From Bradyrhizobium cosmicum (lineage in GTDB: Bacteria; Pseudomonadota; Alphaproteobacteria; Rhizobiales; Xanthobacteraceae), in NCBI RefSeq assembly GCF_007290395.2, contig NZ_CP041656.2, positions 6,262,001 through 6,326,000 of the forward strand: DNA of 64,000 bases, read 5' to 3'. This document shows, piece by piece, positions 1-64,000 of this stretch (positions within the stretch are counted from its first letter, which is position 1; the number at the start of each line of letters is the position of its first letter). Made by a program: the position numbers and the translations under genes. The notes under the pieces were generated by a model. That model worked only from the letters and a program-made list of their open reading frames with translations. It ran no database searches and was not told where the DNA came from.

Positions 1-734
1 ATGGTCTCGCCGACGAAGATGCCTTCGTTGATCTTGCCGCCCTTGGTCATGCGGAAGATCTTCGGCAACGGCCAGGCCGGCTTGTAGGTCTCAAGCCGCT
101 CCACCGCGCGCGGCGAGAGGATCAGCATGCCGTGCGCGGCTTCGCCGCCGAGTGCCTTCTGCCAGGAGAAGGTGACGACATCGAGCTTGGGCCAGTCGAG
201 CGGCTGCGCGAACGCGGCGGACGTCGCGTCGCAAATGGTCAGGCCTTCGCGGGCTGAGCTGATCCAGTCGGCGTTCGGCACGCGGACGCCGGAGGTGGTG
301 CCGTTCCAGGTGAAGACCACGTCGGACTTCGGATCGACCTTCGACAGATCGGGAATCTCACCGTAAGCAGCGTTGAGCTTGGTGACGTCCTTGAGCTTCA
401 ATTCCTTGACGATGTCGCTGACCCAGCCCTCGCCGAAAGATTCCCACGCGAGCGTGGTGACGGGGCGCGCACCGAGCAGCGACCACAGCGCCATCTCGAC
501 CGCGCCGGTATCCGACGCCGGAACGATGCCGATGCGATAATCGGCGGGCACTTCAAGCACTTCGCGCGTCAGATCGATCGCGAGCTTGAGCTTGGTCTTG
601 CCGACCTTCGCGCGATGCGAACGGCCGAGCGCTGCGTCCTTGAGATTTTGGGCGTTCCATCCGGGGCGCTTGGCGCAGGGGCCGGAGGAAAAATGCGGCA
701 CGTTGGGCCGCGAAGCGGGCTTCGCTACAGTCAT
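1..734 (-). CDS. serC: Phosphoserine aminotransferase (SerC), 3' part cut by window edge
   Basis: PLP-dependent transaminase of serine biosynthesis, converting 3-phosphohydroxypyruvate and glutamate to phosphoserine. The minus-strand reading frame runs from ATG at 732-734, preceded by GGAAGGG, to the window edge, so only about 244 residues are visible. Recognisable SerC features are the start [20 protein letters not shown], a substrate-loop stretch [19 protein letters not shown], a central [16 protein letters not shown], and the PLP-lysine stretch [16 protein letters not shown]. This matches the longer alpha-proteobacterial/archaeal SerC branch. A two-hairpin leader lies just upstream. The C-terminal domain is outside the window. 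Confidence 0.9.
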
Positions 735-805
735 ATTCTACCCTTCCAGATAGTAAGCCTCCCGTTGGGGGGAGGTGTCCCGCCGCGGCTGATACGGGAA
801 ACAGG
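735..805 (-). promoter_or_regulatory. Possible serC leader RNA: two hairpins next to the SD
   Basis: On the minus strand, upstream of the serC start, two hairpins follow each other. One has stem TCCCG/CGGGA (778-782 with 795-799). The second has stem CCTCCC/GGGAGG (758-763 with 770-775) and a 6-base loop, and ends about 16 bases before the GGAAGGG ribosome-binding site. A structured serC leader motif has been described in alphaproteobacteria; identity with it is inferred from position only, because the consensus could not be checked. Confidence 0.4.
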
Positions 806-813
806 AAGAGTCG

Positions 814-1020
814 TCAAGGAAGTTCCGGGGCCTCACGCGCGAGTGATGGCTCATCCGGTGCGATATCAGGGGATTCGACCACGGCAAGCGCGTTCAGCAA
901 GTCCGTGGCATCACTGATCAATTGCGCGGCTCGGCGACGGCTGCCGACTTTCAAAATGCATTTGTCATTGGCCTGCACAACGTAGTCGTTGCCGACCTTG
1001 ATCATGGAATAGCTTGTCAT
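814..1020 (-). CDS. Small conserved-looking protein, 68 aa
   Basis: Function not recognised. It encodes 68 residues starting MTSYSMIKVGNDYVVQANDK, with an acidic Pro-rich tail. GGGGA lies upstream of the ATG at 1018-1020, giving a good start. No signal peptide, membrane segment or cysteine pattern is visible. The N-terminal half (KVGNDYVVQ..DKCILKVGSRRRAAQLI) resembles a short beta-beta-alpha unit. It sits between serC and a GNAT gene on the same strand, and its C-terminus ends close to the serC leader. Confidence 0.6.
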   Translation of the reverse strand: MTSYSMIKVGNDYVVQANDKCILKVGSRRRAAQLISDATDLLNALAVVESPDIAPDEPSLAREAPELP

Positions 1021-1179
1021 CGAAATCCCCGAACCGACCGAGCTCGGCTTTCAGACGCTGACGTAGCACCGTTCGTTCCTGGTTCCACGTGAACGACGGC
1101 TGGGTAGTTTACCCACTCTTAATATGAACGAACGCGCGATCCGTTTTCGCTGATCGCGCAACGGCCGCTGGATGCTGCC

Positions 1180-1644
1180 TCAAAAGCGGACAGTCATGCC
1201 GACATGACTCGATGTGAATCCGAGCCGCTTGTAGAAGCGCTGCGCGTCGACGCGGCTCGCATGCGTGAGCAGTTCGACCAGGATGCAGCCGCGCGCTTTT
1301 GCTTCAGTCACCGCCCATTGCACCAATTGCTCGCCGATGCCGCGGCTGCGACAATCGGAAGCAACGCGGACATCTTCGAGCAGGCCGCGGATGCCGCCTT
1401 GCGAGCTGATGCCCGGCAGCACTGCGAGTTGCAGGCAGCCGACTACCCTGCCCTCGCTCTCGGCAACCACGAGCGTGAGATTTGGATCGCGCTCGACCCG
1501 CGCGAATGCCTCGTAATAGGACGCCGGCAGCGGATCCTCCACGCGCTCGCGCGCGCGCCCGAGATGATCGTCGGCGAGCATTGCGATCATCGCAGGGACG
1601 TCCTCGCGCCGCGCGGGACGGATGGAAACGGACTTATCGTTCAT
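1180..1644 (-). CDS. GNAT family N-acetyltransferase, 154 aa
   Basis: Likely transfers an acetyl group from acetyl-CoA to an unknown amine. The single GNAT domain covers the whole protein: SIRPARREDVPAMIAMLADD at the N-terminus, a central beta-strand LTLVVAESEGRVVGCLQLAV, the acetyl-CoA loop SRGIGEQLVQWAV (R/QxxGxG/A-type), and the terminal RVDAQRFYKRLGF motif. The start is the ATG at 1642-1644. It is separated from the GST gene by 29 bases on the same strand, so co-transcription is possible. Substrate cannot be deduced. Confidence 0.85.
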   Translation of the reverse strand: MNDKSVSIRPARREDVPAMIAMLADDHLGRARERVEDPLPASYYEAFARVERDPNLTLVVAESEGRVVGCLQLAVLPGISSQGGIRGLLEDVRVASDCRSRGIGEQLVQWAVTEAKARGCILVELLTHASRVDAQRFYKRLGFTSSHVGMTVRF

Positions 1645-1673
1645 ACGGGAAACTCCAGGCTCGGCGCAGGGAC

Positions 1674-2264
1674 TCAGCGCGCTGGCGGCAGGCCGAGAGA
1701 GGCCTCGGCCTCGCCGATCCAGCGGCGAACGGCCGGATAACGGCCGAGATCGAAGCCGCCTTCATGCGCGAGGCGCGTATAAGCGAGCAGCGAGACGTCG
1801 GCGAGCGAAACCTCTTCGCCGGCGAAGAAGCGGTTTGCGGCCAAGTGCCGCTCCATCCGGTCGAGCGCCGCATAGCCGCGCTTGACCTTCTCGGGATCGA
1901 GCTCGGATGCATCCTTGCCGAGATAAACCAGCTGGAAGCGGCACACCGCGATGTAGGGCTCGTGGCTGTACTGCTCCCAGAACAGCCATTCGTCCATCTT
2001 GGCCGCAGCGAAGGCATCGCGCGGGATCAGCGCGCTGTCGCGGGCGAGATAGCGGATGATGGCATTGGACTGCGCCAGCGTGCGGCCGTCGTCGAATGCG
2101 ACCGTCGGCACCTGGCCGGCGCCGTTCATCTTCAGGAATTGCGGCGTGCGCGTCTCGCCCTTGCGGGTGTCGATCTCGATCCACTGGTAAGGCAGCGCGA
2201 GCTTGTCGCAGACCCACTTCACCTTGAGACAATTGCCGGAATTGCTATCGCCGTAGATCTGCAT
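1674..2264 (-). CDS. Glutathione S-transferase family protein, 196 aa
   Basis: Predicted cytosolic GST. The N-terminal thioredoxin-like domain starts MQIYGDSNSGNCLKVKW and carries the GAGQVPTVAFDDGRTLAQSNAI segment, with the cis-Pro and the SNAI glutathione-binding turn. The C-terminal helical domain includes the N-capping-type stretch FFAGEEVSLADVSLLAYTR. The ATG at 2262-2264 is chosen because the fold begins there; an in-frame start 18 codons upstream would add non-homologous residues. It is one of three GST genes in this window. The electrophilic substrate is unknown. Confidence 0.88.
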   Translation of the reverse strand: MQIYGDSNSGNCLKVKWVCDKLALPYQWIEIDTRKGETRTPQFLKMNGAGQVPTVAFDDGRTLAQSNAIIRYLARDSALIPRDAFAAAKMDEWLFWEQYSHEPYIAVCRFQLVYLGKDASELDPEKVKRGYAALDRMERHLAANRFFAGEEVSLADVSLLAYTRLAHEGGFDLGRYPAVRRWIGEAEASLGLPPAR

Positions 2265-2333
2265 CGCTGCCGCCCCATTTACGGGCGACAGAGCATCAGG
2301 CCGGAAGGAACCTGTCAACAGGCAGCGGGCGGC

Positions 2334-3194
2334 TCAGAACTTGTAGCCGGCGCCCAATCGGAAGTTGTTCAGGTTGACGGAGATATCCTTGGCGTTCGAG
2401 AACCCGACGTGCTCCCACTCGCCGCGAAGGATCACACAGTCGAGCAACGCGTATTCGATTCCGATTCCCCCCGTCCATCCGTAGATGAAGCTGTTCGCGC
2501 GCCGCTCGGACTGCGTCATCGTGCCGGTGCCGGCAACCGTGGTAGACGTCGCGCCACTGTTGGGATCCGTGAAGATGTCGTTTTTCACGTACGACACGGT
2601 CGCAAACCTCGACACCTCGGCGCGCCCGATCGCAAGGCCGCCAAACGCGTAAGGCATGAAGTCCCCACCGGCCCATCCGATCCGACCTCGGAAAGTCGCA
2701 TAGTCCTTGAGCTGCAACGAGGCACCGCCGCCGAGCGTCGTATCGTAAATATAGGCGTGATTCGTCGGGGCTGTTTCCCCGGGGATCAATCTCGCCATGG
2801 AATCGCTTGCACTGCTCGCGAGATTGTTCATGTAGCTGTAGTTGGCCTCAACGCCCATCACGGCATCATAGAGCTGCCAGTTGCGGCCCACATAGGCGCC
2901 GAACCCGGTCGCCTGGACGTGATTTTTCGGCAGCAGCGACCAGCCGCCGACCGGCGCCTGAAGGATGCTGTCGCGAAGCATGAAATCGGTCATCGATTTC
3001 GGGGCGTGGCTGAAATCGATTTCCGACGTGGCAAAGCCGAACTGGCCGCCGACATAGAAGCCGTCCCAATTATGGGATGACTTCGACAGACCGTCGGTGA
3101 AGCTGCCGCGCAGGATGGGCAGATCGGAAAGGTCGGCCGCGTGTGCGGCAGACACCGTCCCAAACATCACCGCAGCCAATAAAAGCCTACGCAT
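2334..3194 (-). CDS. Outer-membrane beta-barrel protein (Omp25/RopB-like), 286 aa
   Basis: Predicted outer-membrane protein. It has an N-terminal signal peptide (MRRLLLAAVMFGTVSAAHA, cleavage before ADLSDL), then WDGFYVGGQFGFATSEIDFS, the typical first strand of the Omp25/RopB family, alternating beta-strands, and a C-terminal NNFRLGAGYKF ending in the terminal Phe used by the BAM machinery. The start at 3192-3194 is preferred because it opens the signal peptide; an upstream ATG ten codons earlier is possible. It lies downstream of a second barrel gene but is separated from it by a strong terminator, so it probably has its own promoter. Exact cargo, if any, is unknown. Confidence 0.85.
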   Translation of the reverse strand: MRRLLLAAVMFGTVSAAHAADLSDLPILRGSFTDGLSKSSHNWDGFYVGGQFGFATSEIDFSHAPKSMTDFMLRDSILQAPVGGWSLLPKNHVQATGFGAYVGRNWQLYDAVMGVEANYSYMNNLASSASDSMARLIPGETAPTNHAYIYDTTLGGGASLQLKDYATFRGRIGWAGGDFMPYAFGGLAIGRAEVSRFATVSYVKNDIFTDPNSGATSTTVAGTGTMTQSERRANSFIYGWTGGIGIEYALLDCVILRGEWEHVGFSNAKDISVNLNNFRLGAGYKF

Positions 3195-3301
3195 CGCAAC
3201 GCTCCATCGAACTCGAACTTTCACTCGTGATCATGGCTCGTTAACCTTAACCAATGGTTGCGCCGGACGCTTTCGTCGCCGTCGCGCCATGAAAAATACG
3301 C

Positions 3302-3335
3302 AAAGCAAAACGGCGCGGGATGATCCCGCGCCGTT
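3302..3335 (-). terminator. Intrinsic terminator after the 3363-4193 porin gene
   Basis: An 11-bp perfect stem (AACGGCGCGGG at 3309-3319 with its complement at 3325-3335) and a 5-base loop. Read on the minus strand it is followed by TTTTGCTTTG. It starts 28 bases past the stop of the upstream porin. Confidence 0.8.
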
Positions 3336-3362
3336 AAGAAATCTTAAGCGATCAGTTGACGA

Positions 3363-4193
3363 TCAGCCCTTGGTGACGAGCGGCGGCATATAGGCCGGCT
3401 GCGGGCTGTTGAGCTCCCAGCGCACGCCAAGCTTCACGTCGTGCGAGGTGATGTCCTTGATCTTGATCGAGGTCGGGCCGGAGGCGCTGTTGTCGAACAG
3501 GCGGTAGTTGCCTGGCGCGCCATCGCCGAGGTTCATGTAGCTGTAGGCCAGTTCGACGGTGAACCCGGGATTGACCTTGTAGGCAAGACCGGCGTGGGCG
3601 GCCCAGGCGAGGTTCCACTTTCCGTTGTCGGCGAAGTAGGCGACGCTGTTGTTGAGCCCCGGGCTGTACGACACGCCGTCGTCGCGGAAGCCGCTGATCT
3701 TGTTGTAGGAGCCGCCGACACCGGCGCCGATGAACGGGGTGATGCACCACCAGGTGCCGAGGTCGACATACGCGTTGGCCATCACGACCCACTCGGACTT
3801 GCTGCCGGTGTAGTTGTTGACGCCGACGAAGCCGGGTCCAAAGACGTTGTCGCTGCCGTGCAGATTGGCTTTGCCACGGTACTGGCCGATCACGTCCGCG
3901 CGGAACCAGTTGTTGAAGCGATAGCCGACGCCGAGATCGAACAGCGACGCTGAGTCGAAACCGAGGCCTTCCGTCGACTTCGAATAACCAGCCGGCAAAG
4001 CGCTGTCGATGCTCTTGGCGCGCTGGTTGGTCATGCCGACATCGCCGCGGAGATACCAGCCGCCGAAATCGGCGGGCGGAGCCGCCGGCGCGTACATCGG
4101 AGGGGGCGCCGCGATCGGCATATCGGCGGCAAACGCCATCGACGAGATCAGGGTTGCCGCACCCGCGGCAAGGAGAGACTTAACGCTACGCAT
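3363..4193 (-). CDS. Outer-membrane beta-barrel protein, 276 aa
   Basis: Predicted outer-membrane barrel related to the Omp25/heat-resistant-agglutinin-like group. It has a signal peptide (MRSVKSLLAAGAATLISS..AFA), a Pro/Ala-rich linker after cleavage, then GGWYLRGDVGMTNQ, LGVGYRFNNWFRADV and SEWVVMANAYVDLGTW, amphipathic strands rich in Gly and aromatics. The C-terminus PQPAYMPPLVTKG lacks the terminal Phe, so the final barrel strand probably ends at VKLGVRWEL with a short extension. The ATG at 4191-4193 follows AAGGA. It is monocistronic, between a terminator downstream and an AT-rich promoter region upstream. Confidence 0.82.
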   Translation of the reverse strand: MRSVKSLLAAGAATLISSMAFAADMPIAAPPPMYAPAAPPADFGGWYLRGDVGMTNQRAKSIDSALPAGYSKSTEGLGFDSASLFDLGVGYRFNNWFRADVIGQYRGKANLHGSDNVFGPGFVGVNNYTGSKSEWVVMANAYVDLGTWWCITPFIGAGVGGSYNKISGFRDDGVSYSPGLNNSVAYFADNGKWNLAWAAHAGLAYKVNPGFTVELAYSYMNLGDGAPGNYRLFDNSASGPTSIKIKDITSHDVKLGVRWELNSPQPAYMPPLVTKG

Positions 4194-4277
4194 TGGCTTC
4201 GTCCTTATGGCCGGTGAGGCAAAATGCAGATGCCTCACGTTCTGGAAACTCACAGGAGGGACGATCGCACCAAATGT

Positions 4278-4292
4278 TTAAGCGCCACTTAA
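4278..4292. promoter_or_regulatory. Inverted repeat TTAAG-N5-CTTAA upstream of porin gene
   Basis: A perfect 5-bp palindromic pair with 5-base spacer, 85 bases before the porin start, inside an unusually AT-rich stretch (about 4265-4320). Its position fits a promoter-proximal operator. No known regulator is recognised. Confidence 0.3.
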
Positions 4293-4351
4293 CCCTAATT
4301 TTTAAGGTTGATTTTTTCTCTACGCTCGCGCGCGTGGGGCGCGAGCGTTGC

Positions 4352-4380
4352 AAAATTGCGGCGGCGAGGCGCCGCAATTG
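4352..4380 (-). terminator. Probable terminator of the MFS gene
   Basis: A 10-bp perfect stem AATTGCGGCG/CGCCGCAATT (4354-4363 with 4370-4379) and 6-base loop, 41 bases past the MFS stop. On the minus strand the stem runs into AATTTTGC. A second, weaker GC hairpin follows at 4324-4344. Confidence 0.6.
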
Positions 4381-4420
4381 CTAACGATTGATGAAGCCGC
4401 AATGCGGCGAAGAAGATTTG

Positions 4421-5668
4421 TTAACGTGTGTGCCGCGGCAGTCTGGGCAGGAACACCGCAAGCAGGCCGATCGCCGGCAGATAGGCGCAGACCTGATAGA
4501 CGAACTCGATCGAGGTGTGGTCGGCAAGCTTGCCGAGCACGGCGGCGCCCAGTCCCCCGATGCCGAAGGCGACGCCGAAGAACACACCGGAGATCATGCC
4601 GAAGCGGTGCGGCACCAGTTCCTGCGCGAACACGATGATCGACGATGTCGTCGAGGAAATGATGATGCCGATGATCACGCTCAGCACCGCGCTCGAATAA
4701 AGCCCGGCATAGGGCAGCGCCAGCGTGAACGGCAGCGCGCCCAGGATCGAGATCCAGATCACGATCTTGCGGCCGAAGCGATCGCCCAAGGGACCGCCGA
4801 AGAACGCTCCGACCGCGTTCGCCGCGAGGAAGATGAAGAGATAGATCTGGGCGGTCTGTGTCGACACGCCGAAACGGTCGATCAAATAGAAGATGTAGTA
4901 GCTCGACAGGCTGGAGACGTAGAGCTGCTTCGAGAACAGCAGCGCCACCAGCACGAGCAGCGCGACCCCGACGCGGCGCGAGCTCGGCGCGTCGGGGTGG
5001 ACCTGAACCGCGGCCGTCTTCTTCGCCTTGATCTGCGGCTCATACCAGCGGCCGATGCGCCAGAGGATAACGATGGCGAGGAACGCGATCGAGGAGAACC
5101 ATGCGATGCTGCCCTGCCCGAACGGCACCACGATCAGCGCGGCCAGCACCGGTCCCATCGAGGTGCCGAAACTGCCGCCGAGCTGAAACACCGATTGCGC
5201 GAAGCCGTAGCGGCCACCGGACGCAAGCCGCGCGATGCGCGCGGACTCCGGATGAAACACCGCCGAGCCGAGACCAACCAGCGCGGCAGCCACGAGGATG
5301 ACGAGATACTGATGCGCGGCGCTGAGCAGCAGCAGGCCGAAGAAGGTCGAGGCCATGCCGATCGCCAGCGAGTAAGGCTGCGCCTTCTTGTCGGTGTAGT
5401 GCCCGACCACGGGCTGGAGCAGCGAAGCCGTGAACTGGAACGCCAGCGTGATCATGCCGATCTGCGCGAAGTCGAGCGCGTAGGTGTCTTTCAGGATCGG
5501 ATACACCGAAGCGATCAGCGACTGCATGGTGTCGTTGAGGAAGTGCGAGAAGCTGATGCCGGCGAGGACGACATAGGCCGGCCCCGCCGCCTTGGCGACG
5601 GGCGCGACGTCGCTGACGACAACGGGTTCGGTCAGCGTTTCCTCGGAGACGACGACGGACTTGTTCAC
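4421..5668 (-). CDS. MFS transporter, fosmidomycin-resistance (Fsr) type, 415 aa
   Basis: Inner-membrane major facilitator, probably a drug/proton antiporter. After a 30-residue hydrophilic N-terminus come about twelve hydrophobic segments. The opening helix GISFSHFLNDTMQSLIASVYP and the following GHYTDKKAQPYSLAIGMAS (the loop 2-3 MFS signature region), plus LGSAVFHPESARIARLASGGRYGFAQSVFQLGG, are characteristic of Fsr-like exporters. The C-terminal half has GGPLGDRFGRK, the repeated MFS signature. Length is normal for the family. It is transcribed alone. The natural substrate is not evident; resistance to fosmidomycin is a family-level inference. Confidence 0.88.
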   Translation of the reverse strand: MNKSVVVSEETLTEPVVVSDVAPVAKAAGPAYVVLAGISFSHFLNDTMQSLIASVYPILKDTYALDFAQIGMITLAFQFTASLLQPVVGHYTDKKAQPYSLAIGMASTFFGLLLLSAAHQYLVILVAAALVGLGSAVFHPESARIARLASGGRYGFAQSVFQLGGSFGTSMGPVLAALIVVPFGQGSIAWFSSIAFLAIVILWRIGRWYEPQIKAKKTAAVQVHPDAPSSRRVGVALLVLVALLFSKQLYVSSLSSYYIFYLIDRFGVSTQTAQIYLFIFLAANAVGAFFGGPLGDRFGRKIVIWISILGALPFTLALPYAGLYSSAVLSVIIGIIISSTTSSIIVFAQELVPHRFGMISGVFFGVAFGIGGLGAAVLGKLADHTSIEFVYQVCAYLPAIGLLAVFLPRLPRHTR

Positions 5669-5791
5669 TGGAGCATCCCGGCAGGCGCGGCGAACGGTCG
5701 CGACCTGCTGGGTACAATGATAGCGGCGGCCGAACCACCGCCAATCGTCGATGGCTGGAATGCGCGTATCTTCGGCCGCTCAGGATCGCTT

Positions 5792-5955
5792 CACCCTCCC
5801 CTGGAGGGGGAGGGTCGGCTCACATTGAGCGCAGCGAAATGTGGGACGGGGTGGGATGACGGTCTCTCCACCTCGTACAGTGCCCGTGGGGAGAGATCAC
5901 CCCACCCCGCTCGCGCTTCGCGCGATCGACCCTCCCCCTCCAGGGGAGGGTAAGA
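5792..5955. repeat. Long palindromic intergenic repeat (CCCTCCCC/GGGGAGGG class)
   Basis: The ends are inverted copies (CACCCTCCCCTGGAGGGG and CCCTCCAGGGGAGGG), with internal inverted parts such as GGGGTGGGATGACGGTCTC and GAGAGATCACCCCACCCC. The element could fold into one long cruciform. It fills the glmM-MFS gap and is closely similar to the element at 46209-46375. Confidence 0.85.
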
Positions 5956-5960
5956 GAGGC

Positions 5961-7304
5961 TCACGCAGCCGCCTGTCCGAGCGCGGAGACGATGGTGTCG
6001 ACGACGTCTTCGACGAGGATACGGTCCTCGCCCTCGCCCATGACGCGGATCACGGGCTCGGTGCCCGAGGAGCGGATCAGCAGGCGACCGTGGCCGTTGA
6101 GGCGCTTCTCGCCGTCCGAGATCGCCGACTTGACGTCGGAATCATCGAGCGGCTTGCCGCCCTTGTGGCGGACGTTCTTGAGGATCTGCGGCAGCGGATC
6201 GAAACGGTGGCAGACTTCCGACACCGGGCGGCGCAGCTTCTGCACCACGGCCAACACCTGCAAGGCGGCCACGAAGCCGTCGCCGGTGGTGGCGTAGTCG
6301 GACAGGATGATGTGGCCGGACTGCTCGCCGCCGAGATTGTAGCCGCCGTTCAGCATCTGCTCGAGCACGTAGCGGTCGCCGACCGGCGTCCGCACGAGAT
6401 CGAGCCCGTGGCCCTTCAGGAAACGTTCGAGCCCGAGATTGGACATCACGGTGGCGACGATGCCGGGACGCGAGAGGCGTCCGTCCTCTTTCCAGCTCTG
6501 CGCGATCACCGCGAGCAGCTGGTCGCCGTCGACGACATGCCCGCGCTCATCGACCAGGATGACCCGATCGGCGTCGCCGTCCAGCGCAATGCCGATGTCG
6601 GCGCGCATCTCGCGCACCTTCCGCGACAGCGCTTCCGGCGAGGTCGAGCCGCAATCCTTGTTGATGTTGAAGCCGTCGGGCTCGACGCCGATCGGCACCA
6701 CGTCGGCGCCCAATTCCCACAGCGCTTCCGGCACCACCTTGTAGGCGGCGCCATTGGCGCAATCGATCACGACGCGCAGGCCGTCGAGCGACAGATCGCG
6801 CGGCAGCGTGCGCTTGGCGAATTCGATGTAGCGGTCGTGCACGCCGTCGATACGGCGGGCGCGGCCGAGGCTCGCACTTTGGGCCAGCCGCTTCTCGATC
6901 GGCTCGTCGAGCAGCAGCTCGATCTGCTTCTCGACGTCGTCGGACAGCTTGAAGCCCTGCGGGCCGAACAGCTTGATGCCGTTGTCCTCGAACAGATTGT
7001 GCGAGGCCGAGATCATCACGCCGAGATCGGCGCGCATCGACTTGGTCAGCATCGCGACGGCCGGCGTCGGCATCGGGCCGACCAGCAGCACGTCCATGCC
7101 GACCGAGGTGAAGCCCGCGACCATGGCGTATTCGATCATGTAGCCGGATAGGCGGGTATCCTTGCCGATCACGACCCGGTGGCGGTGGTCACCGCGCTGA
7201 AACGCAAGGCCTGCGGCCTGGCCGACCTTGAGCGCGAGCTCCGGCGTGATCAGTCCGTTGGCGCGGCCCCGAATCCCGTCCGTCCCGAAATATTTGCGGC
7301 TCAT
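5961..7304 (-). CDS. glmM: Phosphoglucosamine mutase GlmM, 447 aa
   Basis: Interconverts glucosamine-6-phosphate and glucosamine-1-phosphate, supplying UDP-GlcNAc for peptidoglycan and LPS. The N-terminus [16 protein letters not shown] is diagnostic. The phosphoserine loop [15 protein letters not shown] places the catalytic Ser near residue 101; the metal loop DGDADR and the C-terminal phosphate-binding [15 protein letters not shown] are all present. Length is typical. The start at 7302-7304 is preceded by GGGGGA; upstream in-frame ATGs would add a non-homologous extension. The stop lies immediately beside a palindromic repeat, which may form the 3' end of the mRNA. Confidence 0.97.
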
Positions 7305-7525
7305 ATCGTCCCCCACGCAACAACCAGGAATCCCCGCGACAACCTCCGGGTGCCATAATGGGCCCCGCATCCCTGATTTGCTGGGGTCTTATAATGCCTG
7401 CGAGACTAAATTGGCTTCAAAAAATATGATGAATCATTACGGAACCCGGGGAAAAGGCACCCCGGTAACGTATTGTTAACGTTATATTTCCGGCCCATGC
7501 GCCCACTTCGCGCGGAACCCTGCCC

Positions 7526-7705
<180 letters not shown>

Positions 7706-7792
7706 TCAAACGATTTGGCTGTGCATCCAACCATGCTAGATGACCCCTCGATCTTCCGATGCAAGATGCAAGACGGGCCGGGGAAAACATCC

Positions 7793-8929
7793 ATGAAGCA
7801 CATCACCTGTATCGACGACCTTCGCACCCTGCATCAGCGTCGCGTGCCGAAGGCGTTCTTCGACTATTGCGACCGCGGCTCCTACGCCGAGGAAACGCTG
7901 CGCGCCAATCGCGACGACATGCAGCACATCAAGTTCCGCCAGCGCATTCTGGTCGACGTCTCCAAGCGCGACACCTCGACCACGATCCTCGGCGAGCCCT
8001 CGACCATGCCGCTGATGCTGGCGCCCGTGGGCCTGCTCGGCATGCAGCATGGCGACGGCGAGATCCACGCCTGCCGCGCCGCGCAGGCCGCCGGCATCCC
8101 GTTCACGCAGTCGACGATGTCGATCTGCTCGATCGAGGACATCGCCGCAAATGTCGAGAAGCCGTTCTGGTTCCAGCTCTACGTGATGAAGGACCGCGGC
8201 TTCATCAAGGCGCTGATCGAGCGCGCGATCGCGGCGAAATGCTCGGCGCTGGTGCTGACCGTCGACCTGCAGGTGATCGGCCAGCGCCACCAGGACATCA
8301 AGAACGGCATGACGGTGCCGCCGGAATGGTCGCTGTCGAAGCTGATCGATTTCGCCACCAAGCCGGCCTGGGTGTCGGGCGTGCTGCAGGGCAAGCGCCG
8401 CACCTTCGGCAATCTTGCCGGTCATTTGAAGGTCAGCGACGACATCACCTCGCTGTCGACCTGGATCAACTCGCAGTTCGACACCTCGCTGAACTGGAAG
8501 GACATCGACTGGATCCGCTCGATCTGGCCGGGCAAGCTGGTCCTGAAGGGCATTCTCGACGTCGAGGATGCCGAGCTCGCCGCGAAGACCGGTGCCCAGG
8601 CGATCGTGGTTTCCAACCATGGCGGCCGGCAACTCGACGGCGCGCCGTCATCGATCGAGGTGCTGCCCGAGATCGTCGACGCCGTCGGTGACAAGGTGGA
8701 GATCATGTTCGACGGCGGCATCCGCTCCGGCCAGGACGTGACGCGGGCGCTCGCGCTCGGCGCGAAGTCCTGCATGATCGGCCGCGCCTACGCCTATGGC
8801 CTCGGTGCCGGCGGCCAGGCCGGCGTCGCCAAGGCGATCGAGATCATCCAGAAGGAATTGCTCACGACCATGGGCCTGTGCGGCGTCAACCGGATCGACG
8901 AGATCGACGAGCACATCATTGCGGCGTGA
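7793..8929 (+). CDS. lldD: FMN-dependent L-lactate/2-hydroxyacid dehydrogenase, 378 aa
   Basis: A TIM-barrel flavoprotein oxidising an L-2-hydroxyacid (probably lactate) to the 2-oxoacid. The N-terminus has the family hallmark LRTLHQRRVPKAFFDYCDRGSYAEET. Conserved parts follow: MLAPVGLLGMQH, PFTQSTMSICSIEDI, WFQLYVMKDR, VLTVDLQVIGQR, LVLKGILDVEDAE with the FMN-site lysine, and the catalytic IVVSNHGGRQLDGAPSS, with the His-Gly-Gly-Arg. GGIRSGQDV and GRAYAYGLGA bind FMN phosphate. The ATG at 7793 matches the family start; longer upstream frames overlap the divergent small gene. The LldD name is the best-fit subfamily; other 2-hydroxyacids are possible. Confidence 0.9.
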   Translation: MKHITCIDDLRTLHQRRVPKAFFDYCDRGSYAEETLRANRDDMQHIKFRQRILVDVSKRDTSTTILGEPSTMPLMLAPVGLLGMQHGDGEIHACRAAQAAGIPFTQSTMSICSIEDIAANVEKPFWFQLYVMKDRGFIKALIERAIAAKCSALVLTVDLQVIGQRHQDIKNGMTVPPEWSLSKLIDFATKPAWVSGVLQGKRRTFGNLAGHLKVSDDITSLSTWINSQFDTSLNWKDIDWIRSIWPGKLVLKGILDVEDAELAAKTGAQAIVVSNHGGRQLDGAPSSIEVLPEIVDAVGDKVEIMFDGGIRSGQDVTRALALGAKSCMIGRAYAYGLGAGGQAGVAKAIEIIQKELLTTMGLCGVNRIDEIDEHIIAA

Positions 8930-8932
8930 GGC

Positions 8933-8959
8933 ATTGAGGCGCGAAAAGCGCGCCTCAAT
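8933..8959 (+). terminator. Stem-loop after lldD, possible terminator
   Basis: An 11-bp perfect stem ATTGAGGCGCG/CGCGCCTCAAT around loop AAAAG, starting 4 bases after the stop. No T-tract follows, so it may act as a Rho-dependent or 3'-protecting structure rather than a classical terminator. Confidence 0.5.
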
Positions 8960-8967
8960 CATAGGTG

Positions 8968-9013
8968 TCGTCCCGGACAAGCATAGCGAAGCGGAGCGCT
9001 GATCCGGAACGAC
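8968..9013. repeat. Degenerate palindromic repeat, TCCCGGACAAGC class
   Basis: GTCGTCCCGGACAAGC is followed by GCGAAGCGGAGCGC and then GATCCGGAACGAC, an imperfect inverted arrangement. It resembles the element at 18860-18944. Confidence 0.45.
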
Positions 9014-9040
9014 AGCGAGGATGTGAGGGCAGTATCTGCC

Positions 9041-9661
9041 TCACATCGGCGGCGTGATCCCATCTCGCCCGACATTGACCCGGTTCGCTTCCAGCGAGCC
9101 GTCGTCCTTCTTCGCGGCGCCGAAGATGATCAGCTTGGCGCCCGGCTTGATCTCGGATTTGTCGCTGGCGATGAAGGTGACGATGGGTGTATCCGGCGGC
9201 ACCACGACTTTCTTCTCACCATCCTTGTATTTCACCGTGATGTTCTGGCCGTCGGTGCCCTTCACCGTCTGAGCCACCGTGGCGTTGGTCATGGTCGAGT
9301 TGGCACGCGCATCCCAGGGGCGGAAACCTTCGGCCGCGCCGCGCTGGTTTTCGGGGAAGATGTGCACTGCGATCGCCTTCTGCGTGCCGTCGGGCTCGGG
9401 CATGCCGGTGACGCCGATATACGAGCCGTCCTTGATCTCCGACAGCGAGGTCTTCACGACGGCGAAGACGGCGACGTTGTCGGTCATCCTCACCTTCACG
9501 TCAGTGCCCTCGCGGGTCTTGATGGCGAGCGTGTTGCCGTCGACGCTCTCGATGGTACCGCGGATGCGGACCGTCGGCGCCTGTTGCGCCGAGGCAGAGA
9601 CGATCAAAGCGGAAGCGAACGCGGCCACGAGCAGGCGTGGCATCCAGGTTGTTTTCGACAT
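9041..9661 (-). CDS. Secreted protein, 206 aa, paralogue of the next gene
   Basis: Exported protein of unknown function. A signal peptide (residues 1 to about 25, ending SALIVSASA) is followed by RIRGTIESVDGNTLAIKTREG, the start of an OB-like beta-domain seen in DUF5666-type proteins, and GSYIGVTGMPEPDGTQKAIA. The C-terminal half has NITVKYKDGEKKVVVPPDTP and ends NRVNVGRDGITPPM. The protein is about 50 percent alike to the adjacent upstream gene product by eye, with the same ending. The ATG at 9659-9661 follows GGAGGG. The 13-base gap to the paralogue suggests one transcript. Confidence 0.8.
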   Translation of the reverse strand: MSKTTWMPRLLVAAFASALIVSASAQQAPTVRIRGTIESVDGNTLAIKTREGTDVKVRMTDNVAVFAVVKTSLSEIKDGSYIGVTGMPEPDGTQKAIAVHIFPENQRGAAEGFRPWDARANSTMTNATVAQTVKGTDGQNITVKYKDGEKKVVVPPDTPIVTFIASDKSEIKPGAKLIIFGAAKKDDGSLEANRVNVGRDGITPPM

Positions 9662-9674
9662 GCTCTTTCCTCCC

Positions 9675-10301
9675 TCACATCGGCGGCGTCAGGCCGTCGC
9701 GGCCGACGTTGACGCGGTTGGTTTCGAACGAGCCGTCCGGGAGCTGCTTCATGAAGGCGATGACCTTGGCGCCGGCCTTCAGCTCGGACTTGTCGCCGGG
9801 CACGAAGGTCACCACCGGCGTGTTGTCGGCGACGAACACCTTCTTCTCGCCGTCCTTGTATTTCACCAGCAGCGTATGGCCGTCATTGCCGACCACGCTC
9901 TCCGACACCGTGGCATTGGTCATGCTGGAATTCGGCTTGAGGTCGTACGGACGCGAGCCTTCTCCGGTGCCGCGCATGCTCTCCGGAAACACGTGAACCT
10001 CGACGGCGTTGTCGCCGCCATCAGGTCCCGGCACGGTGGTGGCCCCGACGAAGGAGCCGACCTTGATGTCCGCGAGCGAAATCCTGGTGACGCCGGCCAC
10101 GCGCGCGTCGGGTGCAATATGCAGCTTGACGTCCTCGCCGCTGCGCGACTTGACCTGCATGATATCGCCGTTGACGCTCTCGATCGTGCCGCGCACACGC
10201 GTCGGCACCGGTGCCCTTTGAGCGACGGCACAAAGAGTAGAAGCGGCCACCATCGCGACGGCGATCAGCGGACGTGTGAAACTTGCACGGTGGATGGTCA
10301 T
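9675..10301 (-). CDS. Secreted protein, 208 aa, paralogue of the previous gene
   Basis: Exported protein of unknown function, first of a tandem duplicate pair. It has a signal peptide through residue about 28 (..ASTLCAVAQ), then RVRGTIESVNGDIMQVKSRS and VGSFVGATTVPGPDGGDNA, matching the DUF5666-like beta-domain of its neighbour. A shared central stretch NSSMTNATVSESV, a shared KYKDGEKKVFV strand and the shared ending NRVNVGRDGLTPPM show recent duplication. No catalytic motif is visible. Envelope location is inferred from the signal peptide. Confidence 0.8.
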   Translation of the reverse strand: MTIHRASFTRPLIAVAMVAASTLCAVAQRAPVPTRVRGTIESVNGDIMQVKSRSGEDVKLHIAPDARVAGVTRISLADIKVGSFVGATTVPGPDGGDNAVEVHVFPESMRGTGEGSRPYDLKPNSSMTNATVSESVVGNDGHTLLVKYKDGEKKVFVADNTPVVTFVPGDKSELKAGAKVIAFMKQLPDGSFETNRVNVGRDGLTPPM

Positions 10302-10357
10302 GACGGTCTCCGATTGTCCCCACGAATGGTGAACGCCGCGGACCGCTTACTATTCTC

Positions 10358-11197
10358 TCAAGTCTTCGTGAGATCGGCCTCGACCAGCGCGCGCAACTCG
10401 GCCGTGACCTCCGGCCTCCGGCCGAACCACAGCTCGAAGCCGCGGACCGCCTGGTGCAGCAGCATGCCGAGCCCGTCGGCGGTTTTCAGGCCGCGCGCCT
10501 GTGCGGCCGCCAGCAGCGGCGTGACCAGGGGAACGTAAACGAGATCGGCGACGACGGAATCCTGCGGCAGATGGGCCACATCAACATCGAGTGAAGGCTG
10601 GCCGTGCATGCCGAGTGAGGTCGTGTTCACGAGAAGTTTTGCACGCGGCAGGACATCGCTCAGGCCGTCCCAAGTCACCGGACGCACGTTCGGCCCGAAC
10701 TGGTTTGCAAGTGTCTCGGCCCGCGCGATGGTGCGATTGGCGAGATGGATGCGCTTGATCCCGCGCTCGCGCAGGCCGAATACGACGCCACGCGAAGAAC
10801 CACCGGCGCCGAGCACCAGCGCCTCGTCCGCCTTGTCCCAGCCGGGTGCGCTGGCGTCGAGATTGCCGATAAAGCCCTCGACGTCCGTGTTGGTCGAACG
10901 CAGCTCGCCGTCGGCAAACCACAATGTGTTGGCCGCGCCGACCGCCTTGGCGCGCGCATCGGGCGTCGACAGCGCCAGCACCGCTTCCTTGTGGGGGATG
11001 GTGACGTTGGCGCCGACGAAGCCGCGCAGCGGCAGCCGCAGCACGAAGTCGCGGAGATCCTCCGGCGGCACCGCCTCGATGACATAGCCGCCCTCGATTC
11101 CGAGCGTGCGCAGCCAGTAATGATGGATCAGCGGCGAGCGCGAATGCGCAGCCGGCCATCCGATCAAGCAGGCTGCGGGAGCTTTGGGCGCGGTCAT
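10358..11197 (-). CDS. aroE: Shikimate dehydrogenase AroE, 279 aa
   Basis: Reduces 3-dehydroshikimate to shikimate with NADPH. The substrate domain has GWPAAHSRSPLIHHYWL, with the Ser-x-Ser pair that binds shikimate, and the catalytic-lysine motif FVGANVTIPHKEAV. The Rossmann domain has LVLGAGGSSRGVVFGL and the NADP-phosphate NRT motif; NTTSLGM and DGLGMLLHQA complete the active site. The start at 11195-11197 gives MTAPKAPAACLIGWP. The same frame stays open upstream, but those residues are antisense to the DUF1275 gene, so a longer protein is rejected. Confidence 0.95.
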   Translation of the reverse strand: MTAPKAPAACLIGWPAAHSRSPLIHHYWLRTLGIEGGYVIEAVPPEDLRDFVLRLPLRGFVGANVTIPHKEAVLALSTPDARAKAVGAANTLWFADGELRSTNTDVEGFIGNLDASAPGWDKADEALVLGAGGSSRGVVFGLRERGIKRIHLANRTIARAETLANQFGPNVRPVTWDGLSDVLPRAKLLVNTTSLGMHGQPSLDVDVAHLPQDSVVADLVYVPLVTPLLAAAQARGLKTADGLGMLLHQAVRGFELWFGRRPEVTAELRALVEADLTKT

Positions 11198-11250
11198 CTT
11201 CCCTCGGGGCGTTGGTCGAGGGCGATCCATTTCGCGTCCCGCAGACTCTG

Positions 11251-11895
11251 TCAAGCGCGGTGGCGCCGCATCGGCACGGCCACGATTGCGCCCAGCGCCA
11301 GCGCCGCGCCTGCAGCGAACCAGATCGCGGCGAGGTTGATCCAGGCATAGGCAAGCGCGCCGGCTGCCGCGCCGGCAACCAGCGCCACCCACAGGAACAA
11401 ATTCGAGGCCCAGCTCCAGCGCGGCCCCCCGGTGAGGCTCACCGCGAGGAGCTGGCCGACCTTGACCAGCGCGCCGGTGACATAGGTGAGGCCGAGGCCC
11501 GCGCCGCCGTCGATCTGGAACACGGCGTTCTCCAACCCCATCGCGAGCACGATTCCCGCGATCGCGAGATTCGGCAGTCCGTAAGCATGGCAGAGTCCAG
11601 CCCCCGCCAGCAGCACTGCTTCGATGAGAAGCAGCCATGGCTGCCGCTCGGTGCCGCCGCCGAGCACGACGAGGCTTCCGGCCGCCGCTCCGGCGACGAA
11701 CAGCGCGATGAGGCCCAGGGCGCCGGCAGCCTGCCACCACTGGGCCTCCGCGAGGCTGACGCCGAGTCGCGTCGAGTTTCCGCTCATGAAGGAGACGAAC
11801 AGGCCGCCAAGCTGCAGGAAGCCGATGCCGTCGACAAAGCCCGCGAGCAGGCTGAGCGCGCAGGCCAGCGCAACGTTGCGAGTCGAATTGAGCAT
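11251..11895 (-). CDS. DUF1275 (YoaK-like) membrane protein, 214 aa
   Basis: Inner-membrane protein of unknown function with about six to seven hydrophobic helices. The family signature LLAGFVDGIGFLQLGGLFVSFMSGNSTRLG is at residues 15-44, and GLENAVFQIDGGAGLGLTYVTGALVKVG in the second half is equally typical. The ATG at 11893-11895 is preferred; a TTG at 11932-11934 would add 13 residues but lacks a good SD. It lies between aroE and a SulP transporter, all on one strand with small gaps, so an aroE co-transcript is possible. Confidence 0.85.
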   Translation of the reverse strand: MLNSTRNVALACALSLLAGFVDGIGFLQLGGLFVSFMSGNSTRLGVSLAEAQWWQAAGALGLIALFVAGAAAGSLVVLGGGTERQPWLLLIEAVLLAGAGLCHAYGLPNLAIAGIVLAMGLENAVFQIDGGAGLGLTYVTGALVKVGQLLAVSLTGGPRWSWASNLFLWVALVAGAAAGALAYAWINLAAIWFAAGAALALGAIVAVPMRRHRA

Positions 11896-11961
11896 TCCGA
11901 TCCACCACCGCCGTGACGCGGCAGTGTCGGTCAATTCGGCCGGCTTGAGAAGGGAGCGCCG

Positions 11962-13722
11962 CTAATTCGCGGCAGCATCCTCGGCGGCGGGGGCAGTCGT
12001 GCCCGCGGCCTGCTTGATGTCGGCGACGGCGCGCTCGATCGTGGTGCGATAGCGCGCGCGCCGCGGCGTCACGCCATGGGTCAGCAGCGCGCGTCGAACC
12101 GCGGGTGATGCCCCGGTGATGAACAGCTTTATCCCTTGGCGGTGCGCCTTGGCGGCGACGCGGCCGAGCACGTTGGCCGCCGTCGAATCCAGGAAGGGGA
12201 CCGCGGCGAAATCGACCACGAAGGCCTTGCGCCCGTCGGCGACGCCGTCGAGCACGCTGCCGATGGCCGATGCCGCACCGAAGAAGAACGCGCCGGTGAT
12301 GCGGTAGACCAGCACATCGCGATCGACCGCGAGCGCGGGATCGTAAGGAACGCGCGTCCCATTGCCGTCATCGGGACGATCGTCGGCCACCAGCGGGGTG
12401 CGCTCCTCGATCCCGGTCATTTCCGACATGCGGTGAATGAACAGCACCGCGCCGAGCGCGAAGCCGACCAGAATGCCTTCGGTCAGATCACGGAAAACGG
12501 TGAGCAGGAAGGTCGCCAGCAGCACGACGGCATCGCCCCAGGAGGATCGCAGCAGCGTGGCGAATTCGTGCTTCTCCGCCATGGTCCAGGCCACCACGAC
12601 CAGCACGGAGGCGAGCGCGGCCAGCGGAATGTAGCTCGCCAGCGGCGCCGCGATCAGCATGAACAGCAGCAGGAAGACCGAATGCAGCATGCCCGCAAGC
12701 GGGCCGCGCGCGCCGGCGCGGATGTTGGTGGCGGTCCGCGCGATCAGGCCGGTGACACAAATGCCGCCGAACAGCGCCGAGCCGATATTGGCGGCGCCCT
12801 GCGCCACCAATTCGCAATTGGAGCGGTGACGGCGCCCGGTCATGCCGTCGGCCACCACGGCGGACAACAGCGATTCAATCGCGGCCAGCAGCGCGAACGC
12901 AATCGCATCCGGCAGCACCGCCGTCGCCTTCGCAAGCGAGAATGCCGGCAAGGCCGGCGACGGCAATTCGCGCGGAATGCCGCCGAAGCGCGAGCCGATG
13001 GTCTCGACCGGCAGCGACAGCACGCTACAGGCGATCGCCGCGAGCACCACCGCGATCAGGATGCCCGGCCAGGACGGCCGCCAGCGCCGCAGGCCGGCAA
13101 TGATGGCGATGCTGACGATCGCAACGGCCACGGCGGACGGATTGATGGTGGGCAGGCCCCCGGCCAGCGCGACGAGTTTCGGAACGAACTCGCTTGGCTC
13201 TTTCCCCGCGAGCGTGATTCCGCCGAGATCGCGAAGCTGGCTGGCGAAGATGATCACGGCGATGCCGGCGGTGAAGCCGACCGTTACCGGATAGGGAATG
13301 AACTTGATATAGGTGCCGATCCGCAGGAAGCCGGCGGCAACCAGAAGAAGTCCCGCCATCAGGGTGGCGAGGATCACGCCGTCGACACCGTGACGGTCGG
13401 CGGTCGCCGCGACCAGCACGATGAAGGCGCCGGCGGGGCCGCCGATCTGGAACCGGCTACCGCCGAGCAGCGATGCGATGAAGCCGCCGACGACGGCGGT
13501 GTAGAGACCCCGGTCCGGCGTCACGCCCGAGGCGATCGCGATCGCCATCGACAGTGGCAGCGCGACGATCGCGACCGTGAGGCCCGCGAACACATCGGCG
13601 CGGAGATCGGCAAGGCCATAGCCCTCGCGCCATACGGTCACGAGCTTTGGCAGATAGAGTTCGGTAAAGGTCGGCCGACGAAGCTGGTGCAGCTTGCCTG
13701 CGTGTTCGCCCGTGATGCTCAT
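11962..13722 (-). CDS. SulP family anion transporter with STAS domain, 586 aa
   Basis: Inner-membrane transporter of the SLC26/SulP family, probably for sulfate, bicarbonate or another small anion. The N-terminal domain begins with DLRADVFAGLTVAIVALPLSMA, followed by many membrane helices including SRFQIGGPAGAFIVLVA and IPYPVTVGFTAGIAVIIF. The C-terminal STAS domain has the regulatory FVVDFAAVPFLDSTAANVLG motif. The ATG at 13720-13722 is preferred over a TTG nine codons upstream. An XRE regulator lies just upstream on the same strand. Which anion is carried cannot be read from sequence. Confidence 0.9.
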   Translation of the reverse strand: MSITGEHAGKLHQLRRPTFTELYLPKLVTVWREGYGLADLRADVFAGLTVAIVALPLSMAIAIASGVTPDRGLYTAVVGGFIASLLGGSRFQIGGPAGAFIVLVAATADRHGVDGVILATLMAGLLLVAAGFLRIGTYIKFIPYPVTVGFTAGIAVIIFASQLRDLGGITLAGKEPSEFVPKLVALAGGLPTINPSAVAVAIVSIAIIAGLRRWRPSWPGILIAVVLAAIACSVLSLPVETIGSRFGGIPRELPSPALPAFSLAKATAVLPDAIAFALLAAIESLLSAVVADGMTGRRHRSNCELVAQGAANIGSALFGGICVTGLIARTATNIRAGARGPLAGMLHSVFLLLFMLIAAPLASYIPLAALASVLVVVAWTMAEKHEFATLLRSSWGDAVVLLATFLLTVFRDLTEGILVGFALGAVLFIHRMSEMTGIEERTPLVADDRPDDGNGTRVPYDPALAVDRDVLVYRITGAFFFGAASAIGSVLDGVADGRKAFVVDFAAVPFLDSTAANVLGRVAAKAHRQGIKLFITGASPAVRRALLTHGVTPRRARYRTTIERAVADIKQAAGTTAPAAEDAAAN

Positions 13723-13832
13723 TTCAGCAAATTGCTCCGCTGCCCACAATGCTCCGATGCATCGTGCGGCCGCGTGCTTCGGCGCGCCCGGTGCGTTAGT
13801 CCAATTGGCTCCCGAGCATGATCATCGCGGGA

Positions 13833-14105
13833 TCACGCCCCCACCCGGCGTGGCGGCCCCGGCTCTTTCAGCCGAACGCCGCGTCCGCCGCCTTCGCTAC
13901 GGGCCTGTTCGCCGATCAGCTCGACGCCCGCCCGCTCGAACGCATCGACCACCCTCATCAAGGTCTCGACCACGCCACGAACGTTGCCGGTGCTCGCCTC
14001 CATCCGCTGGATGGTCGGCAGCGACACGCCTGCGAGTTCTGCCAAGGTCTTCTGGTCGATGCCGAGCAGCGCGCGGGCTGCCCGCATCTGGAATGACGTG
14101 ATCAC
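13833..14105 (-). CDS. XRE-type helix-turn-helix regulator, 90 aa
   Basis: Small DNA-binding protein of the Cro/cI class. The HTH region is MRAARALLGIDQKTLAELAGVSLPTIQRMEAS, the usual five-helix core, with a C-terminal helix ETLMRVVDAFERAGVELIG. The start is GTG at 14103-14105, chosen because GAGG sits six bases upstream; the TTG six codons earlier lies inside an inverted repeat and lacks an SD. Two perfect inverted repeats just upstream suggest self-regulation. The next gene on the strand encodes the SulP transporter, a possible target. No toxin-like partner is adjacent. Confidence 0.85.
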   Translation of the reverse strand: MITSFQMRAARALLGIDQKTLAELAGVSLPTIQRMEASTGNVRGVVETLMRVVDAFERAGVELIGEQARSEGGGRGVRLKEPGPPRRVGA

Positions 14106-14117
14106 CTTGGCCTCACG

Positions 14118-14138
14118 TATCAAATCTTATAATTGATA
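14118..14138. promoter_or_regulatory. Inverted repeat TATCAA-N9-TTGATA, putative operator
   Basis: A perfect 6-bp inverted repeat centred 23 bases before the XRE gene start and enclosing TTATAAG (minus strand), a plausible -10 element. A dimeric HTH repressor bound here would block its own promoter. Inference from position and symmetry. Confidence 0.5.
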
Positions 14139-14152
14139 TCTGACGCATGTAC

Positions 14153-14173
14153 AATGATGTAAAATACATCATT
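14153..14173. promoter_or_regulatory. Inverted repeat AATGATGTA-N3-TACATCATT, putative operator
   Basis: A 9-bp perfect inverted repeat with 3-base spacer, centred 58 bases upstream of the XRE start. It is AT-rich in otherwise GC-rich DNA and is unlike the palindromic repeats nearby. A likely upstream binding site of the XRE protein or another dimeric regulator. Confidence 0.5.
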
Positions 14174-14198
14174 TCGAGCCAAACGCAAGTGTCTCCCC

Positions 14199-14283
14199 GT
14201 CATTGCGAGCGCAGCGAAGCAATCCAGAATCCCTCCGCGGAAACAGTCTGGATTGCTTCGTCGCTTCGCTCCTTGCAATGACG
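14199..14283. repeat. CATTGCGAGC palindromic repeat, copy 1
   Basis: It begins GTCATTGCGAGCGCAGCGAA and ends with the inverted form (CGCTTCGCTCC..GCAATGACG), with TCCAGA and TCTGGA inner arms. The same class occurs at 17227, 28641 and 58075. Confidence 0.88.
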
Positions 14284-14332
14284 GTGGGGAGGAGACTGCG
14301 TGAGTTCAACTTCCATCGTGCTCGCGGCGACA

Positions 14333-14376
14333 GCCCCTCACCCGACCCTCACCCCGCGAGAGCGGGGCGAGGGAGT
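14333..14376. repeat. Palindromic repeat, CCCTCACC..GGGGCGAGGG class
   Basis: CCTCACCCCGCGAGAGCGGGGCGAGG forms an imperfect hairpin with CCCCGC/GCGGGG core. It is one arm of the element found more fully at 29796, 52377 and 62139. Confidence 0.6.
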
Positions 14377-14401
14377 GAGAGAGCTTTGCGTCCCTACCAG
14401 C

Positions 14402-16450
14402 TCACGCCGCGTGCTGATGCGCGGCGATGATCTGGTCGGCGGCGCGGCCCGTGACCTCGGCCATGTGGTCGAACTGGCGGGTGAAGCTGCCGGCGCCGGC
14501 GGTGGCCGAACGCAGCTCGACGATCAGCTCGCCGATCTCCGCCTCCGGCATCATGGCGCGCACGCAGTCCCAGCCGCTCCAGCCATCGCGGGTGTCGAAG
14601 CCGAGGATCTGTCCGCGCCGCGCCGACAGGATCGCGTTGATCCTGGCGGTAGCGTCGGTCGGGCAGACGATCTCGACGACGTGGATCGGCTCCAGCAGTA
14701 CCGGCTGGCACAGCGGCAGGCCCTCGTTCAATCCGATCCGCGCCGCCGTGCGGAAAGCGAGGTCGGAGGAATCGACGCTGTGATAGGAGCCGTCGGTCAG
14801 CGTCACCTGCACGTCGGTGACGGGGAAGCCGAGCGGACCGCGCATCAATCCGTCGACGACGCCCTCCTCCACCGCGCCGATGTAATTGCGCGGCACCGCG
14901 CCGCCGACCACCTTCTCGGTGAACTTGAAGCCGTCGCCGCGCGGCATCGGCCTGATGTCGAGCACGACGTCGCCGAACTGGCCGTGGCCGCCGGACTGCT
15001 TCTTGTGGCGGCCGCGCTGGGTGATCGGCTTGCGGATGGTCTCCTGATAGCCGATCGCGGGCGGATGCGAGGTGAGCTTGATACCGAAGCGGTCGCGGAG
15101 CCGTTCGCTCGCAACGCGCAGGTGCATTTCGCCCTGCCCCCACAGCACGGTGTCGTGTGTCTGGGCGTTCTGCACGACGACGAGCGAGGGATCCTCCTCG
15201 TGCAGCCGCGCCAACGCCTGGCCGAGCTTGACGTCGTCCTTGCGGTCGGTGGCGGCGATCGAGATCGCCAGCACCGGCGGCGTCGGCTCCGCGGCGGCCA
15301 GCGCGTCCGGCGGGGTCTTGCCGGTCGAGACCGTGTCGCCGGTCTTGACGGGATCGAGCTTTGCGAGCGCCACCGTATCGCCGGCCTCCGCCGCGGCACG
15401 CTTGGTGTCGTAGGCGCCGTTGACCGCGAGGATGCCGGAGATGCGGCTGAGCCCGCCTGAGGATGATTGCAGCGTGGCGCCGTCGTCGAGATGGCCGGCG
15501 AGCAGCCGCGTCAGCGACAGCTTGCCGCCATGCTGCGAATGCAGCGTCTTGAAGACGAAGCCGAGCGCGTCCTTGCCGGCGGGCACACCGAGACGCTTCG
15601 CGGTCTCCTCGACGCCAGGCGCCTCGTGGCGCAGCGCCTTCATCAGGCGCAGCACGCCGTTTTCGCGTGCGGCGGCGCCCAGCAGCACGGGACAGATCTG
15701 CCCCTCGCGCAATTCGCGGGCGAGGTCGTCGAACACGGCATCGCGCGGCGGCTGGATGTCCTCGAGCAGCTGCTCCATCAGCGCGTCGTCGTGATCGGCC
15801 AGCTTCTCCAGCATCGAGAAGCGGGCCTCCTTCTCGCGATCGAGATCGCCGCCTTCGAGCGCGACCACTTCGGAGGCCTTGTGCTCGCGATAGATAAAGG
15901 CGCGCTCCAGCGCGAGATCGACGAAGCCCTCGATCAGCTCGTCCTTCCAGATCGGGATCTGGCGCAGCACGAGCGGCACGCGCGAGGCGGGCTGAAGCGT
16001 TGCGAGCGTCTCGCGAATGCGCTTGTTGGCGCGGTCGATCTTGTTGAGAAACAGGAAACGCGGGATCTTCAGTTCCTCCAGCTCACGCAGGATGATCTGA
16101 AGCTGCGGCAGCTTCTTCTCGTCCGCCTCGCAGACCACGATGGCGGCGTCGACCGCGGGCAGCGCGGCGCGCATGTCGTGGGCGAATTCGACGGAACCGG
16201 GACAATCGAGGAAGGTGTAGCTGTCGCCCATGAAACTCGTGGTGGCGGCAGTGAGGCCGACGGTCATCTTGTGATGACGGGCCTCGGGCGTTGCGTCGCC
16301 GACGGAGGTTCCGGCGTCCACGCTGCCGGCGCGGGGGATTGCGCCCGTTCGCGCCAGGATCGCTTCGAGAAGTGTGGTTTTACCGCTTTGGAAGGGGCCC
16401 ACCAGCGCGATGCACCGTGGACCTCGGGGACTTCTGACGTCTTGTCCCAT
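14402..16450 (-). CDS. EF-G-like translational GTPase paralogue, 682 aa
   Basis: A five-domain EF-G paralogue of unsettled role. The G-domain has a P-loop VGPFQSGKTT (residues 17-26), switch-II DCPGS (82-86) and NKID (136-139). Domain IV/V segments GGHGQFGDVVLDIRPMPRGDG and ILSARRGQILGFDTRDGW follow. Two oddities appear against canonical EF-G: the switch-II motif is DCPGS instead of DxPGH, so the catalytic histidine is Ser, and the switch-I RGITI stretch reads KMTVG. The start at 16448-16450 follows GGAGGC. No ribosomal protein or tufA neighbour exists, so it is not the housekeeping fusA. Confidence 0.9.
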   Translation of the reverse strand: MGQDVRSPRGPRCIALVGPFQSGKTTLLEAILARTGAIPRAGSVDAGTSVGDATPEARHHKMTVGLTAATTSFMGDSYTFLDCPGSVEFAHDMRAALPAVDAAIVVCEADEKKLPQLQIILRELEELKIPRFLFLNKIDRANKRIRETLATLQPASRVPLVLRQIPIWKDELIEGFVDLALERAFIYREHKASEVVALEGGDLDREKEARFSMLEKLADHDDALMEQLLEDIQPPRDAVFDDLARELREGQICPVLLGAAARENGVLRLMKALRHEAPGVEETAKRLGVPAGKDALGFVFKTLHSQHGGKLSLTRLLAGHLDDGATLQSSSGGLSRISGILAVNGAYDTKRAAAEAGDTVALAKLDPVKTGDTVSTGKTPPDALAAAEPTPPVLAISIAATDRKDDVKLGQALARLHEEDPSLVVVQNAQTHDTVLWGQGEMHLRVASERLRDRFGIKLTSHPPAIGYQETIRKPITQRGRHKKQSGGHGQFGDVVLDIRPMPRGDGFKFTEKVVGGAVPRNYIGAVEEGVVDGLMRGPLGFPVTDVQVTLTDGSYHSVDSSDLAFRTAARIGLNEGLPLCQPVLLEPIHVVEIVCPTDATARINAILSARRGQILGFDTRDGWSGWDCVRAMMPEAEIGELIVELRSATAGAGSFTRQFDHMAEVTGRAADQIIAAHQHAA

Positions 16451-16597
16451 TTCGCCGCCTCCTTGGTGTGGAGCTCGGCCCATGATTGGGTCGGCAAACG
16501 CAGATGCTCTGCCCGTCCCCAAGATTTGGCAAGCGTCAAAAATCGCTGCGGTGCGTCGTCAGTTGTTTGCTAGCACTATCGCGCGGGCGCGGGTCTC

Positions 16598-16618
16598 ACC
16601 TCTCCCTTCGGGAGAGGT
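16598..16618. repeat. Single hairpin ACCTCTCCC-TTC-GGGAGAGGT
   Basis: A 9-bp perfect stem closed by a stable CTTCGG-type loop, between the DUF992 and EF-G-like genes. It is probably a solo arm of the CCTCTCCC repeat class and could also terminate or stabilise transcripts. Confidence 0.6.
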
Positions 16619-16644
16619 GAAGCAACACCTCCGCTGGCGCGCGC

Positions 16645-17127
16645 TTAACGGCCCGGACGGAGTTCCAGGCTTTCGAGGCCGGCAGCGACGTTGAGGCCGA
16701 CCTGGCCTTGCAGGCTGAGCGGCTGGAGCGAGATCGAATTGTTGGAGCCGCCGACCAGCACGTTGCCGCCGCCGCCCACGCCTACCGAGGCGCTGCCTTG
16801 CGCGCCGGCGTAGTTGCCGGCGAGGTCGCCGGGGCCGAGCCGGTCGACCGGCGCGAACACGCCCCAGGCCAGCGCCGTCTCCTGGGTAATGCCGATGTCG
16901 AGACCGACCTTACGAATGGTTGCGACGTAGCGGTCCTCGGGCAGGCCGTCAGCGCGCAGCACGCAGCCGAGATGGGTCACGGAGCCCACGATGAAGCCGA
17001 CGCTGGCGCCGCCGCGGCATTCGAGCACACCGACCCGCACCATTCGCTGCTGCTGTGCGCCGCTGCCGGCGACAGAGGCAACGAGGCTGGCTGCGACGAG
17101 CCCGGCGAGGATGAACGAACGGCGCAT
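16645..17127 (-). CDS. DUF992 exported protein, 160 aa
   Basis: A rhizobial exported protein of unknown function. The signal peptide spans residues 1 to about 25 (MRRSFILAGLVAASLVASVA). The mature DUF992 domain reads VRVGVLECRGGASVGFIVGS, then VTHLGCVLRADGLPEDRYVATIRKVGLDIG. Two Cys (in LEC and LGC) could pair. The Gly-rich NYAGAQGSASVGVGGGGNVL and final QVGLNVAAGLESLEL are typical. The ATG at 17125-17127 follows GGAG. The frame extends 58 codons upstream, but that is translated palindromic repeat, not gene. Confidence 0.88.
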   Translation of the reverse strand: MRRSFILAGLVAASLVASVAGSGAQQQRMVRVGVLECRGGASVGFIVGSVTHLGCVLRADGLPEDRYVATIRKVGLDIGITQETALAWGVFAPVDRLGPGDLAGNYAGAQGSASVGVGGGGNVLVGGSNNSISLQPLSLQGQVGLNVAAGLESLELRPGR

Positions 17128-17226
17128 GAATATCTCCGGCGATGAATGTGATGCGAGCAGAGAGAGCGCCCCACCCGCGTTGCGCGATGGTCTATGCCAC
17201 AAGAGTGATGACGGTGCCAGATCCTC

Positions 17227-17306
17227 CGTCATTGCGAGCGCAGCGAAGCAATCCAGAGTCTTTCCGCGGAGAGATTCTGGATTGCTTCGCTGCGCTCGCA
17301 ATGACG
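17227..17306. repeat. CATTGCGAGC palindromic repeat, copy 2
   Basis: GTCATTGCGAGCGCAGCGAA and its inverted end CGCTGCGCTCGCAATGACG enclose AATCCAGAG/ATTCTGGATT. It lies between the DUF992 gene start and the aspartate aminotransferase terminator. Confidence 0.88.
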
Positions 17307-17351
17307 GGGATAGAGCGGTGCGCCTCTTGCCGTGAGTAGATCTTCACCTGC

Positions 17352-17387
17352 AAAAACAAAAAAGGCCCGCTCGAAGCGGGCCCTTTC
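17352..17387 (-). terminator. Intrinsic terminator of aspartate aminotransferase gene
   Basis: An 8-bp stem GGCCCGCT/AGCGGGCC (17364-17371 and 17375-17382) with 3-base loop. On the minus strand it is followed by TTTTTTGTTTTT. It lies 20 bases past the stop. The strongest terminator in the window. Confidence 0.95.
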
Positions 17388-17406
17388 GGAGTCTATCGCT
17401 ACAAGC

Positions 17407-19197
<1,791 letters not shown>

Positions 19198-19848
19198 ATG
19201 TACAAGCTCTATTCGATGCAGCGCTCCGGCAACAGCTACAAGGTCCGCCTTGCGCTGGCGCTGTTGAACGTGCCTTACGAAGCGGTCGAGGTGGACATTC
19301 TGCGCGGCGAGAGCCGCACGCCGGACTTTCTGACCAAGAACCCGTCGGGCCAGGTGCCGCTGCTCGAGGTCGGCGACGACCGCTATCTCGCCGAGTCCAA
19401 CGCCATCCTCTGGTACGTCGCCGTCGGCACGCCGCTGGCGCCGGAGAACCGCATCGACCGTGCCGAGGCGCTGCAGTGGATGTTCTTCGAGCAGCACGCG
19501 CTCGAACCGAACATCGGGGCTGCCTATTTCTGGCTGTCGCTGGTCAAGGGCGGCCGCGACCTGCAGACCCACGCGCTGGAGGACTGGATGGAGCGCGGTT
19601 ATGGCGCGCTCCAGGTGATGGAGAACCATCTCAAGACCAACGCCTATTTCGCGGCCCGCCAACTCACGGTCGCCGACATCGCGCTGTACGGCTACACCCA
19701 TCTTGCCGACCGCTGCGACTTCGACCTCGTGGCCTTCCCGGCGATCCGGGACTGGCTGAAGCGCGTCGAAGCCGCTCCCGGCTTCGTGGCGATGGACTGG
19801 CGGCCGGCCGACATCGATAACCCCGCCAGCATCGCGGCGGGCGCCTGA
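19198..19848 (+). CDS. Glutathione S-transferase family protein, 216 aa
   Basis: Predicted cytosolic GST. The thioredoxin-like domain starts MYKLYSMQRSGNSYKVRLAL, with KNPSGQVPLLEVGDDRYLAESNAILWYVA carrying the cis-Pro and the glutathione-binding ESNAI. The C-terminal helical domain includes FAARQLTVADIALYGYTHLADRCDFDL, the N-cap box region. The start at 19198 matches the fold; an upstream in-frame start would add 21 unrelated residues. It is about 35-40 percent like the GST at 1674-2264 by eye. Substrate unknown. Confidence 0.9.
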   Translation: MYKLYSMQRSGNSYKVRLALALLNVPYEAVEVDILRGESRTPDFLTKNPSGQVPLLEVGDDRYLAESNAILWYVAVGTPLAPENRIDRAEALQWMFFEQHALEPNIGAAYFWLSLVKGGRDLQTHALEDWMERGYGALQVMENHLKTNAYFAARQLTVADIALYGYTHLADRCDFDLVAFPAIRDWLKRVEAAPGFVAMDWRPADIDNPASIAAGA

Positions 19849-20001
19849 AAGGCTCCGTCGTTAGGGAATAGCGGGCATATCGCCAATCTTTGCCGCAATC
19901 CCGCCATTTTCATCACATGAGCCGCCGCAATATTGCCGGTTGAAATTGTGAAGTTGTTCGGCGTCGCGGGTGATTCGCCCGCACGTTGAAGGATTTAGAC
20001 C

Positions 20002-20178
20002 ATGATTCGGGCGTCCGGCACGGCCGGCTTTCAAGGCCGTCCCGATACCGTCGCATCTACCCGGTTAACCAACGCGGTCGCGGCCTCGCTCGCCATCGCC
20101 GCGCTGTCGCTGTGTCTGATCGTCACCCTGACGGTGCTGTCGACCAAAGCGACCATGGCGATGGGTCTGCCGGTCTGA
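20002..20178 (+). CDS. Small membrane protein, 58 aa
   Basis: A short frame starting MIRASGTAGFQGRPDTVAST and followed by one clear membrane helix (about residues 26-47, AASLAIAALSLCLIVTLTVL). The ATG has GAAGGA ten bases upstream and codon use is GC-rich at third positions. It has no recognised family. Together with the next small frame and the PAS protein it forms a run of three plus-strand membrane genes. Reality is supported by the SD and helix but not by homology. Confidence 0.55.
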   Translation: MIRASGTAGFQGRPDTVASTRLTNAVAASLAIAALSLCLIVTLTVLSTKATMAMGLPV

Positions 20179-20263
20179 TCCCCGTTTCATCCTGGATCAT
20201 GCTTCACGGCGCCAAGAAACCTTAGATCTGGCCCGCGCCGACCGGTATCGCGACAGGATTTCG

Positions 20264-20422
20264 ATGAAATCACCTGTGGTCGTCGTTGCAATCACCCTGA
20301 CTGCGGCCATCCTGGTCGCGGCATCGCTGCTGATTTTCACCGGCATGCGCAAAAGCTCGGGGACCTCGACGCTGAATGCGCCTGCGCAGCAGCAGCGCCT
20401 CAGACACACGCATTTGGTCTAA
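20264..20422 (+). CDS. Small membrane protein, 52 aa
   Basis: A short frame with an N-terminal membrane helix (VVVVAITLTAAILVAASLLI at about residues 5-24), then a basic, Gln-rich tail ending HTHLV. The SD is AGGA seven bases before the ATG. It sits 85 bases after another tiny membrane protein. No family recognised. Moderate evidence only. Confidence 0.45.
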   Translation: MKSPVVVVAITLTAAILVAASLLIFTGMRKSSGTSTLNAPAQQQRLRHTHLV

Positions 20423-20551
20423 AATCTTCCGAAAGCTTTGCGCGCCCTCACAGCCGCTTCTTAAGCGTTCCGCGCGATTTCGCACTGCAACCGCGCAACG
20501 ATCAGTCAGTGTCGCGGCCTTATCTCGTTCAGGAAGGAACGAGTCAGGCCC

Positions 20552-21364
20552 ATGCGATTCGGATGGCGTGCGATCTCCGGTCCTGTGCTGACGGCAGCGG
20601 TCGCGCTGCTGGCGATCCTGCTCGATCGTCATGTCCCCATCCCCTCGCCCGCGCCGCTGCTCGTCGGTATCGTCGCGCTGGCGGGAACGCTGTCGGGCTT
20701 CGCCTCGGCCATGACCAGCGCGGCGCTCGCCGTGATCGGCGCTGGGCTGTTCTTCCTCAGCCATCACGGCGTATCCTTCGGCGCAGCAGCGGATCTGGTC
20801 CGGCTTGGCCTGCTCGCCATGACAGCCTTCGGCACCGCAGGCATCACCGGCCTGATGCGTGAGCGGCTGCTCGACACCTTCGCCGCCGAGCGAAAGAGCC
20901 ACGCCACCGCCACGCGGCTGTCGGCCGCGCTCGACGAGGTCGACATCGGCATCGTGCTGCTCGATGCGGAGACGCGAGCCGAATTCATCAACCGCGCCTT
21001 TCGCGACTATTTCGCGCTGCCGGACGAAATCGCCGACGCAAAGCCGCCGTTCGTCGCGCTGATGTATCACGGCCGCGACACCGGCGCATTCGAGCTCCCG
21101 GAAGACGAGCTCGGCACCTTCATCGCGCAGCGCATGGAAACGGTGCGGATCGGCGATGCCACACCGATCAACGTCAATCTGCGCAATGGCGAGGTGCTGC
21201 GCTTCGTCTGCGCCGTGCTGCCCGACGGCGGCCGCATGCTGAGCTACACGCCGGTGACCGACCTCGTGCGCCACACCGACGCGCCCTCGCGCGCCGACTA
21301 CTACCGATCGCTGCGCGATCCCACCGGCCGCAGGCTGATCCGGTATCTGCGCGTCGCGGAGTGA
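20552..21364 (+). CDS. Membrane PAS-domain protein, 270 aa
   Basis: Probable membrane sensor lacking an output domain. Residues 10-100 hold about three hydrophobic helices (PVLTAAVALLAILL; LLVGIVALAGTLSGFAS; AADLVRLGLLAMTAFGTAG). From about residue 118 a PAS fold follows: LSAALDEVDIGIVLLDAETRAEFINRAFRDYFALPDEIA, with later strands GEVLRFVCAVLPDGGRMLSYTPVTDLV. The C-terminal 30 residues are basic and contain no kinase, GGDEF or methyltransferase signature, so it must signal through a partner, or the PAS has another role. The nearest upstream genes are two tiny membrane proteins. Confidence 0.8.
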   Translation: MRFGWRAISGPVLTAAVALLAILLDRHVPIPSPAPLLVGIVALAGTLSGFASAMTSAALAVIGAGLFFLSHHGVSFGAAADLVRLGLLAMTAFGTAGITGLMRERLLDTFAAERKSHATATRLSAALDEVDIGIVLLDAETRAEFINRAFRDYFALPDEIADAKPPFVALMYHGRDTGAFELPEDELGTFIAQRMETVRIGDATPINVNLRNGEVLRFVCAVLPDGGRMLSYTPVTDLVRHTDAPSRADYYRSLRDPTGRRLIRYLRVAE

Positions 21365-21436
21365 TGCGAGAGCACGATTGATTGGCGCGCCCATCATCAC
21401 GTATGAAGGGCCTCCATCGGCCGCGGGAATTTTCAG

Positions 21437-21892
21437 ATGTCGCTCAGCATTCGCTCCGTCACCAAGCAGGACTACGATCAGTGGCTGCCGCTGTGGGACG
21501 GCTACAACGCCTTTTACGGCCGCTCGGGCCCGACCGCGCTCGCGCCCGAGATCACGAGGATGACGTGGCAGCGCTTCTTCGATGCCTATGAGCCGGTGCA
21601 TGCGCTGGTCGCAGAGAGCGACGGCAAGCTGCTCGGGCTGACGCACTATCTGTTTCATCGCAGCACCACCGCGATCGAGCCGTCGTGCTATTTGCAGGAC
21701 CTGTTCACGAGCGAAGCCGCGCGGGGCAAGGGCGTCGGCTCGGCGTTGATCCATGGCGTCTATGAGCGCGCCAGGCTCGCGGGATCGCCGCGGGTCTACT
21801 GGCAGACGCACGAGACCAACGTCACGGCGCAGCGCCTGTACGACCAGGTTGCCGAGCGCTCGGGCTTCATCGTCTATCGCAAGGTGTTCTGA
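21437..21892 (+). CDS. GNAT family N-acetyltransferase, 151 aa
   Basis: Acetyl-CoA-dependent transferase. It begins LSIRSVTKQDYDQWLPLWDGYNAFYG, a form common in a GNAT subgroup. The acetyl-CoA loop is ARGKGVGSALIHGVYERA (R/KxxGxG/A) and the terminal part is VYWQTHETNVTAQRLYDQVAERSGFIVYRK, typical of GNATs acting on small amines. A terminator-like hairpin lies about 115 bases downstream. Substrate unknown. Confidence 0.87.
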   Translation: MSLSIRSVTKQDYDQWLPLWDGYNAFYGRSGPTALAPEITRMTWQRFFDAYEPVHALVAESDGKLLGLTHYLFHRSTTAIEPSCYLQDLFTSEAARGKGVGSALIHGVYERARLAGSPRVYWQTHETNVTAQRLYDQVAERSGFIVYRKVF

Positions 21893-22008
21893 TCTTCGCC
21901 AGCCGGACGCCCTGTGGATAACTTTGCCTGTCACCGGCGCGTAACACTCCGGGACTAGGTTGCAGCTGCGTCTGGTCAGGCCCCCCGTCACCGATCAAGC
22001 GCCCCAAA

Positions 22009-22053
22009 GCGGTCCCCGTCAGTCGCCGCGTCTGACAGGGGCCGCATTTTTTT
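22009..22053 (+). terminator. Intrinsic terminator after the GNAT gene
   Basis: A 14-bp near-perfect stem GCGGTCCCCGTCAG/CTGACAGGGGCCGC (one G-U pair, one mismatch), 9-base loop, followed by ATTTTTTT. It also insulates the aldo/keto reductase gene. Confidence 0.85.
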
Positions 22054-22152
22054 GCCCGCGATTGCCAAGCATGGCAGCAGCGCGGCCGGCGCCTTGCTGC
22101 TGCGGCGCACCGCGGTCACAATGAGCGCTGCTTTCTCCTGACAGGACTTCCC

Positions 22153-23094
22153 ATGGAAATTCGTAATCTCGGCGCCTCCGGCCTGCGCGTGTCCGCCGTC
22201 GGGCTCGGCTGCAACAATTTCGGCCAGCGCATCGACCTCGAAGCCTCGCGCAAGGTGATCCATCGCGCGCTCGACAGCGGCATCACGCTGTTCGACACCG
22301 CCGACATCTATTCGAACATGGGCGGCTCGGAAAACGTGCTGGGCGCGGTGCTCGGCGATCGCCGCAAGGACATCGTGCTGGCGACGAAATACTCCAAGCC
22401 GATGGCCGAGGACGGCACCAAGCAGGGCGCCTCGCGCCGCTACATCATGGCGGCCGTGGAAGCGAGCCTGAAGCGGCTGAAGACCGATTACATCGATCTC
22501 TACCAGCAGCACGATTACGATCCGCTGACGCCGATCGAGGAAAGCCTGCGCGCGCTCGACGATCTCGTCCGGCAAGGCAAGGTCCGCTATATCGGCAATT
22601 CGAACTTTCCGGCGTGGCGCATCGCGGAGGCGGAGTACGTCGCTCGCGCGATGAATATCAGCCGCTTCGTTTCGTGCCAGGACGAATATTCGCTGGTCGT
22701 GCGCGACATCGAGAAGGACCTGTTGCCTGCTGCGCAAGAATACAAGCTCGGCCTGTTGCCGTTCTTCCCGCTCGCCAGCGGACTCCTGACCGGCAAGTAC
22801 AAGAAGGGCGAGGCCGCACCCGGCGACACCCGCTTCGGCCAGACGCCGCGGCTCCGCGACCGCTACGTCACGCCGCGCAACGAGGCCATCGTCGAGAAGC
22901 TGCAGGCCTTCGCGCAGGCGCGCGGCCACTCCATGCTCGAGCTCGCTTTCTCCTGGCTCGCCGGCCGCCCGCAGGTCTCAAGCGTCATCGCCGGCGCGAC
23001 CCGCGCCGAGCAGATCGAGCAGAACGTCAAGGCCATCGCGTGGAAGCTGACCGCCGAGGAGATGGCGGAGATCGACAAGATCACGCAAGCTTAA
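22153..23094 (+). CDS. Aldo/keto reductase, 313 aa
   Basis: NADPH-dependent (beta/alpha)8 oxidoreductase of an unknown carbonyl. It begins MEIRNLGASGLRVSAVGLGC. The catalytic Asp-Tyr pair is in LFDTADIYSNMGGSENVLG, Lys in VLATKYSKP, and His in YIDLYQQHDYDPLTP, where the usual LxxxHxxD is LYQQHDYD. The NADP-binding tail SSVIAGATRAEQIEQNVKA is present. Length is normal. It closes with a widespread palindromic repeat overlapping its stop, and its left boundary is a strong terminator, so it is monocistronic. Confidence 0.92.
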   Translation: MEIRNLGASGLRVSAVGLGCNNFGQRIDLEASRKVIHRALDSGITLFDTADIYSNMGGSENVLGAVLGDRRKDIVLATKYSKPMAEDGTKQGASRRYIMAAVEASLKRLKTDYIDLYQQHDYDPLTPIEESLRALDDLVRQGKVRYIGNSNFPAWRIAEAEYVARAMNISRFVSCQDEYSLVVRDIEKDLLPAAQEYKLGLLPFFPLASGLLTGKYKKGEAAPGDTRFGQTPRLRDRYVTPRNEAIVEKLQAFAQARGHSMLELAFSWLAGRPQVSSVIAGATRAEQIEQNVKAIAWKLTAEEMAEIDKITQA

Positions 23095-23144
23095 AGCATG
23101 ATCCGGAAAAGTGTGAAGCGGTTTTCCGGAAAGATCATGCTCAA
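23095..23144. repeat. Palindromic repeat, GCATGATCCGGAAAA class
   Basis: GCATGATCCGGAAAAGTGTG is mirrored by GGTTTTCCGGAAAGATCATG, a form I recall as widespread in Rhizobiales genomes. It directly follows the aldo/keto reductase stop and can serve as a 3' hairpin. Confidence 0.88.
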
Positions 23145-23163
23145 ACAATAAGCCGGCGCGGCG

Positions 23164-23487
23164 CTACTTCGCGCCGCCGCCGACCGTCTGGATCACCTCG
23201 AAGCCTTCGAATTGCGGATGGCCGAGATAGGACGGCTTGTGATCCCCGGCCCGCGCGTGCGCCGCACGGAACGCCTCGGATTTGGTCCAGGCCTCGAATG
23301 CGGCATGGTTCGCCCAGATCGTGTGCGAGGCATAGAGCGTATGGTCCTCGAGCTCCGGCCCCTTCAGCAAGTGGAATTCGACGAAGCCCGGCACCTTGTC
23401 CAGGTGCGTGTCGCGCGTCAGCCAGACCTGCTCGAAGGCGGACTCGGAGCCCTTGGCGACGCGGAAGCGGTTCATGGCGATGTACAT
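23164..23487 (-). CDS. Antibiotic biosynthesis monooxygenase (ABM)-fold protein, 107 aa
   Basis: A small dimeric ferredoxin-like-fold protein of the ABM/heme-degrading group. It starts MYIAMNRFRVAKGSESAFEQ, with the typical FEQVW.TR..HLD..PGFVEFHLLKGPE strand pair, then HTIWANHAAFEAWTKSEAFRAAHA. The ATG at 23485-23487 follows AGGAG. The family includes heme monooxygenases of the HmoA/IsdG type; the conserved Asn and His for heme cannot be judged by eye. Its right neighbour region holds a palindromic repeat. Confidence 0.85.
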   Translation of the reverse strand: MYIAMNRFRVAKGSESAFEQVWLTRDTHLDKVPGFVEFHLLKGPELEDHTLYASHTIWANHAAFEAWTKSEAFRAAHARAGDHKPSYLGHPQFEGFEVIQTVGGGAK

Positions 23488-23518
23488 GGGTGGTCTCCTG
23501 ATGCCCGGCACATCATGT

Positions 23519-23562
23519 CGTCATTCCGGGACGCGCCGCAAGGCGCGGGCCCCGGAATGACG
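23519..23562. repeat. Palindromic repeat, GTCATTCCGGG class, copy 1
   Basis: GTCATTCCGGGACGCGCC and GGCGCGGGCCCCGGAATGAC form an imperfect hairpin. The class recurs at 34615, 35537, 43441 and 50505. Confidence 0.85.
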
Positions 23563-23563
23563 G

Positions 23564-24787
23564 TCAGGCAACCAATCCCTTCATCGGCCTTGCGCTCGCG
23601 CTGTCGGGGAACACCGTCTCCGCGAGCACGCGATCAGACAGGCCGAACTGACCCTGCAGCACGCCCTTGATCACGGAACGCAAATCGGTGGTCGGCTTGA
23701 GGTCACGGCCTTCATAAAGGTTCGCTAGCTTCAGGCCAGGCCAGTCGGAGATGACGCGGCCGCCTTTCACGGCGCCGCCGGCGAGCAGCGCGATGGTGCC
23801 GGTGCCATGATCGGTGCCGTCGGTGCCGTTGATGCGCGCGGTGCGGCCGAACTCGGTGGCGACCACGATTGCGGTGTCGCGCCAGCGCTCGCCCAAACCG
23901 CTTTCGAATTCGGCGAGCGCGCCGTCGAGCCCGCCGAGCAGGAAGGCGAGACGCCCGACGGGGCCGCCTTCATTGGCATGCGTGTCCCAGCCGTCGAATG
24001 CGAGCGCGGCAATGCGCGGGCCGTCATCGGCCGCCATCAGCTTTGCCGCCCCGCGCGCCACCTGCCGCATCTGCGCGACCTGGTTGCCGGGCTTCGGCTT
24101 CATGTCGTCGCCGCTCGCGACCTTGTCGAGCTGGAGGCCCTGCGACAGCGCCGAAGCCAGCGCGGGATCGCGGTGACGATAGAGATCGACCAGCCGCATC
24201 GCGGTGTCGTCATCGGCCTGCGGCAGCGCGACCGGGGCCCAGCCGACGGTCGGCGCATTGCCGCGCAGCACCAGCGGCGTGGTCGGACCGACCGCGAGGC
24301 CGCTGGATACACGCTCGCCGCGCGGCAGCGCTTCCAGCGCGCGGTTGAGCCAGCCGGATTGCACCCGGCCCGGCCCGGCATAGCCGCTTTCGAGCACGTC
24401 CTGGCCATCGAAATGCGAGCGGTCGCGATAGGGCGTCGCGACTGCATGGATCACCGCGGCATGTTGATCGCGATACATGCGCGCGAACTCGGGCATCGAC
24501 GGATGCAGCGCGAAGAAGCTGTCGAGCATGAGCGCGGTATGCGCACCTTCCGCCGTCAGCGCGATCGATCCGTGCAGGCCGGCATAGTCGGGGTCACCGA
24601 CCGGCGCGACGGTCGAGAGCCCGTCGAGCGCGCCGCGCAGGATCACCACGACCAGCCTGGGATCGCGCCCGTCGGCCGCGCGCGCGAATTTCGGCAAATA
24701 GGCCCAGGCCGCGAAGGAGGCGCCGCCGAGCAGCAGCCCTCGGCGCGAGGTGAGGAGGCGGTTCTCGACGCAATCGATCATCTTCAT
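23564..24787 (-). CDS. DUF1501 family exported protein, 407 aa
   Basis: Secreted or periplasmic protein of the alkaline-phosphatase/sulfatase-like DUF1501 family. A twin-arginine signal (LLTSRRGLLLGGASFAAWA, residues 11-29) indicates folded export by Tat. Core segments include VVVILRGALDGLSTVAPVGD, YRDRSHFDGQDVLESG, ALAFDGWDTHANEG and TAIVVATEFGRTARINGTDG, with His and Asp positions that could bind metal. Its ATG overlaps the DUF1800 stop as ATGA, so translation is coupled. Function is undefined, but the pair is recurrent across bacteria. Confidence 0.9.
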   Translation of the reverse strand: MKMIDCVENRLLTSRRGLLLGGASFAAWAYLPKFARAADGRDPRLVVVILRGALDGLSTVAPVGDPDYAGLHGSIALTAEGAHTALMLDSFFALHPSMPEFARMYRDQHAAVIHAVATPYRDRSHFDGQDVLESGYAGPGRVQSGWLNRALEALPRGERVSSGLAVGPTTPLVLRGNAPTVGWAPVALPQADDDTAMRLVDLYRHRDPALASALSQGLQLDKVASGDDMKPKPGNQVAQMRQVARGAAKLMAADDGPRIAALAFDGWDTHANEGGPVGRLAFLLGGLDGALAEFESGLGERWRDTAIVVATEFGRTARINGTDGTDHGTGTIALLAGGAVKGGRVISDWPGLKLANLYEGRDLKPTTDLRSVIKGVLQGQFGLSDRVLAETVFPDSASARPMKGLVA

Positions 24788-26331
24788 CTCCGCTGCATTT
24801 CCGGCGACATCAACAGCAGGGCCAGGGCCTGCTGCCGCGATTCCGCGCGCTCGATGGTCTTGCGGGTTTCGATCGAGGCCGCGTCCGCCGCGGCGAATTC
24901 CAGCAGGTCGAGCGGATCGATGTTGTTGCCGAGCCGCGCCCCCAATTGCGCGGCGATGTCGAGCCGCAGCTTCATGCCCTCAGGTGCGGCCCAGGCGGCG
25001 CTTGTGTCGGGGAAACCGTTCGGCCCTGCCGGTGTCCACAAGGGCTGGCCGAGCAGATTGAGACTGCTGAGATAGGCGCCGGGATCCTCCGGCACGCGCG
25101 CGAGCAGCCTGCCGCTCGCGACCAGGAAGTCATACGGCGACCGCATCTTGGTCAGCGGCGCCTTCCAGGCCTCGTCGGAATCGACCAGCGCCGTCGCCAG
25201 CGCCTTGAGATCCCCGTCAGTCTTGACGAAGACATCGCGCAGGCGCGCCACCAGGGCCGGCGGCGGATCGTCGGCGACGAAGTGACGGACGAATTTGGTG
25301 GCGACGAAATTCGCGGTCGATGGATGGCGCGCGATGTCGGCGAGCGCGGCCTCGCCCTGTGCCAGCCCCGTCGCCTCGTAGGTCTTGCCGAGCAGCATTT
25401 GCGCCCCCGGCTGGTGCGCATTGGCGTTGAACGCGAAGGAGCCGGGCGTGCCGAGCTGCCCCTGCCGTCCGGCAAAGGTCCAGCCCGTGATGATGCGCGC
25501 GAGCGAGGTCACGTCCTCCTGTGTGTAGCCGCCGCCGACGCCGAGCGTATGCAGCTCCATGATCTCGCGCGCGAGGTTCTCGTTCAGCCCGCGCTTGCGG
25601 TTCTGCCCTGCACGCGAATCCGGTCCGAGCGATTGCTGATTGTCGAGGAAGAACAGCATGGCCGGATGCTGCTCGACCGCCTTGAGCATGTCGGCGAACC
25701 GCCCGAGCACATGCGGCCGGATCGCCTCACGCTCGAACGCGCCGGCCCAGATCCGTGCCAGTTCGCCCTTGCTCGCGGAGATGCAGAAATGGTTCGACCA
25801 GAATACGACGAGCCGCTCGGTGAAGCCGCACTCCGCCAGCGTCGCGCGCTGCAGCCGCGCCAGCGCCTCGGCGCGAAAGGTTTTCTGGATCACGTTGAGC
25901 GGCTGCGGCGCCGGTTTTGCGGCGGGCGGCGCGGCCGTATTCGGCTGCATCGTATCCGGCTTCGCCTCGGTCATCTGGCCGGCGATCTCGGTTGCGACCG
26001 TATTCAGCGAGAGATTGCGGCGTGACGCGGGCTTCGGATCGGTTGGCGCCTGTTGCGGCGCTTCAGCGGGCGCGGCGGCTTTGGCCGTTTCTTTGGCGGC
26101 TTCGCGCGCCTGCTTGAGCTGGTCCTGATAGGCGAACACGGCCTGGCCGAGTTGCGGCGTCGATTGCAGGCCGGGCGCCTCCAGCAGCACGCCGTTCGGA
26201 CGCGCCAGCTCCGCCTTCACGAAGCCGCGCGGATCGCTGGCTGCGTTGATCAGATCGCCGGACGCCCCGCCGCGGGCCCCGAAGCCGAAACGGTTGAGCG
26301 CGACGAGCGCGGCTTGCGAATCGCGGGCCAT
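24784..26331 (-). CDS. DUF1800 family protein, 515 aa
   Basis: Partner of the DUF1501 protein. It starts MARDSQAALVALNRFGFGAR; a long Ala/Pro/Gln linker (about residues 70-140) is followed by the DUF1800 core: LVVFWSNHFCISASKG, the ENLAREIMELHTLGVGGGYTQEDV motif, LARIITGWTF, HPSTANFVATKFVRHFVADDPP and the final RQQALALLLMSPEMQRR. The start at 26329-26331 is favoured by AAGGA eight bases upstream; the frame continues open upstream but is antisense to other genes. No signal peptide is obvious, unlike the DUF1501 partner. Role unknown, probably cell-surface or oxidative. Confidence 0.9.
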   Translation of the reverse strand: MARDSQAALVALNRFGFGARGGASGDLINAASDPRGFVKAELARPNGVLLEAPGLQSTPQLGQAVFAYQDQLKQAREAAKETAKAAAPAEAPQQAPTDPKPASRRNLSLNTVATEIAGQMTEAKPDTMQPNTAAPPAAKPAPQPLNVIQKTFRAEALARLQRATLAECGFTERLVVFWSNHFCISASKGELARIWAGAFEREAIRPHVLGRFADMLKAVEQHPAMLFFLDNQQSLGPDSRAGQNRKRGLNENLAREIMELHTLGVGGGYTQEDVTSLARIITGWTFAGRQGQLGTPGSFAFNANAHQPGAQMLLGKTYEATGLAQGEAALADIARHPSTANFVATKFVRHFVADDPPPALVARLRDVFVKTDGDLKALATALVDSDEAWKAPLTKMRSPYDFLVASGRLLARVPEDPGAYLSSLNLLGQPLWTPAGPNGFPDTSAAWAAPEGMKLRLDIAAQLGARLGNNIDPLDLLEFAAADAASIETRKTIERAESRQQALALLLMSPEMQRR

Positions 26332-26445
26332 CGATTTGTCCTTCGCGCGTTGCCAACCGCTTTGCGAGTCCATGCGCAGCGCATAATATACCGCAGCGGG
26401 AGATGAACCCGACATGAAAATGACGGCGAAGTTTTTGCGGCAATC

Positions 26446-26643
26446 ATGACAAATCCGAAAGAATCCGCGACGCCGGAACCGCGCCGCCTCGCCTGTTCCC
26501 GCTGCGGCACCGAGTTCGGCTGCGATCTCTCGGGCACGTGCTGGTGCGCGGAGGAAACGGCAAAGCTGCCGATGCCGGTCAAGGGCGAGGATTGTCTGTG
26601 CCGGGAGTGTCTGCGCAAGGCAGCCGCGGTTCCCGCGAAATAG
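26446..26643 (+). CDS. Cysteine-rich CWC-type small zinc protein, 65 aa
   Basis: A short basic protein with LACSRCGTEFGCDLSGTCWC at residues 15-34 and EDCLCRECLRKA at 48-59. The eight cysteines in CxxC and CxC pairs suggest two zinc sites; CWC is the family name. It is transcribed divergently from DUF1800, 114 bases apart. Role unknown. Confidence 0.8.
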   Translation: MTNPKESATPEPRRLACSRCGTEFGCDLSGTCWCAEETAKLPMPVKGEDCLCRECLRKAAAVPAK

Positions 26644-26838
26644 CCGGCGGTGACCATGGCGCGTCTCGCGCCTGACGAAGACCTGCGCCACCGACCGCTC
26701 GTGCAGCAAGCGCATGAAAGCCAGATCAGACCATCTTCTTAGAGCTCCATTTACCTTCGCACGGCGAGGCCCGTAAAATACCACATCTCTTAACCAGACA
26801 CGGCTAAGTTGCGACCCGTCAATTCGAGTACGCCGCGC

Positions 26839-27435
26839 ATGAGCCGCTTCATTCTCCTGACCTGCATGGCGTTCGCCTCCGCCTTCGTCGGCATCTCCTG
26901 GGCATTGCGCGGATTTCCGACCTATTCCTTTTCGCTGATCGGCGAACTGAGACCGACGCTCACCACAACATTCGGCGACGAAAGCTCCAAGGCACGTGAC
27001 CGCAAGATGTGGGAAGCGGAGCACACCGCGATGAGCGACAAGAATCCGAAGCTCGACGCGTTGCGCATGGACGCGTTGCAGGCCGGCACTGCCTACGCCA
27101 TGTCGCCTTGCGATGACACGATGAAAGCCAATCTCATCGCGGCCACCTCGGCCTATGCGCGCGGCTACGCCGAGATCTACGACTGTTCGACCCCGGCCAT
27201 GGGAATGTTCTGCAGCGAGAAGAAGCGCGACCAGGCCAACGCGGCATATTCGACGCCGCTCGACATGCGCGTCAGGACCGCGCTCGCGGAGGCCTTCGAA
27301 CAGAAGGGCGTGGTCAAAGAGGATTTCCCGGAGGACATCCGTCTTACCGTCCAGCAATTCGCGGGTCCGGGTCTGTGGTCAGATCCATCACCGATTTGCC
27401 TGCCGCGGCAACGCGCGACGGCGAGCCGCAAATGA
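26839..27435 (+). CDS. Membrane-anchored hypothetical protein, 198 aa
   Basis: Family not recognised. One N-terminal helix (MSRFILLTCMAFASAFVGIS) acts as signal or anchor, followed by a soluble domain with five Cys, e.g. MSPCDDTMKANLIAATSAYARG and YDCSTPAMGMFCSEKK. The start at 26839 follows the hydrophobic segment; a TTG ten codons upstream is a poorer choice. Its stop overlaps the next gene's ATG (ATGA), and both proteins share a single-helix N-terminus and an extracytoplasmic domain, suggesting one small complex. Confidence 0.65.
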   Translation: MSRFILLTCMAFASAFVGISWALRGFPTYSFSLIGELRPTLTTTFGDESSKARDRKMWEAEHTAMSDKNPKLDALRMDALQAGTAYAMSPCDDTMKANLIAATSAYARGYAEIYDCSTPAMGMFCSEKKRDQANAAYSTPLDMRVRTALAEAFEQKGVVKEDFPEDIRLTVQQFAGPGLWSDPSPICLPRQRATASRK

Positions 27436-27911
27436 GCCGCATCTGGATTATCGTTTGGGCGATCGTCATCTGGCAGATCGCAGCCTGGGCGTTCGCGCCC
27501 GAGCCTAAGGCCCGGCCAGCGGCCCCGATCGATGGCCCTGGATACGGCACCAGCGAGAAATATTCGGTAGACGGCAGAGCGATAAAGCGCGAGAGCGTGA
27601 TCGCCGCGCTGGAGCGGCCTTATGGCGCCCGCTGCACGGGCGAGGGCCGAAAGCAGTTCATCGGCGGCCTTGATTCATACTACTATCATCGCCAGAACCA
27701 GATGGAGCGCTATCCTGAGACGTTCGGCAAGCCCGGTGCCGACTACATTGCCAAACAATGGTCGACGGGCGAGGACAGGCGCATCGAGCGCCTGACTCAG
27801 GAAGCATACGCGCAAGGCTATTTCACGCTCTCCGACTTGGGCAGCGTCGCGCGCAAAATGGTCGAAAACGTCGTCAAAAACGAGCGCGTCACGGCGAAAG
27901 CCTGCGGGTGA
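27432..27911 (+). CDS. Membrane-anchored hypothetical protein, 159 aa
   Basis: Family not recognised. An N-terminal helix (IWIIVWAIVIWQIAAWAFA, residues 4-22) precedes a polar domain containing RESVIAALERPYGARCTGEG, SYYYHRQNQMERYPETFG and RIERLTQEAYAQGYFTLSDL. Two cysteines, one near residue 68 and one at the C-terminal end, could pair. It is coupled to the upstream gene by a 4-base ATGA overlap. The downstream GST is on the opposite strand, so this is the end of a two-gene unit. Confidence 0.65.
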   Translation: MSRIWIIVWAIVIWQIAAWAFAPEPKARPAAPIDGPGYGTSEKYSVDGRAIKRESVIAALERPYGARCTGEGRKQFIGGLDSYYYHRQNQMERYPETFGKPGADYIAKQWSTGEDRRIERLTQEAYAQGYFTLSDLGSVARKMVENVVKNERVTAKACG

Positions 27912-27929
27912 GAAGAGGCGCTCGCGGGC

Positions 27930-28628
27930 TCACACCGCATGCCCCGGCGATGTCCGCGCCATGCCGTCGAATGCGTCGAGCAGTTTCTCGCGCCAGGCGT
28001 ACACCGGATCATCCGTCTCCAGCAGCTTGAACGGGCTCACCACCCGCGCCCACTGAAAACCGCCGAACACGATGTAGTCGGCATAGTTCGGCGCGCTGCC
28101 GCCGATGAAGGGCTGCTTCTTCAGGGTCTGCCGCATCACCTCGAGCGACTTGCGGAACGCGACCACACCGGCATCGCGGCTCGCCATCACCTGTTCCAGC
28201 GTCTTGCCGCCGAAGCGCGCCTCGCGCGATTGGCGGAAATAGGCTGCGTCGACCTCGGCGAGGTTGTTCGGGATGTCAGCGATGATCAGCGGAAAGATGC
28301 CGCCGACGATGGCGATGTCGCCCCAGGCGTTGATCATGCGCGCCATGGCGCGGCCGCCCTCGCCGCCGAACAGCGACGGCTGGTTTGGAAAATTGTCTTC
28401 GAGATAATTCGCGATCGTCCAGGAATCGACCACCGGCTTGTCGTGGTGCAGCAGCACCGGGACCTTCTCCGAGCCGTGCGGCGCGATCGCGCTCTTCTCG
28501 GTGAAGCGCCAGGGCAGCGTTTCCGCCGAAAGGCCCTTGTGCGCGAGCGCCATCCGCGTGCGCCAGCAAAACGGGCTGAACGGGCGCGCGGCGTCGGTGC
28601 CGACGAGTTCGTAGAGTTTGAGTGACAT
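27930..28628 (-). CDS. Glutathione S-transferase family protein, 232 aa
   Basis: A GST of the larger DUF952/Ure2-like bacterial group. It starts MSLKLYELVGTDAARPFSPFCWRTRMALAHKGL with the candidate catalytic Cys of FCWR, then SEKVPVLLHHDKPVVDSWTIANYLE. The helical domain includes FIGGSAPNYADYIVFGGFQWARVV. The start at 28626-28628 fits the fold; the frame runs on upstream through a repeat and is not used. Substrate unknown. Confidence 0.88.
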   Translation of the reverse strand: MSLKLYELVGTDAARPFSPFCWRTRMALAHKGLSAETLPWRFTEKSAIAPHGSEKVPVLLHHDKPVVDSWTIANYLEDNFPNQPSLFGGEGGRAMARMINAWGDIAIVGGIFPLIIADIPNNLAEVDAAYFRQSREARFGGKTLEQVMASRDAGVVAFRKSLEVMRQTLKKQPFIGGSAPNYADYIVFGGFQWARVVSPFKLLETDDPVYAWREKLLDAFDGMARTSPGHAV

Positions 28629-28640
28629 GGCTGGTGTTCC

Positions 28641-28720
28641 ATCAATGCGAGCGCAGCGAAACAACCCAGACTGCCGCCGCGGAAGCATTCTGGATTGCTT
28701 CGCTGGCGCTCGCAATGACG
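28641..28720. repeat. CATTGCGAGC palindromic repeat, copy 3 (diverged)
   Basis: The left arm is ATCAATGCGAGCGCAGCGAA, the right arm GCTGGCGCTCGCAATGACG, and the inner arms CCCAGACTG/ATTCTGGATTG. Compared with copies 1 and 2 the left arm has base changes. Confidence 0.8.
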
Positions 28721-28741
28721 TTGTTGATACGGACGGGCGCC

Positions 28742-28972
28742 TCACCGGCGGTGCGTTTGCAGTAGCTTCTCGCCGTCCGCCGTTACCGCGATGATCAGCC
28801 CCACACCGGGCCGCGTTTCTCGGGCGACATAGCCGCGGTCCGCGGCGTCCTCCCAGATGGTGAGGCGCGGGCACGAGGTCTTCCAGGTCGCGATCACCTC
28901 GGCATAGGCGCGCGGCTCGCGGGCGACCCATTCGACGAAGTCCAGCACCAGCGGATCGGCCGTCTCGCTCAT
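28742..28972 (-). CDS. Small winged-helix-like protein, 76 aa
   Basis: It starts MSETADPLVLDFVEWVAREP. The remainder (YAEVIATWKTSCPRLTIWED and then GYVARETRPGVGLIIAVTAD) reads like a helix-helix-wing unit of a MarR/PadR-type winged helix, ending GEKLLQTHRR. Its ATG overlaps the TauE/SafE stop (ATGA), so the two are translated together. DNA binding is an inference from secondary-structure style only; it may regulate the permease or be a small partner of it. Confidence 0.65.
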   Translation of the reverse strand: MSETADPLVLDFVEWVAREPRAYAEVIATWKTSCPRLTIWEDAADRGYVARETRPGVGLIIAVTADGEKLLQTHRR

Positions 28973-29748
28973 TGCAATCCTCCCTTGTCGAAGGCGGCCG
29001 CGACGTCCGTGCGGAGCAGCAGCCAGCCGCCATAGGCGATGTAGTAGCAGGCGATGGTGGTGATCAGCTTGTTCGACCAGGCGATGAATTGCTGGTCGGT
29101 CATGGCTTCGAGGATGCGCCGCGCCAGCGTGGTGCCGAGCATCGAGGCGAGAATCGCGACGCCGGCGAGCACGGGATCGAGGCTGGCGGCCTGGTCGATC
29201 ACACCGCCGAAATAGATCAGCTTGGTGAAGTGGCTGACGAGTTGGCACATCGCCTTGGTCGCCACCTTCTCGCGCCGGCCGAAATCACCGCCGAGGAAGA
29301 AGGTGTCGAGCAGCGGCCCCGAGACACCGGTCATCAGCATCAGGCCCATGCAGATCGTGCCGTAGACCGTGCCCTGCCAGAGACGGTCGGGATCCGGCTT
29401 GATATTCGCGGGCAGCAGCCGCGCCATGAACGGGGTGACGCCGAGCAGCAGCAGCGCCATCGGCTTGTCAGGCACGTAGCGGGTCAGCGACCAGGCCGCG
29501 AGCGCGACGGCGCAGCCGACCATATAGTTGGCCACCGGCCGCCAGCGGATATGCGCGCGCCAGAGCAACGCGCGCCAGCCATTGGACGCCATCTGCGTGA
29601 TCGCGTGCAGCACCATCGCGGTCGGCAGCGGCATCAGGGCCAGCAGCACGCCGATCAGGATCAACCCGCCGGCCATGCCGAACAGCCCCGACAGGAACGC
29701 GGTGCCGACCATCAGCAATCCGAGGGCAGCGATCATGAAGGGCGTCAC
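28969..29748 (-). CDS. TauE/SafE family sulfite-exporter-like permease, 259 aa
   Basis: Inner-membrane protein with about eight helices in two repeats. The first repeat has LSGLFGMAGGLILIGVLLAL (the family GxxGGxxG motif) and ATAM..HAITQMASNGWRALLW; the second has MLMTGVSGPLLDTFFLGGDFGRREKVATKAMCQLVSHFTKL. It exports sulfur oxyanions or related organosulfonates in known members. The start GTG at 29746-29748 is chosen because GGAG is six bases upstream; an in-frame ATG four codons later is too far from it. It is paired with a 76-residue winged-helix-like protein by ATGA overlap. Confidence 0.85.
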   Translation of the reverse strand: MTPFMIAALGLLMVGTAFLSGLFGMAGGLILIGVLLALMPLPTAMVLHAITQMASNGWRALLWRAHIRWRPVANYMVGCAVALAAWSLTRYVPDKPMALLLLGVTPFMARLLPANIKPDPDRLWQGTVYGTICMGLMLMTGVSGPLLDTFFLGGDFGRREKVATKAMCQLVSHFTKLIYFGGVIDQAASLDPVLAGVAILASMLGTTLARRILEAMTDQQFIAWSNKLITTIACYYIAYGGWLLLRTDVAAAFDKGGLQ

Positions 29749-29795
29749 GAAGGTCTCCGGTGGTTGCCGCGCTTGGTTAGGGACGCGAGCTGCCA

Positions 29796-29934
29796 GCTCC
29801 CCCTCGCCCCGCTTGCGGGTAGAGGGTGGGGTGAGGGGGAGTCTCCGCAAAGACGGTAGCAGCGAGACTCGCGGAGACTGCCCCTCACCCGCCGCGCTTT
29901 GCGCGTCGGCCTCTCCCCGCACGCGGGGAGAGGC
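29796..29934. repeat. Palindromic repeat, CCTCTCCCCGC class
   Basis: CCCTCGCCCCGCTTGCGGGT and CCTCTCCCCGCACGCGGGG arms bracket two internal inverted parts (GGTGAGGGGGAGTCTCCG / CGGAGACTGCCCCTCACC). It fills the divergent region between the permease and LysR genes. Confidence 0.85.
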
Positions 29935-30016
29935 GAAGGGAAACGTGCCTCGCTTGCCGTGGCTTCGCAAACTGAGTTATCTTGGCCTGGCATCAGCTTT
30001 CCTGAGGGTCAGTCAT

Positions 30017-30934
30017 TTGCGGCGACTGCTGTTTCTCAACGGCATCAAGGCGTTCGAGGCGGCCGCGCGGACCGGCAGCTTTGCCGCGGCCGGGCTCGAG
30101 CTCAGCGTGTCGGCAGCCGCCGTCAGCCGCATGGTGCATCTGCTCGAGGACCGGCTCGGCGTCGCGCTGTTCGAGCGCAAGGCCAACAAGCTGGTGCTGA
30201 CGCAGGCCGGGCGCGCCTATCAGAGCGGGCTGACGCCGATCTTCGATGCGCTGGCGAGCCTCACCGCGCAGGTGACGGCGCCCTCCAGCGTGCGCGTGCT
30301 CACCATCGGCGTCGGACATACGTTTGCGATGCGCTGGCTGATCCCGCGGCTGTCGGAATTTCGCAGCGAGGAGCCCGACATCGAGGTGCGCTTCACCACC
30401 GGCGGCGCCTCGGTGCCGTTCGGCGAGGACTGGAGTTGCGGCATCAAGCTCGGCACCGGCGACTGGCCGGGGCTGGTGGCCGAGCCGCTGTTCGCCGGCG
30501 ATCTCACGCCGGTCTGCGTGCCGCGGCTCGCCGCCTCGCTGAAACGGCCGGCCGACCTGAAGGGCCCGAGCCTGATCCGCGTCGAACATTCGCCCGAGGA
30601 CTGGCCGATCTGGCTGAAGGCCGCGAACCTCCCCCGTATCAATCCGCGCGGGCCGGAGTTCCAGTTCTACGGCCAAGCGCTGCAGGCCGCCGCCGACGGG
30701 CTCGGCATTGCCATGGGCATCCGGCCCTATATCGACGACGACCTCGCCGCCGGACGGCTGGTCGCGCCGTTCGACCTTTCGGTGCCCAAGGGCATGCGCT
30801 GGTATCTGGTCTATCGCAGCTTCCAGACCGAGCAGCGTGACTTTGCCGCGTTCCGCCGCTGGATCATGCGTGCGGCCTCGGAGCCCGCTGCCCGCCCCGT
30901 CAAGCGGATCGGTCGCGCCTCGCCGCGGAAGTGA
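30017..30934 (+). CDS. LysR family transcriptional regulator (GcvA-like), 305 aa
   Basis: DNA-binding regulator with a C-terminal effector domain. The N-terminal winged HTH starts FLNGIKAFEAAARTGSFAAA (LysR signature), then GLELSVSAAAVSRMVHLLEDRLGVALFER. The effector domain begins about residue 95 (VRVLTIGVGHTFAMRWLIPRL) and contains GGASVPFGEDWSCGIKLG and VAPFDLSVPKGMRWYLVYR, typical of the GcvA group. The start is a TTG at 30017 with GAGGG nine bases upstream. It is divergent from the TauE/SafE permease, which is a likely target. Confidence 0.88.
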   Translation: MRRLLFLNGIKAFEAAARTGSFAAAGLELSVSAAAVSRMVHLLEDRLGVALFERKANKLVLTQAGRAYQSGLTPIFDALASLTAQVTAPSSVRVLTIGVGHTFAMRWLIPRLSEFRSEEPDIEVRFTTGGASVPFGEDWSCGIKLGTGDWPGLVAEPLFAGDLTPVCVPRLAASLKRPADLKGPSLIRVEHSPEDWPIWLKAANLPRINPRGPEFQFYGQALQAAADGLGIAMGIRPYIDDDLAAGRLVAPFDLSVPKGMRWYLVYRSFQTEQRDFAAFRRWIMRAASEPAARPVKRIGRASPRK

Positions 30935-31051
30935 CGCCCCTGCTGTGGTCTGCCGGGCAAAAAAGCCGGCCACTTGTGAACGGCTTCACATACTGAAACC
31001 GGCAAACGTGGTCCCCTGACCCTCCGACAAGACACCTTTTGGGGACTACCA

Positions 31052-31276
31052 ATGACGACGCTTTACGACGGCTTTGACATCGAATCCTTCGAAGCTGGGC
31101 AAGGGCTGTGGCACGCCCGCATCCGGCGCGCCGATTTCAGCCCGGTTGCCATCGACGGCGTGCTGTTTCCGGCCATGGAAGTCGGCTTCGCCTGGCCTGA
31201 TCCCGACGCGGCGATCGCCGACGCCAAGCATCACATCGATCGCTTCCGCCGGCGCGCCGACAGCGACGACGAATAA
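31052..31276 (+). CDS. Small hypothetical protein, 74 aa
   Basis: Function unknown. It starts MTTLYDGFDIESFEAGQGLW and continues with HARIRRADFSPVAIDGVLFPAMEVGFAWPD, an alternating beta-rich pattern, then a short charged C-terminal helix (AIADAKHHIDRF). The ATG is preceded by GGGGA. No transmembrane segment. It is followed after 36 bases by another small gene and then uvrB. Confidence 0.7.
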   Translation: MTTLYDGFDIESFEAGQGLWHARIRRADFSPVAIDGVLFPAMEVGFAWPDPDAAIADAKHHIDRFRRRADSDDE

Positions 31277-31312
31277 GCAGCAGACAGCGCAGCGCAACAG
31301 GGGGAACCGGTC

Positions 31313-31543
31313 ATGTCAGCCATCGAATGCGGGGACACGCCGCGGCCGCGGATCTATACCCGCAATGTGCTGTCGAATTGTCCGGAATGCGACGGCGACC
31401 TCACGGTGCTCCGCGTGATCCCCGGCCGTGCCGGCTGCGAGTACTGGGCCATGCGCTGCACCGATTGCGGGGGTCTCCATCTCGACATCCTCGAGCCGCG
31501 CGTTGTGGCCGAGGACGACGACGGGCCGCGGCCAGCGGCGTGA
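31313..31543 (+). CDS. Small zinc-ribbon-like protein, 76 aa
   Basis: Two CxxC pairs (NCPECDGDLT and RCTDCGGLHL, residues about 22-54) surround a beta-hairpin, which is the zinc-ribbon pattern. The C-terminus is acidic and Pro-rich. The ATG has AGGGGGA upstream. It could be a nucleic-acid-binding accessory, but no family name can be given. It ends 93 bases before uvrB. Confidence 0.75.
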   Translation: MSAIECGDTPRPRIYTRNVLSNCPECDGDLTVLRVIPGRAGCEYWAMRCTDCGGLHLDILEPRVVAEDDDGPRPAA

Positions 31544-31636
31544 TCGAAAGGCCTGCTGCCAACCTGCTGTCAGCAGCCTGATCACGGACCGTCCTTCGCC
31601 CTTTTCTGAGGGGCGGACTCGTCCCATATTCGGGAC

Positions 31637-34594
31637 ATGGCGAAGAAACCTGCTCCCCCCGCAAAAACCCCAAAATCCAAGACGCCGAACTCCAAGGCTC
31701 ATCGGCCCGACGTGCAGCCGATCGGGCCGGCATTGGCCGAACTGCTAAATCCCGCGATCAATCGCGGCGATGCCGGACTTGGCTCAGGCACTGGCCTGCA
31801 GCCGCCGCCGGACAATTCGCGCGATCGCCGCTCCGGGGGCGAGGCCGCCGCGCACCGTGCGCGCGCCTCGACGCCGAAGGCGTTTCCGCAGGATGCGGCG
31901 CGGCCGATGCCGCTGCGTCCCAATCCGCAGCCGCCGGGCGCCCGCGAAGGCAGCGGTTTCGACGAAGCGCCGCAGGCCAATTACGGCACCGCGGCCACGA
32001 TCCCGACGCTCGATCCGGAACTGGCGCGGCAGCTCGGTTTTCCCACCGAGGAGGACGACGCCGAGGCGCTGGCGCGGCCGCCGCGCAACAAGATGGAGGC
32101 GCTCGGCGTCAAGGCGACCGCCGATGCGCTGGAATCGCTGATCCGCGAGGGCCGTCCCGAGTTCCGCAAGAACGACGGCTCGCTGAAGGTGTGGACGCCG
32201 CACCGGCCGCCGCGCCCGGAAAAGTCCGAAGGCGGCGTGCGCTTCGAGATCAAGTCGTCCTACGAGCCGCGCGGCGACCAGCCGACCGCGATCGCGGAAC
32301 TGGTCGAAGGGATCAACCGGAACGACCGTTCGCAGGTGCTGCTCGGTGTCACCGGCTCGGGCAAGACCTACACCATGGCCAAGGTGATCGAGGCGACGCA
32401 GCGGCCTGCCATCATCCTCGCCCCGAACAAGACGCTGGCCGCCCAGCTCTATGGCGAGTTCAAGAGCTTTTTCCCGGACAACGCGGTCGAGTATTTCGTC
32501 TCGTATTACGACTATTACCAGCCGGAAGCCTACGTCCCGCGCACCGACACCTATATCGAGAAGGACTCCTCGATCAACGAGCAGATCGACCGCATGCGCC
32601 ACTCCGCGACGCGCGCGCTGCTCGAACGCGACGACGTCATCATCGTCGCCTCGGTGTCCTGCATCTACGGTATCGGCTCGGTCGAGACCTACACCGCGAT
32701 GACGTTCGCGCTGAAGAAGGGCGAGCGCATCGACCAGCGCCAGCTCATCGCCGACCTCGTCGCGCTCCAGTACAAGCGCACCCAGGCCGATTTCACCCGC
32801 GGTACGTTTCGCGTGCGCGGCGACGTCATCGACATCTTCCCGGCGCACTATGAGGACCGGGCCTGGCGCGTCAATCTGTTCGGCGACACCATCGAGACCA
32901 TCGAGGAGTTCGATCCGCTCACCGGCCACAAGCAGGACGAGCTCGAATTCATCAAGATGTACGCCAACTCGCACTATGTGACGCCGCGTCCGACGCTGGT
33001 ACAGGCGATCAAGTCGATCAAATCCGAGTTGAAGATGCGGCTCGACCAGCTCAACAACCAGGGCCGCCTGCTGGAAGCGCAGCGCCTGGAGCAGCGCACC
33101 ACCTTCGACATCGAGATGATGGAGGCGACGGGGAGCTGCGCCGGCATCGAGAACTATTCCCGCTATCTGACCGGTCGCCTTCCCGGCGAGCCGCCGCCGA
33201 CGCTGTTCGAATACGTGCCCGACAACGCGCTGGTGTTCGCCGACGAGAGCCACGTCACCGTGCCGCAGATCGGCGCGATGTTCAAAGGCGACTTCCGCCG
33301 CAAGGCGACGCTGGCCGAATACGGCTTCCGCCTGCCCTCCTGCATGGACAATCGCCCGCTTCGCTTCGAGGAATGGGACATGATGCGGCCGCAGACGGTC
33401 GCGGTGTCGGCGACGCCGAGCAGCTGGGAACTGAACGAGAGCGGCGGCGTGTTCGTCGAGCAGGTCATTCGCCCCACCGGCCTGATTGATCCCCCCGTGG
33501 ACATTCGCCCCGCCCGCACCCAGGTCGACGATCTCGTCGGCGAGGTCCGCGCCACCGCGCAGGCCGGCTATCGCTCGCTGATCACGGTGCTGACCAAGCG
33601 CATGGCGGAGGACCTCACCGAATATCTGCACGAGCAGGGTATTCGCGTCCGCTACATGCACTCTGATATCGACACCATCGAGCGCATCGAGATCATCAGG
33701 GATCTCCGCCTCGGTGCGTTCGACGCGCTGGTCGGCATCAACCTGCTGCGCGAGGGCCTCGACATTCCCGAATGCGCGCTGGTCGCGATTCTGGACGCCG
33801 ACAAGGAAGGTTTTCTGCGCAGCGAGACCTCGCTGATCCAGACCATCGGCCGCGCCGCGCGCAACGTCGACGGCAAGGTGATCCTCTATGCCGACCAGAT
33901 GACCGGATCGATGGAGCGCGCCATCGCCGAAACCAACCGCCGCCGCGAAAAGCAGGTCGAGTACAACACGGAGCACGGCATCACGCCGGAGAGCGTCAAG
34001 AAGTCGATCGGCGACATCATGAACAGCGTCTACGAGCGCGACCACGTGCTGGTCGAGATCGGCGGCCACGACATGACCGACGACGTCATCTCGATCGGCC
34101 ACAATTTCGAGGCCGTGCTCGCCGATCTCGAAACCCGCATGCGCGAGGCCGCCGCCGATTTGAACTTCGAGGAAGCCGCCCGCCTGCGCGACGAGGTCAA
34201 GCGCCTGCGCGCCACCGAGCTCGCGGTGGTCGACGACCCCACCGCCAAGCAGCGTACCGTGCAAGGCAAGGCCGGCGCCTATGCCGGGGCGAAGAAGTAC
34301 GGCGACGCCGCCAATCTGCCCGTCAGCGCCATGAAGAAGAAGACAGTGAGCTCCGCGCTGAAGGCGAGCGGCGGCGGCAGCGGCTCGAAGGTGCACAAGC
34401 CGCATCTCGACGAGATGCACGGGCCGGAATCGCTGCCCTACCGCGAAAACCGCGCGCTGCCGTCAAAGCCGTTCGGCGGCGAAAGCCGGATCATCCAGCC
34501 GACGGACTCAAGGCAGTCGGGGCCGGAGTTCGGGCCCGCGCCGAAGTCGACGGGCGGGATGCCGGGGCGAAGGGGTGGGTGGAAGAAGAGGTAG
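31637..34594 (+). CDS. uvrB: Excinuclease ABC subunit UvrB, 985 aa, N-terminally extended
   Basis: DNA-damage recognition subunit of nucleotide excision repair, acting with UvrA and UvrC. Residues 1 to about 208 are a basic, Pro/Ala-rich extension. The UvrB core begins at [14 protein letters not shown] and carries Walker [11 protein letters not shown], the beta-hairpin [20 protein letters not shown] (Walker B), SATPSSWE, and helicase motifs [13 protein letters not shown] and [10 protein letters not shown]. The C-terminal UVR motif is [16 protein letters not shown], followed by a 90-residue polar tail. The usual length is about 670-730 residues, so both ends are longer. No GTTC-N7-GTTC SOS box is visible in the 93 bases upstream. 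Confidence 0.97.
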
Positions 34595-34614
34595 GATGCG
34601 CGGTATCATCCTCG

Positions 34615-34668
34615 CCATTCGTGGCTATGGATTCCGGGCTGGCCGCGTTGCGGCGCCCGGAAATGACA
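34615..34668. repeat. Palindromic repeat, ATTCCGGG class, copy 2
   Basis: GGATTCCGGGCTGGCC and GGCGCCCGGAAATGAC form the arms. It sits between uvrB and the convergent membrane gene. Confidence 0.75.
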
Positions 34669-34676
34669 AGTAGCCC

Positions 34677-35039
34677 TCACCCCACACTCACCGCCAACAG
34701 CGACAGCAGCAGCACTGAGGCTACAAGTTGCGCCGACGTCGCGGGCTTGGCGCGCCAGCGCGCGATCTTTTCGGAGAAGGACAGGCTGGCGTCGAAGAAA
34801 TTCGCCTCGTAGCCGTTCTTCAATTTCGGGAATTTTGTTCCGAGCCAGATGACGAGGACGCTGTAGAGCAGCGTCGCCATGACAACGGTGAGCACGCGCT
34901 GGCCCCCGCGATCATCGCCGAGCAGCTTCACCATCAGCGAGGCTGCCGCGAAGATCGGGAAGCCCTGGAGCGTTGCGGTCAGCGCAAAGCCTTCGAGCCA
35001 GTTGAGCGGGCCAGATTTCGGCGCGGTGATCGAGGCCAT
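34677..35039 (-). CDS. Membrane protein, 120 aa, paralogue of 35047-35433
   Basis: Function unknown. About three hydrophobic helices: LTATLQGFPIFAAASLMVKLL, RVLTVVMATLLYSVLVIWLG, and SAQLVASVLLLSLLAVSVG at the C-terminus. Between helices 2 and 3 is the shared PKLKNGYEANFFDASLSFSEKI. Its upstream neighbour has the same plan and ending (SVG). The SD overlaps the neighbour's stop and the gap is 7 bases, so they are co-translated. Tandem duplication is likely. Confidence 0.78.
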   Translation of the reverse strand: MASITAPKSGPLNWLEGFALTATLQGFPIFAAASLMVKLLGDDRGGQRVLTVVMATLLYSVLVIWLGTKFPKLKNGYEANFFDASLSFSEKIARWRAKPATSAQLVASVLLLSLLAVSVG

Positions 35040-35046
35040 GACGCGC

Positions 35047-35433
35047 TCACCCCACGCTCGCCGTCACCACGGCCATCACCGACAACAGCAGCACGATGGT
35101 CATGAGCTGGAGCGAGGCGACGGGCTGGGTGCGCCAGGCGGTGATCTTGTCGGCGAGCGACAGATGAGCCTCGAAGAATTTTGGCTCGTAGACGGTCTTG
35201 AAGAAGGCGGGGAAGCTCGGGCCGAAAGTCACGGCCAGCATCGCGTGGGCGAGCGATGCGACGGCGACGAAGATGGCGACGCCGGGGTCGCCGACCAAGT
35301 CGTGGTTGCCGCAGAGCTTGAGCAGGAAGGCGGCGGCGGCGAAGGTCGGGAAGCTCTGCAGAACCGTCGTCAGCGCGAGGCCTTCGATGGCGTTGTGCAG
35401 GCGGGACTTTCTTGCGGCGGCGATGGAAGCCAT
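35047..35433 (-). CDS. Membrane protein, 128 aa, paralogue of 34677-35039
   Basis: Function unknown. It shares layout and motifs with the downstream gene: GLALTTVLQSFPTFAAAAFLLKL, FVAVASLAHAMLAVTFGPSFP, FKTVYEPKFFEAHLSLADKITAW, and a C-terminal helix MTIVLLLSVMAVVTASVG. The ATG at 35431-35433 is chosen with GGGAG upstream. Together the two may form a heteromeric membrane complex, though no family is recognised. Confidence 0.78.
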   Translation of the reverse strand: MASIAAARKSRLHNAIEGLALTTVLQSFPTFAAAAFLLKLCGNHDLVGDPGVAIFVAVASLAHAMLAVTFGPSFPAFFKTVYEPKFFEAHLSLADKITAWRTQPVASLQLMTIVLLLSVMAVVTASVG

Positions 35434-35536
35434 GGCACGTCTCCCTGATGACATGCCGATGACGTTAGCCGCGCCGGGACGGGCGTGATGTGAGATGGGT
35501 CACGCGCTCCAATCGGCTGCCGGAACTGTGGTGCAA

Positions 35537-35579
35537 TGGATTCCGGGCTCGCGCCAAGTGGCGCGCCCCGGAATGACAG
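35537..35579. repeat. Palindromic repeat, ATTCCGGG class, copy 3
   Basis: TGGATTCCGGGCTCGCGCC and GGCGCGCCCCGGAATGACA are inverted arms around AAGT. It lies 4 bases past the stop of the 35583-35831 gene. Confidence 0.88.
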
Positions 35580-35582
35580 GGG

Positions 35583-35831
35583 CTACAGCTTGCCCTGGCC
35601 GTTGACCTGGCTCTGCTGTTGCTGCTGCTTTTCCTGTTGCTCTTGCTGTTCCTTGGCGTGGTGGCGGCCGTAGAGGCAGCCGGCGGCGGCGCCGAGGACG
35701 CCATGATGGCCGGCATAGTGGCCGGCGACGCCGCCGACGATGGCGCCCTTGATGCAGCCCTTGGCATTGGCGGCGGAGGTCGCGCCCAGCATGAGAACCG
35801 CGGCGGCGACGGCGAGAAGCGGGGATTTCAT
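35583..35831 (-). CDS. Exported glycine-zipper protein, 82 aa
   Basis: A signal peptide (residues 1-23, LLAVAAAVLMLGATSAANA) is followed by a glycine-zipper segment CIKGAIVGGVAGHYAGHHG and VLGAAAGCLYG, then a Gln/Glu-rich tail (EQQEQQEKQQQQQS). Glycine-zipper proteins often bind or span the outer membrane. Two Cys flank the zipper. The gene stands alone upstream of repeats; its exact role is unknown. Confidence 0.75.
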   Translation of the reverse strand: MKSPLLAVAAAVLMLGATSAANAKGCIKGAIVGGVAGHYAGHHGVLGAAAGCLYGRHHAKEQQEQQEKQQQQQSQVNGQGKL

Positions 35832-36113
35832 GGATCGGTGTCTCCGGATGAATGATCGGCATCTCAACGAGCGCAAGCGGTTCCGGTTCCAGCGCGTGCC
35901 GCATGCGGATCGCGCCGGACGCTGTGCGCGCGGCGTCATCGCGTCCCTGCAAATTCCAGCGGGCGGATGCATGCGCAGCCCGCCCTTGCAGCATGTGAAC
36001 CGCGGTCCATCGACACATGACCAATCGCGACAGGGCTCTGTCTTTTTGCGGATTGCTGGACCCGCAAGCTGCACGATAGCGTTGCATTCCACGGCCAATG
36101 GGGCGGGAGCGGC

Positions 36114-36566
36114 ATGACGGTTGAATCGCTGAACAGGCAACGCGTGCTGCACCTGCTCGACAGCTTTGCGCGCGGCGATATCGAGGCCGCGCTGTCGTGC
36201 TGCACCGACGACGTCGACTTTCTCACCCACGCGCCGATCGACGTGCTGCCCCACATGGTGCCGCGCCATGGCAAGGCCGAGTTGCGTGCGCTCTGGGAGA
36301 CGATCTGGTCGCGCTATTCGGACATCCGCTACAAGGCGCCGCATATCCTCGCCGACGGCGACGAGGTCGCGACCTACATGCACACCTATTTCAGGAAACG
36401 CAGCAACGACCGCATCGTGCAATTCGACATGGCCGTGTTCTACAGCTTCCGCGGCGGGCTGGTGGCGCAGATCCGCGAAATCATCGATTCCTATGACCTG
36501 GTGCAGCAGGTGCTGGAGCGCGAGATCGGACCGCTGATCCTGGGGGCGCTAGTGCCGCGGGACTAG
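36114..36566 (+). CDS. SnoaL-like (NTF2-fold) protein, 150 aa
   Basis: NTF2/SnoaL-like alpha+beta barrel of unknown substrate. It begins VESLNRQRVLHLLDSFARGDIEAALSCCTDDVDF, the usual N-terminal helices and first strand, then APIDVLPHMVPRHGKAELRALWET. Strand-rich C-terminus: VQFDMAVFYSFRGGLVAQIREIIDSYDLVQQVLE. The ATG has GGGAG five bases upstream. The protein resembles the one at 38981-39421 in PID, DSYDLV/DSFDLV and other positions. The autotransporter gene sits directly between them. Confidence 0.82.
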   Translation: MTVESLNRQRVLHLLDSFARGDIEAALSCCTDDVDFLTHAPIDVLPHMVPRHGKAELRALWETIWSRYSDIRYKAPHILADGDEVATYMHTYFRKRSNDRIVQFDMAVFYSFRGGLVAQIREIIDSYDLVQQVLEREIGPLILGALVPRD

Positions 36567-36713
36567 GCAGGAGGCCGGGCCTGGCTGTGTCGGGCCAGCC
36601 ACACTCGTCCGGCGCGTGTGCCGTCCGGATTGCCGGATGTTTCTTGCGGGAAACGTTACAGCTAAATTCGCCCCACGTGACCGCAGATTTGATGGTCCCA
36701 GGGAGCAAACACC

Positions 36714-38750
36714 ATGTTCTTCACGCCTCCGTCCTCGCGCTCGGCCGGCGCGCGGCGCCGTGACATTGTCGCTGCCTTCATGATCGGAGCCGCCGTCCTG
36801 GGGCTTGCCTCGCTGGAGGCGATCCGCCCGGCCGCGGCGCAATTCGTCTGCGGAGGGAGCGCGACAGGCGGCGAGCCGCAGGGTGGCTCGGGTGCGACCG
36901 CCACCAACCCGCACGATACGGCTTGCGGCACGGGGGCGATCGCCACCGGCGCGGCCTCGGGCATTTCGGGTGGCGCCACCGCATCGGGCTATGGCGCTTT
37001 CGCGATCGGCGACAACACGACGACCATCGGCAGCTTCGCGGGCACGACCACCAACGTTTCGGGCGTGACCAGCATCGGGGCCAATGCCAATTCAACCACC
37101 GGTGTCATCGGGGTATACTCGACGGCGATCGGCGCGGGCTCCAATCCCTCCAGCCTGGTCGAAGTCCTGTCCCGCGGTGATTACAGTGTGGCTATCGGTG
37201 GCGGCGACGGCGTCGGCGCAACGCCGGCTCGGTCGTTCGGAACGCGGAGCGTGGCCATCGGCGGCAGCACCCTCGCCAACAGCACCGACTCCACCGTGGT
37301 GGGGTCGGTGTCGACCGTCACCGGCGCGAGCAGCGGGGCGTTCGGCACCGCCAACACCGTCACCGGCTCGTCCAGCATCGCGACCGGCAGCAACAACAGC
37401 GTGACCGGCAATAACAGCGGGGCGTTCGGAACGGGCCAGACCGTCAACGGCAGTGGTAGTTTCGCCATCGGAGATCCCAACACCATCAACGGCAGCAACA
37501 GCTTCGTGTTCGGGGACGGCAACACAGTCAATGGGACCAGCCAGGCCGGCTGGGGCAACGCCGTGCAGGTGATGGGAAATTCCAACACGGTCGGCGCCAC
37601 CGCCAATTCGGCAGGATCGACCGCCGTCGGCGCGTCGAACACCGTCGATGCCTCCCGCGCCATTGCCATTGGCATCACCTCGACTGTGACCGGCACCAGC
37701 GCCATCGCGATCGGCGACACCGTGACCGCGTCCGGCCGCATTGCTTCCGCATTCGGCGCCCTGGCCAATGCCGGCGGCGCGTTCGGCAACGAAGGCACCA
37801 CCGCGCTCGGTGCCGGTGCTCAGGCCGGCAGCACTGCCGCCGGACAGACCTACGCGACCGCGGTCGGCGGCAACGCCCAGGCGCAGGGTGCCAACGCGAT
37901 CGCGATCGGCGGCAATGCCGCGACAGGTGCCGGCAATGCCGCCTTTGCGTCCGCCAGCAACGCCATCGCGATCGGCAACGGCGCGCAGGCGACCGCCGTC
38001 AATGCCATCGCGCAGGGCACCGGCGCCGTCGCCAGCGGTGCCAACGCCATTGCGCTCGGCACCGGTGCGGTGGCGACCGGATCGGTCGCGGTCGGCAACG
38101 CCGCGCAAGCGGCCAACGGCGGCGCGGCGTTCGGCGACTTTGCCGTGGCAACCGGCGGCACCGCCAACGTGTCGTCCGCGACCGCGCTCGGCAATTCGGC
38201 CAGCGCAACGACGGCCAACGCGGTCGCGGTCGGCCAGAGCGCCACGGTCGCCGCGGTCGGAGGCACGGCGGTTGGCGCCGGTGCGGTCGTGCAGGCTGCA
38301 GCAACGAATTCAGTGGCGATCGGTACGGGCTCGGTAGCGACCGCCGCGAACACGGTGTCGGTCGGGTCCGCAGGCAATGAGCGGCGCGTCAGCAATGTCG
38401 CGGCCGGCATCGCGCCGACCGATGCGGTCAATGTCAGCCAGCTCGGCAGCATCACGTCCGGAGTCCAGGGCCAGCTGAACGGCTTGCAAAACCAGATCAC
38501 GACCAACCAGACCGAGGCACGTCGCGGGATCGCCGCCACCGCGGCGCTCGCGGTCGCCGCCATGCCCTCGGGTCCGGGCCGCACGACCGTGTCGCTCAAC
38601 TCCGGCTTTTTTCAGGGGCAGACCGGCGCCGGCGTGGCGGTCGCGCATCGCCTCAACCTGAGTTCGGCCATTCCGTTGATGGTTCATGGCAGCTTCGCCA
38701 ATTCCGGCGGGATGAATGTCGGACGCGCGGGCGTCGCGGTCGAGTTCTGA
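36714..38750 (+). CDS. Trimeric autotransporter adhesin (YadA-like), 678 aa
   Basis: Surface adhesin. The N-terminus contains a long signal-like helix (DIVAAFMIGAAVLGLASLEA) rather than an ESPR. The passenger is a series of repeated turns with NxNxVxG and A.AIG patterns, for example SGAFGTANTVTGSSSIATG and AIAIGNGAQATAVNAIAQG, the left-handed beta-roll head of YadA proteins. Near the C-terminus RRVSNVAAGIAPTDAVNVSQ is the neck motif, a short coiled coil, and the last 75 residues are the membrane anchor (SLNSGFFQGQTGAGVAVAHR, ending AGVAVEF). The stalk is short. It is flanked by two SnoaL-like genes and is presumably trimeric in the outer membrane. Confidence 0.9.
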   Translation: MFFTPPSSRSAGARRRDIVAAFMIGAAVLGLASLEAIRPAAAQFVCGGSATGGEPQGGSGATATNPHDTACGTGAIATGAASGISGGATASGYGAFAIGDNTTTIGSFAGTTTNVSGVTSIGANANSTTGVIGVYSTAIGAGSNPSSLVEVLSRGDYSVAIGGGDGVGATPARSFGTRSVAIGGSTLANSTDSTVVGSVSTVTGASSGAFGTANTVTGSSSIATGSNNSVTGNNSGAFGTGQTVNGSGSFAIGDPNTINGSNSFVFGDGNTVNGTSQAGWGNAVQVMGNSNTVGATANSAGSTAVGASNTVDASRAIAIGITSTVTGTSAIAIGDTVTASGRIASAFGALANAGGAFGNEGTTALGAGAQAGSTAAGQTYATAVGGNAQAQGANAIAIGGNAATGAGNAAFASASNAIAIGNGAQATAVNAIAQGTGAVASGANAIALGTGAVATGSVAVGNAAQAANGGAAFGDFAVATGGTANVSSATALGNSASATTANAVAVGQSATVAAVGGTAVGAGAVVQAAATNSVAIGTGSVATAANTVSVGSAGNERRVSNVAAGIAPTDAVNVSQLGSITSGVQGQLNGLQNQITTNQTEARRGIAATAALAVAAMPSGPGRTTVSLNSGFFQGQTGAGVAVAHRLNLSSAIPLMVHGSFANSGGMNVGRAGVAVEF

Positions 38751-38980
38751 TCACCCGCACTCGTCCCAGCGGGAACCGGCGCGCGATACGGCCCGGTAAA
38801 ATACGGGGATCTATTGTAAATCCCCCAAACAGCGCTCAATTGTGCATTGCAATATCGTGATTTGCATTTCCGCAAATCGAGTCTATCTGTTTGTACACGA
38901 ACGAATTGAAGCAACCCCGCGGCGCCTACTGTGCATGGGGTTGTTTTTCGTTTTTGCGAGCCAGTTTCAGGACGCCCAAA

Positions 38981-39421
38981 ATGACAGAGCACAGCCTCTG
39001 GCGTTTCTCGCGCGCGTTGCACCGCGCGATCAACGACCGGCATTTCGAGGATATCGAGGCCCTGATCGACGAGGACGTCGAGTGGGCGATCTACGGCCCG
39101 ATCGACATGTTTCCGTTCCTCGGCGCGCGCCAGGGCAAGGACGCCGTGCTCGACGTCATCCACCAGCTCGCCGACAATTTCCGTGTCCGCCGCTTCGACC
39201 GCGAGAGCATCATGCTCGGCGTCGATTCCGCCGCCTCGATGCTGCGGTATTCGCTGACCGCGCTGGATTCCGACAAGCCGATCAGCTTGCGGGTGGCGCA
39301 GTTCGCCCAGTTCAGGGCCGGCAAGCTGATCGGCATGCGCGTGCTGGTCGACAGCTTCGACCTGGTCGAGCAGGCACTCGGCCGCGCCATTCATCTGCCA
39401 AGGATGACCAGCGTCGGCTGA
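38981..39421 (+). CDS. SnoaL-like (NTF2-fold) protein, 146 aa
   Basis: NTF2/SnoaL-like fold. It begins MTEHSLWRFSRALHRAINDR, then HFEDIEALIDEDVEWAIYGPIDMFPFLGARQGKDAVLD. The C-terminal strand region is ISLRVAQFAQFRAGKLIGMRVLVDSFDLVEQALGR. It has the same plan and several matching positions as the protein at 36114-36566. The start at 38981 gives AGGA nine bases upstream. A longer upstream start is poor. Its function, and why two copies flank the adhesin, is unknown. Confidence 0.8.
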   Translation: MTEHSLWRFSRALHRAINDRHFEDIEALIDEDVEWAIYGPIDMFPFLGARQGKDAVLDVIHQLADNFRVRRFDRESIMLGVDSAASMLRYSLTALDSDKPISLRVAQFAQFRAGKLIGMRVLVDSFDLVEQALGRAIHLPRMTSVG

Positions 39422-39526
39422 AGGGACACCAACGGGCCCCGCAGTTCGGGACCGGCGACTTGATGCTCGCCGCGGCGCGTCCTGGCCTCCAGCCCCGCCG
39501 GACGCCGTCGTGGAGAAGCTCGTCAC

Positions 39527-39569
39527 CGGGCGCGCGCCTTTCGCGCGGCCCGTTGGTTCGTCATTTTTT
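39527..39569 (+). terminator. Possible terminator after the second SnoaL-like gene
   Basis: CGGGCGCGCG and CGCGCGGCCCG can pair with one bulge. A run of six T follows 11 bases later (39564-39569). Weak because of the spacing. Confidence 0.35.
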
Positions 39570-39672
39570 GGGGAGGCTGCGGCATCCCGTACTTGTGCAA
39601 GGCAGCACCACGCCACAATTTTGCAACGATAGTTCCGCATCCTCGGCGCGAACTGGGCTCGCGGGCAGGACG

Positions 39673-40599
39673 ATGGAATTTTCGACAGGTTTTGGCTGGA
39701 CCAGGCTGCCGGCGCTGGCGGTTGTGTTCGTCCTGGGCTCGGTGCTGACGGTCTCTGCGCAGATCATTCCGCCCTTCTCCCCCGCCGCGGCCGTGCCCGA
39801 CGATGAGGCCGAGGCCGCGGAGACCGCCGAGGCGACCCCTGACGTCAACGACCCCGACGTGCTCAAAGGCATCGACGTCGACAAGCTCGACTGGAGCCAG
39901 CTCGCGGTCGATGCCGGCACCGCGAGCGAAATCGCAGCCGCCAAGAAGCGCGCCCAAGCCGCCGCCAAGGACGGCATGGACTGGTCGTCGAACGCCAATG
40001 CCAACGGCTCCTCGGCCGTGACGGTGAAGCAGTCGGTCTCCTCGTTCTGGGACGCCCGCATCGGCGCCGACATGACGGTGACGAGCGAGCCGCGAACGAT
40101 GTCCGAGTTGCTGGCGCAGAAGGCCACCAATGGCGGCAACGTGCCGCAATCCTCCGGCAGCGCCTGGGCGGCGGCGACCGCGCCGGGGGCGGGCGTGATC
40201 TGGGACAAGACCGCGGTGGAAGCCCGCGTCGATCCCGGCGCCGAGCAGAGCAAGATCGGGGCATCGCTGACCAAATCGGTGCCGCTGTCGGGCGACACAT
40301 CGCTGACGCTACAGAACGGCTACAGCGTCAACCAGCAAGGCACGACGGCCTTGCCCGGCGTCGGCGGGCACATCACGCGCAATTACGGGACCGACCAATC
40401 CGCCAAGGTCACCATCACCGACACCGGCACCAGCATCACCGCCGGCCAGACGCTGTCGACCACCGACGACAAATGGCTGCGCAAGGTCGGCGCCGAGCAG
40501 AAGCTGTTCGACAACGTCACCGTCTCCGGCTCCGTCGGCGAGACCTCGCAAGGCGCGATCAACAAGAGCCTGTCGGCGGGCTTCAAGAAGAGCTGGTAG
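39673..40599 (+). CDS. Exported protein with beta-rich C-terminal domain, 308 aa
   Basis: Family not recognised. A signal peptide (ALAVVFVLGSVLTVSAQ, to about residue 30) is followed by an acidic Pro/Ala-rich linker with DVNDPDVLKGIDVDKLDWSQ, a helical Ala/Lys section, and from about residue 115 a run of amphipathic strands (SFWDARIGADMTVTSEP, SKIGASLTKSVPLSGDTSLT, KVTITDTGTSITAGQTL) ending in Trp (SAGFKKSW). A terminal aromatic and alternating strands suggest an outer-membrane or periplasmic beta-sheet protein. The ATG at 39673 follows GGCAGGA. Confidence 0.68.
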   Translation: MEFSTGFGWTRLPALAVVFVLGSVLTVSAQIIPPFSPAAAVPDDEAEAAETAEATPDVNDPDVLKGIDVDKLDWSQLAVDAGTASEIAAAKKRAQAAAKDGMDWSSNANANGSSAVTVKQSVSSFWDARIGADMTVTSEPRTMSELLAQKATNGGNVPQSSGSAWAAATAPGAGVIWDKTAVEARVDPGAEQSKIGASLTKSVPLSGDTSLTLQNGYSVNQQGTTALPGVGGHITRNYGTDQSAKVTITDTGTSITAGQTLSTTDDKWLRKVGAEQKLFDNVTVSGSVGETSQGAINKSLSAGFKKSW

Positions 40600-40788
40600 C
40601 TCAACGCGCCATGCGCATGGCGTTCACGCTCTGCTAACCATACGCCACGGCAAAGCCCCCGAATGGACCGACCTTGCCGCACCTCGGCCAAGTTGCGGCC
40701 AAAATCCGGCGCCCTGATGCGACGGCCTTACAGACGTCGTCGTGCGGGGGACACTCGCGCTGCGCTCAACGCGAACAGGGGAACAACG

Positions 40789-41214
40789 ATGAACGCCATG
40801 CGTCCGGAAAAGACCGAGACCACCGAGACCGAGACGGTCGACACCAACCTCGCCGCCGTCACCGAGGTCGAAGCCGGCATCCGCGACTTCGTCCGCAACG
40901 ACATCGCCTATCTGCGCAGGCCGGCGGCGACCGCCACCACCGACGCGCCGCCGCTCGATCCGAGCGCGGAGGCCACCGTCACCAACGTCAACTCGCTGAT
41001 CCAGCGCGTCGCGGGCACCTCGCTCGCCGAGATCGAGAACCTGATCTCCGAGCTCGAGAGCCTGCGCGATTTGCTGCACGCCGAAGGCCAGCGCGTCCAG
41101 CGCGAGATCTCCGGCTACGCCCAGCTCAGCCAGGCCGCGATGAAGTCGACCCGCATGATCGCCGACAACGTCGCGCAATGGAAGCGCGCCGCCGACGGCC
41201 TGCGCAACAGCTGA
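40789..41214 (+). CDS. Hypothetical coiled-coil protein, 141 aa
   Basis: Function unknown. The N-terminus is acidic and Thr-rich (EKTETTETETVDTNLAAV); the rest is mostly helical with heptad character, e.g. SLAEIENLISELESLRDLLH and AEGQRVQREISGYAQLSQAA. No membrane segment or signal. The ATG at 40789 has AGGGGA upstream. A terminator follows at 41239, so the gene is a single transcription unit. Confidence 0.7.
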   Translation: MNAMRPEKTETTETETVDTNLAAVTEVEAGIRDFVRNDIAYLRRPAATATTDAPPLDPSAEATVTNVNSLIQRVAGTSLAEIENLISELESLRDLLHAEGQRVQREISGYAQLSQAAMKSTRMIADNVAQWKRAADGLRNS

Positions 41215-41238
41215 TCGCTTAACGTCACGCATCACGGG

Positions 41239-41270
41239 CCGCCGCGTTCCGACAGGGGCGCGGCGGTTTT
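41239..41270 (+). terminator. Intrinsic terminator after the coiled-coil gene
   Basis: CCGCCGCG (41239-41246) pairs with CGCGGCGG (41259-41266), loop 12, followed by TTTTGATT. Confidence 0.8.
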
Positions 41271-41295
41271 GATTCTGTCGCCATATTCTCGCTGT

Positions 41296-41397
41296 GGTCG
41301 TCCGGCTTGACCGGACGACCGAGTATTCCAGAGACGGCAGTGATTGAACCGAGACGTCGCGGCGTACTGGATGCCCCGCCTGCGCGGGGCATGACGG
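41296..41397. repeat. Palindromic repeat, GTCGTCCGGCTTG class
   Basis: Two hairpins in tandem: GTCGTCCGG/CCGGACGAC close to the left end, and ATGCCCCGC/GCGGGGCAT at the right end, joined by GTATTCCAGAGACGGCAGTG and GGCGTACTGG. This compound unit resembles elements I recall from Bradyrhizobium genomes. Confidence 0.82.
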
Positions 41398-41488
41398 CGG
41401 AGGGCTTCGATATTGAACCCTGCCCGCCCTCGCACCGACTAACGCCAAGCGCCCGCACCACCGACGGCCGGGCCTGGGGACATTTCAG

Positions 41489-41626
41489 ATGGAAAGCATA
41501 CGGCCCGACACCACGGACCCGATACCGATGCAGCCGGCGCCGAACCAGTTCGGCACGATCATGCTGCGCTTTGTCGGACTGCTGGCGGTTGCGATCGCGA
41601 TATTGGCGTTCGTCTATAGCCGCTGA
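41489..41626 (+). CDS. Small membrane protein, 45 aa
   Basis: A short frame MESIRPDTTDPIPMQPAPNQ followed by one C-terminal helix (MLRFVGLLAVAIAILAFVYS). The SD GGGGA is eleven bases upstream. It is a C-tail-anchored type, possibly regulating another membrane protein. No family known. Confidence 0.5.
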   Translation: MESIRPDTTDPIPMQPAPNQFGTIMLRFVGLLAVAIAILAFVYSR

Positions 41627-41691
41627 GGGCGGAGACCGCTTTGTGGCCCCGCGCGGACGCCGCGTCGCGGCGCCGCGGAGTTAACGAACCG

Positions 41692-41838
41692 TTAACGGCT
41701 CGCGTCGACGCTCGAGGCTTCCAGGGTGTAGCCGCCATCGGCATAGCCCTTCACCACCATGCCGGCGACCAGCATCACGGCCAGCGTGGCGGTAGCAAAG
41801 ATAAATCCGACCAGCTTGAGTGCGCCGCGATCTGCCAT
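41692..41838 (-). CDS. Small membrane protein, 48 aa
   Basis: It starts MADRGALKLVGFIFATATLA and has one membrane helix (residues 7-29) and a polar tail with KGYADGGYTLEASS. GAGGA lies seven bases before the ATG at 41836-41838. From memory, similarly starting tiny proteins occur in related genomes. The gene is convergent with the 45-residue membrane protein, with 65 bases between stops. Confidence 0.6.
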   Translation of the reverse strand: MADRGALKLVGFIFATATLAVMLVAGMVVKGYADGGYTLEASSVDASR

Positions 41839-42036
41839 GGTCCTCGTTCCCCTGTACTCTGCCCAGTTCGTTCAAATAGACAGCGACAGGTTCATAATTG
41901 GTTAGCAACTCGATGGTTCCGCCAACTCTTCGCGGGTCACCATGTTGCGCAGGCTTATGCCAGCCGCCCCGAATCGCGTCCATAGCGCGCGGGCAACACT
42001 CGCGCGCTGTTTTCAGCCGTTCATCCTGGAACGAAT

Positions 42037-42519
42037 CTAACCGCTCTTTGCGCGCATCGGCACGAAGGCGCTGGCGGTGATGGAATAGACCTCCTCGCCG
42101 CGCTGGTTGGTGCCGGTGGTGCGGGCCGTCAGAATGCCCCAGCCGGGACGCGAGGCGGAGATGCGCTTGTCGACGACGACGTTGACGTAGCTGATCGTGT
42201 CGCCGGCGAGCACCGGCCTGATCCAGCGCAGATCGCGAAAGCCCGGCGACGGACCCCACACCGCGATCTCCTCGCCGCGTTCCGCGGCCTCACGCGCCAG
42301 ACGCTGGCCGTCCGCGACAAGCAGGCTCATGCAGGCCGAGCCGACATGCCAGCCCGAAGCCGCGAGCCCGCCGAACAGCGAGTTCTTGCCTTCCTCCTCG
42401 TCGAGGTGAAAGCGCTGCGGATCGAACTTTGCGGCGAAGGTCTTGATGGAGTCCGCGGTGAAAATGTAGGCGCCGATCTCGCGGCGGTGGCCGATCTCGA
42501 TGTCGTCGAAGAACCGCAT
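42037..42519 (-). CDS. MaoC-like hot-dog dehydratase, 160 aa
   Basis: Likely enoyl-CoA hydratase of the MaoC family. The hot-dog domain opens MRFFDDIEIGHRREIGAYIF, and the hydratase motif KFDPQRFHLDEEEGKNSLFGGLAASGWH carries the Asp and His of the active site. Later strands are WIRPVLAGDTISYVNVVVDK. It starts at the last bases of the preceding MaoC gene (TGATG), so translation is coupled. The two are probably heterodimeric or redundant acyl-CoA hydratases. Substrate unknown. Confidence 0.88.
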   Translation of the reverse strand: MRFFDDIEIGHRREIGAYIFTADSIKTFAAKFDPQRFHLDEEEGKNSLFGGLAASGWHVGSACMSLLVADGQRLAREAAERGEEIAVWGPSPGFRDLRWIRPVLAGDTISYVNVVVDKRISASRPGWGILTARTTGTNQRGEEVYSITASAFVPMRAKSG

Positions 42520-42971
42520 CAGACCGCCCCCTCGCGCCGCTTGATCAGGATCGGCGAGGTCATCTCGCACAGCGCCTGCCCGGCCGCGTTGCGCACGGTG
42601 CATTTGAACTTGACGATGCCAAGCTCGGGGCGGCTCTTCGAGGCGCGGGCTTCCACGACGTCGACGTCGAGCATGAGGTCGTCGCCGGGCCGCAAGGGCG
42701 ACAGCCAGCGCACCTCGTCGACGCCGGGCGAGCCGAGCGATGCGGCACGGGTGATGAAGCCGTCGGCCATCATCCGCATCATCAGCGAGCAGAGGTGCCA
42801 GCCGGAGCCGGACAGGCCGCGCAGCATGCTCTTGGCCGCCGCCTCCTCGTCGAGGTGCATCGGCTGCGGATCGAACTCGGCGGCAAAGGCCAGGATCTCG
42901 TCGCGGGTGACATGGCGCGGGCCGAACGTTCCGAAGCGGCCGGGCGGAAAATCTTCGAAGGTCAGGGTCAT
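42519..42971 (-). CDS. MaoC-like hot-dog dehydratase, 150 aa
   Basis: Paralogue of the adjacent MaoC protein. It starts MTLTFEDFPPGRFGTFGPRH, with the active-site motif EFDPQPMHLDEEAAAKSMLRGLSGSGWH. WLSPLRPGDDLMLDVDVVEA is equally similar to the partner. The stop overlaps the partner's start. The pair is common in rhizobia next to fatty-acid or polyhydroxyalkanoate genes, but here no such neighbour is present. Confidence 0.88.
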   Translation of the reverse strand: MTLTFEDFPPGRFGTFGPRHVTRDEILAFAAEFDPQPMHLDEEAAAKSMLRGLSGSGWHLCSLMMRMMADGFITRAASLGSPGVDEVRWLSPLRPGDDLMLDVDVVEARASKSRPELGIVKFKCTVRNAAGQALCEMTSPILIKRREGAV

Positions 42972-43137
42972 CTTGTGATTGCTTGAGGGAATGACAGATT
43001 GTGGCCGCAGTTTGCGGCAATCTCAACCCGCCGGCCCGCATGGCTCGTGCTACATTCGACGCAGCCGCCTAGCCTTGAGTCGGTGGCCAGAGCTGGACCG
43101 ACCGAGGGCCAAGGCCCGATTTGCCCTGGGGAGAGCA

Positions 43138-43434
43138 ATGTTTTCATTCAGCGACCTGTTTCAGTGGGACCGGTTCATCACGCCGACGATCATCAAGACC
43201 TTCTACTGGCTGGTGATCGCGCTGATCTGCCTGTTCGGCCTCTCCGGCATCTTTTCCGGCCTGGCTGCGATGGCGATCAGCCCGTTCGGTGGCTTCCTGC
43301 TACTGCTGTCGTCGATCGCCAGTGTCGTGGTCGGCATTGTGTTCTCGCGCATCATCGCGGAACTGATCCTGATCATCTTCCGCATCAACGAGCATCTCGG
43401 CGCGATCCGGGACCAGGGCGGCGGGATGCGGTGA
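43138..43434 (+). CDS. DUF4282 membrane protein, 98 aa
   Basis: Small inner-membrane protein of unknown function. It begins MFSFSDLFQWDRFITPTIIK, a DUF4282 hallmark, then two helices (TFYWLVIALICLFGLSGIF and GGFLLLLSSIASVVVGIVFS), ending in RIIAELILIIFRINEHL. The ATG at 43138 follows GGGGAG. It is divergent from the MaoC pair and stands alone before a palindromic repeat. Confidence 0.85.
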   Translation: MFSFSDLFQWDRFITPTIIKTFYWLVIALICLFGLSGIFSGLAAMAISPFGGFLLLLSSIASVVVGIVFSRIIAELILIIFRINEHLGAIRDQGGGMR

Positions 43435-43440
43435 GGAGCT

Positions 43441-43545
43441 CATTCCGGGGCGCCTCGAAGAGGCGAGCCCGGAATCCATCGGGCCTCGGAGTTAACGGAC
43501 AAATGGATTCCGGGTTCGCGCCAAGAGGCGCGCCCCGGAATGACG
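43441..43545. repeat. Palindromic repeat, ATTCCGGG class, copy 4 (double)
   Basis: Two hairpin units back to back: CATTCCGGGGCGCCTCGAAG..GGCGAGCCCGGAATCC and TGGATTCCGGGTTCGCGCC..GGCGCGCCCCGGAATGACG. It sits between the DUF4282 gene and the 3' end of ychF. Confidence 0.9.
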
Positions 43546-43553
43546 AAGAGACC

Positions 43554-44651
43554 TTACGTGTTGAACCGGAAATGCATCACGTCGCCGTCGGCGACGACGT
43601 ATTCCTTGCCTTCGAGGCGGAGCTTGCCGGCATCGCGGGCACCGGCTTCGCCGTTGAACGCCACGTAATCCTCAAACGCGATGGTCTCGGCACGGATGAA
43701 GCCCTTCTCGAAGTCGGTGTGGATCACACCGGCTGCGCCCGGCGCCTTGGTGCCGCGATGGATGGTCCAGGCGCGCGCTTCCTTCGGACCCACCGTGAAA
43801 TAGGTGATGAGGTCGAGCAGCGTGTAGCCGGCGCGGATCAGGCGATCGAGGCCGGCCTCTTCGAGGCCCAGCGTCTCGAGGAAGTCAGCACGCTCTTCGC
43901 GTGAAAGGGTGGCAATCTCGGATTCGATCTTGGCGGAGATGACGACGGCAATCGCGCCTTCCCTGGCGGCCTGGTCCTGCACCGCCTTCGAGAACGAATT
44001 GCCCGTCGCGGCCGCCCCTTCCTCGACGTTGCAGACATAGAGCACGGGCTTGGACGACAACAGGCCGAGCATCCCGAAGGCGCGCTCCTCCTCCGCCTTG
44101 CGTTCGACCAGGCGTGCAGGCTTGCCCTCACGCAGCAGCACCAATGTGCGGTTGACGAGGTCGAGCTGCTCCTTGGCGTCCTTGTCGTTGCCCTTGGCCT
44201 TCTTGGTGAGGTTGTCGACGCGCTTCTCGAGGCTGTCGAGATCGGCGAGCATCAGTTCGGTCTCGATGGTCTCGATGTCGGCGAGCGGGGCGATCTTGCC
44301 CTCGACATGGGTGATGTCGGAATCCTCGAAGCAGCGCACGACATGCGCGATGGCGTCGACCTCGCGGATGTTGGCGAGGAACTGGTTGCCGAGGCCTTCA
44401 CCCTTGGAAGCGCCGCGCACGAGGCCCGCGATGTCGACGAAGGTCAGCCGGGTCGGAATGATCTGTCCGGACTTGGCGATCAAGGCGAGCTTGTCCAGCC
44501 GCGGATCCGGCACGGCGACCTCACCGACATTCGGCTCAATGGTGCAGAACGGATAGTTCGCGGCCTGCGCCGCGGCCGTCTCGGTCAGCGCGTTGAACAA
44601 GGTCGACTTGCCGACATTGGGCAATCCGACGATCCCGCATTTGAATCCCAC
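43554..44651 (-). CDS. ychF: Ribosome-binding ATPase YchF, 365 aa
   Basis: Obg-family P-loop protein that hydrolyses ATP and binds ribosomes, involved in oxidative-stress response. The start is [23 protein letters not shown]1 is GLPNVGKST (8-16), switch regions follow in [27 protein letters not shown]. The NKxD of ordinary GTPases is replaced by the YchF-type NVEE stretch in [12 protein letters not shown], which favours ATP. A TGS domain ends the protein. The start is ATG at 44649-44651, 5 bases after the pth stop, giving an operon rplY-pth-ychF. Confidence 0.97.
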
Positions 44652-44656
44652 GAGCG

Positions 44657-45262
44657 TTATTCCTTGCCGTTGTCGTCCTTGGTCAAAAATCCCTTCGCCT
44701 GCATCGCGAGATGCACCCTGTTGGCGAAGGTCGCGTCGGTACCCTTGGCGATCAATCCGGCGTGCTCGGCAACAGCGTCGCAGAGGGTCGCGACCCAGTC
44801 ATTGTCGGCCTTGGCGAAGTCCGACAGCACGTGGCCGTGCACCAATTCCTTGACGCCGGGATGACCGATGCCGAGCCGGACCCGGCGGTAGTCGTTGCCG
44901 ATATGCGCCGAGATCGAGCGCAGGCCGTTGTGGCCGGCGATGCCGCCGCCGATCTTCACCCGCACCTTGCCCGGGGGCAGCTCAAGTTCGTCGTGGAACA
45001 CGGTGACGTCGCCGGGCGCGATCTTGAAGAAGCCTGTCGCCTCCTGAACGCTGCGGCCGGAATCGTTCATGTAGGTCGTGGGCTTGAGCAGGATCACGCG
45101 CTCAGGGCCGAGCGCACCTTCCGCGGTCTCGCCCTGAAACCTGCGGCGCCACGGTGCGAAACCATGACGCCGCGCGATCTCGTCGACGGCCATGAAGCCG
45201 ATATTGTGCCGGTTACGTGCGTATTTCGCGCCGGGATTGCCGAGCCCAACAAACAGTCGCAT
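44657..45262 (-). CDS. pth: Peptidyl-tRNA hydrolase, 201 aa
   Basis: Releases peptides from peptidyl-tRNA. The N-terminus [20 protein letters not shown] carries the substrate Asn and catalytic His near residues 10-20, followed by [16 protein letters not shown] and [29 protein letters not shown] with the catalytic-site Asp. [20 protein letters not shown] completes the signature. Length is normal. It lies between rplY and ychF, as in many alphaproteobacteria. Confidence 0.97.
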
Positions 45263-45320
45263 GACGCGGCGCGCCCCTCGCTCGGCGCGCGATCAGAGAC
45301 CGCGCGCCAGCTTTGAGAGA

Positions 45321-46049
45321 TTACTTCTTCTTGTCGCCGGCGGGAGCCTTGGCAGCCGCCGCCGGAGCCTTCGCGCCAGCCGCCGGAGCAGCAGCACCAG
45401 CCGCCGGAGCAGCACCAGCCGCCGGAGCCGCAGCAGCACCCGGAGCCGTGGCAGCAGCCGCAGCCTTCTGCTCTTCGGCGTAGCCGGAGGGCGGCACGAT
45501 GGTGACGAGGGTTGCGTCCTCGGCGGTCAGCGCCTTGACGCCGGCCGGCAGCTTGATGTCGGACAGATGCAGCGAGTGGCCGATTTCGAGCGTGCCGACA
45601 TCAACCTCGATGAACTGCGGGATGTTCTCGACACCGCACTCGAGCTCGATCGCGTGGGCGACGATGTTGACGGCGCCGCCGCGCTTCACGCCCGGAGAGG
45701 ATTCCGACTTCACGACGTGCAGGGGCACGCTGATGCGGATGGTGGCGCCTTCGCCGAGCCGCATGAAGTCGACGTGGATCGGGAAGTCCTTGACCGGGTC
45801 GAGGTGATAGTCGCGCGGAATCACGCGGTGCTTCTTGCCGTCGAGGTCGATGTCGACAAGCGTCGTCAGGAACCGGCCGGCGAGGATGCGCTGGCGCAGT
45901 TCACGGTCGTCGACCGAGATCGGAAGCGGGGGCTGTTTGTTGCCATAGATCACTCCGGGCACTTTCCCGGCGCGACGCTCAGCCCGGGCGGCCCCCTTGC
46001 CGCTCTTCGGACGTGCGGTCGCCTTCAATTCCTTGACGGTCGTCGCCAT
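45321..46049 (-). CDS. rplY: 50S ribosomal protein L25 (CTC/TL5 form), 242 aa
   Basis: 5S-rRNA-binding ribosomal protein. The start MATTVKELKATARPKSGKGA and AERRAGKVPGVIYGNKQPPLPISVD are the 5S-binding domain. The CTC C-terminal domain follows (PGVKRGGAVNIVAHAIELEC; SLHLSDIKLPAGVKALT). The final 45 residues are low complexity, nearly all Ala, Gly, Pro and Lys, an alphaproteobacterial extension. The ATG at 46047-46049 fits; an upstream start would add eight residues. First gene of the rplY-pth-ychF unit. Confidence 0.96.
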   Translation of the reverse strand: MATTVKELKATARPKSGKGAARAERRAGKVPGVIYGNKQPPLPISVDDRELRQRILAGRFLTTLVDIDLDGKKHRVIPRDYHLDPVKDFPIHVDFMRLGEGATIRISVPLHVVKSESSPGVKRGGAVNIVAHAIELECGVENIPQFIEVDVGTLEIGHSLHLSDIKLPAGVKALTAEDATLVTIVPPSGYAEEQKAAAAATAPGAAAAPAAGAAPAAGAAAPAAGAKAPAAAAKAPAGDKKK

Positions 46050-46394
46050 AACGTTAAGTCCTTGTTTTTGCAAAAGTTAATGGGCCGCAAGGCGGCCCAT
46101 CGCGTTCGCCGCAGCAAGCCTCCAGGGGTGCGGGGGCCGCGGACGTGGCGGGCTTTTACCCGGAAGACGCGGAAATGACAAGGAGATTGGGCCGCCGGGC
46201 GGGCTTTCCCACCCTCCCCTAGAGGGGGAGGGTCGATCGCGCGCAGCGCGAGCGGGGTGGGGTGGGGTGACAGTCTCTCCACGGAGGCGCTGCCCGAGTG
46301 GAGAGATCACCCCACCCCGCTACGCATTCAGCTTCGCTGCATGCGCAGCGACCCTCCCCCTCCAGGGGAGGGTAAGAAACGTCCTAGACCGCCC
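46050..46394. other. Intergenic region with rplY promoter and repeat
   Basis: 345 bp between rplY (minus) and ubiK (minus). The rplY-proximal part (46050-46200) holds its untranslated leader and promoter; 46209-46375 is a palindromic repeat. No other gene is visible. Confidence 0.6.
46209..46375. repeat. Long palindromic intergenic repeat (CCCTCCCC/GGGGAGGG class), copy 2
   Basis: The same architecture as 5792-5955: ACCCTCCCCTAGAGGGGGAG at the left end and CCCTCCCCCTCCAGGGGAGG at the right, with GTGACAGTCTCTCCACGG and GTGGAGAGATCACCCCACC inside. Confidence 0.88.
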
Positions 46395-46646
46395 CTACCC
46401 CCCGAGCTTCGCTTCCAGCGCTGCGATGCGCGCCTTCAGCGTCTCGTTCTCCTCGCGCGCCAGGCGGGCCATGTCCTTGACCGCCTCGAACTCCTCACGC
46501 TTGACCAGGTCCATGTCGCGCAGGAATTTTTCTGCCTGAGTGCGCAAGACCGTGTCGAACTCACGCTTGACGCCCTGGGCGGCACCAGCGGCGTCGTTCA
46601 TCAGGCGGCCGATCTCGTCGAAAAACCGGTTGTTGGTCTGGGTCAT
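46395..46646 (-). CDS. ubiK: UbiK accessory factor (BMFP), 83 aa
   Basis: A BMFP-type accessory factor required for aerobic ubiquinone biosynthesis in studied bacteria. It starts MTQTNNRFFDEIGRLMNDAAGAAQGVK, the amphipathic membrane-binding helix, followed by REEFEAVKDMARLAREENET, and a final coiled coil TLKARIAALEAKLGG. The ATG at 46644-46646 is used; the frame upstream runs into the divergent dienelactone hydrolase promoter. It stands alone beside a palindromic repeat. Confidence 0.88.
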   Translation of the reverse strand: MTQTNNRFFDEIGRLMNDAAGAAQGVKREFDTVLRTQAEKFLRDMDLVKREEFEAVKDMARLAREENETLKARIAALEAKLGG

Positions 46647-46801
46647 GTCGGCCTCCGATAAACTTTGCGCGAACTTGCAGGAGACAATGGCAATCCGAGC
46701 GGAACGGTTCAAGGGCCGATTGGCGGTATCCTTGTCATGCCCCGGTTTCCTTGCAATCGTATTCAACGTCCCTGAATAAGAAGAATCACAAGGCGCACGA
46801 G

Positions 46802-47533
46802 ATGATCGACCAGCAGATCGCGATCCCCACCAAGGACGGCCACACCGCAACCTTCATCAGCCATCCCGAACGGGGCGGACCGTTTCCGGTCATCCTGTTC
46901 TACATGGACGCGCCGGCGATCCGCGAGGAGCTTCGCGACATGGCGCGGCGGCTCGCGACGTCAGGCTATTACGTGATGCTACCGAACCTCTACTACCGCT
47001 CCGGCGTGATGGAGCTCGGCGCGCTGCCGGCCGATCCGAACGCGCCGGAGCGCAAGCGCATGTTCGCGCTGATGGGCTCGCTCACGATTCCGATGATCAT
47101 GGACGACACCAGGGCGCTGCTCACCTATGCCGAGGGCCAGGCGGCCGCGAACACGAAGATTGTCGGGACCGTCGGCTACTGCATGAGCGGCCGCTACGCC
47201 GTCAACGCCGCCACGCATTTCCCCGATCGCGTCAAGGCCGCCGCCTCGATCTACGGCACGCAGCTCGCGACCGACCAGGACGACAGCCCGCATCTCGCCG
47301 GAGGCAAGACCAGGGCAGAACTCTATTTCGCCTGCGCCGAAACCGACATCTACGCACCCACGGAGATCATCGAGAAGGTCAAGCAGGGCATGAGCGGTGC
47401 CAAGGCCGAGGTCGAGATCTATCCCGGCACGCATCACGGCTTCGCCTTTCCCAAGCGCCCGGTCTACGACCGCGACGCCGCCGAGCGACATTGGGAGCGC
47501 CTGCTGGCGCTCTATCGCCGCAATCTCGTGTGA
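46802..47533 (+). CDS. Dienelactone hydrolase family protein, 243 aa
   Basis: An alpha/beta-hydrolase of the dienelactone hydrolase type. It starts MIDQQIAIPTKDGHTATFIS; the oxyanion strand FPVILFYMDAPAIREELRDMARRLATSGYYVMLPN is typical. The nucleophile elbow is GYCMSGRYAV, where Cys replaces Ser as in DLH, and the acid/His are in CAETDIYAP and GTHHGFAFP. The upstream TTG is not used. Natural substrate uncertain; carboxymethylenebutenolidase-like. Confidence 0.9.
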   Translation: MIDQQIAIPTKDGHTATFISHPERGGPFPVILFYMDAPAIREELRDMARRLATSGYYVMLPNLYYRSGVMELGALPADPNAPERKRMFALMGSLTIPMIMDDTRALLTYAEGQAAANTKIVGTVGYCMSGRYAVNAATHFPDRVKAAASIYGTQLATDQDDSPHLAGGKTRAELYFACAETDIYAPTEIIEKVKQGMSGAKAEVEIYPGTHHGFAFPKRPVYDRDAAERHWERLLALYRRNLV

Positions 47534-47566
47534 GCTGTATGGACCATACGCATCCGCGAACTCGGT

Positions 47567-47690
47567 CCACCTCTCCCGCTTGCGGGAGAGGTCGCGCTGA
47601 AGGCGCGGGTGAGGGCTTTCTCCTCTTGGGGGTTCTCGCCTGGGGAAGCACCCTCTCCCCACCCCTCCCCCGCAGGCGGGGGAGGGAGCG
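47567..47690. repeat. Palindromic repeat, CCTCTCCCGCTTGCGGG class
   Basis: Left unit ACCTCTCCCGCTTGCGGGAG and right unit CTCCCCCGCAGGCGGGGGAG flank a middle with GGGTGAGGGC and GCACCCTCTCCCC. It lies between the hydrolase and lgt. Confidence 0.85.
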
Positions 47691-47736
47691 CACTTCCGGC
47701 GTGGCCGCGAACGACACTCACCACTAAGAAGGCCTG

Positions 47737-48582
47737 ATGCTTTTCCTGCTCATCGACTTTCCCGCCTTCAAGCCGATCGCGATCGAGATCGGTCCGTTCG
47801 CGATCCGCTGGTATGCGCTGGCCTATATCAGCGGCATCGTGTTCGGATGGCTCTATGCGCGGTCGCTGCTGAAAAAAGAACGGCTGTGGGGCGGCCCCGC
47901 GCCGATGTCGCTGGTGCAGATCGACGATTTCATCCTCTGGGTGACGCTCGGCATCATCCTGGGCGGTCGCACCGGCTACGTGCTGTTCTACAACCTGCCC
48001 TTCTTCATCGATCATCCCGCCGCGATCTTCAAATTGTGGGAGGGCGGCATGTCCTTCCATGGCGGTTTCCTCGGCTGCGTCGTCGCGGTGATGTGGTTCG
48101 CCTACCGGAGCGGCATCTCGATCCTGTCGCTCGGCGATATCACCACCGCGGTTGCTCCGGTCGGCCTCCTGCTCGGGCGCATCGCCAATTTCATCAATGG
48201 CGAATTGTGGGGCCGCGCCACCGACCCCAGCCTGCCCTGGGCGATGATCTTCCCCAACGACCCCACACAGCTCCCGCGCCATCCGAGCCAGCTCTACGAG
48301 GCCGGCATGGAAGGCATCCTGCTGTTCACGGTGCTCGCGATCATGATCCGCCTCGGCGCCCTGAAGCGACCCGGCATGATCCTCGGCGCCTTCATCCTGA
48401 TCTATGGCCTGTCCCGGATCGCCGGCGAGCATTTTCGCGAGCCGGACGCCCAGCTCGGCTTCCTCTGGGGCGGATTAACCATGGGCATGCTGTTGTCGAT
48501 CCCGATGCTTATTGTCGGCCTCATGCTTATTGTATTGGCTGTGAGGCGCGGTGCGCCGAAGCCCGCAGAGGCCATTCGTTAA
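47737..48582 (+). CDS. lgt: Prolipoprotein diacylglyceryl transferase Lgt, 281 aa
   Basis: Transfers diacylglycerol to the lipobox cysteine of prelipoproteins at the inner membrane. Seven helices; [19 protein letters not shown], then [15 protein letters not shown], the HGGFLGC motif ([11 protein letters not shown]) and the Lgt signature [17 protein letters not shown]. The fourth loop [13 protein letters not shown] is present. Length is normal. A lipoprotein gene lies 2 kb downstream. It starts a plus-strand run with a methyltransferase and pgeF. Confidence 0.97.
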
Positions 48583-48603
48583 TTTCTTTCGAGAAGACAG
48601 ACC

Positions 48604-49722
48604 GTGACCGAACAGCCGCTACTCAACGAGATCAAGGCGCTGATCAAATCCTCAGGCCCCATGCCGGTCTGGCGGTACATGGAGCTGTGCCTGATGCACC
48701 CGCGCCATGGCTATTACATCTCGCGCGATCCGCTCGGGCGCGAGGGCGACTTCACCACCTCGCCGGAGGTCAGCCAGATGTTCGGCGAGCTCCTGGGGTT
48801 GTGGACCGCCTCGGTCTGGAAGCAGATGGGCTCGCCGCAATTCCTGCGGCTGATCGAGCTCGGCCCCGGACGTGGCACCATGATGGCGGATGCGCTGCGC
48901 GCGCTCCGCGTGCTGCCGCCGCTCTATCAGGCGCTTCACATCCACATGGTCGAGGTCAATCCCGTCCTGCGCGAGCGGCAGAATGCGACGCTGTCGGGTG
49001 TGCGCAACATCGCCTGGCACGACAGCATCGATGACGTGCCGGAAGGACCGAGCATCATCCTCGCCAATGAATATTTCGACGTGCTGCCGATTCACCAGAT
49101 GGTGAAGCGCGAACACGGCTGGCACGAGCGCGTGATCGAGGTCGACTCCAACGGCAAGCTTCAATTCGGCGCGGCGGCCGAGCCGACGCCGCGTTTCGAC
49201 GTGCTGCTGCCGCCTTTGGTGCGGGCCGCGCCCGTCGGCGCCGTGTTCGAATGGCGGCCCGACAGCGAGATCATGAAGCTCGCCACGCGCGTGCGCGACC
49301 AGGACGGCGCGGCGCTGATCATCGACTACGGACATCTGCGCAGCGATGCCGGCGACACCTTCCAGGCCATCGCCCGCCACACCTTCACCGATCCCCTGAA
49401 GGCGCCGGGCCAGGCCGACGTCACCGCCCATGTCGACTTCCAGGCGCTGGCGCGCGCCGCCGAAGACGTCGGCGCCCGCGTGCACGGCCCGGTGACGCAG
49501 GGCGATTTCCTCAAGCGCGTCGGCATCGAGACGCGCGCAAACGCTCTGATGCAGAAGGCCTCGCCTGAAATCGCCACCGATATCTCGATCGCGCTCAAGC
49601 GCCTGACCGACACCGGGCGTAGCGGCATGGGCTCGATGTTCAAGGTGCTCGGCATCTCCGAGCCGCGGCTGACAGGCCTTGCGGGCCTCAGCGATCTCGA
49701 ACATGCCGGAGACGCTTCATGA
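48604..49722 (+). CDS. SAM-dependent methyltransferase, MidA/NDUFAF7 family, 372 aa
   Basis: Class I methyltransferase-like protein. The N-terminus contains PMPVWRYMELCLMHPRHGYY and GDFTTSPEVSQMFGELLGLW, family signatures. The SAM site is LIELGPGRGTMMADAL; LANEYFDVLPIHQMV and ALIIDYGHLRSDAGDTFQA follow. In mitochondria its homologue methylates a complex I arginine; whether the bacterial enzyme does so is not settled. The start is GTG at 48604, 21 bases after lgt, and its stop overlaps the pgeF start (ATGA). Confidence 0.9.
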   Translation: MTEQPLLNEIKALIKSSGPMPVWRYMELCLMHPRHGYYISRDPLGREGDFTTSPEVSQMFGELLGLWTASVWKQMGSPQFLRLIELGPGRGTMMADALRALRVLPPLYQALHIHMVEVNPVLRERQNATLSGVRNIAWHDSIDDVPEGPSIILANEYFDVLPIHQMVKREHGWHERVIEVDSNGKLQFGAAAEPTPRFDVLLPPLVRAAPVGAVFEWRPDSEIMKLATRVRDQDGAALIIDYGHLRSDAGDTFQAIARHTFTDPLKAPGQADVTAHVDFQALARAAEDVGARVHGPVTQGDFLKRVGIETRANALMQKASPEIATDISIALKRLTDTGRSGMGSMFKVLGISEPRLTGLAGLSDLEHAGDAS

Positions 49723-50486
49723 CCCTTGCTTCGTCGCTGCTGTCGGCCGTGCCCGGGCTGCGGCATTCCTTCTTCACGCGCGAGGGCGGCGTCTCCGGCG
49801 GCATCTACTCCGCGCTGAACGGCGGGCTCGGCTCCAACGACGATCAGACCCTCGTCGCGGAGAACCGCCGCCGCATGGCCGAGCATGTCGGCGTCGCGCC
49901 GGAGCGCTTCCTCAGCCTGCACCAGATCCATTCGCCCGACGTGCTCGTCGCGAATGCGCCATGGCCAAGCGGGCCGCGGCCGAAGGGCGATGCGCTGGTG
50001 ACGAAGACGCCGGGGATCGCGCTCGGCGTCTCCACCGCCGATTGCGGGCCGGTGCTGTTCGTCGATCCCAACGCCCGCGTGATCGGCGGCGCACATGCCG
50101 GCTGGAAGGGCGCGCTAACCGGTGTGCTGGAATCGACGATCCTGGCGATGGAGAAGCTCGGCGCCGCGCGCAGCGGCATCATCGCTGCGATCGGGCCCTT
50201 GATCCGGCAGGACAGCTACGAGGTCGGCAACGAATTCGTAGCGCGCTTCATCGAGGCTGATGCGGACAACGCCGTGTTCTTCATCCCGTCGGTTCGCGAG
50301 GGCCACGCGATGTTCGATCTCGCCGGGTTCATCCGCAAGCGGCTGGAGGTGGCCGGCATCTTGATGATCGACGATCTTGGCCTGGACACCTACGCCGACG
50401 AGCGCTTCTTCAGCTATCGCCGCTCGGTGCATCGCAAGGAGCCGGATTACGGCCGCCACGTCCACGCGATCGCGCTGGAAGGGTGA
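49719..50486 (+). CDS. pgeF: Peptidoglycan editing factor PgeF (multicopper polyphenol oxidase-like), 255 aa
   Basis: An editing enzyme that removes misincorporated amino acids from UDP-MurNAc. It starts LASSLLSAVPGLRHSFFTRE. Metal-binding motifs are HQIHSPDVLV (His), GVSTADCGPVLF (Cys) and IGGAHAGWKGALTGVL (His). The C-terminus has RYEVGNE-like features in QDSYEVGNEFVARFIEA. It is translationally coupled to the methyltransferase by a 4-base overlap. Confidence 0.93.
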   Translation: MTLASSLLSAVPGLRHSFFTREGGVSGGIYSALNGGLGSNDDQTLVAENRRRMAEHVGVAPERFLSLHQIHSPDVLVANAPWPSGPRPKGDALVTKTPGIALGVSTADCGPVLFVDPNARVIGGAHAGWKGALTGVLESTILAMEKLGAARSGIIAAIGPLIRQDSYEVGNEFVARFIEADADNAVFFIPSVREGHAMFDLAGFIRKRLEVAGILMIDDLGLDTYADERFFSYRRSVHRKEPDYGRHVHAIALEG

Positions 50487-50504
50487 ACACAAGAGCAACC
50501 TCGT

Positions 50505-50550
50505 GTCATTCCGGGGCGATGCACACAAATCGCGCCCGTAATGCCCCGGA
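50505..50550. repeat. Palindromic repeat, GTCATTCCGGGGCG class, copy 5 (diverged)
   Basis: GTCATTCCGGGGCGATG and CGCGCCCGTAATGCCCCGGA are the arms. The right arm has changes, so pairing is partial. Confidence 0.7.
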
Positions 50551-50608
50551 TCTGTGTCGCCCCCGCCCTAGACGTTAATGCGTTTTAACGATATCGCTGC
50601 CCTCCATA

Positions 50609-51217
50609 ATGAGGGACGCGTCATCCATCTTGCGCCGCGCGGGTTCGCGCGTGCTGGCGGTCATGCTGCTGGCGGCAGCAACCGCACTGGCCGGCTGTGC
50701 CGGCGGTGGCGGTGCCGCCAATTCCTATGCAATGGCGCCGAGCGCCGGCTCCGGAGCGACGGTCGCCTTCGAATCGATCGACGGGCCGCCGCCGCAAGTG
50801 TTCGACCGCATGGTCGGTGTGCTCGACAGCGAATCCAAGCTGCGCAGCCTGTCCGTCGTCTCTCGCGAGGGGACGGCTGCCTATCGTGTGCGCAGCTACC
50901 TCTCCGCGCAGGTGGTGCGCGGCAAGACCGTGATCGCCTGGGTCTGGGACGTCTACGATGCCAACCAGCAGCGGGCACTGCGGGTCTCGGGCGAGGAACC
51001 GACCTCCGCCAAGGGTGGGCGCGATCCCTGGTCGGCCGCCGACGACCTCGTGCTGCGGAAGATCGCCCAGGCCGGATTCAGTGGACTTTCCAACATGATC
51101 ACCGGGACGCCGGATACCCCGAGCGCTGTTCCCGGCCTGCGCGGACCAGCGGTGGCAAGCGTGACCCCGGACGGGCCGGGCCTGCCGGCCTCCGCGCTCG
51201 GCTACGCCGAACGATAA
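50609..51217 (+). CDS. Predicted lipoprotein, 202 aa
   Basis: Function unknown. The signal peptide ends in a lipobox (TALAGCA, Cys about residue 30), so it is an Lgt substrate anchored in the membrane. The body has alternating strands ([60 protein letters not shown]), followed by a Pro-rich C-terminal tail. The ATG at 50609 is used. The gene lies 194 bases before prs. Confidence 0.8.
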
Positions 51218-51411
51218 CCGCCGCTAAACCACAGGCCCAACTATCGGCCAAACCGTTGGCCCGACTCAGGATTTCAGAGGGAAAACGTAGCATCCCGGGT
51301 TGCCATCGGAGCCCCCGGCCTGATATTTGCTCGCCCGTCGGTAACCGTGCTTCCAGTGGGTATTCTAGGATGTTGAACGTCGTATCCAGCAAAGCGCGGG
51401 AGGAAGCGTCC

Positions 51412-52365
51412 ATGTCGGGCAAGAACGGCTCCATCAAGCTCGTCGCCGGCAACTCCAATCCAGCCCTCGCGCAGGCCATCGCGCAGGGCCTAGACCTGCC
51501 GCTGACCAAGGCGGTGGTCCGGCGCTTCGCCGACATGGAGATCTTCGTCGAGATCCAGGAGAACGTCCGCGGCTCGGATGCCTTCATCATCCAGTCGACC
51601 TCGTTCCCGGCGAACGACCATCTGATGGAATTGCTGATCATCACCGATGCGCTGCGCCGCTCCTCGGCGCGCCGGATTACCGCCGTGCTGCCCTATTTCG
51701 GCTACGCCCGGCAGGACCGCAAATCTGGTTCGCGCACGCCGATCTCGGCCAAGCTGGTCGCCAACCTGATCACGCAGGCCGGCGTCGACCGCGTCATGAC
51801 GCTCGACCTGCACGCCGGCCAGATTCAGGGCTTCTTCGACATCCCGACCGACAACCTCTACGCCGCGCCGCTGATGGTGCGCGACATCAAGGACAAGTTC
51901 GACCTCTCCAAGACGATGGTGATCTCGCCCGACGTCGGCGGCGTGGCCCGTGCACGCGGCCTCGCCAAGCGTATCAACACCCCGCTCGCGATCGTCGACA
52001 AGCGCCGCGAGCGCGCCGGCGAATCCGAGGTCATGAACGTGATCGGCGACGTCGCCGGCTACACCTGCATCCTGATCGACGACATCGTCGACTCCGGCGG
52101 CACGCTGGTGAACGCGGCCGATGCGCTGATCGCCAAGGGTGCCAAGGACGTTTACGCCTACATCACTCACGGCGTGCTCTCCGGCGGCGCGGCCGCCCGT
52201 ATCACCAACTCCAGGCTGAAGGAGCTCGTGATCACCGACTCGATCCTGCCGACGGACGCGGTGAGCAAGGCGCCGAACATCCGCACGCTGCCGATCGCCA
52301 GCCTGATCTCGGACGCCATCGCCCGCACCGCTGCGGAAGAGTCGGTGTCGAGCCTGTTCGACTGA
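51412..52365 (+). CDS. prs: Ribose-phosphate pyrophosphokinase, 317 aa
   Basis: Makes PRPP from ribose-5-phosphate and ATP. It begins [20 protein letters not shown], followed by [49 protein letters not shown] (ATP flexible loop), the [18 protein letters not shown] motif and the PRPP motif [17 protein letters not shown]. Length is typical. The ATG at 51412 is preferred over one 14 codons upstream because GGAGG is nine bases before it. Confidence 0.97.
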
Positions 52366-52376
52366 TTTTCTTGTTC

Positions 52377-52520
52377 GCCTCTCCCCGCTTGCGGGGAGAG
52401 GCCGGAATGCGCGCAAAGCGCGGATTCCGGGTGAGGGGGACTCTTCATGAGTCCAACTCTCACTTCTCTCGCGGAGACTCCCCCTCACCCCACCCTCTCC
52501 CCGCAAGCGGGGCGAGGGAG
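52377..52520. repeat. Palindromic repeat, CCTCTCCCCGCTTGCGGG class
   Basis: The left arm is CCTCTCCCCGCTTGCGGGGA and the right arm is CCTCTCCCCGCAAGCGGGGC, with GGTGAGGGGGACTC and GAGACTCCCCCTCACC in the middle. It follows the prs stop directly. Confidence 0.9.
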
Positions 52521-52622
52521 CGAGAACTCCTTGCGTCCCTTACGCAGCCCCCACGGGTTGTTGCCTGCCGCCGCCCGTGACATCATCCGGATGCCGAGTC
52601 ATCTCTGCCCTCTGGATGCCTG

Positions 52623-53651
52623 ATGCCGAGCCGGAAATTTGCCTGGGAGAAACTGCCGGATGACGAGTTGCTCAAGCAACGCCTCTCCAGCCTGAGGGTC
52701 ACGGTCGAAGGCACCTGGCTGGAGGATTGCGTCAGTACGCTCCACGAGGAGCTGGAAGAGCGCGGCATCCGGCTGCGACCGCACACCTGGATGTCGAGCG
52801 AATGGTTCAGTCCGGGCGGCGTGCCCGGCATCGCCATTCCGTTCTATCTCGCTCATCCCCGCCTGATGAAGCTGGAGAAGAAGATGATGTTCGACGTCGA
52901 GGGGGGAACCTGGCGCGAGTGCATGGCCATCCTCCGTCACGAAGCGGGCCACGCCATCCAGCACGGCTACCAGCTGCAGCGCCGGCGGCGCTGGCAGCAG
53001 CTGTTCGGCCCGTCATCGAAACACTATCCGCGCTACTACCGGCCCAATCCGGCGAGCCGGCGCTACGTCCAGCATCTCAGGCTATGGTATGCGCAGAGCC
53101 ATCCGGATGAAGATTTCGCCGAGACCTTTGCGGTGTGGCTGCGGCCGCGCTCGAACTGGCGGACGCGATATGAGGGTTGGCCGGCACTGAAGAAGCTCGA
53201 ATATGTCGACGAGCTGATGAGCGAGATCGCGGGAAAGCGACCGCTGATCACGACGCGAGAGCGTGTCGACCCGCTGGGTCGGCTCAGCCAGACGCTCGAA
53301 GAGCACTACAAGAAGAAGCAGGCGTTCTACGCCTTCACGCCTCCGAAGACCTACGACCGCGATCTCTCCCGGCTGTTTTCAGCCGATCCACGGCATCACC
53401 GGTCGAAGCCGGCTTCTGCCCTGATCAGGCGGCACCGCGCCCACATCAGGCAATTGGTGGCGCGATGGACGGGCGAGAATCAGTTGACGCTCGATGCCGT
53501 GCTCGACGAGATGATCTCCCGCTGCCGCGAGCTCGACCTGCGCGCAGTCGGTCCCGAACAGAAGCTCGTTCTCGATTTCACCGTCCTCGTGACCGCCAAG
53601 ACGATGCACACGATGTTCGGCCCGTCTCGGCGCAAATGGATCGCGCTATGA
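52623..53651 (+). CDS. Putative zinc-binding metallopeptidase, 342 aa
   Basis: Zincin-like protein. HEAGH (106-110) in ILRHEAGHAIQHGY is the HExxH zinc motif, and HPDEDFAETFAVWLRP (160-175) supplies a probable third ligand, Glu163 or Glu167. Unlike related proteins with an N-terminal zinc ribbon, this one starts MPSRKFAWEKLPDDELLKQR without CxxC pairs. Basic, Arg-rich middle and C-terminal regions. Its stop overlaps the start of an ATP-grasp ligase (ATGA), making a coupled two-gene unit. I infer that it cleaves or trims a peptide made by that ligase; the substrate is unknown. Confidence 0.8.
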   Translation: MPSRKFAWEKLPDDELLKQRLSSLRVTVEGTWLEDCVSTLHEELEERGIRLRPHTWMSSEWFSPGGVPGIAIPFYLAHPRLMKLEKKMMFDVEGGTWRECMAILRHEAGHAIQHGYQLQRRRRWQQLFGPSSKHYPRYYRPNPASRRYVQHLRLWYAQSHPDEDFAETFAVWLRPRSNWRTRYEGWPALKKLEYVDELMSEIAGKRPLITTRERVDPLGRLSQTLEEHYKKKQAFYAFTPPKTYDRDLSRLFSADPRHHRSKPASALIRRHRAHIRQLVARWTGENQLTLDAVLDEMISRCRELDLRAVGPEQKLVLDFTVLVTAKTMHTMFGPSRRKWIAL

Positions 53652-54682
53652 GACGACTGCGTATTCTCGTGCTGATGCATCCGGACTTCATACCTCCGGA
53701 CTCCTCCGAGGGTTATACCCCTCAGGAAATCAACAACTGGAAGACGGAATACGACGTCGTCAGCACCCTGCGCGCGGCCGGCCATGAGGTCCGGGTCCTC
53801 GGTGCCCAGGAGGAAATCAGACCGGTCCGCGAAGCGATCGAGCAGTTCAAGCCGCACGTGGCCTTCACGCTGCTGGAAGAATTCCACAACAACGTCGCCT
53901 ACGACCAGCACATCGCCAGCTATCTCGAGCTGATGAAGGTCCCCTATACCGGCTGCAATCCGCGCGGCCTGATTCTGGCGCGCGGCAAGGATCTGTCCAA
54001 GACGCTGGTGCACCATCGCCGCATCGCGGTGCCCGCCTTCGCCGTCTTCCCGATGCGACGCAAGGTCAAGCGGCCGAAGCATCTTGCGCTGCCGCTGATC
54101 GTCAAGGCCCTCAACATGGATGGGTCTGCCGGCATTTCTCAGGCCTCCATCGTCGATACCGACGAAAAGCTCGCGGAGCGCGTCGCCTTCATCCACGATC
54201 GGAGCGAAACCGCCGCCATCGCAGAGCAATTCATCGAGGGACGCGAGCTTTATGTCGGCGTGCTCGGCAACAATCGCCTGCGCGTTCTGCCGGTGTGGGA
54301 GTTGAAGTTCGGCAGCATGGGCGGGCGCAGGTCACGCCACATCGCCACGGAGAAAGCCAAGCACGACACCGACTATCAGGAGAAGCTCGGCATCGTCGAC
54401 GGGCCGGCAAAAGATCTCCCGCCCGAAGTGACCGCCCGCATCCAGCGGGCCGCGAAACGCATCTACCGGGCGCTTGGCCTCGACGGCTACGCGCGGATCG
54501 ATTTTCGTCTTGCCGCCGACGGCACGCCGTATTTCATCGAAGCCAATCCCAACCCCGAGATTGCCAAGAGCCAGGAGTTCGCCACGGCGGCTCTCCATGC
54601 CGGGCTCAAATATCCGGCTCTCCTGCAGCGCATCCTGATGCTTGGAATCAGCCGGGCGAAGGCAGGGGTGTCGCTAGGCTGA
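53648..54682 (+). CDS. ATP-grasp ligase, D-Ala-D-Ala-ligase-like, 344 aa
   Basis: Joins a carboxylate to an amine with ATP. It begins RRLRILVLMHPDFIPPDSSE and has NNVAYDQHIASYLELMKVPYTGCNPRGLILARGKDLSKTL, the region equivalent to Ddl loops. The central ATP-grasp fold gives LPLIVKALNMDGSAGISQAS, AEQFIEGRELYVGVLG, and the Mg-binding FIEANPNPEIAKSQEF (Glu298, Asn300). No D-Ala-D-Ala carrier or mur genes are nearby, so it is not the housekeeping ligase. Coupled to the metallopeptidase upstream; its 3' end overlaps coxG by nine bases in opposite orientation. Confidence 0.82.
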   Translation: MRRLRILVLMHPDFIPPDSSEGYTPQEINNWKTEYDVVSTLRAAGHEVRVLGAQEEIRPVREAIEQFKPHVAFTLLEEFHNNVAYDQHIASYLELMKVPYTGCNPRGLILARGKDLSKTLVHHRRIAVPAFAVFPMRRKVKRPKHLALPLIVKALNMDGSAGISQASIVDTDEKLAERVAFIHDRSETAAIAEQFIEGRELYVGVLGNNRLRVLPVWELKFGSMGGRRSRHIATEKAKHDTDYQEKLGIVDGPAKDLPPEVTARIQRAAKRIYRALGLDGYARIDFRLAADGTPYFIEANPNPEIAKSQEFATAALHAGLKYPALLQRILMLGISRAKAGVSLG

Positions 54683-55129
54683 GGCCTTCGCGCTCACCAC
54701 CTCGGCAAACGATTTGAAGAACTCGCCCGCCAGCTTCGTCGCGGTCGAGTTGATCAGTCGCGCGCCGAGCTGGGCGAGCTTGCCGCCGATCTGCGCGTCG
54801 ACCTCGTAATGCAGTACCGTGACCTCCGTGCTTTCGGACTCCAGCCGCACGAGAGCACCGCCCTTGGCGAAGCCGGCGACACCGCCGGAGCCCTCGCCCG
54901 AGATGCGATAGGCGTTGGGCGGATCGAAATCGGACAACGTCACCTTGCCGCTGAACGTCGCCTTCACCGGACCGACCTTGAAGACCACCGTCGCCGTCAT
55001 CTCGTTCGGCGCGGTCACCTCGAGCGACTGGCAGCCGGGGATGCACTGCTTCAGCACAGCGGGATCGTTCAGCGCCGCCCAGACTTGCTCGCGTGAGGCG
55101 GGAATACGCTGGCTGTCGTTCATCTGCAT
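54674..55129 (-). CDS. coxG: CoxG, CO dehydrogenase accessory (SRPBCC fold), 151 aa
   Basis: Last gene of the cox cluster. START/SRPBCC-fold protein: IPASREQVWAALNDPAVLKQCIPGCQSLE is the family N-terminus, FKVGPVKATFSGKVTLSDFDPPNAYRISGEGSGG the middle, and GGKLAQLGARLINSTATKLAGEFFKSF the C-terminal helix. CoxG is implicated in membrane association of CO dehydrogenase or quinone delivery. Two candidate ATGs (55129, 55123); the first is used, SD weak. It is 10 bases after coxF and overlaps the convergent ATP-grasp gene by nine bases. Confidence 0.88.
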   Translation of the reverse strand: MQMNDSQRIPASREQVWAALNDPAVLKQCIPGCQSLEVTAPNEMTATVVFKVGPVKATFSGKVTLSDFDPPNAYRISGEGSGGVAGFAKGGALVRLESESTEVTVLHYEVDAQIGGKLAQLGARLINSTATKLAGEFFKSFAEVVSAKASA

Positions 55130-55139
55130 GATCGGTGTC

Positions 55140-55979
55140 TCACTCTCTGCTTGCTGACTGATTGGCGGCACGCTGGCCGCGCCGCCGTTCCCGGGTGATC
55201 TCGGCGAGAATTGACATCGCGATCTCCTCCGGTGTGATGGCGCCGAGATCGAGCCCGGCCGGCGCCTTGAAATCGTCGATCGCAGCGGCGCTGGCGCCTT
55301 CCGCGATCAGCTTTGCACGTAGCGACGCCATCTTGCGGCGGCTGCCGACGAAGGCGTGATAGTCGGCTTTGGTCGCGACCGCCGCGCGCAAGGCGGCTTC
55401 GTCGCCCTTGCCTTGTGTCGAGACCACGACGAAGCGCTTGGCGTCGTTGAGCTCACCCAGCTGGTAGCCATCGATGAGGGTGTCGGCATCCGGCTGCGCC
55501 GTGAGATCGGCGGCGGGCGCGGCGAACGTGACGTGATAGCCGAGCACGCGCGCCTGCGCCGCCAGCGACAGCGCCACCGGACTTGCGCCGAGAACGACCA
55601 GCGAGGGATGCGGCAACACCGGCTCGACGAAAATGTCCATGGTGCCCTTGCTCGGGCACATGTTGCTGGCAAAGCGGATGCCGTCGCGGCTCTCGCCGGC
55701 GCTGACGCCGAGCTCGGCCAGGAGATTCTCCGGCTGCACCGAGACCATGCGAGGCTCGGCGTCGGCGAGCGCCTCGCGCGCCGCCCTCAGTACCGCACCC
55801 TTGGCGCAGCCGCCGCCGATCCACCCCGCGACAATGGTGCCGTCGGCCGCAATGATCGCCTTGGCTCCGGCCTTGGCTGCGGTGACCGAAACGGTGCGCA
55901 CGACGGTCGCAAGAACGAAGGCGCGCTCGGCGGCCTTCATCCGCGCCACGAGATCCAGCACTTCGACTTGAGCGGTCAC
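55140..55979 (-). CDS. coxF: CoxF, XdhC-family maturation protein, 279 aa
   Basis: Maturation factor for the molybdenum cofactor of CO dehydrogenase. The N-terminal domain contains GTIVAGWIGGGCAKGAVLRAARE, with the Cys-containing motif of XdhC; the C-terminal Rossmann domain has LVVLGASPVALSLAAQARVLGYHVTFAA and the conserved TQGKGDEAAL. The start is GTG at 55979 with GAGGAGG upstream. It is 10 bases before CoxG and follows CoxE by about 10 bases, matching the coxE-F-G order of Afipia (Oligotropha) carboxidovorans. Confidence 0.9.
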   Translation of the reverse strand: MTAQVEVLDLVARMKAAERAFVLATVVRTVSVTAAKAGAKAIIAADGTIVAGWIGGGCAKGAVLRAAREALADAEPRMVSVQPENLLAELGVSAGESRDGIRFASNMCPSKGTMDIFVEPVLPHPSLVVLGASPVALSLAAQARVLGYHVTFAAPAADLTAQPDADTLIDGYQLGELNDAKRFVVVSTQGKGDEAALRAAVATKADYHAFVGSRRKMASLRAKLIAEGASAAAIDDFKAPAGLDLGAITPEEIAMSILAEITRERRRGQRAANQSASRE

Positions 55980-55989
55980 CGGTGCCTCC

Positions 55990-57198
55990 TCAGAGCTTCA
56001 TCAGATAGGGTTCGAGCGCGCGCAGGCTTTGCAGCGAGTTCGCGGGCGCGTAGAGATCGACATGCGGCAGTGCCGCTCTTATGCCCCTCGCCTCGGGCGT
56101 GTAGCCTTCCCAGGCCATCATCGGGTTGAGCCAGACGATGCGACGGCAGCGCCGCGACAGCACGGCCATCTCCCGCCCGAGCAAGGCGGCATCGCCAGTC
56201 TCGTAGCCGTCCGACACGATCATCACGCAGCTGCGCGAATGGATCACCCGCCGGGCGTGCCAGCGGTTGAAGGTCTGCAGGCTCTCGCCGATCTTGGTGC
56301 CGCCGCCTGCGCCCTGCGCCATGATCGAGAGCCGGTCGAGCGCGCGAGCGGCGTTCTTCTCTTTCATCGCATCGGAGACATAGGCAAGGCGCGTGTGAAA
56401 CAGGAACGCCTCGGCCTCGCGGAACTGGTCGAGCACGCCGTGGATGAAGCGCAGGAACACGGACGTGTACATGCTCATCGAGCCGGACGCATCGAGCAGC
56501 ACGATTAGCCGCAGCGGCTTGTCCTTGCGTTGCCGTTTCACCAGGCTGATCGGCACGCCGCCATGGCTGATGTTGCGATGAATCGTCCGCCGGAGATCGA
56601 GCCGGTAGCCGCGCCGGCGCGCCAGATCCCGCCGGGTCAGGCGTGTGCGCATCGCCCGTGCGAGCTGCGCTGCGGCCTCGTGGGCCTCTGCGACCTGATC
56701 GGGATCGCTGAGCATTCTAAAATCGACCTCGGCGATATTCTCCGCCGGCGAAGCACCTTCCATGCGGCCGTCGCCGGAGCGGCCTTCCGGCGCGTCGTCG
56801 GAGGACGGAAGCTGGTCGGTGATGGATTGGCTGCCGCCCTGCTCCGCTGCCGCATCCTGCAAGCTCTTCAGCGAGGGATTGCTGGCGCCGGGCGCAGAAC
56901 CGATGGTGCGGGAGCGCGAGCGCACGCGCTTGCCCAGCCAGAATGCATCGAACAGACCGTCGAACTTGTCCCAGTCGGATTTGCGCGCCGAGAAGAGGTG
57001 CTTGAACGCGGCGCGCAAGAGGCCGGGCCGCCCCGCGTAGCCTGACGACATCAGCGTCGCCGCGTCTTGCCCTTCGGCCAGTCCCACGCGAAAGCCGGCA
57101 TCGCGCAGGGTACGCAGGAAGGCGGCAAGCCTTGCAGAGACCAGGCGGGAGACCTGGTCGAGGTCGTCATATCCGGGGCTGGATCCGCAGCAACTCAT
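55990..57198 (-). CDS. coxE: CoxE, VWA-domain maturation protein, 402 aa
   Basis: Partner of the MoxR ATPase. The N-terminal helical part contains LVSARLAAFLRTLRDAGFRVG and a Ser/Pro-rich spacer; the von Willebrand A domain is in the C-terminal half and has the MIDAS site VLLDASGSMSMYTS, then GGGTKIGESLQTFNRWHA and VMIVSDGYETGD. In A. carboxidovorans, CoxE together with CoxD completes the Mo-Cu-S active site. The start at 57196-57198 overlaps the coxD stop. Confidence 0.92.
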   Translation of the reverse strand: MSCCGSSPGYDDLDQVSRLVSARLAAFLRTLRDAGFRVGLAEGQDAATLMSSGYAGRPGLLRAAFKHLFSARKSDWDKFDGLFDAFWLGKRVRSRSRTIGSAPGASNPSLKSLQDAAAEQGGSQSITDQLPSSDDAPEGRSGDGRMEGASPAENIAEVDFRMLSDPDQVAEAHEAAAQLARAMRTRLTRRDLARRRGYRLDLRRTIHRNISHGGVPISLVKRQRKDKPLRLIVLLDASGSMSMYTSVFLRFIHGVLDQFREAEAFLFHTRLAYVSDAMKEKNAARALDRLSIMAQGAGGGTKIGESLQTFNRWHARRVIHSRSCVMIVSDGYETGDAALLGREMAVLSRRCRRIVWLNPMMAWEGYTPEARGIRAALPHVDLYAPANSLQSLRALEPYLMKL

Positions 57199-58067
57199 GC
57201 GACCTTCCCCAACAAGCGCTGTGTCACCTCCGGCGTGACCCGCGCGCGGTCTTCATGCGTCTTCAAAAGACAGATCAGTGTCTCATGCACTGACTCGGGC
57301 GCATCGTTGAGATCGCGAATGTCGAGGCCGACGAGGGCCGCCGCCCAATCCAGCGTCTCGGCGACGCCCGGCACCTTGCGCAGCTCCTCCTTGCGTATAC
57401 CCTCGACCATGCGGGCGATCTGGAGCGACAGCGATGGGCTTGCGCCGTTGACCCGCGCCAGGATGATGCGGGTCTCGCGGTCGACGTCGGGATAGTCAAC
57501 ATAGTGATAGAGGCAGCGCCGGCGCAGCGCGTCGGACAGCTCGCGCGTGCCGTTCGAGGTCAGCACCACATGCGGGATGGTGACCGCAGGGATGGTGCCG
57601 AGCTCGGGAATCGAGACCTGGAAGTCGGACAGCAGCTCCAGCAGGAACGCCTCGAACTCGTCGTCGGCGCGGTCGATCTCGTCGATCAGCAGCACCGGCG
57701 CCTTCGGGCGGCGGATCGCGGCCAGCAGCGGACGCTCCAGCAGATACTTTTCCGAGAACACCTGGTCCTCGATGCTGTCGACGCCGCGATGCGCCTGAAT
57801 CGCCAGCAGCTGGCGCTGATAGTTCCACTCATAGAGCGCGGAGGACTGGTCGAGGCCTTCATAGCATTGCAGCCGGATCAGCTCGGTCGCGTGCACTTTG
57901 GCCAGCGCCTTCGCCACCTCGGTTTTGCCGACGCCCGCCTCGCCTTCGAGCAGCAGCGGACGCCGCAACAATTGCATCAGCGAGATCGCGGTCGCGAGAT
58001 CCGCATCGGCGATATAGCCCGATGCGGCCAAAGCTTGCGCGATCTCGTCCCGGCCTTTCATCGCCAT
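57195..58067 (-). CDS. coxD: CoxD, MoxR-type AAA+ ATPase, 290 aa
   Basis: A AAA+ chaperone that in A. carboxidovorans reconstitutes the CO-dehydrogenase active site with sulfur and copper. Walker A is LLLEGEAGVGKTEVAKALAK (residues about 36-55); Walker B is PVLLIDEIDRADDEFEAFLLELL; sensor 1 is VVLTSNGTRELSDALRRRCLYHYVDYP. Length is normal for this subfamily. Start at 58065-58067. Between it and CoxL lies a palindromic repeat, and it overlaps CoxE by 4 bases. Confidence 0.93.
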   Translation of the reverse strand: MAMKGRDEIAQALAASGYIADADLATAISLMQLLRRPLLLEGEAGVGKTEVAKALAKVHATELIRLQCYEGLDQSSALYEWNYQRQLLAIQAHRGVDSIEDQVFSEKYLLERPLLAAIRRPKAPVLLIDEIDRADDEFEAFLLELLSDFQVSIPELGTIPAVTIPHVVLTSNGTRELSDALRRRCLYHYVDYPDVDRETRIILARVNGASPSLSLQIARMVEGIRKEELRKVPGVAETLDWAAALVGLDIRDLNDAPESVHETLICLLKTHEDRARVTPEVTQRLLGKVA

Positions 58068-58074
58068 ACTCCTC

Positions 58075-58161
58075 CGTCATCGCGAGCGAAGCGAAGCAAT
58101 CCAGGAATGCCGCAGCAGAGAAAGTCTGGATTGCTTCGTCGCTTCGCTCCTCGCAATGACG
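58075..58161. repeat. CATTGCGAGC palindromic repeat, copy 4, inside the cox cluster
   Basis: GTCATCGCGAGCGAAGCGAA and its inverted end CGTCGCTTCGCTCCTCGCAA enclose CAATCCAGG/TCTGGATTG. It separates coxL from coxD, filling nearly all of the 100 bases between them. Confidence 0.9.
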
Positions 58162-58167
58162 ACAACA

Positions 58168-60588
58168 TTACGCCACCGCCCCGAGCTCCTTCGCGGCCTT
58201 CCAGTTGCGCCAGAAATCGTGCGGCATCTGGATGTGCGTGGACCCCAGGAAAGAGAACGCGTCGTTGACGGCGTTGGAGAAGGCCGGCACGCCGCCGACA
58301 TTCGGGCTTTCGCCGACGCCCTTGGCACCGATCGGGTGATGCGGCGACGGGGTGACGGTGAAGTCGGTCTCCCAATGCGGCGTCTCCACCGCGGTCGGCA
58401 TGAAGAAGTCCATGAACGAGCCGGTGACGACGTTGCCGACCTCGTCGTAGCGGATCTCCTGGCCCATCGCGATGGCGAAGGCTTCGGTGAGGCCACCGTG
58501 GACCTGGCCCTCGATGATCATCGGGTTGATACGGGTGCCGCAATCGTCGAGCGCGTAGAAGCGCCGGACCTTGTACACGCCGGTGTCGACGTCGATGTCC
58601 ATCACACAGAGATAGGCGCCGAACGGATAGGTCATGTTGGGTGGATCGTAGTAGCTCACCGCCTCCAGCCCCGGCTCCATGCCGGGGGGCACCGAGTTGT
58701 AGGCCGCCCAGCAGATATCCTTCATCGACATGAATTTCTCCGGCAGGCCCCGCACGCGGAAGCCGTCGATGTCGAACTCGAGATCGTCCTCGTGGACCTC
58801 GAGCTTGTAGGCCGCGATCATCTGCGCCTTGGCCTTGATCTTTCGCGCGGCCATGGCGATCGCGGCGCCCGCCACCGGCGTGGAGCGCGAACCGTAGGTG
58901 CCGAGCCCGTAAGGTGCGGTGTCGGTATTGCCTTCCTCGACCATGATGTTGTCGGCGGGAATGCCGATTTCGGTCGCGATGATCTGGGCCCAGGTGGTCT
59001 CATGGCCCTGGCCCTGGCTCTTGGAGCCGACCCGCGCGATCCCGGCGCCCGTTGGGTGCATGCGGATCTCGCAAGAGTCGAACATGGCGATGCCGAGGAT
59101 GTCGCAGTTCTTCGACGGCCCGGCACCGACGATCTCGGTGAAGAAGGAGATGCCGAGGCCCATGATCTCGCGGGTGTCGCCGCGCGTGAAGGCGGCGCGC
59201 TTGTCCGCCTGCTCCTTGCGAAGCGCGGCGTAGCCGGTGGTCTCCATCATCTTGCGCATGGCGGTGTGGTAGTCGCCGGAATCGTATTCCCACCCCAGAG
59301 CCGAGTGATACGGGAATTGCTCCGGCTTGATGAAGTTCTTCAGCCGCAGCTCGGCCGGATCTATCTTGAGCTTCTGCGCCAGAATATCCATGGCGCGCTC
59401 GATGCAATAGGCCGCCTCCGTGACGCGGAACGAGCAGCGGTAGGCGACGCCGCCCGGCGCCTTGTTGGTGTAGACGCCGTCGACAGCCAGATGCGCGGTC
59501 GGGAAGTCGTAGGAGCCGGTGACGATGTTGAAGAAGCCGGCCGGCCATTTCGACGGGTCGGCGCAGGCATCGAACGCGCCGTGATCGGCCAGCACGTGGA
59601 CGCGCAGCCCCGTAACCTTGCCGTCCCTGGTCGCCGCGATCTCGGTTGTCATGTGATAGTCGCGCGCGAACGAGGTCGAGGTGAGGTTTTCGATGCGATC
59701 CTCGACCCATTTCACCGGCTTGCCGGTGACGATGGAGGCGACCGCCGCACAGATATAGCCGGGATAGGCGCCGACCTTGTTGCCGAAGCCGCCGCCGATA
59801 TCGGGCGCGATCACGTGGATCTTGTGCTCCGGAATCTTCGCGATGAGCGCCACCACCGTGCGGATCACATGCGGGGCCTGGAAGGTGCCGTAGATCGTCA
59901 GCTCGCCCTTGATCTTGTCGAAGGAGCAGACGCACTGGCAGGTCTCGAGCGGAGACGGATGGGTGCGGTGATAGGAGATCATCTCCTTGATGGTGACCTC
60001 CGCCTTTCTGAAGGCGGCGTCTGTGAGGTCCTTGTCGCCGACGGTCCACTCAAAGATATGGTTGTCGTGCTTGCGCGGACCATGCGCGCCGGACATCTTG
60101 CCGACGAGGTCCTCGCGCAACACCGGGGCGCCGGCATCCATCGCCTTGAAGGGATCGACCAACGGCGGCAACGGTTCGTATTCGACGATGACCGCGTTGA
60201 TGCCGTCGTCCGCCGCATAGCGGTCGGTGGCGACGACGAAGGCGACCTCCTGGTTCTGGAACAGCACCTTGCCGTCGGCCAGCACCATCTGCACGTCGCC
60301 GGCGAGTGTCGGCATCCAGGCCAGATTGACGGTTTTCAGCGTCTCCGCGGTGATCACCGCGAGCACACCGGGGACCTTCAGCGCCGCGCTGTCATCGATT
60401 GTCTTGACGCGCGCATGCGGATGCGGCGAGCGGACGAAGTCGCCATGCAGCATGCCCGGCAGCTTGACGTCGTCGACGTAGTTGCCCCTGCCTTGCGTGA
60501 AGCGGATATCCTCGACGCGCTTGCGCTTGCAGCCCATGCCTTCGAGCGCGGCGGTGCGTTGTTCCCGCGTGGGAGTGAGGTCATTCAT
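58168..60588 (-). CDS. coxL: CO dehydrogenase large subunit CoxL (form I), 806 aa
   Basis: Carries the Mo-Cu active site that oxidises CO to CO2. The diagnostic form I loop AYRCSFR occupies residues 382-388 with catalytic Cys385, and form II enzymes differ here. Other parts: [61 protein letters not shown] (MoCo binding), and GAKGVGES, with the catalytic Glu about residue 760. The start is ATG at 60586-60588, overlapping the coxS stop. Length matches A. carboxidovorans CoxL (about 809). Confidence 0.97.
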
Positions 60589-61085
60589 TCTGCGGCCTCC
60601 TGGAATTCCACGCCGTTGATCTTGGCGCTCGCGTACTGGATTGCCTTGACGATGTTCTGGTAGCCGGTGCAGCGGCAGATGTTGCCGGAGATGCCCATGC
60701 GGATTTCCGGCTCGCTCGGCGAAGGATTTTCCTTGAGCAGCCGATGCGCGCGGACGATCATGCCGGGCGTGCAGAAGCCGCATTGCAGGCCGTGCATCAT
60801 GCGGAAGCCTTCCTGCAGCGCCGACAGCGTGCCGTCGGCATTGGCGATACCTTCCACCGTGATGATGTCGCTGCCGTCGGCCTGCACGGCGAACATGGTG
60901 CAGGATTTCACCGACATGCCGTCGATATCGACGGTGCAGGCACCGCAATGGGTGGTCTCGCAGCCGATATGCGTGCCGGTCAACTGCAGATTTTCACGGA
61001 TGAAATGCACCAGCAGCGTGCGCGGCTCGACGAGGCCTTCGACCTCGGCGCCGTTCACCTTCATGGTTACGTGTGTTTTTGCCAT
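60585..61085 (-). CDS. coxS: CO dehydrogenase small subunit CoxS, 166 aa
   Basis: Carries two [2Fe-2S] clusters that move electrons from the Mo-Cu site to FAD. The N-terminal cluster has Cys 42, 47, 50 and 62 ([16 protein letters not shown]); the C-terminal cluster has Cys 102 and 105 ([10 protein letters not shown]) and Cys 137 and 139 ([10 protein letters not shown]). The numbering agrees with A. carboxidovorans CoxS. The ATG at 61083-61085 follows GAGAGGA. It is cotranscribed with coxM and coxL. Confidence 0.97.
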
Positions 61086-61098
61086 CGATCCTCTCCCC

Positions 61099-61962
61099 TC
61101 ATTTCGCCCTGGCGGCGGCGCGCTGCAGCGCACGCGTCACCATGATGCCGCCGACATGTTTTCTGTATTCAACCGGACCGCGAGCATCGGCGGCCGGCGC
61201 CATGATCGCTTCCGCGGCTGCGGCCGCTTTCTTGAGCGTGGCAGCATCGAGACTTGTGCCGATCACCGCCTTGGCCGCGTCGGCGGCGAGCAGCGGCGTC
61301 TCGTGGACGTTGGTGAGCCCGATCGTGCAGCTCGCGACCTTGCCGCCGGCCATGGTCAGCACGACAGCGGCGGCCGCGGTCGCGTAATCGCCGACCTTGC
61401 GCTTGAGCTTTTCGTAGGCGTAGCCGTGGTCGGCGGCGAGCGCCGGGAACGAGACGGAGGTCAGGATTTCGCCGGGCTCAAGCGCCGTGAAGTAGGCCCC
61501 CTGGTAGAAATCCGCGGCCGGCAGGTCACGGGCGCCGCCGGGACCTTCGAGCCGGTAGCTCGCGCCCAGCGTCATCATCAGCGCCGGCATGTCGTTGCCT
61601 GGATCGCCATTGGCGACATTGCCGCCGATCGTGCCGCGGTAGCGAACCTGCGGGTCGGCGATGAGGAGCGCCGTCTCGTGCAGGATTGGCGCCGATCTGG
61701 CGATCTCGTCGGAGGCCAGCAAATCGTGCTGGGTGGTCATTGCGCCGATCACGACAGTATCGCCGTTGCGGCTGATGCCCTTCAACCCGGCGATGCCGTG
61801 CAGGTCGATCAGATGGGCGGGACTGGCGAGTCGCAGCTTCATCATCGGCACCAGACTGTGCCCGCCGGCCAGTGGCCGCGCATCCTCGCCGAGGTCTGCC
61901 AAGAGCTTGACGGCGTCGGCGACACTCGCCGGCCGGTGATAGCTGAATGAGCCCGGGATCAT
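61099..61962 (-). CDS. coxM: CO dehydrogenase medium subunit CoxM (FAD), 287 aa
   Basis: FAD-binding subunit that hands electrons to the quinone pool. The first FAD motif [13 protein letters not shown] is at residues 32-44; the second, TIGGN, at 111-115, continuing [15 protein letters not shown]. The C-terminal part [18 protein letters not shown] is typical. Two adjacent ATGs exist (61965, 61962); the second is chosen because AGGAG is six bases upstream. It starts the M-S-L operon part, about 310 bases after coxC. Confidence 0.96.
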
Positions 61963-62274
61963 CATCTCCTCCTCGTCGTCCTTTGCGCGTGACGGCGCGG
62001 ACGTTGACGGGAAAGGTCACTCCCGGCAGGGCGGCCCGCAATCATTCGGGCACAAAGAGGGGGTTTTTGCACGAATTGCGGGTGGGCACGCACGAATTGC
62101 GTCAGGGGTGGGGACGTATGGGCAGCTTGCTCCGCTGCAACCTCTCCCGCTTGCGGGGGAGGTCGGCGCGAAGCGCCGGGTGGGGGCTCCCTCCTCTTGG
62201 GGAATCTCTCTGCGGAGACACCCTCTCCCCGACCCTCCCCCGCAAGCGGGGGAGGGAGCGCACCTCCGATGCAG
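61963..62274. other. Intergenic region between coxC and coxM, 312 bp
   Basis: Presumed promoter and leader of coxM. About 61963-62138 is ordinary GC-rich sequence with no clear hairpin; 62139-62258 is a palindromic repeat. No gene seen. Confidence 0.6.
62139..62258. repeat. Palindromic repeat, CCTCTCCCGCTTGCGGG class, in the cox cluster
   Basis: The left unit is CCTCTCCCGCTTGCGGGGGA and the right unit is CCTCCCCCGCAAGCGGGGGA, separated by GCGCGAAGCGCC, CTCCCTCCTCTTGGGG and GAGACACCCTCTCCCC. Confidence 0.88.
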
Positions 62275-63465
62275 CTACGCCTGCCGCCGGTTCGCCAGAC
62301 CCAGCCGCGCCTTCACTTCGGCGATTTTGGCCCGGCTTACGGGAACCCGGTGCGGCGACGGGCCGTCGAGCTCGAGCACGGCGCCATCGCCCTCCTTCCG
62401 GACCAGCGCGACATGGGGGAGGGCGACGATATGGCTGCGGTGCACGCGGAGGAACAGCGAGGGATCGAGTTGCGCCTCGGCCTCCGAGATCGACCACGGG
62501 CACATCCGCTCGCGGGTGCCGTCATGGACGCGGGTGTAATGAGCGTCGGCGCGAACGCTGCGGACATTGGCGGTGTCTATGAAGTGCGTGCCATCGGCGC
62601 TCTCGACCGGAAGCCGCGGCGCGGGCGCGCGGGGCGGTTGACCAAGGCCACCGAGCGGCCCCAGCGGTCGCGCAGGTGCGGCAGCCGGCTCCGCAGCGGC
62701 AGGTTCAGCCGGAGGGGGAGCCGGGTCAGCGGCAATTAACGCCGGAGCCTGCCGCCGTGAATCGGGAACCAGAGACAACAAGAAGCCGGCCGCAATCACG
62801 AAGCACAGCACGGCGACCACGATCGAGAGAATTTGCTGCGACGCGGCAAGGCCGCCGACATGGTGGTGCGCCGCGCCCGTCAGCGGCTCGAAATGCATGC
62901 CCAGCATCGCCGTGTAGTGCATTCCCGAGACAGCCACGCCGAAAACGACCGAGCTGACGATCAGGCGAACGCCCTCCTGCTGCGCGAGGAAGGCGCGCAG
63001 GCCGCCATAGGCGGTGACGATCGCAACCAGAACCGACAGCAGCACCATGGTTCGGTCGTGCACGATGGCAAACGGCCCGGCGAGTCCGTGAATCCCGACA
63101 TAATGCATGCTGGCGATGCCGACGCCGAGCAGCACGGCCGAGGAGGCTACCCTTCTCAAAGACGGCTCGCCGATGGAGACAAAGAACAGTGAGATGCCGA
63201 CCACCAATGCGCAGATCAGGAATGAGATGATGGTGGGCAGGACGAGGTAAGCCGTGTCGGGCGGCAGCGGCGCGGCCAGCATGCCGACGAAATGCATGGT
63301 CCAGATGCCGACGGCCAGAAACGCGGCCGCACCCGCGAGCAGAACCCGGTTGCTGACGCCGGGCGTGTTGCGGATGCGAGCCGCAAGCGCAAAGCCGGTA
63401 TAGCCACCCAGACTCGCGATCGCCACAGAGAGCGCGACGAGATAGGGATCGTGTCCTTCGAACAT
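62275..63465 (-). CDS. coxC: CoxC-like MHYT/LytTR membrane regulator, 396 aa
   Basis: Inner-membrane sensor. The N-terminal two-thirds has seven helices with three MHYT-type motifs (WTMHFVGML, ASMHYVGIHG, SGMHYTAMLGM), whose His could bind copper and sense a gas such as CO. A Pro/Ala-rich linker (about residues 240-290) leads to a C-terminal LytTR DNA-binding domain (LRVHRSHIVALPHVALVRKE; RVPVSRAKIAEVKARLGL). This two-domain plan and its place before coxM match CoxC of A. carboxidovorans; alternatively CoxH. It may activate the cox promoter. Confidence 0.88.
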   Translation of the reverse strand: MFEGHDPYLVALSVAIASLGGYTGFALAARIRNTPGVSNRVLLAGAAAFLAVGIWTMHFVGMLAAPLPPDTAYLVLPTIISFLICALVVGISLFFVSIGEPSLRRVASSAVLLGVGIASMHYVGIHGLAGPFAIVHDRTMVLLSVLVAIVTAYGGLRAFLAQQEGVRLIVSSVVFGVAVSGMHYTAMLGMHFEPLTGAAHHHVGGLAASQQILSIVVAVLCFVIAAGFLLSLVPDSRRQAPALIAADPAPPPAEPAAAEPAAAPARPLGPLGGLGQPPRAPAPRLPVESADGTHFIDTANVRSVRADAHYTRVHDGTRERMCPWSISEAEAQLDPSLFLRVHRSHIVALPHVALVRKEGDGAVLELDGPSPHRVPVSRAKIAEVKARLGLANRRQA

Positions 63466-63574
63466 GATCTTATTGGCCGCCCCGTCTCCACGGCACGGCC
63501 TCCTCCCGCCGCCGACTTTATAGGGACGGCGGCGGGATTGACAATCAGCGGCGCGTGACTTGGCACGGTGCTAG

Positions 63575-63682
63575 ACCCTCATGGTGAGGAGGCGCGCGAG
63601 CGCCGTCTCGAACCATGCAGGCCGAGAAGCAATAGTCGGGCCTTCATCCTTCGAGACGCGCTACGCGCTCCTCAGGATGAGG
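63575..63682. repeat. Palindromic repeat, CCTCATGGTGAGGAG class
   Basis: CCTCATGGTGAGGAGGCGCG is mirrored by CGCTACGCGCTCCTCAGGAT, with GTCTCGAACCATGCAGGCC / GGGCCTTCATCCTTCGAGAC as inner arms. It lies between coxC and ribH, where no gene is visible (63466-63701). Confidence 0.85.
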
Positions 63683-63701
63683 GATGAGAGCTGTTGCGTC
63701 C

Positions 63702-64000
63702 TCACACAATTCCCGCCGCGACCTGGCCGCGCAGGCGCTCGAGGCCGAGCAACGTCTCCGCACAGGCTGCCGCAACTTCGACGCCCTTGATCGCAAAGTG
63801 CCTGCGGAAGAAATCGTAGTGCACTTCGGTCTCGTGGAATTGCTGCGGCGTCAGCACGGCCGAGAACACCGGCACTTCGGTGCGCAGTTGCACGTCCATC
63901 AGCGCCTTGATCACGGTGTCGGCGACGAACTCGTGACGATAGATGCCGCCGTCGACGACGAGGCCGGCGGCGACGATCGCGGTGTAGCGCCGTGTCTTGG
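63702..64000 (-). CDS. ribH: Lumazine synthase RibH (RibH2-like), C-terminal part, cut by window edge
   Basis: Lumazine synthase, condensing 5-amino-6-ribitylaminouracil with dihydroxybutanone phosphate. The visible 98 residues include GGIYRHEFVADTVIKALMD, VQLRTEVPVFSAVLTPQQFH and VHYDFFRRHFAIKGVEVAAACAET. The pattern YRHEFVA..VI..LM..QL.T.VPV.SAVLTP is closer to RibH2 of rhizobia/Brucella than to the icosahedral RibH1. The stop is at 63702-63704; the N-terminus lies beyond 64000. Confidence 0.88.
   Translation of the reverse strand, partial: KTRRYTAIVAAGLVVDGGIYRHEFVADTVIKALMDVQLRTEVPVFSAVLTPQQFHETEVHYDFFRRHFAIKGVEVAAACAETLLGLERLRGQVAAGIV

Follow-up and report, generated by a model that had tools for sequence, protein, structure and literature searches.

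A chromosomal form I carbon monoxide dehydrogenase cluster of Bradyrhizobium cosmicum and a conserved repeat element, a putative CoxC operator, upstream of coxM

A 64-kb stretch of the Bradyrhizobium cosmicum chromosome (the window, at its full length) contains eight genes that resemble the cox cluster of Afipia (Oligotropha) carboxidovorans, and it raises the question of whether these genes specify a genuine CO dehydrogenase and by what switch they might be controlled. The CO-oxidation cluster itself is of an ordinary, well-known kind that is common in the genus; the useful part of the answer lies in its regulatory footprint.

Gene content and identity of the enzyme

The first-pass annotation had assigned eight minus-strand open reading frames at 54674–63465 to coxC-M-S-L-D-E-F-G. 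Their place and strand were as claimed, and the Pfam domains agreed with the assignments:

coxC, 62275..63465, minus strand: 396 aa, MHYT-LytTR membrane regulator; Pfam MHYT (three copies) and LytTR
coxM, 61099..61965, minus strand: 288 aa, FAD subunit; PF00941 (FAD_binding_5) and PF03450 (CO_deh_flav_C)
coxS, 60585..61085, minus strand: 166 aa, subunit with two [2Fe-2S] clusters; PF00111 (Fer2) and PF01799 (Fer2_2)
coxL, 58168..60588, minus strand: 806 aa, form I Mo/Cu subunit; three Mo domains of the xanthine oxidase family
coxD, 57195..58067, minus strand: 290 aa, AAA+ ATPase; AAA_5; GEAGVGKT at 42, LLIDEID at 126
coxE, 55990..57198, minus strand: 402 aa, VWA protein; PF05762 (VWA_CoxE); DASGSM at 236
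coxF, 55140..55979, minus strand: 279 aa, XdhC family; PF02625 (XdhC_CoxI) and PF13478 (XdhC_C)
coxG, 54674..55129, minus strand: 151 aa from ATG 55129 (165 aa from GTG 55171), SRPBCC; PF06240 (COXG), 127 bits

For coxS and coxL, the start given by the longest ORF lies too far 5′, and the likely starts are 61085 and 60588; the ATG of coxL at 60588 overlaps the stop of coxS, which ends at 60585. The start of coxG, counted on the translation, is probably ATG 55129 rather than GTG 55171. The cluster is flanked on its upstream side by ribH, as had been noted, and the convergent unit at the coxG side runs 9 bp into the end of coxG, to position 54682. Comparison of both loci bore out a coxC-to-coxG order identical to that of Afipia pHCG3 (coxBCMSLDEFGHIK), with catalytic residues and cofactor motifs also common to both. 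In contrast to pHCG3, the cluster described here is chromosomal, with no coxB before coxC and no coxH-I-K after coxG. Identity to the Afipia proteins was 41% for CoxC, 67% for CoxM, 78% for CoxS, 78% for CoxL, 73% for CoxD, 58% for CoxE, 57% for CoxF, and 66% for CoxG.

The AYRCSFR active-site loop is the signature of form I enzymes, and M-S-L is the form I gene order. The residues singled out in the first-pass annotation were all found: AYRCSFR at 382–388 of CoxL, the GVGES glutamate motif (placed near 760) at 757–761 of 806 aa, the eight cysteines of CoxS at 42, 47, 50, 62, 102, 105, 137, and 139 (with no others, and with identical numbering in Afipia), and both FAD motifs of CoxM (AGGHS at 33 and TIGG at 112). 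The cluster has the M-S-L order, whereas a paralogue of the same genome at 520 kb is arranged S-L-M and carries YRGAGR. CoxL scored 1443.3 bits against the TIGR02416 equivalog, far above the curated cutoff of 991.15, and 1481 bits against the solved structure 1n5w_B, in which identical letters align with AYRCSFR.

A search of the genome with CoxL gave 20 matches, some being fragments of a single gene, and CoxL might in principle be a xanthine oxidase–family enzyme acting on another substrate (of form II or of the aldehyde or xanthine type) that merely resembles CO dehydrogenase. The next paralogue, at 680 bits, falls below the TIGR02416 cutoff, and AYRCSFR was present in only one of eight large subunits of the genome examined, that of the cluster. 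The tree named in the first-pass annotation as a refuting test was constructed from 28 form I rows and seven paralogues of the same genome. It grouped CoxL with form I and not form II, with 95/98 support for the 28 form I rows and separation from the seven paralogues, whose long branches gave rise to a program warning; these paralogues carry YRGAGR (five), CRGAGI (one), or neither (one). The TIGR02416 cutoff, the 1n5w match, the paralogue motifs, and the tree led us to reject an identity as form II or another family member, which we regard as extremely improbable. As judged from sequence, the cluster very probably specifies an aerobic CO dehydrogenase of form I (Mo/Cu) together with the proteins for its maturation, a grade that refers to enzyme identity; the activity of the enzyme we infer. 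In such an enzyme, composed of CoxM-S-L, Cys385 of CoxL would hold the Mo-S-Cu site at which CO is oxidized, and the respiratory chain would receive the electrons by way of two [2Fe-2S] clusters and FAD. By analogy with Afipia, CoxD, CoxE, and CoxF would build the Mo-S-Cu site, and CoxG would help the enzyme to dock at the membrane.

Of 147 Bradyrhizobium genomes, 53 passed the form I cutoff, and all 147 contained weaker relatives. According to excerpts of a survey (PMC12596133), coxL is scored as present in each of the 181 Bradyrhizobium strains covered; given our counts, that survey may have mixed form I and form II. Bradyrhizobium barranii 1S5, whose CoxL is 98% identical, likewise has all eight genes and the element before coxM described below.

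Accessory genes and the CoxG tail

The first-pass annotation had placed coxB, coxH, coxI, and coxK outside the window. A search of the genome did not find coxB, coxH, or coxK, and relatives of coxI reached at most 35% identity, the best one sitting in another cluster. For coxB and coxK, the whole-genome search was run with no positive control, and such an empty result shows little; the same queries matched pHCG3 by tblastn. Among 80 related loci, no coxB was detected (five loci end at or near coxC), nor was any coxK (in 12 of them coxF is either missing or followed by <4 kb). The coxI query was not used for these loci, given that it mostly matched coxF itself. A search of the genome for coxH, a second MHYT-LytTR gene, yielded no such gene and one weak match of 27% in the MHYT part. 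Here coxG is followed by the convergent gene, with coxH, coxI, and coxK not downstream of it, and with regard to the complete Afipia-type 12-gene cluster both coxB and coxH/I/K are thus wanting. Given the absence of coxB and coxK from both the genome and the 80 loci, CMSLDEF, often with G, appears to be the usual cluster.

CoxG also differs from its Afipia counterpart, which has 205 aa and includes a segment of 17 residues with a mean hydropathy of 2.1. The protein encoded here has no hydrophobic COOH-terminal tail, with a hydropathy of ≤0.65 in windows from residue 140 on, and the search for a tailed CoxG elsewhere in the genome revealed a second PF06240 gene (2.765 Mb) that likewise ends without a tail. 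Such a loss, together with that of coxB/H/I/K, might mean that the cluster, though present, is silent or in decay. In the same direction, 15 of the 80 loci, searched over 2.5 kb after coxF, gave no match to coxG, and coxM of Roseivivax is split in two with a Tn3 transposase in between. However, the catalytic residues and the putative operator are retained here; coxM, coxS, and coxL are present in 80/80 loci, with coxC in 78, coxD in 73, coxE in 72, and coxF in 71, the missing genes corresponding to loci that end there; and, according to excerpts of PMC4240915, slow growth on CO persists in Afipia coxG mutants. We therefore consider silence or decay quite unlikely. In Bradyrhizobium and other Hyphomicrobiales, chromosomal form I clusters differ from locus to locus in coxG and in the CoxG tail. 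The organism might gain energy from CO: its genome (7.27 Mb) encodes RuBisCO, but CoxG is without the Afipia-type tail.

A repeat element upstream of coxM

The region between coxC and coxM contains two features:

Three direct repeats, candidate CoxC operator, 62050..62096, minus strand: TTCGTGC-21-TTCGTGC-19-TTTGTGC
Conserved GTC-N8-TGAC block, recognized by information content, 62101..62115, minus strand: directly 5′ of the repeats

The repeats start at 62096, 62075, and 62056 (21 and 19 bp apart), with the first beginning 131 bp 5′ of coxM. A strict two-repeat pattern was observed in 50 of 82 upstream regions (3.06 expected), and a strict three-repeat pattern in nine (0.06 expected). A fixed-spacing matrix found the element in 79 of the 82. 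The loci scored here, with the window among them, also served to train the matrix; only plasmid loci lie outside the training set. One of the three misses (L083) is a contig that starts inside coxM, so that its upstream slice is meaningless, and the other two (L031, with a spacer one base shorter, and L096) were found with a flexible-spacing version. With the latter, 79 of 80 loci had their best match before coxM, and the remaining locus is cut off. The matrix score here was 61.7, compared with 3.1 for the runner-up place in 64 kb. At another locus (L018), the element is present with no match to coxC, and the contig end is filled by a 345-codon frame that by eye is a transposase.

Information per column was 1.0–1.8 bits in repeats 1 and 2 and 0.6–1.4 bits in repeat 3, compared with 0.0–0.5 bits in seven columns of the spacer that separates repeats 1 and 2. 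In the adjoining block it was 1.0–1.8 bits at GTC and 1.2–1.8 bits at TGAC (two groups of loci). Flanks were studied in 79 rows (L083, L096, and L031 left out). In 26 of 31 loci outside Bradyrhizobium, CTTG lies 18–19 nt 3′ of the third repeat, a position that would suit an activator; among 48 Bradyrhizobium rows it was found at 18 in six and at 14 in five. A sigma-54 interpretation of the sequence that follows the third repeat was weighed by visual inspection and not retained. We found no report of the element before coxM in the literature searched, including the portions consulted of PMC11347149, PMC4240915, PMC12596133, and PMC11771112.

CoxC and the putative operator

Afipia CoxC is described in excerpts of PMC11347149 as a CO-relieved, copper-dependent repressor of the MHYT-LytTR type that binds the PcoxB promoter at sites over the –35 region. 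CoxC here has the same architecture, with MHYT NH2-terminal and LytTR COOH-terminal by Pfam, and three MH(F/Y) motifs (MHFV 57, MHYV 120, and MHYT 182; counterparts at 57, 118, and 180 in Afipia). With a matrix trained without Afipia, the top match in 26 kb of pHCG3 (L096:7437, score 26.1) fell inside the PcoxB promoter; the second was located before coxM (15.7) and the third scored 4.5. A further candidate site after Afipia coxH (L096:19689) scored 1.7, which is background, and was dropped. All nine plasmid loci with a CoxC-like gene, which represent about six lineages apart from the training set (L103/L117 and L113/L115 form near-identical pairs, and L116 is similar to loci used for training), scored 22–47 beside coxC/coxM or before coxB; in one of these (L104) the regulator gene is represented by its 3′ end alone. 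The three form I loci that lack an MHYT-LytTR gene scored ≤3.1. Matches in the Paraburkholderia locus (L105), which has another LytTR gene, were background (3.1 and –0.1) and were not counted.

Given the conservation before coxM and the best pHCG3 match at a CoxC-bound promoter, the three repeats most likely constitute a CoxC operator. Alternatively, they might be the target of a different regulator or part of the core promoter. The second conserved block adjoins the repeats, and CoxC binding here is what we infer. Moreover, the PcoxB repeats altered by primers in the published work, in the part available (PMC11347149), are TTACCGCC, TTTGGGCA, and TTGCGGCA, whereas those given by the matrix are TTCATGC, TTGGTGG, and TTTGGGC, a different register with one repeat in common. 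However, the element accompanies a CoxC-like gene in 9/9 plasmid loci, the matrix picks out the published CoxC promoter, and the repeats are LytTR-like in form, so that we judge this alternative unlikely. RcoM1 of Paraburkholderia xenovorans, whose consensus is quoted as TTCNNGCA in the same excerpts, similarly involves three direct repeats of that type with a spacing of about two turns, but it is a heme-sensing LytTR activator without MHYT.

As a CoxC operator, the element would lie before coxM here, compared with coxB in Afipia, a position that most likely leaves coxC outside the controlled unit. CoxC, encoded just upstream, would bind the three repeats, and CO binding to its copper-loaded MHYT domain would release, or switch, the coxMSLDEFG promoter. 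This putative switch is conserved in relatives and can be recognized in Afipia, the sole species in which CoxC has been studied. More tentatively, in a reading that we think less likely than not, form I CO dehydrogenase of Alphaproteobacteria might have had the coxM element as its ancestral CoxC operator. Rhizobial CoxC might then bind upstream of –35 and activate in response to CO, or act as a dual regulator, in contrast to the repressor of Afipia; the PcoxB repeats might need to be re-registered as the 21/20-bp series TTCATGC-TTGGTGG-TTTGGGC; and Afipia might have gained a copy of the element with coxB while the old coxM copy decayed.

CoxC here is just 41% identical to the tested Afipia CoxC, an observation that weighs against the operator reading. 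The gap between coxC and coxM is longer here than in many clusters of Bradyrhizobium and Hyphomicrobiales and contains palindromic repeats.

The cluster and its relatives

The domain search placed coxC, M, S, L, D, E, F and G on eight minus-strand genes at 54674–63465, and the open reading frames and domains agreed with the arrangement proposed in the first-pass annotation. Relative to the cox genes annotated on Afipia carboxidovorans pHCG3, identities were 41, 67, 78 and 78% for C, M, S and L and 73, 58, 57 and 66% for D, E, F and G, respectively. CoxL scored 1443 bits against TIGR02416, the model for the form I large subunit (cutoff 991), and all 12 other NCBIfam models listed with it fell below their own cutoffs. 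The best solved structure was 1n5w_B, the Afipia enzyme, with a gapless alignment over residues 10–809 of the 812-residue translation. The motifs remarked on earlier were all found again: AYRCSFR (382–388) and GVGES (757–761) in CoxL, eight cysteines at the Afipia positions in CoxS, and the FAD motifs AGGHS and TIGG in CoxM. CoxD has a GEAGVGKT loop and CoxE a DASGSM motif.

The genome itself yielded 20 matches to CoxL, some being pieces of one gene. A tree, which had been suggested as a check of form I identity, was built for CoxL with seven large paralogues from the same genome and 28 form I sequences; CoxL fell within the form I group (support 95/98), with long branches among the paralogues flagged by the program. 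Five of the seven paralogues carry YRGAGR, one CRGAGI and one neither. Model score, structural match, motifs and tree uphold the earlier identification, and the cluster is, as judged from sequence, a form I CO dehydrogenase cluster of an already known kind. The flanking ribH named previously was confirmed. Starts below are those best fitting the neighbouring genes.

Features of the cluster and its borders
62096–62050, minus strand: candidate CoxC operator in the coxC–coxM gap, repeats TTCGTGC, TTCGTGC and TTTGTGC, starts 21 and 19 bp apart
start 61085, minus strand: coxS, 166 aa
start 60588, minus strand: coxL, 806 aa, ATG overlapping the coxS stop
upstream of the cluster, same direction: ribH, complete gene
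downstream of coxG, convergent, ending 9 bp inside coxG: 342-aa gene with a PF15887 match, plus a 3' partner

For relatives we used the 80 best-matching loci of named genomes, most of them from Bradyrhizobium or other Hyphomicrobiales. Within the window's genus, the TIGR02416 cutoff was passed in 53 of 147 genomes (completeness of at least 95% requested), and weaker relatives were present in all 147. One locus, L061, recorded as Frankia sp. RB7, has a CoxL 98% identical to that of the window and is probably a misnamed Bradyrhizobium sequence. Every one of these 80 loci contains coxM, coxS and coxL, and coxC was found in 78, coxD in 73, coxE in 72, coxF in 71 and coxG in 55. None yielded coxB or coxK; five of the loci stop at coxC or close to it, and in 12 coxF is missing or followed by less than 4 kb. 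Both loci without coxC are contig ends (L018, ending in an unassigned 345-codon frame that looks by eye like a transposase, and L083, beginning inside coxM). Among 12 plasmid stretches, coxB and coxK occurred only on pHCG3; the L104 stretch, from a Roseivivax sp. THAF197b plasmid, begins within the regulator gene, so that coxB could not be seen there. The conserved cluster is therefore coxCMSLDEF, often with coxG, and Afipia is the exception. In L104 (438–7506), coxM matches in two parts 6.2 kb apart, split after approximately residue 36; the interval holds a Tn3 transposase and a recombinase, and the CoxC element is still beside the MHYT gene.

The genome search for missing cox genes proposed in the first-pass annotation gave no match for coxB or coxK, no second MHYT-LytTR gene, and only relatives of at most 35% identity for coxI. 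The best of these lies at 2.765 Mb in a second cluster (L109:7076–12499), where coxG-, coxS-, coxM-, coxD-, coxE- and coxI/XdhC-like genes stand in a row, with no CoxL-like gene within the 18 kb read. The genome has one RuBisCO large-subunit gene, whose 486-aa product contains GGLDFTKDDENINSQPF, a stretch we take to be typical of true RuBisCO.

A repeat element before coxM

We compared 400 bp of sequence upstream of coxM (383 bp for L045) in 82 regions, comprising the 80 loci, Afipia and the window. Two TTNNNGC words spaced by 17–22 bp were present in 50 regions, where first-order Markov sequences predict 3.06, and nine regions had three such words (0.06 predicted). A fixed-spacing matrix derived from these reached at least 27 bits in 79 of the 82, against a best of −2.6 in 410 shuffles. 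Repeats 1 and 2 hold 1.0–1.8 bits per column and repeat 3 holds 0.6–1.4; the spacer between the first two has seven columns of 0.0–0.5 bits followed by a conserved CCGC (1.3–1.5). With flexible spacing, 79 of 80 loci had their overall top match ahead of coxM, and the strongest other match kept in any locus was 7.2. The window element scored 61.7; elsewhere in the 64 kb no position exceeded 3.1.

Given that the matrix was trained on the sequences counted, tests outside that set weigh more. In 26 kb of pHCG3, which was left out of the training, the best match (26.1, L096:7437) was one base ahead of where the PcoxB fragment bound by CoxC, the MHYT-LytTR membrane regulator, begins; the second (15.7) lay before coxM, and the next scored 4.5. 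Scores were 22–47 in the eight further plasmid loci that have a CoxC-like gene. Form I clusters lacking an MHYT-LytTR gene gave 3.1 (L105), −10.5 (L118) and −13.0 (L119); L105 and L119 have matches to the LytTR part only and L118 has none.

As described in the excerpts of PMC11347149, Afipia CoxC represses PcoxB via three direct repeats, CO relieves this repression via the MHYT domain, copper is required, and CoxC orthologues lie near cox genes in other alphaproteobacteria; these excerpts describe no operator for such orthologues, and the word Bradyrhizobium does not occur in that paper. In Afipia the site stands ahead of coxB and therefore of coxC as well, whereas the candidate site in the window lies between coxC and coxM. 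Since the element occurs there and nowhere else in the 64 kb, CoxC would be expected to act on coxMSLDEFG without regulating its own gene. It is this conserved element, together with its tie to the published CoxC promoter, that merits experiment.

Register, spacing and surroundings of the element

The published PcoxB repeats, taken from primers, are TTACCGCC, TTTGGGCA and TTGCGGCA (PMC11347149, in excerpt), whereas the conserved element described here would place them at TTCATGC, TTGGTGG and TTTGGGC. One repeat is common to both, and the published alteration of the first repeat hits the conserved CCGC before the element's second; from this we infer that the published data do not separate the two registers.

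Among 31 loci outside Bradyrhizobium, CTTG follows the third repeat by 18 nt (22 loci) or 19 nt (four), a spacing that, if CTTG is a −35 box, would be as for one with its regulator sited upstream. Among 48 Bradyrhizobium rows, including the window and L061, it stands at 18 in six and at 14 in five.

A conserved GTC-N8-TGAC block (62101–62115) directly precedes the element both in the Bradyrhizobium rows and in the loci outside the genus; in many other genera it reads GTCA-N7-TGAC, of the T-N11-A kind. It could be the site of a second regulator or part of the CoxC site. Many relatives have a coxC–coxM gap of 140–200 bp and others one of up to 450 bp; in the window it is approximately 310 bp. 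It holds two copies (62146, 62239) of palindromic repeats with the core CCCGC(T/A)(T/A)GCGGG, found at 62130–62270 and also at 12692, 29808, 47575, 52384 and 52500.

The CoxG tail

Afipia CoxG (205 aa) has a hydrophobic end, with a mean hydropathy of 2.1 over 17 residues, whereas the CoxG of the window lacks this C-terminal stretch, as does the second CoxG of the genome. By tblastn at 1e-6, coxG was found in 55 of 80 loci, with 42 short, eight intermediate and three long tails and two partial matches; the other 25 gave no match, 15 of them with 2.5 kb read after coxF. An Afipia coxG mutant doubled on CO in 149 h versus 21 h (PMC4240915, in excerpt). Together with the tail-less CoxG, this slow growth would fit, as a fit only, CO as a supplement rather than a substrate for fast growth. 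The Afipia OM5 pHCG3 record divides coxH (L096:18473–19673) into two MHYT-domain pieces that overlap.
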